Below are positions 1-40,052 of a stretch of DNA of 40,052 bases, in pieces; the first letter of the stretch is position 1; each line of letters starts with the position of its first letter. Location: positions 1 to 40,052 of the forward strand of contig JAUYRZ010000024.1 in NCBI GenBank assembly GCA_030695565.1, given 5' to 3'. The stretch comes from Archangium sp. GTDB taxonomy: Bacteria > Myxococcota > Myxococcia > Myxococcales > Myxococcaceae. The position numbers and the translations under genes are program-made. The notes under the pieces were generated by a model. It worked only from the letters and a program-made list of their open reading frames with translations. It did no database searches and was not told the DNA's origin.

Positions 1-107
1 GGTGCCTGCAGCCCGTATCCAACACCCGTGGCCGATGGAGCGCTTCGAACGTCACCACCAGCTGCAAGAGCCGAGTGCGGTAATTCCGCTCGCTCGGATC
101 CGTGCGG

Positions 108-131
108 GGGGCGGCCCGTAAGGGCCGTCCC
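108..131. repeat. GC-rich palindrome (REP-like stem-loop)
   Basis: Ten-base arms at 108-117 and 122-131 flank a GTAA loop. They pair except at one position, which can be G-U. The palindrome lies just beyond the stop of the minus-strand lipoprotein gene. No T-run follows on either strand, so it looks more like a dispersed REP-type palindrome than an intrinsic terminator. The remaining bases 1-146 show no convincing gene. Confidence 0.4.
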
Positions 132-146
132 TACCGCGACGCCGAG

Positions 147-1313
147 TCACCGAGAGAGAGCTTCAGCGACTTCCGCACTCTCATTGATCGTCCGCAGCGA
201 GAACGCACTCTGCGCCCCGAAGTACCCGAACGCCCGCATGGCCCGCGGGTCATCGCCCGCCGCATCGACGAGCCGAAGATCGAACCGGGGGTTCCCGACA
301 TAGCGATCCGCATGCGCCGACGTATCGATGGTCCGCTCCGCGCGCGCGTTGCGAAGCGCCCGGCTGGCCACATGACAACTCCCACAATCCACCGTGAGCG
401 GGTTCGAGCGGGCCGGATGTTCGATGCGCAACGCCGAAGTCACCGCGCGATCCAGAGTGCGCGCATCCGTCAGCCGCATCTCCGACTCCGAGAGCAGCAC
501 GCTCAAGTCATCGCCGATGGCCGCTGGTTGCAGCTCACCTGAGCGGAACTCGGTGTTGCCGAACTCCTGCACGCCCTGTTGCGTGAGGTTGCTCAGCCGG
601 GGAATCGGATCCGCCGCCAACATTCCACTCACCAGATTGAGCGCACCGAAGCGCCACGCGACGTCCTTCTGCACCAACCGCATGAACGCGACGCGGGTCA
701 GGTTCTGTTCACCACACAGCCGGCTGATCATCGCGTGCAGCGCACTCGCATACGGTCCAGCCAGGCCCTCAGCGCGCATCACCGGGTGCACATCGAGCGG
801 CTTTCCATTCGTCACGCCCCCAGCCAGCCGCTTGAGCTCAGCGAGCGACCCGCGGGCACTCTCGAACTCCGCGTCCGTCAGCTCGTAGAAGAGATGAATG
901 GTGCCGTCTTCAGTGGTGGTGGCGAGCGCCTCGACCACGATCGGCTGTGCGACGAGCCGGAGCTGCTTGATGCAACCGGCCGGCTCCTTCGGAAAACACG
1001 GGTCGATGCGCGCGCTGATCACCCGCCACGAGGGAAACATCGCGGCTGCGTCCTGGCTCTCCACCAGGCCGGGAAGCACGTCATAGAGGCGGCGGGGAAA
1101 GAGCGGCCCCTTGCTGCCCGCTGACGTGAAGCCCAGCAGCAACGACTGCTGCCCCGGGTGGGGGAGCGGCAGCAGCCACGACACGTCATTCAGGTCGAGC
1201 CCACCGTCGGTGAGCATCACGCCCGAATCGACGGTTCCTCCATCAGGCAAAGGAGGAACCGGACCGCACGCCAACAGGCTCAGCGAGAGAAGAAGCACCA
1301 GGCGCCGGAACAT
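147..1313 (-). CDS. Exported lipoprotein with one CxxCH haem-binding motif
   Basis: A 388-residue protein starting at the ATG at 1311-1313. That start gives a clean lipoprotein signal: Arg-Arg, a Leu-rich core and a lipobox ending Leu-Leu-Ala-Cys near residue 16. An upstream in-frame GTG would add 12 residues before the signal and is less likely. A short Pro/Asp/Gly linker follows. Near residues 310-314 there is a single CGSCH motif, the c-type haem attachment signature, in an otherwise unrecognised protein. It is probably an outer-membrane or periplasmic lipoprotein with an electron-transfer or peroxidase-like role, but the rest of the fold is not recognised. It lies downstream of atpH on the same strand with a 90-base gap holding direct repeats, so it probably has its own promoter. 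Confidence 0.7.
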   Translation of the reverse strand: MFRRLVLLLSLSLLACGPVPPLPDGGTVDSGVMLTDGGLDLNDVSWLLPLPHPGQQSLLLGFTSAGSKGPLFPRRLYDVLPGLVESQDAAAMFPSWRVISARIDPCFPKEPAGCIKQLRLVAQPIVVEALATTTEDGTIHLFYELTDAEFESARGSLAELKRLAGGVTNGKPLDVHPVMRAEGLAGPYASALHAMISRLCGEQNLTRVAFMRLVQKDVAWRFGALNLVSGMLAADPIPRLSNLTQQGVQEFGNTEFRSGELQPAAIGDDLSVLLSESEMRLTDARTLDRAVTSALRIEHPARSNPLTVDCGSCHVASRALRNARAERTIDTSAHADRYVGNPRFDLRLVDAAGDDPRAMRAFGYFGAQSAFSLRTINESAEVAEALSR

Positions 1314-1327
1314 GTGCGGTGACGTGA

Positions 1328-1354
1328 GCAAGTCACGTTCCACGCGCAAGTCAC
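1328..1354 (-). promoter_or_regulatory. Direct repeat upstream of the lipoprotein gene
   Basis: The nonamer GTGACTTGC (minus strand) occurs twice, at 1328-1336 and 1346-1354. The 18-base period puts both copies on nearly the same face of the helix, 15-41 bases upstream of the ATG at 1313. It may be an activator or repressor site. No regulator is identified. Confidence 0.3.
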
Positions 1355-1369
1355 TGATCGCCCAGCGAA

Positions 1370-1387
1370 GAGGCCCTCAAAGGCCTC
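1370..1387 (-). terminator. Possible terminator after atpH
   Basis: A 6-bp GC-rich stem (1370-1375 with 1382-1387) with a six-base loop lies 17-34 bases beyond the atpH stop. Only a short TTC follows on the minus strand, so it is a weak intrinsic terminator candidate. Confidence 0.3.
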
Positions 1388-1403
1388 AGAAAACCGCGTC
1401 AGC

Positions 1404-1943
1404 TCAGCGGTTAATCAGGGTGCGGCCCAGCTCAGCCAGCTGCGAGCGCAACGAGCCGTCGTACATGTGGCTGCCGACCTGCGCGACGACGCCGCCGATG
1501 AGCGCGGGGTCGACCTTGGTCTCCAGCACCACGCTGCGCTGGGTGAGCGCCTCGAGCTGCTTCTTGAGCGCGGCCACCTGGGTGTCGCCCAGCTTGGCGG
1601 CCGAGGTGACGCTGCCGCGCACGCGGCCCATGCGGCTGTCGACCATGTCGCGGAACTGGCGGGTGATGAAGGGCAACGAGCCGAAGCGGTTGCGGTCGTT
1701 GAGCAGCCGCATCAGGTTGGCCACCACGGGCTGAATGCCGGGCGCGTTGGCGATCACCGCTTCGATCAGCGACAGGCGCTGGGTGCGGGCGAGCGCGGGG
1801 CTGGAGATGGTGGCGAAGATCTCCTGCTGGGCGTCGAAGTACGCGGTGATGTTCTCGAGCTGCTCCAGGACCTTGTCTGCATCAGGGCCTGCGGCATCGA
1901 GGAGGGCACGGGCATAGCGGCGGGCGACGGGGACATTCGACAT
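1404..1943 (-). CDS. atpH: F-type ATP synthase delta subunit
   Basis: A 179-residue AtpH, the stalk protein joining F1 (alpha3beta3) to the b subunits of Fo. The family opening is clear (VARRYARALLDAA, residues 6-18), followed by the helical N-terminal domain. The conserved C-terminal segment contains DPALIGGVVAQVG and ends in the family pattern ...LAELGRTLINR. Length matches the family. It is unusual that neither atpF nor atpA flanks it. A TIGR02265 protein lies upstream and a lipoprotein downstream, and atpD-atpC are about 24 kb away on the other strand. It should therefore be transcribed from its own promoter in 1944-2085. Confidence 0.95.
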   Translation of the reverse strand: MSNVPVARRYARALLDAAGPDADKVLEQLENITAYFDAQQEIFATISSPALARTQRLSLIEAVIANAPGIQPVVANLMRLLNDRNRFGSLPFITRQFRDMVDSRMGRVRGSVTSAAKLGDTQVAALKKQLEALTQRSVVLETKVDPALIGGVVAQVGSHMYDGSLRSQLAELGRTLINR

Positions 1944-2038
1944 GGCCCGCTGCGCCTAGCACCCGGTCCCGGGCAATTCCAGCATCCGGTAGCCAGCCCC
2001 GGGCGCCGGGCGTCTGCCCAGCCTTTCCTTTCGTGCAG

Positions 2039-2055
2039 CAGAAGCCCGACTTCTG
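2039..2055 (-). terminator. Small hairpin downstream of the TIGR02265 gene
   Basis: A perfect 6-bp stem, CAGAAG/CTTCTG, with a 5-base loop lies 31-47 bases beyond the stop at 2086. A run of six Ts (minus strand) lies before the hairpin rather than after it, so terminator function is doubtful. The rest of the 142-base gap must carry the atpH promoter, which I could not place. Confidence 0.25.
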
Positions 2056-2085
2056 TGGGGACGACCCAGAAAAAAACGTTCCTGA

Positions 2086-2658
2086 CTACCAGCGAAAGAC
2101 CAGCTCGTAGCCCGCGGGCGTGACGTTCTGGATCTCGATGGTGAAGTTCGAGTCGGTCTTCTTACCGGGCCCCTCGATGATGCCGGCGACGAAGTCAGGG
2201 TCTCCGAAGATGTCCCTGGCGATGAGGCGCCACTGGTTCTCCGTCTCCTTGTGCACGGTCATCTCGACGCCGGTGCGAGTCATGGTGAAGAAGCGCGGCA
2301 GCCGGAGCACCAGCGCGGCGGGGCTCACCATCACGGAGAGCACCACGCTCAAGAACCGGCCGGAGATGGTGCCCAGAAAACCCGTGAGCGCCACGCGGCC
2401 GAGCTCACGCCTGCCGTCAGCGACACTCAGGTTCGGGTAGAAGTGCTGACGGCCTGCTTCGACCACGGCGCGCCAGATGCGGGTGGGGTACTTCGGCACC
2501 GGGCGCTCCATGTCGAAGCCGATGGTCTTGAACTTCGCTTTGAGCGCGTCATCGACCTTCAGCGCACGGACGAAGAGCCCCTCGAAGGTGCTGTACTCGG
2601 TGGTGTGCTGCGCGTCCTCCGTGGAGGGGTTCGAGACCATTGGGGAATGTTGACCCAT
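2086..2658 (-). CDS. TIGR02265/DUF2378 family protein
   Basis: A protein of about 190 residues, starting at the Met of MGQHSPM or six residues later. An in-frame extension to 2718 exists but is rich in unlikely residues. It matches the myxobacterial paralogous family TIGR02265 (DUF2378). The features are a FEGLFVRAL opening, a DxERPVPxYP segment, a central region with the FGTISGRF-like pattern (here FLGTISGRF), and an ending in a beta-rich half with aromatic residues. The family is expanded in Myxococcales and its function is unknown; proposals are regulatory. There is no signal peptide or membrane span apart from a mildly hydrophobic central stretch. It is monocistronic on the minus strand. 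Confidence 0.85.
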   Translation of the reverse strand: MGQHSPMVSNPSTEDAQHTTEYSTFEGLFVRALKVDDALKAKFKTIGFDMERPVPKYPTRIWRAVVEAGRQHFYPNLSVADGRRELGRVALTGFLGTISGRFLSVVLSVMVSPAALVLRLPRFFTMTRTGVEMTVHKETENQWRLIARDIFGDPDFVAGIIEGPGKKTDSNFTIEIQNVTPAGYELVFRW

Positions 2659-2774
2659 TCCGCGAATCGAAGCGACGAAGACCTGCAGCGGCAGTGAGCT
2701 TCCCGAGAGCCTGATCACCGAGTGGATCGAAGAGAGCTATCGGCACACTGCGCCCAGGCGAAGAAGTGAGGCGC

Positions 2775-4205
2775 CTAACCGCGCGCGCTCCAGGTGCCGT
2801 GAAACGCGTAGGGCAGCAGGGGCAACGGCACGCTCGCCACCGGGCCCTTGGAGAGTTCGGCCGCCTTGAACACGCACAGATTCGAGCGGCCCTCGAGCCC
2901 AGCCGACGTCACCGCGAGCACGAACTCTTCTGGCGCGAGCAACGGTTCACCCACCAACACGTTCTCCTTCGCGGTCCACACCTCCGAAGGCCGTTCGGGA
3001 TCCTTCAGGTCGACGCGAATGAGGGAGTCGAACGGATCGCTGTGAGCCGTATCGGCCCGGGTGGTGCCGAAGAGCGCGGGCGTGTCGAGGCCATCGTGCT
3101 CAGGGTGCACCCGGGGGAAGTCGATCGCGTGACGGGCGAGCTGCTTCCAGCTCGCTTCACTCGCGTTGGGGCCCACGGAGATCCGATACAGCCGCTGTGG
3201 TGCGCGCGTGTCGGGCAATGACGGATCGAGCGGCGCGTCGGGGCCGCGGTAGCCGAACTCGACGCCGAACTCGAAGTGCTCGAACAGGCTCGCGTCGACG
3301 TGAACGGTCTGCCCTTCGTCGAACGCGTTTCCGTAGTGCACCACGAACGCCGGGCCCGGCAGCGTGACGGTGCGCAGCGGCCCCGGCCTGTCGCGCGGAA
3401 TGAGGTACAGCTCGCCCGGTCCTTCTTTCGTGGCGATCGAATTGAGCAGCGTGGAGGCCCCCAGCAGCGTCAGCGCGAGCTCTCCGAACTTCATGCGCAG
3501 CGGGTTGCTGGCCAACACGTACCATCGCGGCGTGATGACGAAGTCGTGAGCGAAGTGTTGGCCGGGCAGCGCCACTTCCTTCGTGGTGGCGAGGGCACCT
3601 TGCGCATCGAACTCGCGGAAGGTGATCTTCGTCTGCGGCCCCATCGCGATGCTGCAGCTCACCAGCCGCTGCTGCGCCGAGTCGATCTTGAAGTGCGCGA
3701 GCGTGGCCTGCTTCGCCAGCGCACCGCCGAAGGTTTCTTCACCGCGCGTGGCGAGCGTCTCGGGGTCGAGGGCGTAGGGCGCGCCCCCCTCCCAACCCGC
3801 CAGCAGCCGGCCGGCCCAGGGCACGATGGTGGTGTTGGCCACGTTGCGCGGCGCGCCGACGCCGAGGTTTTGCCAGAAGTGCGAGCCGACGTTGGTGCCG
3901 AGGCCGCGGTGCACCAGCCGGCCCGCGGCGAGCTCGTCGCGGTACACCGGGGTGTCCACGAAGCGGGCGCGCAATTTCAGCGAACCATCGGCCTGGAACT
4001 CGAAGGAGCGCACGTAGCCGTGGCCATCGAACGGGTGCGCGAGCCGGCCTCCGATGTCCAGCCAGCCCGGGCCATTCGAGAGCACGCGGCCGCCCCTCAG
4101 CGCGGGAGGAATGACCCCCTCGATGCGCGAGGCCTCGACGTGAAGCTCGAGGGCCCCGGGGTGGGCGGTCATGGCTGCATTGAAGGCGCGTGCGCGAGGG
4201 CTCAC
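2775..4205 (-). CDS. Carotenoid oxygenase (RPE65/CCD family)
   Basis: A 476-residue non-haem iron dioxygenase-like protein of the carotenoid cleavage family, which cuts carotenoid or stilbenoid double bonds to aldehydes. All four iron-binding histidines can be placed in family contexts: His171 (TLAHFKID), His220 (HFAHDFVI), His290 (VVHYGNAF) and His469 (YAFHGTW). The N-terminal GHGYVRSFEF-like segment matches the usual 'fDGdGmv' strand. The start is a GTG at 4203-4205 with AAGAAGG 8 bases upstream. The next ATG, 33 bases further in, has no good ribosome site. It starts 18 bases after the stop of the upstream dehydrogenase-cytochrome gene and is probably co-transcribed with it. The substrate is unknown; myxobacteria make carotenoids. 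Confidence 0.9.
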   Translation of the reverse strand: MSPRARAFNAAMTAHPGALELHVEASRIEGVIPPALRGGRVLSNGPGWLDIGGRLAHPFDGHGYVRSFEFQADGSLKLRARFVDTPVYRDELAAGRLVHRGLGTNVGSHFWQNLGVGAPRNVANTTIVPWAGRLLAGWEGGAPYALDPETLATRGEETFGGALAKQATLAHFKIDSAQQRLVSCSIAMGPQTKITFREFDAQGALATTKEVALPGQHFAHDFVITPRWYVLASNPLRMKFGELALTLLGASTLLNSIATKEGPGELYLIPRDRPGPLRTVTLPGPAFVVHYGNAFDEGQTVHVDASLFEHFEFGVEFGYRGPDAPLDPSLPDTRAPQRLYRISVGPNASEASWKQLARHAIDFPRVHPEHDGLDTPALFGTTRADTAHSDPFDSLIRVDLKDPERPSEVWTAKENVLVGEPLLAPEEFVLAVTSAGLEGRSNLCVFKAAELSKGPVASVPLPLLPYAFHGTWSARG

Positions 4206-4223
4206 TTCAACAGCCTTCTTCGT

Positions 4224-6563
4224 TCAGGGAGGGCAGGCCGTCAACGACGTGATCCATTGATCGATCAACGCCGTGCCTTGCGGATCTTCCAGGCTGCTTC
4301 CCACCGGCGGCATGCGCGCTGCGGTGAGCGCATGAATACGCCGCGACACGATGCTGGTCGAGGGCGAGCCCGGAGCGATCACCATCGCTCCCGTGATGCC
4401 GAGGTTTCCGTTCTGGGGCGCCACGTTGCAGCTGTTGGTGTCGCGGAAGGAGAGCGAGTACCTCCAATCTGCGGTGCCCTGACCTGCACCTTGCTGATGA
4501 CAGCCTGCGCAGTTGGCGTGCAGATACGCGCGCGCCCGTGCCTCGAGGGGACCTGTTCCGAAAGGCGGCTCGAAGCGCGGCGACAGCCCTGTGAGGGGAG
4601 CGCTGAAGAACCCGAGCGTCTCCAGCGTGAACAGCTGGTTCGCCGTCCGCCCCGTCGAAGGGTAGAGGAGGTCGCCGTTGAGCTGACCCAGCTCGAGCCC
4701 GAGCGAGCGGCCCGCGATCGCCGTGTGACACTGCAGACACTGGCCGCGGCTGGGGTAGCTCCACGTCTGCGCTCCGACCACGCGCGACTTTGAGCCGGGC
4801 AACAACGTGGCTTCGGTCTCCAGATCATTCCACTCGTACGAGTAGCCCGCCCACGTGCCGTTCAGGTGCCGCATGAAGAGCCGGGTCTCGATGCGTTTGC
4901 CGCCGAGACTGAAGGTCTTCGCCAGCACCGTACCGTTGGGGAAATCGAAGTCACCCGAAGGCTGCACGGTGATGGTGGTGCCGTCGGGGATGGCGAAGAA
5001 GCGTTGTTTGGACGCTCCGTCACTCCACAGCGCCGCGTTCACGTCGTAGGGCACCAACGCGGCGACCGGCAGCTTGGGATCGGTCGTGTCGAAACAACCC
5101 GTCTGCGAGAGCAGCCGCGGGAAGGTGTCGACCGGCGCCGTGCCGCTGGGCACCAGCTTGTGAACCTGGCCCGTGCCGATATCGAGCGCGTAGATCTCTC
5201 CGTCGGCCAGCTGGCCGAAGCTCGCGAGGCTGATGTTGGTGTCCGCCAGCAGGTCGGCTGTGAAACCGCCCAGCCCGTCGGGCTGCACCACGCCGATCTT
5301 GCCCGAGCCGAAGTCGCCGAAGACGAACTTGCCCACGAGCGTGGGGATGGTGCTTCCGCGATACACGAAACCGCCGGTCACCGAGTTCCCGCTCATGCCC
5401 GTCGAGTTGCGCGGGTACTCCACCACCGGGTCGATCAGCCCCGCGGTCGGGCAGTTCGTGGCGGGGTTGTAACAGTGCGCACCTTCGCGCGATCTCCAGC
5501 CGTAGTTGCCTCCGAGCACGATGCGATCGATCTCTTCCCACGCGTTCTGGCCGACGTCGGCGCACCACAGCTCACCCGACGCCGTGTCGAAGCTCCAGCG
5601 CCAGGGGTTGCGCACGCCCGACGCGTAAATCTCGGCGCAGCGCACGCCGGTCGCTGCGAGCGTGGCAGAGCTCGTTCGATTGCAGGGCGTGTTGTCGGCC
5701 GCGTACGGGTTGGAAGGAGGGATCGCGTAGCGCTGCGCGAAGGGCACGTTCACGTCGATGCGCAGGAACTTGCCGAGGTTGGTGTTGAGCCGCTGACCTG
5801 CGTTGAGTGGATCACCACCACCACCGCCATCACCCAGCCCGATGTAGAGGAAACCGTCGGGGCCGAAGCTGATGCTGCCTCCGTTGTGGTTGGGCTCGGG
5901 TTGGTCGATGGTGAAGATCTTCTCCTCACTGGCCAACGAGAGCGTCGCGCCGGAGTCGAGGCTCTTGAAGCGCGAGATGACCGTGCGCAGCGGAGAGGCG
6001 GTCTCGGTGTAGCTGATGAAGACCTCGCGCACCGTCGGCCATTGAGGGTGGAAGGCCATGCCCAGGAAGCCGCCTTCACCCACGTCGTTCACCCGCGCGT
6101 CGAAGTCGAGCACGGTGGTGAGGCTGCCGACGCCCGCATCGTTCTGGTTGGGAAACGAGCGGATGAAGCCGGGGCGCTCCTGCACCCAGACGCGGCTCGG
6201 ATCACCGGGCGGATTGAAGAGGCCCAGTGGCTGATTGAAGGCGAGCGCGGGGAAGACCCGCTGCGTGGTGACTCCAGAGGTGTTCGGCGGAGGCGCCGGT
6301 GCGATGCACGTCGTGTTGACCGGGCGGCTGTCGAGACCGATCACCGGACCCGCATCCACAGGGCCCGCGTCGATGCCCGCATCTTCAGGGCCCGCATCCA
6401 CGCCTGCGTCGTCGCCGGCATCGGGAGGCTCCCCCGCATCGACGTCACCCGCGTCGACCACCCCTGAGTCCACTTCGACCGGAAGACCGCCGTCATCGGG
6501 CTCTCCCACGAGGCCGGTACATCCGGCCGCGGCGATGCAGAACAGGCCAAGGAGTCTTCGCAT
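4224..6563 (-). CDS. PQQ-type sugar dehydrogenase fused to a diheme cytochrome-like module, lipoprotein
   Basis: A 779-residue exported protein. A signal peptide with a lipobox cysteine at residue 15 is followed by an Asp/Ala/Gly-rich linker (about 24-74) typical of myxobacterial lipoproteins. Residues about 100-475 form a six-bladed propeller of the soluble glucose dehydrogenase/sorbosone dehydrogenase type. Visible motifs are PNHNGG (His226, the position of the catalytic base), SGVRNPWRWSFD and NYGWR. Residues 480-779 form a second module with two CxxCH haem sites, at 609-613 (CLQCH) and 685-689 (CAGCH). A plausible reading is oxidation of a sugar or alcohol at the cell surface with electrons passed to the haems. 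It shares an operon with the carotenoid oxygenase and is divergent from the Hsp70 gene. Substrate and cofactor are inferred. Confidence 0.88.
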   Translation of the reverse strand: MRRLLGLFCIAAAGCTGLVGEPDDGGLPVEVDSGVVDAGDVDAGEPPDAGDDAGVDAGPEDAGIDAGPVDAGPVIGLDSRPVNTTCIAPAPPPNTSGVTTQRVFPALAFNQPLGLFNPPGDPSRVWVQERPGFIRSFPNQNDAGVGSLTTVLDFDARVNDVGEGGFLGMAFHPQWPTVREVFISYTETASPLRTVISRFKSLDSGATLSLASEEKIFTIDQPEPNHNGGSISFGPDGFLYIGLGDGGGGGDPLNAGQRLNTNLGKFLRIDVNVPFAQRYAIPPSNPYAADNTPCNRTSSATLAATGVRCAEIYASGVRNPWRWSFDTASGELWCADVGQNAWEEIDRIVLGGNYGWRSREGAHCYNPATNCPTAGLIDPVVEYPRNSTGMSGNSVTGGFVYRGSTIPTLVGKFVFGDFGSGKIGVVQPDGLGGFTADLLADTNISLASFGQLADGEIYALDIGTGQVHKLVPSGTAPVDTFPRLLSQTGCFDTTDPKLPVAALVPYDVNAALWSDGASKQRFFAIPDGTTITVQPSGDFDFPNGTVLAKTFSLGGKRIETRLFMRHLNGTWAGYSYEWNDLETEATLLPGSKSRVVGAQTWSYPSRGQCLQCHTAIAGRSLGLELGQLNGDLLYPSTGRTANQLFTLETLGFFSAPLTGLSPRFEPPFGTGPLEARARAYLHANCAGCHQQGAGQGTADWRYSLSFRDTNSCNVAPQNGNLGITGAMVIAPGSPSTSIVSRRIHALTAARMPPVGSSLEDPQGTALIDQWITSLTACPP

Positions 6564-6613
6564 GCCCTGATGCTGCTCGACCCGCTCCCCTCTCTCAAGG
6601 CCGTGCGTCCCCG

Positions 6614-6643
6614 TTGAAAGCCCGCTCGGTCACCGCCTTTCAC
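6614..6643 (+). promoter_or_regulatory. Candidate promoter for the Hsp70 gene
   Basis: TTGAAA at 6614-6619 (5 of 6 to the -35 consensus), then 18 bases, then TTTCAC (3 of 6). It lies 20 bases before the ATG in the 100-base divergent gap. It is a weak -10 and only a suggestion. Confidence 0.25.
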
Positions 6644-6663
6644 AGCTAAGGTCCGCCGCCGGA

Positions 6664-8475
6664 ATGGAACCCGTCATTGGTATCGACCTGGGCACGACCT
6701 ACTCCGCGGTGGCGACGGTGGAGAACGGGCGGCCCTTCGTCATCCCCAACCGCCAGGGCTCCCGCCTCACGCCGTCGGTGGTGGGCTTCACCGCGCTGGG
6801 TGACCGCGTGGTCGGCGAGCGCGCACAGATGCTGGGAGACGAAGCGCCTGATCGAGTCGCCCCCGCCACCAAGCGCTACATCGGCAAACGGTGGACGACC
6901 GAGCTCGCGACGGCTGCGAAGGCGGTGGTGCCGTACTCGTTGATTCAGGGCCCGTCGGGCGAGGTGCGCATCAAGCTGGCCGGCCGCACCATGCCCCTCA
7001 CGCAGGTCTCCGCGATGTTGCTCGGTGAGCTCAAGCTCGACGCTGAAGCGCACTTCGGGCGCTCGGTCTCGCGCTGTGTGATCACCGTGCCCGCGAACTT
7101 CGACGACGGTCAGCGCCAGGCCACCCGTGAAGCCGCGCGCATCGCAGGTCTCGAGGTGCTGCGCATCGTCAACGAGCCCACCGCCGCGGCCATCGCCTAC
7201 GGGCTGGTGAACTCGGTGCGCGGGCGCGTGCTGGTGTTCGATCTCGGCGGCGGCACCTTCGACGTGTCCATCCTCGAGATGGAGAACGGCGTCTTCGAGG
7301 TGAAGGCGACCGGCGGCGATCCCCAGCTCGGTGGCGACGACTTCGACGCGTGCATCGTGCAGTGGCTGGTCGCGCAGGTGCCCGACCTCTATCGCGAGGC
7401 CGTGCTCAAGGATCGCGTCTCGATGCAGCGGCTTCGGTACGCCGCCGAGCGGGCCAAACGCACCTTGTCGGATCAGCCCGAGGCCTTTCTCTCGGCCACC
7501 GAGCTGGGTGATCACTCGGAGGGCAACGACGGCCGGTTCTGTCAGCTCGACACCGCGCTGACCCGCGACTTCTTCGAGACCCTCGCCGAGCCCTTGAGCA
7601 AACGGTGCCTCGAGGTGGTGCGCCGCACGCTGGGTGAAGCGAAGCTCGAGCCCGAGAACATCGAAGCGGTGATGCTGGTGGGCGGCATGACGCGCGTGCC
7701 GTTGGTGCGCAAGCTGGTGCAGGAGTTCTTCTCCCGCCCCGCGGTCTCCGGCCTCAACCCCGACGAAGCGGTCGCCCTGGGTGCGGCGGTGCATGCCGCC
7801 GAGCTCGCCAATCGTGCGGGCGCCACCACGCTCATCGACGTCGCCACGCACTCGTTGTCGGTGGGCGTGCTGGGCGGCACGGTGCGCAAGTTGATTCCCC
7901 GCAATACGGCGGTGCCTTCGAGCTCGAAGGAGGTCTTCCTCCCCAACCGCGCGGGCCAGACCACCGCGCGCATTCCGGTGTTCCAGGGCGAGAGCGAGTG
8001 GGCCGACGAGTGCACCAAGCTGGGTGAAGTGGTGCTGGGCGATCTCACCGTCGAACGGCGCGCTGACGTGCCCATCGAGGTGACCTTCGAGCTGTCGAAC
8101 GAAGGCACGCTCTCGGTGCGCGCGGTCGACACCACCACCGGCATCGCCGAAGCCATTCGCATCGACGCGCGCACCACGCTGCAACCGCAAGAAGTCGACA
8201 AGCTGGTGCAGGAGCAAGCGGACTACGCGAGTCGCCAGGCCGAGAAGGACAAGGCGCTGGTGCTCAAGCAGTTCCCCCGCGTACTCGACAAAGCCGAACG
8301 CCTGGTGCGGATCCTCGAGACGAGCGCTGAAGAAAATCCCAGCCCCGAAGCAGACGCGGTGGTCGGGCAGGTCAAGACGCTGCTCACCCAGGGGCGCATC
8401 GCGGTGAAGTTGAGCGACACCACGCAGATGGCGGAAGTGACGCGGCTGCTCGAGTCGTTCCTGGCCCTCGCCTGA
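6664..8475 (+). CDS. Hsp70/DnaK-family chaperone paralogue
   Basis: A 603-residue Hsp70. The nucleotide-binding domain shows GIDLGTTYS (phosphate-1, residues 6-14), [23 protein letters not shown] (phosphate-2) and VGGMTRVP (adenosine). The substrate-binding domain follows, with a short helical lid, and there is no EEVD-like or acidic DnaK tail. It is shorter than housekeeping DnaK (about 640). No grpE or dnaJ gene lies beside it. It is therefore probably one of the accessory DnaK-like proteins that myxobacteria carry; SglK and StkA of Myxococcus xanthus are known examples, needed for social motility. I cannot tell whether it is an orthologue of either. Confidence 0.92.
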
Positions 8476-8522
8476 ACGCAGGGTGAGCGCTGCCAGCCAG
8501 GCAGAGGTGGCAGACTGCGGTG

Positions 8523-9074
8523 ATGGTCCTGTTGCTCGGGTTGGTGCTCGCTGCGTCTCCACCGCCATGTGACTCGCTCTGGCCGGTGGTGTGGAAGGCC
8601 TACGAGGCGCAGGAGTTATCGAAGGGCACGCCGCCCTTGTTCGAGCGGCTCCCCGACGCGAAGGAGCGCCTGGGCCGCGCGTGGCGGGTGGAGTGCGGGG
8701 CGTTCGATCAACCAGCCCTCGACTGCGCGACCGGCGTGACCCTGGAGGCCGAACTGGCCGTGCTCCGGAAATCACTCGAGAAGGAGAAGATGCCTGCGAA
8801 GGAGATCGATCGGCTCATCGCCAGGGCGAGGGCTGAGTGGTCGGTGCTGGAATGCCGCGAAGTCGACCGCGCGCTCGATCGAGCCGGCGCCGCGGTCGCG
8901 CGTGAGGTGTTCGACGCAGGCGTGCCGCGAAGTGATGAGTGCATGGGCGCTGAGCTCGAGAGCGGGCGGTGCCAGTGCGCTCACTCCCGCTGCATGGACC
9001 TCTGCTGTCCTGCAGGTTGGGCGTGTGCTCACTCAGGCGCCAAGCAGTCGAAGTGCATCCGCCCGCCAAAGTAG
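8523..9074 (+). CDS. Small secreted cysteine-rich protein, unknown function
   Basis: A 183-residue protein from the ATG at 8523 (the GTG one codon earlier is also possible). A short hydrophobic N-terminus (VLLLGLVLAAS) looks like a signal peptide. The middle part is charged and helical. The last 40 residues hold eight of the protein's cysteines, in the pattern CMG...CQCAHSRCMDLCC...CAHSG...C. This resembles small disulphide-knot modules. It starts 47 bases after the Hsp70 stop, so co-transcription is possible. It converges on rtcB. No family is recognised. Confidence 0.6.
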   Translation: MVLLLGLVLAASPPPCDSLWPVVWKAYEAQELSKGTPPLFERLPDAKERLGRAWRVECGAFDQPALDCATGVTLEAELAVLRKSLEKEKMPAKEIDRLIARARAEWSVLECREVDRALDRAGAAVAREVFDAGVPRSDECMGAELESGRCQCAHSRCMDLCCPAGWACAHSGAKQSKCIRPPK

Positions 9075-9106
9075 TTCGCGCGAACACACGTCGGGCCGCT
9101 CGAGCC

Positions 9107-10447
9107 TCAGTCGTTGCCCTTGATGCAGGCGACCGGGCGCAGCCTCCGCTCGACATGCGCGAGGCCCGCCAGCTCGACCGCCCCGAGCACCTGCTCGAGA
9201 TCTTTGTAACAAGGCCCCGACTCATCGAGCGGCGTGTTCCTCGTGTTGAGGATCACCCCCAGCTTGCCCATGCGCAGATCGGTGTCCTTCTGATCGAGGC
9301 TCTTCTTCGCCTGGTTGCGCGACAGCCGACGGCCCGCGCCGTGGTTGACCGAGTACAGCGACTCCTTCGCGCCTTCATCGGCGAACAGAATCGCGCTGCC
9401 CGTCTCCATCGAGCCCGGGATCAGGATCGGGTGACCGGTCGCTTCCCACACCGTGCCTTCCAGCGCCGCGTGGTGTTTGGGGAACGCGCGCGTCGCACCC
9501 TTGCGCGCCACGAAGCGGCCGCTCTCGCGCTGAATCAGGTTGTGCGAGATCTCGTAATAGACCTGCGCTTCGCCGCCGAAGACGTGCTCGAGCGCTTCAC
9601 ACACCGCTTCACCGATGAGCAGCCGGTTCGCGATGGCGAAGTTCGCCGCCATGTTGTGCAGGTTCCAGTACGCCTTGCCGGTCACTGAATCCGCGTCGAA
9701 CCAGATCGAATCTTCGCTGCGTGAACCCAGGCCCAGCAGTCGCGCACCCTCGACGAAGAACTGCTTGGCGATGTTCCACCCGAAGCCGCGGCTGCCGGTG
9801 TGCAGCATCACCCAGACCTTGCCGGCCTCGTCGACCTGCATCTCACAGAAGTGGTTACCGCCGCCCAGGCTGCCGAGCTGGCTGCGCTTGCTCCACGCCT
9901 TTTCGGGGATGTCGTAGCTGTCGTCTTCCACCGGCACACACGCGCGTTCAGCCACGTCGTTGGTGCGGCCCAGCGCCTTCGCGCCATGGCGGACGATCTC
10001 GTTGAACTTCTTGAGCGAGCCTTTGCCCGCGCCCGGCTGTCCCACACCGATGCCGATGCGGCGAACGACTTCGTCGATCCACATGCGGCGCTTGAGCTTG
10101 TCGGCGACGTCTTCCCAGGTGAGCGAGGTCGACAGCTGCACCATGCCGCAGCCGATGTCGTACCCGGCCGCGGTCGGCAGCAGCGTGCCTTCGGTCTCGA
10201 TGGCGGTGCCGATCGGTACGCCGTAGCCCACATGGCAGTCGGGGGTGATCACCACGCGGGTCGCGCCGGGAAACGAGCACGCGTTGACCACCTGGCCGAA
10301 CACGTCTTCTTCCACGCCACCACCACCGTCCTCCCCGAACAGAAGAGAACCCGAGAGAAAAAGGTGCGCTTCGCAACGCATTTGCTTCGTCCGCGGGAGG
10401 ACCCAGTGGCCTTCGCCCGCTTTTTCCAGCGTCTGCTTCCAGCTCAT
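9107..10447 (-). CDS. rtcB: RNA-splicing ligase RtcB
   Basis: A 446-residue RtcB, the Mn2+/GTP-dependent RNA ligase that joins 2',3'-cyclic phosphate (or 3'-phosphate) and 5'-OH ends in RNA repair or tRNA healing. Metal and nucleotide motifs are visible in order: DCHVGYGVPIGTA, YDIGCGM, GSLGGGNHFCE, HTGSRGFG, SHNL, PGSM and VNHGAGRRLSR. The His of the last is the guanylylated nucleophile. The ATG at 10445-10447 has AGAGGT six bases upstream, and the adjacent GTG is too close to it. No archease, RtcA or RtcR gene is next to it. The divergent neighbour is a diguanylate cyclase across a 147-base gap. Confidence 0.95.
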   Translation of the reverse strand: MSWKQTLEKAGEGHWVLPRTKQMRCEAHLFLSGSLLFGEDGGGGVEEDVFGQVVNACSFPGATRVVITPDCHVGYGVPIGTAIETEGTLLPTAAGYDIGCGMVQLSTSLTWEDVADKLKRRMWIDEVVRRIGIGVGQPGAGKGSLKKFNEIVRHGAKALGRTNDVAERACVPVEDDSYDIPEKAWSKRSQLGSLGGGNHFCEMQVDEAGKVWVMLHTGSRGFGWNIAKQFFVEGARLLGLGSRSEDSIWFDADSVTGKAYWNLHNMAANFAIANRLLIGEAVCEALEHVFGGEAQVYYEISHNLIQRESGRFVARKGATRAFPKHHAALEGTVWEATGHPILIPGSMETGSAILFADEGAKESLYSVNHGAGRRLSRNQAKKSLDQKDTDLRMGKLGVILNTRNTPLDESGPCYKDLEQVLGAVELAGLAHVERRLRPVACIKGND

Positions 10448-10478
10448 CACGTCACCTCTTGGACCTGCTCACGCCGAC

Positions 10479-10492
10479 GGCACGAGATCAGC
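10479..10492 (+). promoter_or_regulatory. Weak sigma-54-like promoter element
   Basis: GGCACG with GC at the correct GG-N10-GC spacing (GG at 10479-10480, GC at 10491-10492), pointing toward the diguanylate cyclase gene. The -24 half is good and the -12 half is poor. Such matches also arise by chance in GC-rich DNA. Confidence 0.2.
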
Positions 10493-10515
10493 AGCCTGAC
10501 AGATCGCAACGGCGG

Positions 10516-10543
10516 TCAGGTGAGAGCGAGTCGCACCACCTGA
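10516..10543. promoter_or_regulatory. Perfect 7-bp dyad in the rtcB/GGDEF divergent region
   Basis: TCAGGTG at 10516-10522 and its exact complement CACCTGA at 10537-10543, separated by 14 bases. It lies between the two divergent starts and could be an operator for either gene. The binding protein is unknown. Confidence 0.3.
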
Positions 10544-10594
10544 ACGCGGAAAACACTTCGAGTCGGAGTGGGTTACCCAAGGGGCGAACGGACA

Positions 10595-11413
10595 ATGGTC
10601 GAACTCGGACATTTCGCAGAAGCGTTCCTGGAGGCCGCGCCTGACGCGGTGCTTGCGGTCGATGACTCGGGCGAAATCATCCTGGTCAACATGCAGGCGG
10701 AGCTGCTCCTGGGCTACGGCCGGCAGGAGCTGTGGGGCCAGCCATTGGAGAGCCTGCTGGCTGAACCCGATGCGCTCACCCGCAGATCGGTCGGCCCCCA
10801 CTCGGTCGAGCTGCTCGCGCAGCGGCGAGACGGTAACAAGGTTCCAGTCGAGGTGAGCCTCGCGCCGGTGACCATCGACAAACGGCCCTACACGATCGCC
10901 ATTCTCAGGGACCTCACTGAGCGGAGGCGCCTCGAAGAGAACCTGCACTACCTCTCGACGCACGACTCGCTCACCGGCCTCGCCAATCGGCTTGCCTTCG
11001 ACGAGGCCCTGCACCGGCTCGACGAGAGCGGCCCGCACCCGGTGGGCGTGTTGATGGTCGACCTGGATGAACTCAAGCGCGTCAACGACGAGCAGGGTCA
11101 CGCGGCCGGTGACGCCATGTTGCGCCGGGTGGCCGAGGTGCTGCGCAGCACATTCCGCGCGGATGATGTCGTGGCGCGCATCGGTGGCGATGAGTTCGCG
11201 GTGCTGACGTCGGGTCGTGACGCACACTCGGTCGACGCGTTGGGTACCCGCCTCGCCGACGCGGTGCTGCAACACAACCGCGAGCTCGACGCGACGCCCC
11301 TGCGCTTGTCCATCGGCGTGGCGGTGGCGCAATCGGGCAACTCGATCGCGTCAGCGTTGCAAGATGCCGATGCGCGCATGTACTCGATGAAGCGGCTTCA
11401 TCAGGGCCGCTGA
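10595..11413 (+). CDS. PAS-GGDEF diguanylate cyclase
   Basis: A 272-residue cytoplasmic protein that should make cyclic-di-GMP from two GTP. An N-terminal PAS domain (about 5-110) ends in the PAS-to-GGDEF linker RDLTERRRLEENL. The GGDEF domain (about 115-270) has the THDSLTGLANR opening, DLDELKRVNDEQGH for substrate and metal, and the intact active site GGDEF at 197-201. The inhibitory I-site RADD (188-191) sits exactly five residues before it, so product feedback is predicted. There are no membrane segments. I prefer the ATG at 10595, with AAGGGG upstream, over a GTG 27 bases earlier. It is divergent from rtcB. Confidence 0.93.
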   Translation: MVELGHFAEAFLEAAPDAVLAVDDSGEIILVNMQAELLLGYGRQELWGQPLESLLAEPDALTRRSVGPHSVELLAQRRDGNKVPVEVSLAPVTIDKRPYTIAILRDLTERRRLEENLHYLSTHDSLTGLANRLAFDEALHRLDESGPHPVGVLMVDLDELKRVNDEQGHAAGDAMLRRVAEVLRSTFRADDVVARIGGDEFAVLTSGRDAHSVDALGTRLADAVLQHNRELDATPLRLSIGVAVAQSGNSIASALQDADARMYSMKRLHQGR

Positions 11414-11487
11414 CCACCGTTCGCCCTGAGAGCTGCCGCACGAAGCAGAGGTGCTCCCTCGACTGCTCTCGGGAGGACCGGTACACG

Positions 11488-12090
11488 TTGCCCATGGTCG
11501 TCGCGTTCAAAGAGTACGGGCTGGCGGTGGCTGAAGCGGTGAACGCGGTCGTCGCGCGGGCCGCCAAACCCTCGGTGCGTGTGGCGCGGCATTGGGAGTC
11601 CACCGAGCGCATCACCTGGTTCGGCGGCTGTGCAGATCACCACCTCATCCAGACCTCGTGGTCCTTCGGCAGTCTGCGTGATGCCCCCAAACTCGAGGCC
11701 GGCAGCCGCTCGACGGTGGGCACCTTCGCGCTGACCAGCGTCACGTTCCCCGACGTCGACGAAATGCACCTGCGCGCCCTCTGCGACGGCCTGGTACCGC
11801 ACGGCACCGACGGAGCGACCCGGGTCTTCCTGCAGCGCGTGGCCTCCCAGTTCGCCCTCGCTGACGTGCTGCTCACCTTGCCCGAGCTGCTGGGCTGCGA
11901 GGTCTCGCTCTTCGCGCGGCCCGACGCGCTCGATCAATCGGCCTCCACGCCCCGCTGGCCCGAGCACGCCCGCGAACGGGTGAGCAAAGCGTTGGACGCG
12001 ATGGACCCTGTATTTGAGACCCGTTGCCGTCGGGTCTGGGCCGCTGAGCAGCCCACCCTGCTTCAGGCCCTCCGTTCGCTCAGCGCCTGA
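11488..12090 (+). CDS. Conserved-looking protein of unknown function
   Basis: About 200 residues. Two starts are possible: TTG at 11488, with GGGAGG 11 bases upstream, or ATG at 11494. The composition is that of a folded cytoplasmic protein with no signal or membrane span. It contains a WFGGCADHHLIQTSW segment and a Pro/Trp-containing C-terminal helix region. It lies between the diguanylate cyclase (74 bases upstream) and the Ser/Thr kinase (52 bases downstream), all on the plus strand, so the three may be co-transcribed. I recognise no family. Confidence 0.65.
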   Translation: MPMVVAFKEYGLAVAEAVNAVVARAAKPSVRVARHWESTERITWFGGCADHHLIQTSWSFGSLRDAPKLEAGSRSTVGTFALTSVTFPDVDEMHLRALCDGLVPHGTDGATRVFLQRVASQFALADVLLTLPELLGCEVSLFARPDALDQSASTPRWPEHARERVSKALDAMDPVFETRCRRVWAAEQPTLLQALRSLSA

Positions 12091-12142
12091 AGCGTGCGTT
12101 TGCGGATGCGTCTGACGCCGTCGCATGAAATGACGACCCCCG

Positions 12143-13765
12143 ATGCCTGCCGGTCCCTCCGAGACGCTGCCGTCGCCTTCGGTGGCTTTGTCGCCGGGCG
12201 CCCTCGTGCTCGACGATCGCTTCCGCGTGGTGCGCCTGCTGGGCCGCGGCGGCATGGGCTTCGTCTACCTGGCTGAGCAGGTCTCGCTCGGCCGGCCGGT
12301 GGCCATCAAGGTGCTGCGCAGCGATCTCCCGCTCACTGCTGGGTTCTCGGAGCGGTTCCGCCGCGAGGCCCTGCTGCTCAGCTCCGTGGAACACCCCGCG
12401 GTGGTGCGGGTCATCGACTACGGCTCGCATGGTGACGCGCCGTGCCTGGTGATGGAGTTCGTGGAAGGCGAGACGCTCGAGACGGTGCTCACCCGCGAAG
12501 CGCCGCTCTCCGTCGATCGGGTGGAGCGGCTGCTTGCCCAGCTCGCGCAGGGCCTGACCGCGATTCACGCCAAAGGCATCGTTCACCGCGACCTCAAGCC
12601 GGACAACGTGGTGATCACCCGAACCCCCGAAGGTCTGGAGCAGGCACGCCTGCTCGACTTCGGCATCGCCCGCTTGATGAGCGCCGACGAAGAGGCCGGT
12701 GCGAAGGCCTCGGTCACGCAGGCCGGCATCGTGCTGGGCACGCCGGAGTACGTCTCACCCGAGCAGGCGCTCGGGCAGCCGCTCGATGCGCGCAGCGATC
12801 TCTACGCATTGGGGGTCATCCTCTTCCGCGCGCTCACCGGCAAACATCCGTTTCCCGGGCCTTCACCGCGCGAGTTCATCTCGCAGCACATTCACCAGGC
12901 GCCGCCGACGTTGCTGGATGCCGCTCCGCACCTGTCGAGCTTTCCCTCGTTGGTCGCCGCGGTCAGTGGCTGCCTGGAGAAAGATCCGCAGCACCGCCCG
13001 CAGACCGCGACTGCGCTCTACACGTTGTCCACCTCGCGTCCGTTGACGCTCTCCATCACGGTGCCGCCGCCTTCTTCGTTCAGGAAGAGTGGCGGCTTTT
13101 CCGCGACGAGGGCCGCGCTCATCGGCGCCGCGGTCGGCGTGGTGGTCGCGATGGGCTTCTGGTTCAGCTGGCTCAGCGAGCCCGCTCGCAAGGCGCACCG
13201 TCTGGTCGATGCAGGGCGGGGCAGCGAGGCGCTCCAGGTGTTGGAGGATCTCGGCGCCAAGGGTCAGACCTGGCCGCTGCAGCAGCTGCGCGCCACCGCG
13301 CTTCACCAGGTCGGGCGTCACGAAGAAGAGTGGAAGGTGATGGCCGCCGCACCCGAGAACGAGCCGCTCGAGCCGCTCGCCCTCGAAGCGCTCGCCGATG
13401 ACTTCGGTCACGCGGAGACACCGAGGTTGCGCAAGCTGCTCGCCTCGTTGCCCAAGGCGATGTTGTTGCCCACCTTCCAGTCGCTCGCGCAGCAGGAGTC
13501 GAAGTGGCCGCAGTGGGGCGCGCTGCGCTTCGTCGATCTCGAATACGCGGGGCAGGGGTTGCCGCTGCTCGAGCTCTACGTGAGCGCGCTGGAGAATCGT
13601 GATTGTGGCGCCCGGCGTGTGGCAGCGAAGCGGCTGGTCGATTTCCGCAGCACCGACGCGATGCCTCCGCTGGAGAAGCTCAAGTCGGTCCCGCGGAAGA
13701 AGGGCGAAGAAGACTGCGGTCAGGCCGCCGCTGAAGCCGCCCTCAAGCAGCTCGCCCGCGAGTAG
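12143..13765 (+). CDS. Membrane-anchored Ser/Thr protein kinase (Pkn type)
   Basis: A 540-residue Hanks-type kinase. The catalytic domain (about 27-300) is complete: Gly loop GRGGMGFV (34-41), Lys56 in VAIKVL, catalytic loop HRDLKPDN (148-155), DFG (172-174), and activation-segment GTPEY and SPE (199-207). A single membrane span follows (about 320-343). The C-terminal 195 residues should lie in the periplasm. They read as helical TPR/HEAT-like repeats rich in Leu, Ala and Glu. Kinases of this layout are abundant in myxobacteria. There is no obvious paired phosphatase. It converges with the decayed gene at 13775-14066 with a gap of only 9 bases. Confidence 0.93.
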   Translation: MPAGPSETLPSPSVALSPGALVLDDRFRVVRLLGRGGMGFVYLAEQVSLGRPVAIKVLRSDLPLTAGFSERFRREALLLSSVEHPAVVRVIDYGSHGDAPCLVMEFVEGETLETVLTREAPLSVDRVERLLAQLAQGLTAIHAKGIVHRDLKPDNVVITRTPEGLEQARLLDFGIARLMSADEEAGAKASVTQAGIVLGTPEYVSPEQALGQPLDARSDLYALGVILFRALTGKHPFPGPSPREFISQHIHQAPPTLLDAAPHLSSFPSLVAAVSGCLEKDPQHRPQTATALYTLSTSRPLTLSITVPPPSSFRKSGGFSATRAALIGAAVGVVVAMGFWFSWLSEPARKAHRLVDAGRGSEALQVLEDLGAKGQTWPLQQLRATALHQVGRHEEEWKVMAAAPENEPLEPLALEALADDFGHAETPRLRKLLASLPKAMLLPTFQSLAQQESKWPQWGALRFVDLEYAGQGLPLLELYVSALENRDCGARRVAAKRLVDFRSTDAMPPLEKLKSVPRKKGEEDCGQAAAEAALKQLARE

Positions 13766-13774
13766 CTGGAGGAG

Positions 13775-14066
13775 CTACTGAAGCCTGGCCCACTCGGCCC
13801 TACCGAGCACAAGTGAGGCCGGCTCAGCCGGTTGAGGGGGCAGCCACGAGTCGCAGAACGCCTTGCGCAGATTCGTCTCAACGAGCCTCGGCTTGAAGTC
13901 GGTCGTCTCGTCGACGGCGTTGCCGAGAAGGCACCAGGCCCACGTCTCGAGGTTCCGCGTAGGTATGAGCAACACAACGCGACGCGGAAGAAATGCGATC
14001 AAGGAGGCCCCTCAGCAGTGCCTCGTGGCTCCGATCTTCGACAAGAGCTCGAAACCGGAAGCTCAC
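13775..14066 (-). pseudogene. Broken partner of the AAA ATPase (TOPRIM/RloB-like remnant)
   Basis: The reading frame opens with a GTG overlapping the ATPase stop (GTGA, 14063-14066), a classic coupled pair. The first part reads ALVEDRSHEALLRGLLD, like the first strand and helix of TOPRIM-type proteins (conserved Glu). It then loses sense. A second frame, shifted by one base from about 14002, continues with VVLLIPTRNLETW and VDETTDF. These resemble the C-terminal half of the nuclease-like proteins often encoded next to AAA ATPases in defence loci. The joined product would be only about 95 residues, with the expected acidic D-x-D metal core missing. I read this as an internal deletion plus frameshift. 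Family naming is from memory of similar pairs. Confidence 0.55.
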
Positions 14067-15199
14067 TTGGAAGCCTCAGCCCCCGTGCTCGAGCCGTACA
14101 GTACGACCTCTGAAGGCATCGAGCCGTCGCTCCCATCGTGTGACGCGATTCGGGTTGCGCCACCGCCGGGGCGCGTCACGACGAAAGCCTGCCGCGACCC
14201 CAGGTAGTTCATCGCCTCCGTGCCGTGGGAAACAATGATCGCCTGCGCACCTCGTTCATCGAGAACGCGCTCGAGTTCGGAGAGCCAGGGCTGCACTTCG
14301 CGGATCGAAATGAAGTTGTCGGGCTCGTCCAGGTAGAGAGTCGTCCATGGCCCGACAGCCTCCAGGAGCAGATACAGCATCAGGAGTTGCCGCTGTCCTT
14401 CAGAGAGAAACTCGAGGGAGAAGCTGAGTTCGCCACCGCTCGGAACAGCAAAGACGGCACGTACTTCCTTGGCGTCTGTACCCGCATCGACGGCTCTGAG
14501 GGTCCTGAACCCGGGCAACACCGCGCTGAGCTGTTCGAAGTAGTGGTTCAGCCGTTCGGGCAGATTCTGAGCGAACCACCGGTACCAGGACGCGAGGTTG
14601 TTCGCGTTCCGTTCGAGCCGTGGTGAGTCGTGTTCGCTTCGACCCAACATCGTCGAGGGGTCGGGCTTCAGCACGCGCAGGTACTGGAGGGTTGCTCGGA
14701 AGAGCGCTGACCTCACATGCGGTGACCCCACATCACCCGTGGACAGAAACGAACGTCGGCGGTCGAAGGGAAAGGTCGCTGTCGGCTTCGGGGAAGGGTC
14801 TTCGGGCGCCTTGAGAGGGCCACCAAAGAGACTCACGGTGCCGGCATCGGAGCGAAAGACCGTCTCGTCCAGGTGGAGAAGCCGCTCGGACTCCACCGTG
14901 ACCGAGCCAACAGACTTGTCGTGGCGGAGTCGAAGCTCGTACCGAAATTCGCCCATCATGCCCCGAACGTCGACTTTCACCGTTTGCACGTCGCTGTTTG
15001 ACCATCGACACAGATTTCGACTTGGGAACGCGTCTTCCGCCGAGTGGCCTTCGACGATCAGCCTCGTCAGCGCGTGAAGTACCGACCCGATGTTGGTCTT
15101 TCCCGAGCCGTTCTCCCCAACGAGCACGCAGAGCTTGGTGGGCTTGAACTCGAAGTCCACCAAGGTCTTGTAGTTGTCCACGTAGAGACGGGTCAGCAT
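14063..15199 (-). CDS. AAA ATPase of the OLD/RecF-like (AAA_21) type
   Basis: A 378-residue ABC-class ATPase starting at the ATG at 15197-15199 (MLTRLYVDNYKTL, the usual opening of this family). The Walker A motif is GENGSGKTN. The signature-like FLSEGQRQLLMLYLLL, Walker B TLYLDEPDNF and the switch His in IIVSHG are all present, so the ATPase itself looks intact. There is no coiled-coil long enough for an SMC and no fused nuclease. Stand-alone ATPases of this type usually act with a nuclease-like partner, as in OLD, PARIS, Septu or retron systems. Here the next gene is GTGA-coupled but degraded. GC content looks lower than in the neighbours, suggesting acquired DNA. Confidence 0.85.
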   Translation of the reverse strand: MLTRLYVDNYKTLVDFEFKPTKLCVLVGENGSGKTNIGSVLHALTRLIVEGHSAEDAFPSRNLCRWSNSDVQTVKVDVRGMMGEFRYELRLRHDKSVGSVTVESERLLHLDETVFRSDAGTVSLFGGPLKAPEDPSPKPTATFPFDRRRSFLSTGDVGSPHVRSALFRATLQYLRVLKPDPSTMLGRSEHDSPRLERNANNLASWYRWFAQNLPERLNHYFEQLSAVLPGFRTLRAVDAGTDAKEVRAVFAVPSGGELSFSLEFLSEGQRQLLMLYLLLEAVGPWTTLYLDEPDNFISIREVQPWLSELERVLDERGAQAIIVSHGTEAMNYLGSRQAFVVTRPGGGATRIASHDGSDGSMPSEVVLYGSSTGAEASK

Positions 15200-15307
15200 G
15201 CCTCTTTCATAGCGCAGGACCACTCGCGAGGCGGCTTTCGCACGACGCCCTCGCACCAGACCACGCAGGCAGGCACCGTGCGCTCGTCTTTCGTATCCAA
15301 GCAGAGC

Positions 15308-16069
15308 TCAGGTGTCGAAGCCGAACGCCACGCGGAAGACGTAGCGCTCGTTGTCACGCAGCTCGTTGGGCTCTTCCAGCGCGCGATCCGCATTGGCCCG
15401 GTCTGCCGCGACCTGCGCGTAGCCGCCGATGGTGAGCCAGAACTTCGGGTGCGTGAAGGTCATCGCGGGGCCGGCGTAGATGGCGGTGCCCTGGTATTCG
15501 CGCAGCTTCCACGCTGACTTCGCGCGCGCCTCGAGACCCACGGTCACCGCGGGCGAGACGGTGTACTTCACGGCGAAGCTCTCTTCGAGGCGGGTGTCGA
15601 TGCCTTCGCGGTTGTTCCAGAACAAGGCGCGCGAGGCCGAGATGTTGAGGGCGATCACCACGCGTGCGAGGTGCAGGTCGGTGAAGAGCCGCGCTTCGGC
15701 TTCGAACTGATCGGGGCCCAGCGAGACGCGGCCCAGGCCACCCACCGCGAACGGCGTGCCTTCACGCCAGGTGGTCCAGCGCCAGAGCGAGGTGACGCGC
15801 GCGTCGAGCCCTTCGGAGCGATCGGTGCGTTGGAAGTCGGTGTCGAGCGAGAGCTGCGACTCCAGGGTGCGCGTGACGCCGTACGTCCACACCACGCGCG
15901 TATCGAGCTGGAGGAAGTCATCGGTGCGAACGAGGCGGGGGGTGAACCACGCCTCCAGACTGTTCTGGCCCGCGGCCGAGGTGCGGCTGGTCCACGTGAA
16001 GGGAAAGTCGCGGGGCACAGCGACAGCGGGGATCGACGACAGCGCTACGGCAAGGACCAGGGCACGCAT
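15308..16069 (-). CDS. Exported beta-barrel-like outer-membrane protein
   Basis: A 253-residue protein with a signal peptide (MRALVLAVALSSIPAVAVP) and then alternating polar/aromatic strands ending in FRVAFGFDT. A terminal aromatic-rich strand is typical of outer-membrane barrels. Features such as WFTPRLVRTDDFLQLDTRVVW and the length suggest a barrel of about 10-12 strands. No specific family or substrate is recognised. It is preceded by a strong hairpin, so it is probably its own transcription unit. Confidence 0.65.
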   Translation of the reverse strand: MRALVLAVALSSIPAVAVPRDFPFTWTSRTSAAGQNSLEAWFTPRLVRTDDFLQLDTRVVWTYGVTRTLESQLSLDTDFQRTDRSEGLDARVTSLWRWTTWREGTPFAVGGLGRVSLGPDQFEAEARLFTDLHLARVVIALNISASRALFWNNREGIDTRLEESFAVKYTVSPAVTVGLEARAKSAWKLREYQGTAIYAGPAMTFTHPKFWLTIGGYAQVAADRANADRALEEPNELRDNERYVFRVAFGFDT

Positions 16070-16095
16070 CAGAACGAAGCCGTATCACGTGTCGG

Positions 16096-16135
16096 GGTGA
16101 GGGGCCTTTCGAGCAACGGGCTCGGGCCCCTCACC
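16096..16135 (-). terminator. Strong GC hairpin after the DUF4476 gene
   Basis: 11-bp perfect arms at 16096-16106 and 16125-16135, with an inner stem GAGC/GCTC. It starts 7 bases past the stop at 16142. There is no long T-run, but stem strength and position fit a terminator between the two minus-strand genes. Confidence 0.5.
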
Positions 16136-16141
16136 AGTCAA

Positions 16142-17731
16142 TCAACGCTGGCGGCCCATCACGGTCACGTAATCTTGCGCGAGGATCGAGTTGTTGAACT
16201 TCACCGACAACCCAATCGCATGCTGCGGGTTCACCACGCGGGTCGCCGCGAACTTCGCCACGTCGAGCCGGGTGAGCTCGTTGTTGAACAGATCCATCAA
16301 CAACCCCAGCTGCGCCGCGGTGAGGGCCTGGTTGCTGAGCGACTGCTGCACCATCGCCTGACGGGTCAGCTCGTTCGCCGTGCTGCGCGCCGAGTTGTAC
16401 ACGCCCGACCAGGCCATCGCGTCCATCGCCCACATGCCGTTGCGGCGCATGCCACAGCCGGGATCCTGAGGGCCGGTGCCGCAGTCACGACCGGCATTGC
16501 CCGGAGGCGGGGGCGGAGGCGGGCGGTTGGGCGGGGGCTGCTGATTGCCACCCTGCTGCTGCGCCATCAGCTGCGTGTACTGCGTGCGGAACATGTTGCT
16601 GCTGAACTTGTCCGCGTAGCCGAGGGCGTGCTGCGGGTTCACCACGCGGGGGGCGCCCTGCTGCGCGACCTGCAGCTTGAACATCTCCGACTGGAACAGG
16701 TCGAGCACGAGGCCGAACTGCACCGCGGTCGCGGAGTTCGTGTTGAACATCGTCTGCACCGTCTGACCGCGCATCATCTCGCTGGTGTTCGACTGCAACG
16801 AACGCATGAAGCCCTGGAAGGTGATGGCATCCATCGCGTAGCGGCCGTCGCGCATCATGCTGCAACCCACGTCGGGGCCGGTGCCGCAGTCACGCACCTG
16901 CATGGGCGGCTGCTGCACGGGGGGCGGGGCGATCACCACGGGTCCCGGCGGCAGCTGGGGCAGGCGGTTGACGGTGAAGCCCACTTCACGAAAGGTGAGC
17001 TCGCGGCCGTTGGAGTCGAACACCGAGACCCGCGCCACGAAGCGGCCGTTGGCGAAGTCATCTTCGGCGAGCGTCGAGTAGCGGAAGTAGTGGCTGAAGG
17101 CGTTCTTCCACACGAACGGATCGGAGGGCACGCTCCACTGCTGGGTGGTGACCCACTCGCTCCAGTGACCACCGAAGCTGCGGAATCGCGCCCCCAGGTA
17201 GAAGCGCTGACCGCGCAGGTTGCGCAAGGTCAGCTCGGGCAGAATCACCTTCACCGCGGGCTCGCTCTCGAAGTTCGAGTTGAGCTGCACCTGCAGTGCG
17301 TTCATCTGCGCGAGCTGAAAGCGGTTGTCCTCATCGTCATCGTCGTCGTCGCGCCGATCGTCCCTGCGATCGTCGCGGCGATCGCTGAACATCGAGGTGC
17401 GCGCCTCATCGAGGAAGTCGGACGCGCGGTGAATGTTCTGCACCACGCCGTCGGGGCAGCCGCTCCACGAAGCGGTGGAGCCGATGTTGGCGACCTCGAA
17501 CTTGAGCCGGGCGGCATCGCGGGGTCTGCCGTTCTTCTTCAAGTCATCGACCTGATCGGCGAGCTCATCGAGCTGCTCGTAGACGGCCAGCTTGCACTGG
17601 GGGCCGGCGCGGCGGGCTTGTCTGGCCGCGTCTTCCAAAGCCTCAGCGGCCTTCTTCACCGGCCGCTTGTACTGCTGAGCGGAGGCGACTGAAGCGAGGG
17701 TCAGGGCGGCGAGCGCGAGTAGGCGAATCAT
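16142..17731 (-). CDS. Secreted protein with two DUF4476 domains
   Basis: A 529-residue exported protein starting at the ATG at 17729-17731, which has GAAGGAG at ideal spacing and is followed by a signal peptide (MIRLLALAALTLASVASAQ). The N-terminal half has an Arg/Asp tract (DDRRDDRRDD then poly-Asp) around residue 150 and a beta-sandwich-like segment. A Pro/Gln-rich linker joins two homologous C-terminal repeats, each starting CGTGP and carrying the VVNPQHA motif. These match DUF4476, helical repeats common in myxobacteria and Bacteroidota with unknown function. The two copies indicate internal duplication. Confidence 0.85.
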   Translation of the reverse strand: MIRLLALAALTLASVASAQQYKRPVKKAAEALEDAARQARRAGPQCKLAVYEQLDELADQVDDLKKNGRPRDAARLKFEVANIGSTASWSGCPDGVVQNIHRASDFLDEARTSMFSDRRDDRRDDRRDDDDDDEDNRFQLAQMNALQVQLNSNFESEPAVKVILPELTLRNLRGQRFYLGARFRSFGGHWSEWVTTQQWSVPSDPFVWKNAFSHYFRYSTLAEDDFANGRFVARVSVFDSNGRELTFREVGFTVNRLPQLPPGPVVIAPPPVQQPPMQVRDCGTGPDVGCSMMRDGRYAMDAITFQGFMRSLQSNTSEMMRGQTVQTMFNTNSATAVQFGLVLDLFQSEMFKLQVAQQGAPRVVNPQHALGYADKFSSNMFRTQYTQLMAQQQGGNQQPPPNRPPPPPPPGNAGRDCGTGPQDPGCGMRRNGMWAMDAMAWSGVYNSARSTANELTRQAMVQQSLSNQALTAAQLGLLMDLFNNELTRLDVAKFAATRVVNPQHAIGLSVKFNNSILAQDYVTVMGRQR

Positions 17732-17815
17732 GGGGCTCCTTCGGGGGGCTCGAAAGTGACGCCCGTGGGACGACCGCCACGGGACGGGATTCAAGGCCCC
17801 CAGCTTCGCAGACCC

Positions 17816-19492
17816 TCAGAATTTCGAGGATTGCTTTCTGTCTTCAGGCCCCGGCAGCACCAGTTGGAACAGCAAGGTGAAGAGCGCCACCCCGGTGCAC
17901 CCGATGACGTTGAACCAGAGGAACCCGATGTCGGAGGCGAAGAAGGTGACCAGCACGGTGGCCTGCGCCAACAAGGTCGCCCAGAACACCGGCGTACCGC
18001 GTGCGCGCTTGAAGAAGAACCCCACCAGGAAGACGCCCAGCATCGGTCCGTAGAAGATCGACCCGAGGATGTTGACGGCCTGGATGAGGTTGTCGAGCTG
18101 CGAGGCGAAGATGGCGAAGCCGACCGCCAACGCGCCCCACATCACCGTGAAGAGCTTGCCGGCGCGCACCCCTTCGGCATCGGTGGCGGTGGGTTTGAAG
18201 CTGCGTTTGTAGAAGTCGACCACCGTGGTGGTGCCCAATGCATTGAGCGCGCTCGCGGTGGCCGACATGGCGGCGCAGAGCACCACCGCCAGCAGCAGCC
18301 CCACCAGGCCCGCGGGGAAGCGGGTCATCACGAAGGTGAGGAACACGTAGTCGGCGTCTTTGACGTTGGCGCGGGGGCTGACCGACTTCACCAGCTTGCG
18401 CGTCTCTTCCCGCACCACCTTCGACCGTTTCTCCAGGCTGCGCAGCTCGTCTTCCATCGGCGCGCGGCCGGCGGGGGTCTCGAGCCACCGATCGATGAGC
18501 ACGCGCTTCTGGGCGAAGAGTGACTGGTGCTCCTGCTCCAGCAGCGTGAGCGCGGGCGCCTTCTCTGAGAGCCTCACGCGCTCGAGCTCGGGCTTGTTGA
18601 AGAACACCGGCGGCGCCTGAAACTGGAAGTAGACGAAGACCAGCACGCCGACGAGCAGGATCATCAGCTGCATCGGCACTTTGACCAGGCCGTTGAAGAG
18701 CATGCCCAACCGGCTCTGCGTCAACGACTCGCCCGAGAGGTAACGCTGCACCTGCGATTGATCGGTGCCGAAGTACGCCAGCGCGACGAAGGTGCCGCCG
18801 GTGATGCCGGACCAGAAGGTGTAGCGGGTCTCCAGGCGCGGCTGAAAGTCGACCGCCTTCATCTTGCCGAACACGCCCGCGAGATCGAACGCGTCACCGG
18901 CCGAGATGCCGTTGGGCAGGTTCCACAGAATGAACACGAACGCGAGCGCCATGCCGCTGAGCATCACGGTCATCTGCAGCTGCTGCGTCTGGTTCACCGC
19001 GCGTGTGCCGCCCGACACGGTGTACGCGATCACCACGATGCCGAGGATGAGGTTGGTCCACATCAACGACCAGCCGAGCACCGTGCTCAAGATGATCGCT
19101 GGCGCGTAGATCGACAGGCCCGCCCCGAGCCCCCGCTGCAGCAGGAAAATGAGCGCGGTGAGCTGGCGGGTCTTCAGGTCGAAACGTTGTTCCAGGTACT
19201 CGTACGCGGTGAGCACGCGCGTGCGGTAGTAGATGGGCACGATGGTCGCCGAGAGGATGACCATCGCCAGCGGCACGCCGAAGTAGAACTGCACGAAGCC
19301 CAGGCCGTATTCGAAGCCCTGGCCCGGCGTGGAGAGAAAGGTGATCGCGCTGGCCTGGGTAGCCATGATCGACAAGCCGATCGTCCACCACTTCGCGTCG
19401 GTGCCGCCGCGCAGGTAGCTGCCCGCGTTCTGCGGCCCGCGCGTCTTCCACACGCCGTAGGCGACGATGAGGGTGATCGTGCCGACCAGCAC
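17816..19492 (-). CDS. Sodium:solute symporter (SSS family)
   Basis: A multi-span transporter of 558 residues from the GTG at 19492, with about 13 hydrophobic segments. Family landmarks are GLSIMATQASAITFLSTPGQ (TM2 sodium region), a VSGGTRAV loop, FGTDQSQVQRYLSG, and SATASALNALGTTTVVDFY. A charged insert of about 110 residues (roughly 300-390) separates two late spans. The start may instead be a CTG at 19513, overlapping the stop of the preceding 35-residue gene (CTGA) with GGAG upstream. That would restore a fuller first helix (SALDWAV...). It is the last gene of the bacillithiol-type operon. Substrate unknown; sugars, sialic acid or acids are typical of the family. Confidence 0.93.
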   Translation of the reverse strand: MLVGTITLIVAYGVWKTRGPQNAGSYLRGGTDAKWWTIGLSIMATQASAITFLSTPGQGFEYGLGFVQFYFGVPLAMVILSATIVPIYYRTRVLTAYEYLEQRFDLKTRQLTALIFLLQRGLGAGLSIYAPAIILSTVLGWSLMWTNLILGIVVIAYTVSGGTRAVNQTQQLQMTVMLSGMALAFVFILWNLPNGISAGDAFDLAGVFGKMKAVDFQPRLETRYTFWSGITGGTFVALAYFGTDQSQVQRYLSGESLTQSRLGMLFNGLVKVPMQLMILLVGVLVFVYFQFQAPPVFFNKPELERVRLSEKAPALTLLEQEHQSLFAQKRVLIDRWLETPAGRAPMEDELRSLEKRSKVVREETRKLVKSVSPRANVKDADYVFLTFVMTRFPAGLVGLLLAVVLCAAMSATASALNALGTTTVVDFYKRSFKPTATDAEGVRAGKLFTVMWGALAVGFAIFASQLDNLIQAVNILGSIFYGPMLGVFLVGFFFKRARGTPVFWATLLAQATVLVTFFASDIGFLWFNVIGCTGVALFTLLFQLVLPGPEDRKQSSKF

Positions 19493-19509
19493 CGCCCAGT
19501 CGAGCGCGC

Positions 19510-19617
19510 TCAGGAGTAGCTCCAGCTCATGAGGGCCAGCAGCACCACCTCGACCACCAACGCGCCGATCACCACCAGGTAGGGGACCCGCCAGCTGCGT
19601 TCGGGTTCAGCTTCCAT
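19510..19617 (-). CDS. 35-residue single-span membrane protein
   Basis: A tiny gene. Its ATG at 19615-19617 lies inside the end of the PIG-L gene (stop at 19607), and its stop at 19510 touches the likely symporter start. The product has a charged N-terminus (MEAEPERSWRVP) and one hydrophobic helix (YLVVIGALVVEVVLLALM) ending SWSYS. The tight overlaps on both sides argue that it is translated. By analogy with known small partners of SSS transporters (YhdT with PanF, or DUF3311 with MctP), it may be a small subunit of the symporter. That is inference. Confidence 0.65.
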   Translation of the reverse strand: MEAEPERSWRVPYLVVIGALVVEVVLLALMSWSYS

Positions 19618-22039
19618 GGTCGATGAGGTTGGCGAACAAGCGGTACGCACCGGGCACGCCCGCGGGCAGCTGCCGGAAGAAGGAGAGACCGGTGTACACG
19701 AAGCGGCCTTTGCCATGCTTGGCGATGAGCAGGCTGCCCTTCGAAGGGTTCTCGTTCGCGTCGTTCATCGAGAACGGAGTCTCGTACCGCGGATCCCAGT
19801 TCGCGCCGAAGTAGAGGCCGCGCTCCTGCACCCAGCCGGTGAAGTCGGCGTCGGTCAGCGCGTTCGGGCCCGTCACCACGCGGTGCTTCTCGAAGGTGAC
19901 CTTCGCCTCTTCGTCGGTGACCCGGTCCTGGCTGATCTCGAAGGGGAAGGGCCCCAGCTGCGTGGGCACGCTGCTGAGCCAGTTCCTGGTGTTGTACTGC
20001 GCGAGCACCGTCCCCCCGTCCTTCACGTACTGCATCAGGCGCTTGGTGACGGCAGGCAGGCGCGGGTTCACGTTGTACGCGCGGATGCCCAGCACGATCG
20101 CGTCGTAGCGCTTGAGCGATTCGGTGCGCAGCGCTTCGTCACTGAGGAACGTCACGTCGTAACCGACCTGGCGCAGCGCGGTGGCCACGTCGTCACCGGC
20201 GCCTGCGATGTAGCCGACCTTCGAGGTCTTGCCGCGGCGCAGGTCGACCTTGAGCAGCTTCACCTGCGCAGGTGCGAGCACGGTCTGAATCGGAATGTGC
20301 GCGTACTCGAGGCGAGTGAGGGCGCGCGTGTAGGTTGCGGTGCCGATGGTGGCGACGACCGTGAGCGATGCACTCGCAGCGGTCTTCGTGCCTGGCTTGA
20401 TCTTGAAGAGCAGCTGCGACTCCTGGCCCTTCTTGTCCAGCGTGAACGGCGCGACCAGGGGTGAGCTGGTGAAGCCTTCCGGCAGCTCGAGCTTGATCGT
20501 TCCGCTCTGCGCATCGGCGTTCGCGGTGATGGTGACTTCGAGGGGCTTTGCGTTGAGGTCGGTGAAGGCGACGAGCTCTGCGTTCGGCTTCACCACCACG
20601 GGCGGCAACACCTCGATGGGTCGGTAGCGTTCACCGGCGGTCGGATCAGTCCACTTGAACGAAGCGGCGCGCTTGAGCGTGAAGCGCTGCTCGCCCGCGC
20701 TGAAGCGGTACTCCACCAGGAAGGGCGAGCTGAGCTCGGGTGGGCCGATGGGGAGATCATCGGCGATCGTCCACGTGCCCTTGGAAGGCGCCTGCTCGAG
20801 CCAGTAGGGATTGGAGGCGGTCAACGTGGCCGGCACCTCGAGGTTCAGCTCGCGCTTCTGCGCCTTGCCTCGTTCGAGCGCGCTGCCGGGGGCCGACGCA
20901 CCCAGCACCTTCACTTCGTCGAGCTGGAGCGCTGCGTTCGAGCGGTTGAGCACCATCACGCTGAGCTTGAGCTTCCCGCCGGGCACCACGCTGGTCACCT
21001 CCGCGCTCGCTTCGACGAACAGGCCTGCACAGTTCGCGATGACGTCGATGAGCTCGGTGGTCTTCTGCTCCTTCCAGGGATTCGCGGGAAGGCGGCGGAG
21101 TTCTTCGAGCGCGAGCAGCAGCGCAGGCACCGAGTTCGCGGGTGCTTCGACTTTGTACTCGGCGATCGCCTTGTTCAGCAGCCCAGAGAACTTCTCCGAG
21201 CCCGCGACGCGTTTCCAGCTCGAGTCGATGCCGTCGAAGATCGTCCTGGTGGCCTGCTCTCCGGCGAGCGGCACGAAGTTCTCCACGCTGCCGTCGTGCA
21301 CGGGCGCAGCTCCGAAGCCCTGGCTCTTGTGCATGCTGCGGCTGAGCGCGGCGAGCTCGCCGTACGAGTACCCCAGCAGCGGGCTGAACAGACTCGAGTC
21401 CCACTGAATCGTTCCGGGCGGCAACACCATGTTGGGATCGCGCGACCACGCGTTCCACACGATGCGGCGCGCCTGCCAGACGGGAACGCGATCGAGCTGC
21501 TCAGGATGGAACTTCGGATCAGCCGCGGCAGTGAAGGCCTCGAGCGCCAGGCGGGCGGACGCGGTGTGGTGGCCGTGCGTGTCCTTCTGATCAGGAGAGA
21601 AGCGGGTGACGATGACGTCGGGCCGCAACGAGCGGATGATCCACACCGCGTCGGCGAGCACGCGATCGTGGTTCCAGATCGCCAGCGTCTCATCGACGCT
21701 CTTCGAGTAGCCGAAGTCGCGCGCGCGGGTGAAGTACTGCTCGGCGCCGTCGACGCGACGGGCTGCGAGCAGCTCCTGCGTCCGGATGACGCCGAGCAGC
21801 GGGCCGAGCTCAGCGCCGATCAGGTTCTGCCCGCCTTCTCCACGCGTGAAGGAGAGATACGCCGCGCGCACCTTCGATTCCTTCGCGAGCGTGGCGAGCA
21901 GCCGGGTGTTCTCGTCGTCGGGGTGGGCTGCGACGTAGAGCACGGTGCCGAGCACCGACACGCGCCGCAGGTCGTTCAGAATCTCCGCGCCATCCGGGCC
22001 CGAAGCCGAGAGCAACAAGCTCATCATCATTCCTGTCAT
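19607..22039 (-). CDS. Large PIG-L/LmbE-family deacetylase (candidate BshB)
   Basis: An 810-residue protein. The ATG at 22037-22039 overlaps the bshA stop (ATGA). The N-terminal PIG-L domain (about 30-290) carries the zinc site AAHPDDE (37-43) and THGHH (154-158). This is the fold that removes acetyl from GlcNAc-type substrates, as BshB and MshB do. The rest is a beta-rich region (about 330-600) and a C-terminal Rossmann/ThuA-like segment (LGIRAYNVNPRL, then DGGTVLAQYNTRNW). Canonical BshB is only about 230 residues, so this is a much larger form. Position directly after bshA, which makes GlcNAc-malate, suggests it supplies the deacetylation step. That role is inferred. Confidence 0.85.
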   Translation of the reverse strand: MTGMMMSLLLSASGPDGAEILNDLRRVSVLGTVLYVAAHPDDENTRLLATLAKESKVRAAYLSFTRGEGGQNLIGAELGPLLGVIRTQELLAARRVDGAEQYFTRARDFGYSKSVDETLAIWNHDRVLADAVWIIRSLRPDVIVTRFSPDQKDTHGHHTASARLALEAFTAAADPKFHPEQLDRVPVWQARRIVWNAWSRDPNMVLPPGTIQWDSSLFSPLLGYSYGELAALSRSMHKSQGFGAAPVHDGSVENFVPLAGEQATRTIFDGIDSSWKRVAGSEKFSGLLNKAIAEYKVEAPANSVPALLLALEELRRLPANPWKEQKTTELIDVIANCAGLFVEASAEVTSVVPGGKLKLSVMVLNRSNAALQLDEVKVLGASAPGSALERGKAQKRELNLEVPATLTASNPYWLEQAPSKGTWTIADDLPIGPPELSSPFLVEYRFSAGEQRFTLKRAASFKWTDPTAGERYRPIEVLPPVVVKPNAELVAFTDLNAKPLEVTITANADAQSGTIKLELPEGFTSSPLVAPFTLDKKGQESQLLFKIKPGTKTAASASLTVVATIGTATYTRALTRLEYAHIPIQTVLAPAQVKLLKVDLRRGKTSKVGYIAGAGDDVATALRQVGYDVTFLSDEALRTESLKRYDAIVLGIRAYNVNPRLPAVTKRLMQYVKDGGTVLAQYNTRNWLSSVPTQLGPFPFEISQDRVTDEEAKVTFEKHRVVTGPNALTDADFTGWVQERGLYFGANWDPRYETPFSMNDANENPSKGSLLIAKHGKGRFVYTGLSFFRQLPAGVPGAYRLFANLIDHGS

Positions 22040-23163
22040 TTCTGTTTCCTCAGCAACCGGGCGTAGAGCCCTTCCCACGCGTCGACGATCGGGCCCACCT
22101 GCCAGCGGGAAAGACATGCTGCACGCGCGGCCAGCGACATGGCGCGGTGAAGCGGCGCTTCCTGGAGCAGCCTCAGCGTGCTTCGCGCCATCGCGTCGGT
22201 GTCGCCCACCGGGTGCAGGAACCCCGTCTTGCCGTGCTCGACGACCTCGGGGATGCCACCCGCGTTCGAGGCCACCACCGGCACGCCGCAGCTCATTGCC
22301 TCCAGCGCAGCGAGGCCGAAGCTCTCCACTTCGCTGGGGAGCAGGAAGACGGTGCTCTGCTGCAGCATGGGAGCGACCTCTTTCGACTCGCCCTTCATGC
22401 GCACGAACGGCGTCAGCTCGAGCTGCGCCACGAACGCTTCGACCGCGGGGCGCTCGGGGCCATCTCCGAGCAGCATCAACTCGCAGGGCACCTGCTCACG
22501 CACCTTCGCGAAGATGCGCACCACGTCTTGCATGCGCTTGACCGAGCGGAAGTTCGAGTTGTGCGTCAGCACCGGAGCGCCCGGTTTCCCAGGCGCGAAA
22601 CGAGCGGTGTCGACGAAGTTGGAGATCACCTCGACGTCGGCGCTCAACTGCAGATCACGCTTCGCAGCATTCGCGAGGAAACGTGAAGGCGCGGTGACCG
22701 CATCGCTGTGCAGCAACGCCTGGCGCACGAGCGGCTTGAACGCAGGCTCGAGTCCCAGCGTGAGCACGTCCGTGCCGTGCACGGTGGTGACGAGCCTGGG
22801 CGCACTGGCTCCACACAGCTCACGAGCGAGGAACGCGCTGGTGGCGAGCGGGATGGCGTAGTGCACGTGCAGCAAATCGAGCTGCTGCGCCTGGCTCACT
22901 TCGGCCAGGCGTGAAGCGAGCGCGAGGGTGAAGTCGCCGTGTGGCAGCAGCGGGTGGGTGGGGCTCTGCACCTCGTGCAGCGTCACGTTCGGCTGCTGAA
23001 TCAGGCGGGGCGGGGCGCTCGCACAGATGAAGTGCACGTCGTGCCCACGCTTCGCCAACGCGAGTCCGAGTTCAGTCGCGATGACCCCACTGCCACCGAA
23101 GTTCGAGTGACACGTGATCCCGATGCGCCATGAACTCCCCTGGAGGGGTGAGGGGCCACTCAT
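22036..23163 (-). CDS. bshA: N-acetyl-alpha-D-glucosaminyl L-malate synthase BshA
   Basis: A 375-residue GT4 glycosyltransferase that would transfer GlcNAc from UDP-GlcNAc to L-malate, the first step of bacillithiol synthesis. The start is the ATG at 23161-23163, overlapping the bshC stop (ATGA). It matches the BshA opening IGITCHSNFGGSGVIATELG, which follows a short 12-residue leader. Family features include LLHVHYAIP, TTVHGTDV, HNSNFRSVKR, LGDGPER, and the nucleotide-sugar ExxxE region SEVESFGLAALEAMSCGVPVVASNAGG. The in-frame extension to 23262 lies within bshC and is not needed. Confidence 0.9.
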   Translation of the reverse strand: MSGPSPLQGSSWRIGITCHSNFGGSGVIATELGLALAKRGHDVHFICASAPPRLIQQPNVTLHEVQSPTHPLLPHGDFTLALASRLAEVSQAQQLDLLHVHYAIPLATSAFLARELCGASAPRLVTTVHGTDVLTLGLEPAFKPLVRQALLHSDAVTAPSRFLANAAKRDLQLSADVEVISNFVDTARFAPGKPGAPVLTHNSNFRSVKRMQDVVRIFAKVREQVPCELMLLGDGPERPAVEAFVAQLELTPFVRMKGESKEVAPMLQQSTVFLLPSEVESFGLAALEAMSCGVPVVASNAGGIPEVVEHGKTGFLHPVGDTDAMARSTLRLLQEAPLHRAMSLAARAACLSRWQVGPIVDAWEGLYARLLRKQK

Positions 23164-24740
23164 GGCGAGAGCTCCTTCACGGGCACGGAGAACGGCTCGA
23201 GCCCAGCCATGACCAACGAAGTGAACCCCGCCAACCCAAACCGCGCCGCGAACCCAGGCCACCCCAACACCCGCTCCTGAGGCTCACCATGCGGATACAG
23301 CGCCCGCTGCAACCGCTCCAACCGGTCGGTCAGCGTCTGATCACCCCGCTGCAACTCGCGCGAGTACCGCCCGCTGAGCCGGGACACCGCGCGCTCGATG
23401 GTCTTCCGGGTGCGCTTCACCGCGTCCTCCACATCCGAGCCCACCTTCGCCGGAACCGCCTCGAGGAGGGGTTCGATCGCATCGGCCAGCCGCCGCTCCA
23501 ATAACTCCGGAGTCAGCGCCGCCGCCGGGGGCCGCAGGCGTTTGAGGACCTGGTCCGCAGGCGCCTCCACTTCAGCCGCCGTGAGCCCGAGCGTCACGAG
23601 CAGCGAACGCGTGCGAGGTTCAATCACCCGAAACCGAGCGCGAGGAACCAGCATCGGCATCGGCAACCCGAAGTGCGCATACAGCGGAGGCAGCTGCGCG
23701 AAGTAGTTCAACTCGCCCGGCCCGCCGATGATCGCCGCGGTGGGGAGCAGCGTGTCTTGCACGATCGGCCGGAGCAGCGCCGAGGTGCTGAAGCAGAGCG
23801 GCTCACACGCCAACAACTGCTGCGCGCTGCGCGAGTCTTCACGGCCCACCAGCCCGAACGCGTCATCGCGCTTCTCCATGCGAAAGCGCGGGCCGTCACT
23901 TCCTTCCGGATGAAAGAACGACAGCGGCGCGCCCGGCCGAACATGAACCTGCGCCGCGAAGCCCGCTGCCTCGAGCTGCGCCGTGCGCTCCAGCAGTACG
24001 TTCGCGATGCGATCACACTCGAGGACCGCGCGTTCATGCACCGGCCTGATCTCCGCCGCGAGCGCTGCATCACGCGGGTCGAGCAGCACGAGCTCTTCGA
24101 AGAGCTCCGCCATCACGCCGGCGAACGAGCTCACCCACGTGCGTTCGGGCCGATAGTGCCGGCGGAACGACTCGAGGACCTCGTTCGCGTGCGGCAGCCC
24201 CTCGAGCGCGATGGCCAGCTCTTGCAGCGCCGCCGCCACGTTCGCGCCCAGCGGCAAGCTCGACAGCGACGAGCGCAACACCCGGCCCGGAGCGTCGAGC
24301 CCAAGGCGCACCAACTCGCCCGCGCCGTTCTGCACGTCGCAGTGATCGATCTCTTCGAAGTCGTGATCTTCACTCTGCAGCCAGAACACCGGCACGCAGC
24401 GCACGCCCGTCTCCTGCTGCAGCGCGCGCGCGGTGACCACGGCCGAGGCCGCCTTGTAGAAAGAATAGAGCGGACCCAGGAAAAGCCCGACCTGCTGGCC
24501 GGTCACCACCACGGTCGTTCCCGGGGTCGCGAGCGCCTCCAGGTTCGCTTCACGTGCAGCCGCTGCGGGCAGTCGTGCTGACTGCGCCCGCAGCGCCGCG
24601 ATCGTCGACGGCGAAACAGCGCGCGTCGCTGCCCTGCGGACACTCTCGGCGCGCCGTGAAGCGTGTCGAAAGTCGTCGGGCAGAAACGCGTGGGCCCGCG
24701 CCTCACCGCGGAGAAACGCCGGCGAGAATGCGGACGACAT
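23160..24740 (-). CDS. bshC: Putative cysteine ligase BshC
   Basis: A 526-residue BshC, the enzyme credited with adding cysteine to GlcN-malate to complete bacillithiol. Conserved blocks are clear: VVTGQQVGLFLGPLYSFYKA (78-97), FWLQSEDHDFEEIDH (119-133), and GGPGELNYFAQLPPLYAHFG with the following PMLVPRA. The C-terminal coiled coil (about 430-500) is also present, and length is normal. It starts 5 bases after the stop of the DUF2911 gene and its stop overlaps bshA. Bacillithiol is best known in Firmicutes, Deinococcus and some Bacteroidota, so an intact bshC in a myxobacterial context is notable. Confidence 0.92.
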   Translation of the reverse strand: MSSAFSPAFLRGEARAHAFLPDDFRHASRRAESVRRAATRAVSPSTIAALRAQSARLPAAAAREANLEALATPGTTVVVTGQQVGLFLGPLYSFYKAASAVVTARALQQETGVRCVPVFWLQSEDHDFEEIDHCDVQNGAGELVRLGLDAPGRVLRSSLSSLPLGANVAAALQELAIALEGLPHANEVLESFRRHYRPERTWVSSFAGVMAELFEELVLLDPRDAALAAEIRPVHERAVLECDRIANVLLERTAQLEAAGFAAQVHVRPGAPLSFFHPEGSDGPRFRMEKRDDAFGLVGREDSRSAQQLLACEPLCFSTSALLRPIVQDTLLPTAAIIGGPGELNYFAQLPPLYAHFGLPMPMLVPRARFRVIEPRTRSLLVTLGLTAAEVEAPADQVLKRLRPPAAALTPELLERRLADAIEPLLEAVPAKVGSDVEDAVKRTRKTIERAVSRLSGRYSRELQRGDQTLTDRLERLQRALYPHGEPQERVLGWPGFAARFGLAGFTSLVMAGLEPFSVPVKELSP

Positions 24741-24745
24741 CAGTC

Positions 24746-25573
24746 CTACTTACCCTTCCACTCCGTGAGCGCCTTCTTCACGTCGGCGGCGTAGAAGAAC
24801 CCGTCGGGCTTCTGCTCACCCAGGGTCTGCGCCTTCTGCGCGAGCACGAGCGCGTCGGCCTTCTTGCCGGAGGCCGAGAGGATCTGCGCCTTCACCCAGG
24901 TGTTGAACCAGGTCTCCTGCGCGGCGATCGACTTGTCGACGTAGATGAGCGCGTTCGCGTAGTCCTTGATCTCCAGCGCGTAGCGGGCGGCGTTGTTCAT
25001 CGGCTGCCAGGCGCCGTCGACCGCGGCCTTGATGTTCGCCGCCGCCTGCTCCGCCGTCTTCAGCTTCACGGGGAGCGTCACGCGAACCTTCTCCCACTCG
25101 AGGTCGATGTTGGCCGTCTCGTTGGTGAAGTTGGTCACCAGGTACACCAGGCGCTCACGGTTGGGGATGGCCGTCGGCTTCACGGTCACGCGCACGATGT
25201 CGTTCTCGGGCTTGTACTCGTCGCTGCCCCACAGCTCGTTGGCCTTGCTGACGATGAGCGTCCACGAAGCGGCGCCGGGGATGGCGAAGAAGCCGTAGGT
25301 GCCCGCGGCGACTTCCTTGTCACCAATCATCACCGGCTGCGTGAAGTTGATGGTGGTGGAGTGGTTGGCGCCCGCGCGCCACACCTTGTCCATCGGCACC
25401 AGCCCGCCCCAGATCTTGCGGCCCTTCACCGCGGGGCTGCTGTAGTCGATGGTGATGGTGGTGAGGCCCACGTTCTGAACGATCTTCGCTTCCGGGCTCA
25501 GCGGGGGAAGCTTGAGCTGCGCGAAGGCGGGGGACGCAAGGAGGGCGAGAAGGCCAACGAGTCGAAGTTTCAT
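24746..25573 (-). CDS. Exported DUF2911 protein
   Basis: A 275-residue protein with a signal peptide (MKLRLVGLLALLASPAFAQ). The DUF2911 domain (about 30-165) shows the family pattern KGRKIWGGLVPMDKVWRAG, then AN.ST..NFTQPVMIGDKEV and AGTYGFFAIPG. A helical TPR-like tail (about 175-275) follows. DUF2911 is found mainly in Bacteroidota and some Myxococcota; its function is unknown. It heads the operon: bshC begins 5 bases after its stop. Its periplasmic location contrasts with the cytoplasmic Bsh enzymes. Confidence 0.85.
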   Translation of the reverse strand: MKLRLVGLLALLASPAFAQLKLPPLSPEAKIVQNVGLTTITIDYSSPAVKGRKIWGGLVPMDKVWRAGANHSTTINFTQPVMIGDKEVAAGTYGFFAIPGAASWTLIVSKANELWGSDEYKPENDIVRVTVKPTAIPNRERLVYLVTNFTNETANIDLEWEKVRVTLPVKLKTAEQAAANIKAAVDGAWQPMNNAARYALEIKDYANALIYVDKSIAAQETWFNTWVKAQILSASGKKADALVLAQKAQTLGEQKPDGFFYAADVKKALTEWKGK

Positions 25574-27456
<1,883 letters not shown>

Positions 27457-27459
27457 GCG

Positions 27460-27864
27460 ATGGCGAAGCTCAACGTCGAGATCGTCACACCCGAACGCCG
27501 GCTGGCCCAGCTGGCCGCCGACGAGGTCATCGCGCCCGGCGCAGATGGTCTGTTCGGCGTGCGCCCTGGTCACACCCCGTATCTCTCGGTGATGCAGCCG
27601 GGCCCGCTCACGGTTCGTGACGGCGCCAGCAGCACCATCTACTTCGTGTCCGGCGGCTTCGTGGAAGCGGGCCCGGAGGCCGTGCGTGTGCTGGCTGACT
27701 CCGCAGAGGTGGCTTCGGCCATCGACGTGGGCGCAGCGCAGAAGCGCATCACGGAAGCGGAGACGCGGTTGAAGGGCTTCGAAGTGACCGATGCGCGCGC
27801 CGAAGAACAGCGCGTGATCATCGTTCGCGAGCAGAAGCGCATCGCCGTCAGCGCCCTGAAGTAA
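27460..27864 (+). CDS. atpC: F-type ATP synthase epsilon subunit
   Basis: A 134-residue epsilon subunit, the inhibitory and coupling subunit of the F1 central stalk. The N-terminal beta-sandwich domain shows LNVEIVTPERRL, GLFGVRPGHTPYL, and YFVSGGFVEAGPEAVRVLADSA. A C-terminal helical hairpin rich in Ala, Glu and Arg follows. Length is normal. It starts 3 bases after the atpD stop and is certainly co-transcribed with it. Confidence 0.95.
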   Translation: MAKLNVEIVTPERRLAQLAADEVIAPGADGLFGVRPGHTPYLSVMQPGPLTVRDGASSTIYFVSGGFVEAGPEAVRVLADSAEVASAIDVGAAQKRITEAETRLKGFEVTDARAEEQRVIIVREQKRIAVSALK

Positions 27865-27877
27865 CGAAACGCAGTTG

Positions 27878-27905
27878 CCTCTCCCTTTGGGCCCTTTGGG
27901 AGAGG
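27878..27905. terminator. Bidirectional hairpin between atpC and the H1-like gene
   Basis: 8-bp arms CCTCTCCC (27878-27885) and GGGAGAGG (27898-27905) lie between two convergent genes. The flanking GGGTCAGGGTGAGGGC text is like a repeat element seen dispersed in many proteobacterial genomes. It probably serves both genes as a terminator, although no T-run is present. Confidence 0.45.
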
Positions 27906-27920
27906 GTCAGGGTGAGGGCC

Positions 27921-28628
27921 TCACTTCTTCTTCTTGGCAGCCGGCTTCTTCGCAGGAGCCGGCTTCTTCTTTTTCGAAGCCTTTGCCTCTGCCTTTGCAG
28001 CCTTCGCGGCCTTGACGGTCTTCACCTTCTTCGCGGCAGTCGCGACGACCTTCTTGACCACCTTCTTGACGGCCCGGGCGACCACCTTCGCGACGGTCTT
28101 GGCCTTCTTCGCAGTCGTCTTGGCGACCTTCGCCTTGCCGCCGCTCTTCGCCTTCGGGGTCGCAGGCGCCGTGGGGCGGGTGACGGCCGGCCCCTCCTTC
28201 GACTCGAGCACGTCGCGCACCTGAGCTGAGGCCTCCTGAGCCCAATCGAGCCGCAGGGCACCACTTCGAGCGAGCGCGCCGAGCACCTGGCTGGGCGGCG
28301 GGCCTTCCGCCGTAATCACGCCGCCGGTCCCAATCGACAGGGTGGAGCGCACGAGCGACTCCAGCGCCGCTCGGCCCATGATCACCCGCTCCACCTCGGC
28401 GTACCGGCGGGCCAACGCCTCGCCTGCCCTGGCGCGAACCTCCATCACCGACTCGCGCGTGAACGACCCGTCATCCGCCGCGATGTCGTCGACGTCTTCC
28501 GGCCGCGGCCCGTCCCACACGGACAACGAGTTGTCGTCGACGGTCAGCGCGATGCGGTTGAGCGCAAGCTGCAGGGTGGTGATGGCTTCGATCTCGGCGC
28601 GCAGGGCTTGAAGTGTCTGGCTGTGCAT
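27921..28628 (-). CDS. Protein with a histone-H1-like Lys/Ala tail
   Basis: A 235-residue protein with a well-placed GGGAGGG ribosome site. Residues 1-150 form a mostly helical, acidic-to-neutral domain of unknown family (opening MHSQTLQALRAEIEAITTLQLA). From about residue 155 to the end the sequence is almost entirely Lys, Ala, Val, Thr and Pro, finishing KKPAAKKKK. It resembles eukaryotic H1 tails and bacterial AlgP/Hc1-like proteins. The tail should bind DNA or RNA non-specifically. It converges on atpC and is divergent from the GMC operon. Confidence 0.8.
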   Translation of the reverse strand: MHSQTLQALRAEIEAITTLQLALNRIALTVDDNSLSVWDGPRPEDVDDIAADDGSFTRESVMEVRARAGEALARRYAEVERVIMGRAALESLVRSTLSIGTGGVITAEGPPPSQVLGALARSGALRLDWAQEASAQVRDVLESKEGPAVTRPTAPATPKAKSGGKAKVAKTTAKKAKTVAKVVARAVKKVVKKVVATAAKKVKTVKAAKAAKAEAKASKKKKPAPAKKPAAKKKK

Positions 28629-28719
28629 GGAAATCCCTCCCGGAATAGGCCTCGCACTCTACGCCCACCCCGTTGGGAGCGATGCGCGGAAATCGAAGGG
28701 GGCGCTAGGGTGACGCCCT

Positions 28720-28962
28720 ATGTTCGAGCTGTTTCATGCGATTGCGGATTCCTCCAGCGCCCGGGTGCGCAAGTACGTGGTCGATCACGAGCTGAGCGCC
28801 GATGTCCGCTTCCGCAACGTGACCTACGAAGAGGTGCAGAAAGATCTGCTGGCCCGCGGCGGCAGCACGGCGCCTGCCTTGTGGGATGGCGAGACGCTCA
28901 TTCAGGGCGCAGACGCGATCATCGCGCGGTTGGTGGCGCACGCTGACGTGGGGCGCAGCTGA
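28720..28962 (+). CDS. GST N-terminal/glutaredoxin-like domain protein
   Basis: 80 residues, one thioredoxin-fold domain. FELFHAIADSSSARVRKYVVDHEL at the N-terminus corresponds to the first strand and active-site helix of glutathione transferases. STAPALWDGETLIQGADAII gives the cis-Pro strand and the 'E-S'-type helix. There is no Cys, so thiol-disulphide chemistry is unlikely and a Ser-type thiol site is possible. The C-terminal GST domain is absent. Its stop overlaps the next ATG by one base (TGATG). It is first gene of a coupled trio. Confidence 0.75.
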   Translation: MFELFHAIADSSSARVRKYVVDHELSADVRFRNVTYEEVQKDLLARGGSTAPALWDGETLIQGADAIIARLVAHADVGRS

Positions 28963-29345
28963 TGTTGCTTCACCTGCGCGCGTTCGCCGAGGCGCTCTTC
29001 AGCACCGAAGCCGGGCCGCCCCCCGCCGCGCGCATGGATTGGCTGATGAAGGAGATGAAGGACTACCTGCAGCGCGCCGGCGCCTGGGCACGCTTCGTCT
29101 TCGGGCTCGCGCTGTACGTGGTGGTCTGGCTCTCGCCGCTCTTCATCCGAAAGTTCCCCACGCTCAAGAGCCTCGAAGTGCCCGAGCGGGTCGAGGCGCT
29201 CACCCTGATGGAAGAGTCGTTCGCCGCCGCGCCCGTGCTCGCGGTGAAGGCCTTCCTCTGCGTGGTCTATTACGAGCACCCCGACGTGCAGCGCGAGGTG
29301 GGCCACGTGGGGCCGTCGACGTTCCCGATGGGGTTGCTCCCGTGA
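28962..29345 (+). CDS. Small membrane-associated partner of the GMC oxidoreductase
   Basis: 127 residues. After a Pro-rich start and a charged helix there is one hydrophobic segment (FVFGLALYVVVWLSPLF, about 47-63) and then a helical region with FPTLKSLEVPERVEAL and KAFLCVVYYEHPDV. The pattern resembles the N-terminal helical region of long-chain alcohol oxidases and the small subunit of gluconate dehydrogenase-type enzymes. That suggests a split subunit of the GMC enzyme. It is coupled to both neighbours by overlapping stop/start codons. Assignment is tentative. Confidence 0.65.
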   Translation: MLLHLRAFAEALFSTEAGPPPAARMDWLMKEMKDYLQRAGAWARFVFGLALYVVVWLSPLFIRKFPTLKSLEVPERVEALTLMEESFAAAPVLAVKAFLCVVYYEHPDVQREVGHVGPSTFPMGLLP

Positions 29346-30856
29346 GCTTTCACGACGGAGCAACGCACCGAGGCCCGCTCATCCTCGAGACCGACGTGGT
29401 GATCGTCGGCAGCGGCGCCGGTGGCTCCGTGGTGGCGGCGATCCTCGCGGAGTCAGGGCAGCGGGTGGTCGTGCTCGAAGAAGGCCGCCACGTTCCTGCG
29501 GCGGAATACGGCAAGCTGACACCCAGCCAGCAGATGCGCGCGATGTGGCGCGATGCGGGGCTCACCTTCGCGGTGGGCGTGGGCGACTCGCCGGTGATCA
29601 ACGTGATGATGGGCAAGTGCGTGGGCGGCTCGTCGGCGCTCACGGGCGGTGTTTGCTTTCGCACGCCAGGTCACGTGCTCGACGTCTGGCGCAAGGATCG
29701 CGGGCTGCCGATGTTCACCGAAGAACACCTCGCGCCGTTCTTCGACGAGATGGAAGAGGTCGTGAACGTCGAGGAGGTGCCAGCCTCCTTACGCAGCCGG
29801 AGCACGGTCCTGTTCAACGAAGGCGCGACGAAGCTGGGGCATCCGCTCAAGCCGATGCGGCGCAACACCAGGGGCTGTGAAGGCAACAGCAAGTGCAACT
29901 TCGGTTGCCCCATCGGCGCGAAACGTTCGGTGGATGTCTCGTGGTTGCCGCGGGCCACCGCGCTCGGCGCTCAGGTCTGGACGCACTGTCTGGCGGAGCG
30001 CGTCACCAACGAGAACGGCCGCGCGAATGGCGTGGTGGGGCGGTTGCTGAACGGCGATCACGGCGCACCGGGTACGAGCTTCACGGTGCACGCGAAGCGC
30101 GTCGTGTTGGCGGCGGGCGCGTATCACACGCCGTTGCTCGCGCAGGCCTCGGGCATCGGCCGCTCGAGTGGGCAAGTGGGCAAGAACCTCACGCTGCACC
30201 CCAGCTTCCGCGTGATGGGCCGCTTCGATGAAGTGGTCGCCGGTTGGAGAGGCGCGCTGCAGTCGATGTACACCGACGCGTGGGAACCGGAGGGCATCAC
30301 CATGCTCTCGTTGTTCCTGCCTCCCGGTGTGTTGGCGGCCACGCTGCCGGGCATCGGACCGAAACATGTCGCGCGCGCCGCGCAGGTGCCGCACCTGGGG
30401 ACGTTCGGTGGCCTGGTGCACGACGAAGGGGGCGGGGTGGTGCGGCGCGGGCCGGGTCGCGAGCCGTTCGTCACCTACCGCATGGCCGAGAAGGACAAAG
30501 CAGTCGTGCCGCGCTTGATGCGGTTGATGGCGGAGATCTGGTTCGCCGCGGGCGCGAAGGAGGTGTTCTTGCCAGTGCTGGGTCTCGGAGGCGTGACGCC
30601 GGACCGGTTGCGCACGCTCGATCTCGAGCACGTGAAGGGCCGCGACCTCGAGTGCGGCAGTCAGCACCCGCTGGGTACCTGCCGCATGGGTCCGTCGAAG
30701 GAGACCTCGGTGGTCGATGCGTACGGCGAGTGTTGGGACTTGCCGGGCTGCACCATCGCGGATGGCAGCGTGGTACCGACGAGCCTGGGGGTGAACCCTC
30801 AGCTGACCATCATGACGATGGCGCTTCGAATCGCACGCCACCTCGCCGCCAAGTGA
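29342..30856 (+). CDS. GMC-family FAD oxidoreductase
   Basis: 504 residues starting at a GTG (29342-29344) that overlaps the upstream stop (GTGA). The FAD-binding DVVIVGSGAGGSVVAA (about 18-33) is near the N-terminus. The family's GKCVGGSSALTGG block, a Cys-containing GCEGNSKCNFGCPIG stretch, and the C-terminal GSQHPLGTCRMG...DGSVVPTSLGVNPQLT complete it. It most resembles long-chain alcohol oxidases and cholesterol-oxidase-like enzymes, which oxidise alcohols using FAD. No signal peptide is seen. An open frame runs back to 28886 but overlaps the two upstream genes and is not used. Confidence 0.92.
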   Translation: MSFHDGATHRGPLILETDVVIVGSGAGGSVVAAILAESGQRVVVLEEGRHVPAAEYGKLTPSQQMRAMWRDAGLTFAVGVGDSPVINVMMGKCVGGSSALTGGVCFRTPGHVLDVWRKDRGLPMFTEEHLAPFFDEMEEVVNVEEVPASLRSRSTVLFNEGATKLGHPLKPMRRNTRGCEGNSKCNFGCPIGAKRSVDVSWLPRATALGAQVWTHCLAERVTNENGRANGVVGRLLNGDHGAPGTSFTVHAKRVVLAAGAYHTPLLAQASGIGRSSGQVGKNLTLHPSFRVMGRFDEVVAGWRGALQSMYTDAWEPEGITMLSLFLPPGVLAATLPGIGPKHVARAAQVPHLGTFGGLVHDEGGGVVRRGPGREPFVTYRMAEKDKAVVPRLMRLMAEIWFAAGAKEVFLPVLGLGGVTPDRLRTLDLEHVKGRDLECGSQHPLGTCRMGPSKETSVVDAYGECWDLPGCTIADGSVVPTSLGVNPQLTIMTMALRIARHLAAK

Positions 30857-30881
30857 AACCTTCTCCTTTCGGGCGAGCCGT

Positions 30882-31277
30882 TCAGGCCCGTTCGATGTCC
30901 GTGCTCTCAAAGTCTGCTCCTTTGAAGAGCAGCGGGAGGACCGCGTGGCGGGCGGTCGCATACGCCATGCAATCACCCAGGTTGAGGGCGGCGCGGTGTC
31001 GCCCCTTGCCGAACCGGCGGTAGGCGTCGCGAGCCCAACCCAGATGTGCGGCATCGAAGGGTGCGATGTCCGGCGCGATGCGCGTGACCAGGCGATCCAG
31101 CCGATCTCTCGCCTCGAGTCCGCCTCGCCTCTCGGCAGCAATCGCGGCTTCGAACAGAGTCGCGGCCGAGACGACTTTGCGACCGGGGGCTGCGAGTCGC
31201 TCTGCGAAGGCGGGGGCGTCTTCTTCGCCGAGCACGATGGACAACAGGGCTGAGCTGTCGATGACGCAGTCGCTCAC
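30882..31277 (-). CDS. vapC: VapC-type PIN-domain ribonuclease toxin
   Basis: 131 residues, one PIN domain. The acidic metal ligands are in place: Asp7 (VIDSSALL), Glu43 (TLFEAAI), Asp102 (NLGDCMAYA) and Asp122/Asp127 (FKGADFESTD). It would cut RNA (tRNA or rRNA in studied cases) when freed from its antitoxin. A GTG start overlaps the antitoxin stop (GTGA). Residues look intact, so the toxin should be active. Confidence 0.92.
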   Translation of the reverse strand: MSDCVIDSSALLSIVLGEEDAPAFAERLAAPGRKVVSAATLFEAAIAAERRGGLEARDRLDRLVTRIAPDIAPFDAAHLGWARDAYRRFGKGRHRAALNLGDCMAYATARHAVLPLLFKGADFESTDIERA

Positions 31278-31528
31278 TCCTCACCCCAGAGTTCATCGGT
31301 GATGACCTTCATCGGGCGCGCGTCGAGCACCGGGGCGGCACGGGCCTCCTCGATGAGTTCGAGCAGGGCCCTCAAGGACCGCCGTTGCTGAGCTTGTTTC
31401 GCCGAGCGGATGCGCTCGAGCCGCTCGCGAAAGGCGGTGCCTGCGGCCTGGGTGAGCGATTCGCCGGTCTCGCTGCTCAGCTCCTGGAGCGCGCGCTCGA
31501 CCTCCTGATTCTTGAGGTTAATCGCCAT
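31274..31528 (-). CDS. vapB: VapB-type antitoxin
   Basis: 84 residues. MAINLKNQEVERALQELSSETGESLTQA at the N-terminus is the Rv0623-type (PSK operon) DNA-binding region. The C-terminal part, ending in DELWGEE, should bind VapC. It precedes the toxin with a 4-base overlap and probably autoregulates the pair from the 54-base gap upstream. The pair lies just after the polymerase-like gene on the same strand. Confidence 0.9.
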   Translation of the reverse strand: MAINLKNQEVERALQELSSETGESLTQAAGTAFRERLERIRSAKQAQQRRSLRALLELIEEARAAPVLDARPMKVITDELWGEE

Positions 31529-31582
31529 GTTGTCTTTCTACCTTCACGGCTTCAATTCTTCAATTGAGCCGGCCTCGTATCC

Positions 31583-34147
31583 TCAGCCCGAAGGGAGAGG
31601 AATGATGTCGGCCCAGTTCTTTCCGGCTTCCACTCCGACTCTGAGTGGAACTTCGAGTTGCACTGCGTCTCTCATGGTCTGCGCGCAGAGCTTCGCGGCT
31701 TGCTCCAGCTCGACCTCGGGCACTTCGAACAAGACCTCGTCGAGGATCTGCAAGAGCGGCACTGTCTTCATTCCTGCCTTGCGGAGGGCCCGGTCGACTT
31801 CCAGCAGCGCTCTCCTCGAGACGTCGCTGACCGACGCTTCGTGCGTCGCGCGACGGGCGAGACGTTCGGCGTACGAACGAAGTTGCGAGTCGAGCGAGTC
31901 GAGACCACCGATCGGCCACTTCCTGCCGATGATCGTCGTGATGTACCCGCGCTCACGCACCAGCCGAAGTTGCTCGTCCTGAAACGCACGCACCTTCGCG
32001 TAGTGACGATCGAAACGCGCGAGGTACTCCCTGGCCTGGGGCGGGGTGATGCCCAGCTGCATGCCCAACGAGCTCGCGCCCTGGCCTGCGAAGGTGGCGA
32101 AGTTCACGACCTTGCCGACTTGCCGCTCTTCCAGCGTGATCGCCTCGGGTGCTTTCTCCAGCACCGCCGCCGCGGTCAGCCGGTGCATGTCGTCTTTGCG
32201 GCGCAGGGGCTCGGTCAACGCGGGATCCTTCGTCAGGTGCGCGAGCACGAACAGCCCCAGCTGACTGAAGTCGACCGACATCAACACCTTGCCCGGGCCT
32301 GCGACGAACGCCCGGCGAATGCGCGCCATCTCCGGAGTGCGCCCCGGCACGCGGCCCAGGTCGGGGTTCGTATTGATCAGATGTCCGCTGAACGAACGCG
32401 CGAGATGAAACCGCGAGTGCACCCGGCCATCGGTGTCGATGCACTTGCGCAACGAATTGACCCAGCTGTCGCGCAGTCGTCGCACTCCGCGCCAACGCAT
32501 CACCAGGGCCACGATCGGGTGCGCGTGTTCGATGCGCTGGAGCGCTTCGTTGGCCGTGCTCCAACCCGTGGGCGTGTGCAGCACCACCGGCAGCTGCAGC
32601 TCTTCGAAGAGCACCGTTCCGAGCTGCTTGGACGAGTTGATGTTGAACTCGTGGCCCGCGAGCGCGGTGATCTCCTTCTCGAGTTCGGCTTCGATGGTGA
32701 CGAACGCGGTCTCGGCGCGATCGAGCTCGGCAGGATCGACCTGAATGCCGGTCAGCTCCATGCGCACCAGGGTGTGCATCAGCTCGAGGTACTCATCGAG
32801 GATCGCCCGATCGACGGTGGGCCCGAGCTTCGTGCAGATGGCGGCCGACGCATCGGCGCGTTGGCCTGCGACTTCCGCGGCGCGTTCCCGGGTGAGCTCA
32901 GCCCAGGTCTTGCGAGCCCGGCCCACGCCGCGCACCGCATCGTCATCGGGCAAGGCGCGCCCCAACACGTGCCGCGCGACGATGGGGAGTTCGTGCGGCG
33001 CCCAGTTGCTCGGCTCGGTGAGGTGCGAGACGCACTCGGAGTCGCAGACGATTCCCGCCAGCTCCACGCCCGTGCGTTGGAGCGCGACCACGGCACCGAT
33101 CAACGCGTGGCCTTGTTTGGGTGCTTTGGGATCTGCAAGCCACTTCACCAGCACGGGCCAGCCGGCCGCCGCGGTGGGCACGTAGAAGGCGAGGCCGGTT
33201 CCTGCGGAGAGCCCCAGGCCCGTGAGCGCTTCAGCTGAAGGATCCGGATCTTCCAGGAGCGCATGGAGCGCGATGGGGGCGGTGCCCAGGCGCTGGAGCG
33301 CTGCGGACACGTCGCCGGGTTGTTCGCAGACTTCCACCGCCCGCGCGGCTCCGGCGGCGGCGAGCAATTCGGCGAAGCCCAACGAGTCGTACACCGCATT
33401 GAGCGCGTTCACTTCGGGCGCGCGGTAGGTGAGCTCAGCGAGCGGGCGGGGCAGGGGACGGGTGAGATCGAACTTTCCCTGCGCGAGTTTGGCGGGGAGT
33501 TCTTCGCGGGCCGCACGCAGCGCGTTGCCCACCCGGCCTTTCACTTCGTCGAGTGACTCGAGCGCCTTCTCGACGGTGCCGTATTGCTCGAGCAGTCCGC
33601 TGGCTCCCTTGGCGCCGACGCCTTCGATACCCGGCAGCTCGTCATCGTCGCCTACCAACGCGAGCCACTGCGCGACCTGCGACGGCGGAACGTTGAAGCG
33701 CTTCTCGACGATCTCGGTCGTGTAGCGGACGTCTTTGTTCGCGTCGAACCACCAGCTGCGATCGCCTACGAGTTGCGCGAAACGTTTGTCGACGGCGGCG
33801 ATGATCACGTCGTCGCCTGCGTCGAGCGCGGCTTGGGCGTAGCTCGCGACGACGTTCATTTCGTCGGGGGCTTCGATCACTTGCAGCCCGAGGGCCTTCA
33901 GCAGATCTGGCAAGGCGGCGAGCTGTTTCTTCACCAAATCAGGCCAGGGCTTTTGCGCCGTGTTGGCTTCGATCACCGCGATCGCTCTCGCGGGTTCTTT
34001 CATCGCCAGCACCCGGGTGATCGCTCTTGCGACCGCGAAGAGTCCGTTGACCGGTTCTCCGGCTCTGGATTTTCGATCAGTGGGGACGACTTGAAAGCCT
34101 CGCCAGAGGAGGTTGGTGGCTGATGCGATGAGTGTTCGTTCTGGCAT
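31583..34147 (-). CDS. DNA polymerase I-like protein with altered active sites
   Basis: 854 residues with the full PolA layout: 5'-nuclease-like (1-250), degenerate 3'-5' exonuclease-like (about 270-440) and family A polymerase-like (450-854). Motif A reads DFSQLGLF (626-633): the Asp is kept, but the steric-gate Glu is Gly and the following Arg is Phe. Motif B keeps Arg675, Lys679 and Phe683 but has Ala687 where Pol I has Tyr. Motif C reads LDE (802-804) for HDE. The Arg of TGRLSSTDPNLQNIPVR is His589. In the nuclease part the usual DG, EADD and DKD carboxylates are largely lost (ASATN, PDEMN, DKR). It may be catalytically altered or dead. Start ATG has GAGAGGG; it follows the TIGR02996 gene by 15 bases. 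Confidence 0.9.
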   Translation of the reverse strand: MPERTLIASATNLLWRGFQVVPTDRKSRAGEPVNGLFAVARAITRVLAMKEPARAIAVIEANTAQKPWPDLVKKQLAALPDLLKALGLQVIEAPDEMNVVASYAQAALDAGDDVIIAAVDKRFAQLVGDRSWWFDANKDVRYTTEIVEKRFNVPPSQVAQWLALVGDDDELPGIEGVGAKGASGLLEQYGTVEKALESLDEVKGRVGNALRAAREELPAKLAQGKFDLTRPLPRPLAELTYRAPEVNALNAVYDSLGFAELLAAAGAARAVEVCEQPGDVSAALQRLGTAPIALHALLEDPDPSAEALTGLGLSAGTGLAFYVPTAAAGWPVLVKWLADPKAPKQGHALIGAVVALQRTGVELAGIVCDSECVSHLTEPSNWAPHELPIVARHVLGRALPDDDAVRGVGRARKTWAELTRERAAEVAGQRADASAAICTKLGPTVDRAILDEYLELMHTLVRMELTGIQVDPAELDRAETAFVTIEAELEKEITALAGHEFNINSSKQLGTVLFEELQLPVVLHTPTGWSTANEALQRIEHAHPIVALVMRWRGVRRLRDSWVNSLRKCIDTDGRVHSRFHLARSFSGHLINTNPDLGRVPGRTPEMARIRRAFVAGPGKVLMSVDFSQLGLFVLAHLTKDPALTEPLRRKDDMHRLTAAAVLEKAPEAITLEERQVGKVVNFATFAGQGASSLGMQLGITPPQAREYLARFDRHYAKVRAFQDEQLRLVRERGYITTIIGRKWPIGGLDSLDSQLRSYAERLARRATHEASVSDVSRRALLEVDRALRKAGMKTVPLLQILDEVLFEVPEVELEQAAKLCAQTMRDAVQLEVPLRVGVEAGKNWADIIPLPSG

Positions 34148-34162
34148 GCACGCCCTCTCCCC

Positions 34163-35014
34163 TCAGACCTCGACGATTCTTCCGCGGCCCAGGGGCGTGT
34201 GCGGCAGCGCCGCTCGGAAGAAGTCAGGCCATGGGCTCTTCACCTTCACCCGTTTGAGACACGCGCTCATCGGCGCCGCGAGCAACGGACCGAACAGCGG
34301 CTCGGCTTCACCACCCGCAGGTCCGAACTCCAGCTCGAGTTCTTCCAGCTTCGGCCAGCGCGCCGAGACCAACGGCGCAATCGCGTCGAGAGAAAGACGT
34401 GACGCCGAGAAGTGCGTGAGCTCGGGCAACACGATCTTCCCGAAACCGTGCTCGATGCCGTGCAGCTCCAACACCCGCAGCGCCGGATACGCCCGGTAGA
34501 GCGGCTCGACCGCGCCGATCACGATCGGCCCATCGATATGCGGGTTGCCCAGGTCGAGGCCCACCTCCACCGCCAGCGCCTCCAGGCGGGGGAACTTCGG
34601 GCTCTGCGCCAGGCTGGCCCAGACCGGGGTGAGATCGCCGCCGCCGTCGCAGCGCAGCGCGTTGAGCACGATCCGCCGCAGCAGCTGGGCTTCGGGGCGC
34701 TCGACCAGCACCCGCAACGCCTCGAACGGCGCGTCACCATCGACCTCGAACTCCACGTCGGCGAGAAAACCGTGCTCCCAGCGGCAGGCCGTCAGGGTGG
34801 GCCCGAGGGCTTCTTTCAGCGCGGGCTCCAGCACCTCGCGCCGGAGCGACTCCTCCCGCCCGTCAGGCTCCCGCCCCCGGTCCTCCCGGTTGAGCTGGAG
34901 CATGATGAACTCGCCGTGCACGTTGCCCTGCTCGAGCACGCGGTCGGCATAGACCCGCAGCGCACCAGGCTCCGGGTTCCGCGCGAGGCTCGCGAGCAGG
35001 CCGTCTTCAATCAT
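34163..35014 (-). CDS. TIGR02996-domain protein with LRR-like repeats
   Basis: 283 residues. The first 45 match TIGR02996, a short domain of myxobacteria and planctomycetes (LLASLARNPEPGALRVYADRVLEQG then EFIMLQLNRE). The rest reads as irregular leucine-rich-like repeats (LRRIVLNAL, FPRLEALAVEV, ALRVLELHGI, WPKLEELELEF), as in other members of the family. Such proteins are probably interaction scaffolds; function unknown. GGGAGG sits six bases before the ATG. It is co-transcribed with the polymerase-like gene. Confidence 0.8.
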   Translation of the reverse strand: MIEDGLLASLARNPEPGALRVYADRVLEQGNVHGEFIMLQLNREDRGREPDGREESLRREVLEPALKEALGPTLTACRWEHGFLADVEFEVDGDAPFEALRVLVERPEAQLLRRIVLNALRCDGGGDLTPVWASLAQSPKFPRLEALAVEVGLDLGNPHIDGPIVIGAVEPLYRAYPALRVLELHGIEHGFGKIVLPELTHFSASRLSLDAIAPLVSARWPKLEELELEFGPAGGEAEPLFGPLLAAPMSACLKRVKVKSPWPDFFRAALPHTPLGRGRIVEV

Positions 35015-35097
35015 CGAAAGCCTCCCCTGAACCCGTCAGCGCGGCGCAGCGTACACAACCCGGCGGTTGGGATCGTGATCGCTTTCCAAACCCACGG

Positions 35098-35103
35098 TAC
35101 ACT
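35098..35103 (+). promoter_or_regulatory. Possible -10 element for the cysteine-repeat lipoprotein
   Basis: TACACT (4 of 6 to consensus), 37 bases before the ATG at 35141 in the divergent gap. No convincing -35 at 16-18 bases. Low confidence. Confidence 0.2.
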
Positions 35104-35140
35104 GTCCGCTGGCCGTCACCCTTCAGACCAAGGTCTCCCC

Positions 35141-38100
35141 ATGAAGTCCCAGTCACGGCTTCTCCTCGCGCTGCTTGGCGCCCTGTCCCTCGTGTCCGTT
35201 GGGTGTTCACGCACGGGCATCTACGTCTGCGGCAACCCTGGCGACATCCCCTGCCCCGACGGCTACTCGTGCATCGATAACCGCTGTCAGCCCGGGGTGA
35301 TCGGCTGCAGCACCGGTGAGACGACCTGCTCGGGCCGCTGCTCGGATCTGACGAGTGACGAAGCGAACTGCGGCGCGTGTGGCCGGGCCTGTGCGGCGGG
35401 CGCGGTGTGCCAGAACGGCTCGTGTTCCCAGTCGTGCCCCAGCGGGCAGGCCTTCTGTGGCGGCCGTTGCATCGACATCTCTTCGGATCGCCTCAACTGT
35501 GGCGCCTGCGCGACGGCCTGTGACGCGCTCGAGCTGTGCATCTCCGGCAACTGCAACTGCAGCGCGCCGCTCGAGCAGTGCAACGGCACCTGCATCGACA
35601 CCCGCGCCGACGCGAAGAACTGCGGCGGCTGCAACGTCGCCTGCCCCGAGGGTGATTTCTGCCAGGCGGGCCAGTGCGTCAATCAGTGCACGCCTCCGCT
35701 CTCCACCTGCGGCACCGGCTGCGTCGACCTGCAGAACGATCGTTTCCACTGCGGCGGCTGCAGCACGGTCTGCGGCGGCAACGCGGCCTGCGTGGCCGGG
35801 CGCTGCGTCTCCACCTGTCCGCTGGGCCAGCTCAGCTGTGGCATGAGCTGTGTCGACCCGCGCACCGACGTCAACAACTGTGGCGGCTGCGGCATCAGCT
35901 GCGGCGCCAATGGCACGTGCACCAACGGGCAATGCGTGCAGGGCTGCACCACCCCCGGAGAGGTGCTCTGCAACGGCGCCTGCGTGAACCTCACCGTCGA
36001 TCAACGCAACTGCGGCGCGTGCAACAACGCCTGCGGCCCGTTGGAGATTTGCCAGAGCGGCTTCTGCAACGAGACCTGCGGCCGGCCCCTGGTCAGCTGC
36101 AATGGCCAGTGCGTCGACACTCAGTCTGATGAAGAGAACTGCGGCCAATGTGGCCAAAGCTGCGGTCCGTCTCTGACCTGCGTCACGGGGATGTGCAGAC
36201 TCTGCCCTCCGGGCAACAACAGCTGCAATGGCCGCTGCGTCGACCTGGCGAGCGACCCAACCAACTGCGGCGCGTGCAACCGGGCCTGCGGCGCCAACCA
36301 GGTCTGCGCCAATCGCCAGTGCACCTCGACCTGCCCGATGCCGCTGACCCAGTGCCCCGATGGCTCGTGCATCGACGTGAACAGCGACCCGCGCAACTGC
36401 GGGGCGTGCAACGTGGTCTGCGCGCCCGGGGCCGCGTGCGTCAATCGCATGTGCACCTCGGTGTGCCCGCCCGGCCAGGTGAACTGTTCCGGGGTGTGCA
36501 CCAACACCAGCTCCGACAGCGCGAACTGCGGCGTGTGCGGGCTGACCTGCCCCATCGGCACCGCGTGCACCAGCGGCACCTGCGCCTGTCCTCCCGGCTC
36601 TTCGTTCTGCAACGGCCGCTGTGTGGCCACGGGCACTGACCCCGCCAATTGCGGCGGCTGCAACGTGCGCTGCGGCCCCGGCCAGACGTGCTCCAACGGC
36701 CAGTGCGGTTGCCCCACCGGCACCGTCTCCTGCAACGGCCAGTGCGTCGATACCCGCACCAATCCTTCGAACTGCGGCGCGTGTGGCGTGAGCTGCGCGT
36801 TGGGCCAGTCCTGCACCAACGGAGCGTGCGCTTGCCCCTCGGGCACCTCGTCGTGCAACGGCCGCTGCGTGGCCACCCAGACCGACCCCACCAACTGCGG
36901 CAGCTGTGGCAATGCCTGCGCCACCGGCGCGGCCTGCACCATGGGCATGTGCACCTGCGCTCCGGGTCAGCAGATCTGCAACGGCGCCTGCACCGACACC
37001 AACTCGAACAGCAATAACTGCGGCGGCTGCGGCACGGTCTGCACCGGCGGCCAGAGTTGTTCGGGCGGAACGTGCCAGTGCGCGACCGGTCAGACGAGCT
37101 GCAACGGCCAGTGCGTCAGCACCGGAAATGATCCCGCCAACTGCGGCGGCTGCGGCGTCACCTGCGCTGCCGGCCAGGCGTGTTCGAACGGCATGTGCCT
37201 GCAGGGTTGCCCGACGGGCTTCGCCACCTGCAACGGCTTGTGCGCCAACACCGTGAGCGACCCCGCCAACTGCGGCGCGTGCGGCAACTCGTGTGGAACG
37301 GGCACCTGCGCCAACTCCATCTGCCAGTGCGGCGCGGGCTTCATTCGCTGCGGCAACCGCTGTGTGCCTCGCAACGATCCGTCGAACTGCGGCAGCTGCG
37401 GCACGATGTGCCAGGGCGGCCAGGTCTGTACCGGCTTCAACTGCCAGCCCACCTGCTTCTCAGGCCAGACGGTGTGCAATGGCTCGTGCACCTTCACCCA
37501 GAACGACGCCAACAACTGCGGCGCGTGCGGCAACTCGTGTGGCCCCGGAGGCCAGTGCCTCAACAGCCAGTGCCGCTGCCCCACGGGAAGCACCAGCTGC
37601 AACAACAGGTGCGTGCAGACCACCACCGATCCCAACAACTGCGGCGCGTGCAATCGCGTCTGCGGCGCGGGCCAGGTCTGCGACAACAGCACCTGCGTCA
37701 CCATGTGCTCCGCGGGGGAGACCTCGTGTGGCGGCGCTTGTCAGAACCTGCAGAGCGACCCGGCCAACTGCGGCGCGTGCGCGAGGCGGTGCGGTACGAG
37801 TGAGCAGTGCATCGGCGGCATCTGTTACTGCACCGGCGGCTTCGGGCAGTGCAACGGCATCTGCCGTGACCTGCAGAGCGATCGCCAGAACTGCGGCGCG
37901 TGTGGCCGCTCCTGCGGTGGCACCCAGTTCTGCGTGGCGGGGAGCTGCCAGTGCCAGGTGGGCCAGAACCTCTGCGGCACCATCTGCCGCGACTTGCAGA
38001 ACGATCGCCTCAACTGTGGCTCGTGCGGCACGGTCTGCCAGGGGCCGATTGGATCAGTGGGGTGCTCGAACGGCGCGTGCGTGTGCGCGATTGGGCTGAC

Positions 38101-38215
38101 GCTCTGCAACAACGCCTGCGTCAACACCGCCTTCGATCGAAACAACTGCGGCGGGTGCGGCGTGATGTGCGCTGCGAATTTGACCTGCCGCAACAGCGTC
38201 TGCACCACGCCGTGA
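35141..38215 (+). CDS. Lipoprotein with 23 Stig1-like cysteine-rich repeats
   Basis: 1024 residues. The start ATG at 35141 gives a lipoprotein signal (MKSQSRLLLALLGALSLVSVGC), so the product should be anchored at the outer membrane or exported to the surface. The rest is 23 tandem repeats of about 40 residues, each with the pattern C-x(5-7)-C-x-G-x-C-x(8)-NCGxC-x(3)-C-x(5)-C-x(4)-C, resembling plant Stig1 and many myxobacterial 'MXAN_6577-like' proteins. About six to eight Cys per repeat implies a rod of disulphide-bonded modules. Function unknown; adhesion or matrix roles are guesses. An in-frame extension to 34412 lies opposite the TIGR02996 gene and is rejected. Confidence 0.88.
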   Translation: MKSQSRLLLALLGALSLVSVGCSRTGIYVCGNPGDIPCPDGYSCIDNRCQPGVIGCSTGETTCSGRCSDLTSDEANCGACGRACAAGAVCQNGSCSQSCPSGQAFCGGRCIDISSDRLNCGACATACDALELCISGNCNCSAPLEQCNGTCIDTRADAKNCGGCNVACPEGDFCQAGQCVNQCTPPLSTCGTGCVDLQNDRFHCGGCSTVCGGNAACVAGRCVSTCPLGQLSCGMSCVDPRTDVNNCGGCGISCGANGTCTNGQCVQGCTTPGEVLCNGACVNLTVDQRNCGACNNACGPLEICQSGFCNETCGRPLVSCNGQCVDTQSDEENCGQCGQSCGPSLTCVTGMCRLCPPGNNSCNGRCVDLASDPTNCGACNRACGANQVCANRQCTSTCPMPLTQCPDGSCIDVNSDPRNCGACNVVCAPGAACVNRMCTSVCPPGQVNCSGVCTNTSSDSANCGVCGLTCPIGTACTSGTCACPPGSSFCNGRCVATGTDPANCGGCNVRCGPGQTCSNGQCGCPTGTVSCNGQCVDTRTNPSNCGACGVSCALGQSCTNGACACPSGTSSCNGRCVATQTDPTNCGSCGNACATGAACTMGMCTCAPGQQICNGACTDTNSNSNNCGGCGTVCTGGQSCSGGTCQCATGQTSCNGQCVSTGNDPANCGGCGVTCAAGQACSNGMCLQGCPTGFATCNGLCANTVSDPANCGACGNSCGTGTCANSICQCGAGFIRCGNRCVPRNDPSNCGSCGTMCQGGQVCTGFNCQPTCFSGQTVCNGSCTFTQNDANNCGACGNSCGPGGQCLNSQCRCPTGSTSCNNRCVQTTTDPNNCGACNRVCGAGQVCDNSTCVTMCSAGETSCGGACQNLQSDPANCGACARRCGTSEQCIGGICYCTGGFGQCNGICRDLQSDRQNCGACGRSCGGTQFCVAGSCQCQVGQNLCGTICRDLQNDRLNCGSCGTVCQGPIGSVGCSNGACVCAIGLTLCNNACVNTAFDRNNCGGCGVMCAANLTCRNSVCTTP
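35297..38210 (+). repeat. Tandem coding repeat array, 23 units of about 120-130 bases
   Basis: The units encode the Stig1-like modules. They are related but diverged at DNA level, with the AACTGCGGC core recurring once per unit. They are coding, with no spacer logic, so this is not a CRISPR. Similar units invite recombination-driven copy-number change. Confidence 0.8.
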
Positions 38216-38228
38216 TCCCGGTCACTCC

Positions 38229-38729
38229 ATGAATAACTTGCTGGGAATCGTGACGTTGCTCTCGCTCGGTTCAGCCGAGCTGCTCTTGGGTGACTACCGC
38301 GCGGTCACCATGGAGGTCGGCCAGCACCGCCAGTTCCGGGTGCCGAAGCTGGAGACCATCACCGGCTCTTCCGGCCGCTGCATCGAGGAGGGCATGGACA
38401 GCGAAGAGCCCAATGCCATCTGGATCGAAGCGAGCTGCGCGGGCGTGCGCACGTCGTTGGTCTGGCGAAAAGACGGCTCGCGGGTGCACGTGATGGCCTG
38501 CGCCGAAGACCCCGAGACGCGCACGCCGGCACAGCTGAAGCTGCGCAAGCAGATCGAACGTGACCTGAAGGGCTCGAAGACCGTGGCGGCCTGCGTGCGC
38601 AACAACAAGGTCGAGCTGTGGGGCTGGGTGAAGACCGACGCCGAAGCCGCGCTGATCGCCTCGCTCGAAAAGAAGCACGGCCTCGATTCCCTGCGCAGCT
38701 TCGCCGAGAAGATTCAGTCGGAGGAATGA
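38229..38729 (+). CDS. Small exported protein, pilus-N/BON-like
   Basis: 166 residues starting 13 bases after the repeat-lipoprotein stop. A short hydrophobic N-terminus (MNNLLGIVTLLSLGSAELLLG) could be a signal peptide. Then comes YRAVTMEVGQHRQFRVPKLETI, similar to the beta domain at the N-terminus of pilus-secretin proteins (T2SS/T3SS pil_N). A C-terminal segment (KVELWGWVKTDAEAALIASLEKKHG) resembles a BON-like domain. The combination is seen in pilus-assembly accessory proteins, but no pilus genes are nearby, so the assignment is tentative. comF starts at its stop codon. Confidence 0.6.
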   Translation: MNNLLGIVTLLSLGSAELLLGDYRAVTMEVGQHRQFRVPKLETITGSSGRCIEEGMDSEEPNAIWIEASCAGVRTSLVWRKDGSRVHVMACAEDPETRTPAQLKLRKQIERDLKGSKTVAACVRNNKVELWGWVKTDAEAALIASLEKKHGLDSLRSFAEKIQSEE

Positions 38730-39457
38730 TGCCGAAGTGGCGCGACGCCTTCGACGCGGTGGTCGATGTTCTGCTGCCGCCCTCCTGCGCGGCGTGCGAC
38801 GTGGTGCTGCCGGGCCCGGTGGGCTTCTGTGAAGACTGCGCCCACGAGGTGCTCGAGCTGCCCACGGTGCATTGCCGCCGCTGCGCCGAGCCGGGTGCTT
38901 TTCAGGGGCAGCTCTGCGCGACGTGCGTGCAGGGCGGGGTGCCCTGGGCGCGGGCGTGGGCGCCCTTCGAACACGAAGGCGCGCTGGCCCGGGCGATTCA
39001 GCGCTTCAAGTACGAAGACCGGTCAGATCTCTCGCGGCCGTTGGGCCTGCTGTTGGCGGCCACCGCGAGACACGAGCTGGCCTCGATGCCGGGCGTGCTG
39101 GTGCCCTTGCCGCTTCACGAGCTGCGTTTTCGCGAGCGCAAGTTCGACCAGGCCGCGCTCCTCACTGCCGTGCTGGCGCAGCGGCTGGAGCGTGAAGTGA
39201 ACGCCGACTGGCTGGTGCGCACCCGCGACACCCGGCGGCAGGTCGGCCTGAGCGAAGGTGAACGCGAAGAGAACGTACGGGGCGCGTTCGCCGCGTCGAC
39301 GAACGTGAAGGGGCGCCACGTGGTGCTGGTCGACGACGTGCTCACCAGCGGGGCGACGGCCCGGGAAGCGGTGCGGGCGCTGCGTGCCGCGGGGGCCGAG
39401 CGGGTCTTCGTGTTGACACTCGCCCGGGCGCGCAGCGACCTGAAGAGTGGCGCCTGA
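38729..39457 (+). CDS. comF: ComF family phosphoribosyltransferase-like protein
   Basis: 242 residues. An N-terminal double zinc ribbon has Cys pairs at CAACD, CEDC, CRRC and CATC. A phosphoribosyltransferase fold follows, with VLVPLPLHELRFRERKFDQAALL and the PRPP loop VVLVDDVLTSGAT. ComF proteins are linked to DNA uptake and recombination of incoming single strands. Two overlapping ATGs exist (38726 and 38729). I chose the second because GGAGG is 4 bases upstream, against 1 for the first. It overlaps or abuts the preceding gene's stop. Confidence 0.92.
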   Translation: MPKWRDAFDAVVDVLLPPSCAACDVVLPGPVGFCEDCAHEVLELPTVHCRRCAEPGAFQGQLCATCVQGGVPWARAWAPFEHEGALARAIQRFKYEDRSDLSRPLGLLLAATARHELASMPGVLVPLPLHELRFRERKFDQAALLTAVLAQRLEREVNADWLVRTRDTRRQVGLSEGEREENVRGAFAASTNVKGRHVVLVDDVLTSGATAREAVRALRAAGAERVFVLTLARARSDLKSGA

Positions 39458-39586
39458 CGCGCACAATGTCGCACACCCGTGCCGAAACCAGACTCCACGT
39501 CCGCGCGTAGACGGCGTGTGGCTCTGGACCTCCCTGCAGCTGATTCGTTGACCGTCGAGGGTTCCCGCGAGAGAAGTGACGCCGCC

Positions 39587-40052
39587 ATGTCGGCCACGAT
39601 GCGTCGCTTGCTGGGGGTGGTGCTGGCGATGCTCACGCTGGGCGCAGCAGTGGCCATTTTCTCCTCCCAACGCGCCACGCACCTTGCCACCGCCAGGTCG
39701 CAGGCCCAGGCGGAGGTCGACGCCGAGCTGCCGAAGGTTGCCGCCAGCCTCGATGGGCTGCTGCAAGACCTCTCGAAGACCGCCGAGCGCGGCGCCAATC
39801 TCGAGCCCGTGGGGCGCATGCTCCCGCAGATCACCAGCCAGTCCGACCTGGCCGAGCTGGGCCGCACGCTCGCCGACTTCGAGGTCGAGCCCTTCTTCCA
39901 GCCGTACCTCCAGATGGGTGCGCACGCGTTCTTCATCGGGTCGACGCCGTTGCAAAACGTCGATCCAGCGCTGCTCCCCATGTTGCGCGAACTTGCGGGC
40001 AAGGCCACCACTTCGGGCCGAGCGACGGGCCTGCTCGCGGAAGGGGGGCGGG
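39587..40052 (+). CDS. N-terminus of an inner-membrane signalling-type protein (runs off the window)
   Basis: An open frame from the ATG at 39587 to the end of the window, about 155 residues and no stop. It begins MSATMRRLLGVVLAMLTLGA, a signal-anchor helix. A periplasmic helical segment rich in Ala, Leu and Glu follows (ATHLATARSQAQAEVDAEL onward). This is a typical start for a membrane sensor such as a histidine kinase, chemoreceptor or kinase, but no catalytic domain lies within the window. Long open frames on the opposite strand here (39023-40011) look like codon-bias shadows. The 129-base gap from comF has no clear promoter. Confidence 0.6.
   Translation, partial: MSATMRRLLGVVLAMLTLGAAVAIFSSQRATHLATARSQAQAEVDAELPKVAASLDGLLQDLSKTAERGANLEPVGRMLPQITSQSDLAELGRTLADFEVEPFFQPYLQMGAHAFFIGSTPLQNVDPALLPMLRELAGKATTSGRATGLLAEGGR

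Follow-up and report, generated by a model that had tools for sequence, protein, structure and literature searches.

A bacillithiol-type synthesis operon with a putative envelope amidase/symporter module in Archangium sp.

The window analysed here, a stretch of 40,052 nucleotides from Archangium sp. (contig JAUYRZ010000024.1), carries on its minus strand, at positions 17816-25573, an operon of six genes encoding a DUF2911 protein, BshC, BshA, a large PIG-L hydrolase, a mini-protein, and an SSS symporter. The operon can be read as two halves, the synthesis enzymes BshA and BshC and a conserved envelope module comprising a zinc-type PIG-L protein and a DUF2911 protein, both predicted to be exported, a mini-protein with one transmembrane (TM) segment, and the symporter. 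The preferred reading, tentative at a probability of roughly 45%, is that bacillithiol synthesis is coupled to an amidase/symporter module that works in the periplasm and salvages the glucosaminyl-malate moiety of the thiol, and that, where BshB1 is lacking, the large PIG-L may also deacetylate. A testable function is thus proposed for the combination of a large PIG-L, a mini membrane protein, an SSS symporter, and a DUF2911 protein that recurs across phyla, for which the accessible portions of the literature covered by a non-exhaustive search gave no function and no connection with bacillithiol or myxobacteria.

Organization and conservation of the operon

The DUF2911 gene (24746..25573, 275 aa; PF11138, 173.3 bits, cut-off 27) is separated by a 5-base gap from bshC (23160..24740), which encodes the cysteine-adding enzyme of 526 aa and also matches PF10079 and PF24850. 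ATGA overlaps join bshC to bshA (22036..23163), the GlcNAc-malate synthase gene, and bshA to the large PIG-L gene (19607..22039, 810 aa), which overlaps by 11 bases a hydrophobic ORF encoding the single-TM protein (19510..19617, 35 aa), which has counterparts at the corresponding position in other phyla. The latter meets the symporter gene (17816..19513, 565 aa from the CTG at 19513) at a CTGA junction. These junctions, all read from the DNA, agree with the preliminary description of a one-strand operon of six genes in its coordinates and overlaps. That description had left the symporter start between CTGA and a 17-base gap; CTGA is preferred because eight relatives compared start at a GTG within a GTGA overlap where the window has its CTG. 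The start at GTG 19492, which would leave the 17-base gap, is disfavoured by the same comparison and by the loss of a conserved Asp.

Among 195 Myxococcota genomes, the large PIG-L was found in 65/65 BshC-positive and 2/130 BshC-negative ones, and 17 further BshC-negative genomes gave only weak PIG-L matches (< 45 bits). The stretches from the 65 BshC-positive genomes contain the PIG-L (65), the symporter (65), bshA (64), and DUF2911 (62), with the clustering kept in two orientations. In Myxococcus xanthus strain AM003 (locus L143), the cluster also includes bshB1. The fixed functional unit postulated earlier is therefore borne out by the co-occurrence of BshC and PIG-L and by this clustering, which, together with the counterparts of the 35-aa ORF in other phyla, places the operon beyond chance. 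In one of the two BshC-negative genomes carrying the PIG-L, the contig is broken just upstream of bshA.

Outside Myxococcota, the PIG-L, mini-protein, symporter, and DUF2911 set occurs in Bacteroidota and further phyla, usually with no bsh gene next to it. Among the 75 non-myxococcal loci kept by a genome scan, the symporter lies at most 1.5 kb downstream of the PIG-L at 56 and at 52 of the 67 where 2 kb or more of sequence follows, leaving 15/67 without a recognisable symporter there; DUF2911 is present in the stretch at 40/75. No bsh gene was detected nearby at 74/75 loci with myxococcal queries, by which divergent genes may be missed. Searches of 37 genomes (40 of the 80 scan loci having been chosen) gave a BshC match in 37/37, over the cut-off in 36. 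Co-occurrence is uninformative in Bacteroidota because BshC is nearly universal there (242/247 genomes; full-length PIG-L of at least 770 bits in 73). The linkage of PIG-L to BshC is weak in Acidobacteriota, where, of the 27 genomes carrying a close match to the large PIG-L (850 bits or more), 11 had BshC over the cut-off, 13 had a sub-threshold match only, and three had none, two of these three having bshA and a mini-BshC candidate alongside; over all Acidobacteriota, BshC exceeds the cut-off in 100/199.

Two Acidobacteriota loci (L187 and L188) show the gene order of the window with an additional gene, bshB1, lying between bshC and bshA. The Myxococcota group with them both in the BshC tree (49 sequences, each 400 aa or longer) and in the symporter tree (66 sequences chosen from a list, each 450 aa or longer). 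In the former, eight Bacteroidota BshC form a separate side with a support of 100, and one myxococcal sequence, the divergent BshC of L076, does not join the group. These are quick trees with a long-branch warning, and the cross-phylum comparison covers BshC and the symporter. The earlier proposal that the unit was transferred from Bacteroidota is accordingly unsupported for these two genes, the part common to Bacteroidota being the PIG-L, mini-protein, symporter, and DUF2911 set.

Bacillithiol synthesis and the large PIG-L hydrolase

BshC (TIGR03998, 405.6 vs. 265.8 bits) and BshA (TIGR03999, 423.6 vs. 273.7 bits) exceed their equivalog cut-offs, which upholds the bacillithiol-type synthesis first proposed. 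Judged by these matches, both are cytoplasmic synthesis enzymes, and bacillithiol would be the product of their pathway here. No BshB1 or BshB2 equivalog over the cut-off was found in the operon, where bshB1 is absent from between bshC and bshA, or in the rest of the genome. The two PIG-L proteins of this genome, the large one and a second one (C129), scored 27.6 and 41.1 bits for BshB1 (cut-off 182.5) and 25.3 and 23.2 bits for BshB2 (cut-off 195.25), respectively; the second, with its lipoprotein-like leader and low BshB1 score, is unlikely to be the missing BshB. Across the BshC-positive Myxococcota, BshB1 is over the cut-off in 46/65 and not in 19/65 (the window and 18 others). At least five bshB1 changes occur along a concatenated tree of 68 rows, for which bshB1 states were entered by hand from the genome results, the divergent L076 was left out, and one genome with bshC at a contig end (G139) was uncounted. 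The large PIG-L is the sole PIG-L found in G028 (98% complete), G147 (92%), G162 (92%), G015 (93%), and G071 (79%). YpdA was over its cut-off (339.9 bits) in 0/195 Myxococcota, with a best score of 78.2 bits in the genome studied, and canonical YpdA was dropped as support for bacillithiol redox.

The large PIG-L protein consists, in order, of a short signal-like N-terminus, a PIG-L catalytic domain, an all-beta (Ig-like) middle, and a ThuA/GATase-like C-terminus. It belongs to the LmbE/PIG-L superfamily (PF02585, 60.7 bits, cut-off 28.2) with conserved zinc-site residues, and H39, D41, D42, H155, and H158 are invariant in an alignment of 14 chosen PIG-L proteins. Its AF2 model has a pLDDT of 86.6, and fold matches include MshB (Z 20.9), BshB (18.8), STM3548 (15.0), and, for residues 604-810, the ThuA-like 1t0b (13.1), with chitobiose deacetylases also among the matches of the PIG-L domain. 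All NCBIfam scores are sub-cut-off, Mca being the highest (39.8 bits, against 277.15 required by TIGR03446), followed by MshB (35.5), BshB1 (27.6), and BshB2 (25.3). The HPDD motif may be followed by a basic residue comparable to the Lys of Mca; a literature search found nothing on this, and it is not counted as evidence.

Signal peptides were assessed by eye and hydropathy, without a predictor. A signal-peptide-like leader is present in most PIG-L relatives, including, by eye, those of seven bshB1-less genomes (G147, G108, G104, G140, G061, G064, and G099). The N-termini of the window and G071 proteins are poor signal peptides; the window's own copy, whose signal-like N-terminus is very short and uncharged, may be exported as well. 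The large PIG-L stands beside a separate BshB1 over the cut-off in 46/65 Myxococcota and in 33/33 non-Myxococcota genomes tested (35 of the 37 BshC-searched genomes having been chosen), so it is not simply BshB. The identification with BshB made at the outset is thus rejected as a general rule, given the sub-cut-off scores, the leader in most relatives, and this coexistence, and survives as a role that the protein may take where bshB1 is lacking.

The symporter, the mini-protein, and the DUF2911 protein

The symporter meets the cut-offs of its family (TIGR00813, 239.8 vs. 184 bits; PF00474, 139.9 vs. 22.8 bits), and its PDB sequence matches are SMCT1, SMVT, SiaT, NIS, and SGLT. S61, T64, Q81, and R133 are invariant in 32/32 chosen and aligned module symporters; the first two align with the carboxylate ligands Ser60 and Thr63 of SiaT, Q81 is one column off Gln82, and R133 is three residues off Arg135. 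This pattern appears compatible with an acidic sugar substrate, and the substrate may be the thiol itself, one of its precursors, or a conjugate, as was originally suggested. In the sodium-site region, A420 is found in 32/32 and S423 in 29/32. Position 424, the site of the Na2 residue Ser343 of SiaT, is Ser in 24 and Ala in eight, and is Ala in the window's symporter; position 183, the site of the Na3 residue Asp182, is Gln in 28/32 and Asp in 2/32; sodium coupling is therefore not assured.

A hydrophobic ORF occupies the mini-protein position at 46/47 chosen loci from Myxococcota, Bacteroidota, Ignavibacteria, Acidobacteriota, Eisenbacteria, and KSB1, as surveyed with a hydropathy threshold, the one locus without a candidate having no gap there. 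A Trp is invariant and a Tyr near-invariant among 30 aligned mini-proteins, and five members tested gave no Pfam or NCBIfam family over the cut-off. This one-TM protein may be a partner of the symporter. The DUF2911 protein combines a signal-peptide-like leader, a beta domain (Pfam match 26-169), and C-terminal helices matching TPR proteins, and leader-like N-termini are found in most of the homologues compared. Its AF2 model has a pLDDT of 92.3; Foldseek matches consist largely of TPR-containing proteins (best E 0.016, with no hit < 0.001), and a sequence search returned no solved structures.

Proposed mechanism, alternatives, and known systems

Under the salvage reading, bacillithiol, its oxidised forms, or S-conjugates would reach the periplasm, where the PIG-L would cut them at the N-acyl-glucosamine bond, as Mca/Bca do inside other cells. 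The symporter would return the glucosaminyl-malate part, and BshC would reload it with cysteine. In the lineage of the window, which lacks bshB1, the large PIG-L, as the only PIG-L in the operon, may also supply deacetylation. The substrate, the direction and coupling of transport, and the roles of the mini-protein and DUF2911 are putative in this scheme. The BshA and BshC equivalogs, the co-occurrence and clustering in Myxococcota, the other-phyla loci with the symporter (56/75) or DUF2911 (40/75), the BshC matches in 37/37 genomes searched, the bshA and mini-BshC candidate in two Acidobacteriota, the leaders on most PIG-L relatives and DUF2911, the top, though sub-cut-off, score of Mca, and the invariant symporter residues point to salvage. 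Against it stand the lack of YpdA in 195 Myxococcota, the weak BshC linkage in Acidobacteriota, the altered sodium-site residues, the other-phyla loci without nearby bsh genes (74/75) or a symporter (15/67), and the poor leader of the window PIG-L.

The large PIG-L could instead be the biosynthetic GlcNAc-malate deacetylase (BshB) of the lineage, cytoplasmic or acting before export, with the rest of the module secondary, which we consider somewhat unlikely. Such a role would fit its retention in 65/65 genomes while BshB1 is sub-cut-off in 19/65, its position as the only PIG-L in the five genomes named above, the at least five bshB1 changes, the poor signal peptides of the window and G071 proteins, and the lipoprotein-like second PIG-L, itself not BshB1 (41.1 bits, cut-off 182.5); however, leaders persist in the seven bshB1-less genomes, and the protein coexists with BshB1 in 46/65 Myxococcota and 33/33 others. 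The activities of BshB and Bca overlap in Bacillus, according to the accessible part of PMC4360819, yet the BshB1 and BshB2 scores here are far under the cut-offs.

The module might instead act on a different N-acyl-glucosaminide, from the envelope or from the environment, and be tied to bsh by shared regulation or need only. This would account for the 74/75 other-phyla loci without a bsh gene nearby (myxococcal queries), the weak link in Acidobacteriota, and the chitobiose deacetylases among the fold matches. It is unlikely in view of the 65/65 vs. 2/130 co-occurrence, the clustering in Myxococcota, and the findings in Acidobacteriota, where two genomes have this same operon and a further two have bshA next to the module. 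Nutrient uptake commonly pairs an exported hydrolase with an importer, and many myxobacteria are predators, so that bacillithiol or GlcN-malate might be scavenged from neighbours or prey that have lysed, for use as a nutrient or a precursor, and not recycled; the tight coupling with bshA, needed for own synthesis, makes this highly unlikely.

If the salvage reading is true, transport and salvage would be added to bacillithiol biology, which in the accessible parts of the literature consists of cytoplasmic synthesis, conjugation, and redox use. The recurrence of the partner genes in other phyla hints at an undescribed bacillithiol recycling route and raises the question of which enzyme deacetylates in lineages with bshA and bshC and without bshB1. 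The broadest form of the proposal, an unrecognised periplasmic arm in several Gram-negative phyla in which an exported amidase/deacetylase, the symporter with its mini-subunit, and DUF2911 would salvage the glucosaminyl-malate core and BshB1-less lineages would deacetylate outside the cytoplasm, is decidedly doubtful.

Compared with the BshA-BshB-BshC biosynthesis of Bacillus and Chlorobaculum, the window shares BshA and BshC over equivalog cut-offs, and differs in having no BshB1 over the cut-off in operon or genome, in the coupling of its bsh genes to an envelope hydrolase/symporter module, and in belonging to a phylum in which no YpdA passed the cut-off in 195 genomes. The module symporter shares with the sialic-acid symporter SiaT the SSS family (E 3.1e-41) and two invariant substrate Ser/Thr positions; unlike SiaT, it has R133 outside the Arg135 column, one variable Na2 serine, a Na3 Asp that is mostly Gln, and a one-TM mini-protein gene preceding its own. 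A small membrane protein also precedes the symporter gene in the VC_2705 type (TIGR03648), which we take to form SSS large/small subunit pairs; however, the mini-protein here has one TM and no Pfam or NCBIfam match over the cut-off, and the symporter reaches 31.5 of 320.75 bits for TIGR03648. With the LmbE-like thiol S-conjugate amidases Mca/Bca, the large PIG-L has in common the PIG-L fold, the zinc-site residues, and its top NCBIfam score, whereas it scores far under the Mca cut-off (39.8/277.15), extends to 810 aa with added Ig-like and ThuA-like domains, and carries a signal-peptide-like leader in most relatives.

Operon structure and conservation in Myxococcota

All six minus-strand genes of the operon (17816-25573) were found as described, and the bacillithiol-type synthesis proposed for them is supported by BshC (405.6 bits) and BshA (423.6 bits), both above their NCBIfam equivalog cut-offs (265.8 and 273.7, respectively). 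The operon begins with DUF2911 (173.3 bits), whose product bears a leader, and ends with an SSS symporter assigned by profile match; the PIG-L domain of the 810-residue protein scores 60.7 bits against a cut-off of 28.2. Read from the DNA, the junctions are, in gene order, a 5-base gap, ATGA, ATGA, an 11-base overlap and CTGA, which agrees with the preliminary description. The window symporter probably starts at the CTG at 19513, because the eight compared relatives all begin at this place with a GTG inside GTGA; CTGA is therefore favoured over the 17-base gap that the preliminary description had offered as the other option for the last junction. Also on the minus strand, a gene at 16142-17731 begins about 85 bases beyond the end of the symporter gene and may be part of the operon transcript; its product has a leader-like N-terminus and a DUF4476 domain. 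Immediately upstream of the operon, and oppositely oriented, are genes for ATP synthase beta and epsilon subunits (26035-27864, plus strand).

The six-gene unit is conserved in Myxococcota, as expected if it is a fixed unit. A BshC match was detected in 65 of 195 genomes (above cut-off in 64), and the large PIG-L (the 810-residue protein and its relatives) is present in all 65. Their fetched stretches hold PIG-L and symporter in 65, bshA in 64 and DUF2911 in 62; the stretches of G139 and G071 are cut short by contig edges, the 16 kb of G015 contain no DUF2911, and the cluster is split over two contigs in G016, G017, G110 and G162. Among the 130 genomes without BshC, only G111 and the fragmentary G142 carry the large PIG-L, with 17 more giving matches below 45 bits only; in G111 bshA sits at the extreme contig edge, so a bshC beyond that break may simply be missing from the assembly. 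Within the window's genus, BshC and large PIG-L are both present in two genomes and both absent in four. Two arrangements were observed: a divergent one, in which PIG-L and symporter point away from bshC-bshB1-bshA with DUF2911 on the far side, and a co-directional one, found in the window, G151, G147, G108, G146, G071, G015, G162 and the bshB1-bearing G016.

Missing bshB1 and the large PIG-L protein

BshB1, usually encoded between bshC and bshA, is above cut-off in 46 of the 65 BshC-positive Myxococcota and in none of the other 19, which include the window's genome. On the combined BshC, PIG-L and symporter tree its distribution requires five or more changes, of which starred branches force three; the window belongs to a 100-supported group of 13 rows, all without bshB1. 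The only further PIG-L of the window's genome (L001:793-2406, plus strand, contig C129), with a lipoprotein-like leader, scores 41.1 bits for BshB1 (cut-off 182.5); G108, G151 and G146 have similarly weak BshB1 matches covering the same part of the profile. In five genomes, including one that is 98% complete, the large PIG-L is the sole PIG-L.

The preliminary description implicitly took the 810-residue protein for BshB. Its NCBIfam scores rank Mca (39.8) over MshB (35.5), BshB1 (27.6) and BshB2 (25.3), each far under cut-off; most relatives, several bshB1-less ones included, carry a signal-peptide-like leader (all leaders were judged by eye and hydropathy), and outside Myxococcota the large PIG-L coexists with above-cut-off BshB1 in 33 of 33 genomes. 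Together these indicate that it is not simply BshB. Deacetylation in bshB1-less genomes would fall either to the large PIG-L or to some other enzyme. The window's copy has a short leader without charged residues. In the structure model (pLDDT 86.6) the PIG-L domain resembles MshB (Z 20.9) and BshB (Z 18.8), the middle is all-beta and Ig-like, and the C-terminal domain is like STM3548 (Z 15.0) and ThuA-like 1t0b (Z 13.1); zinc-site residues are invariant across 14 aligned proteins. Two more distant copies occur in a Bacteroidota genome (G438, contigs C129 and C37), one with two internal stop codons.

Bacillithiol pathways have been tallied by BshA, BshB and BshC orthologues, with most pathway-bearing Myxococcota lacking NmbA (PMC12719100), and BshB has been gathered by likeness in sequence and length (PMC6282198). 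The lineage of the window would probably escape counts that demand a BshB of this kind.

Distribution and origin

The module of large PIG-L, mini-protein, symporter and DUF2911 is wider than the operon. In a reference-genome scan with 14 relatives as queries, the best 80 of at least 436 loci come from Myxococcota, Bacteroidota, Ignavibacteria, Acidobacteriota, Eisenbacteria and KSB1. Among the 75 non-Myxococcota loci of these 80, whose neighbours were sought with myxococcal queries that may miss divergent copies, the symporter lies within 1.5 kb downstream in 56 (52 of the 67 where 2 kb or more is available), DUF2911 is within the stretch in 40, and a bsh gene, one doubtful bshA (25% identity), is found in 1. 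A BshC match exists in all 37 searched genomes with large PIG-L (above cut-off in 36). The 35-residue protein is genuine: of 47 chosen loci, 46 have a one-TM ORF in its place between PIG-L and symporter, the 30 that were aligned share an invariant Trp and a near-invariant Tyr, and five members tested matched no Pfam or NCBIfam family above cut-off. Chitinophaga loci have an extra small membrane ORF between PIG-L and mini-protein (L087:10407-10583 and L088:10388-10561, plus strand). No description of the module was found in the literature searched, judging from search listings.

A transfer from Bacteroidota, as suggested earlier, is not supported by the BshC and symporter trees. In two Acidobacteriota, G621 and G595, a single strand bears DUF2911-bshC-bshB1-bshA-PIG-L-symporter, the window order plus bshB1. 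Their BshC falls among Myxococcota (28 + 2, 100-supported), with eight Bacteroidota BshC on a separate 100-supported side and one long-branched myxococcal BshC (L076) outside the main group; their symporters group with 24 from Myxococcota (support 95). Both trees thus suggest that the unit was transferred between these two phyla, in one direction or the other.

Proposed role in bacillithiol salvage

A probably exported amidase, an importer akin to transporters of acidic sugars and carboxylates and the coupling to bshA and bshC together suggest that the module salvages glucosaminyl-malate from bacillithiol or bacillithiol conjugates. The large PIG-L would cut an amide in these substrates and the symporter would import the glucosaminyl-malate released.

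Several observations weigh against this reading. YpdA, the bacillithiol disulfide reductase, is above cut-off in 0 of 195 Myxococcota. The full-length PIG-L (at least 770 bits) of 73 Bacteroidota always accompanies a BshC match, which carries no weight because BshC is near universal there (242 of 247 drawn genomes). Among 199 Acidobacteriota, 100 with BshC above cut-off, 27 hold a close large PIG-L (at least 850 bits), with BshC above cut-off in 11, a weaker match in 13 and none in 3. Two of these three have bshA beside the module, preceded by a possible mini-BshC, an ORF of about 257-260 residues (L175:2755-3528 and L177:5946-6728, plus strand) that aligns with the core motif region of BshC (hhalign probability 85%, E 6e-6; reversed control 0.1%, E 0.44); the stretch of the third, G533, holds no such candidate. 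A divergent BshC-like gene (L210:4663-6446, plus strand; 63 bits to the window BshC) immediately precedes a BshB1-like gene in Acidobacteriota G642. As for the symporter, Ala replaces the second Na2 serine of SiaT in the window and in 8 of 32 aligned, and Gln stands in the SiaT Asp182 column in 28 of 32, which leaves sodium coupling uncertain.

Relatives of the symporter are the acidic-sugar and carboxylate transporters SMCT1, SMVT and SiaT. The Ser and Thr reported to hold the SiaT carboxylate (PMC5931594) are invariant in all 32 aligned module symporters, which also share an invariant Gln one column off SiaT Gln82 and an invariant Arg one helical turn off SiaT Arg135. Mca/Bca recycling is described within cells in PMC4101496 and PMC4360819, and the glucosaminyl-malate salvage proposed here would be its periplasmic counterpart.
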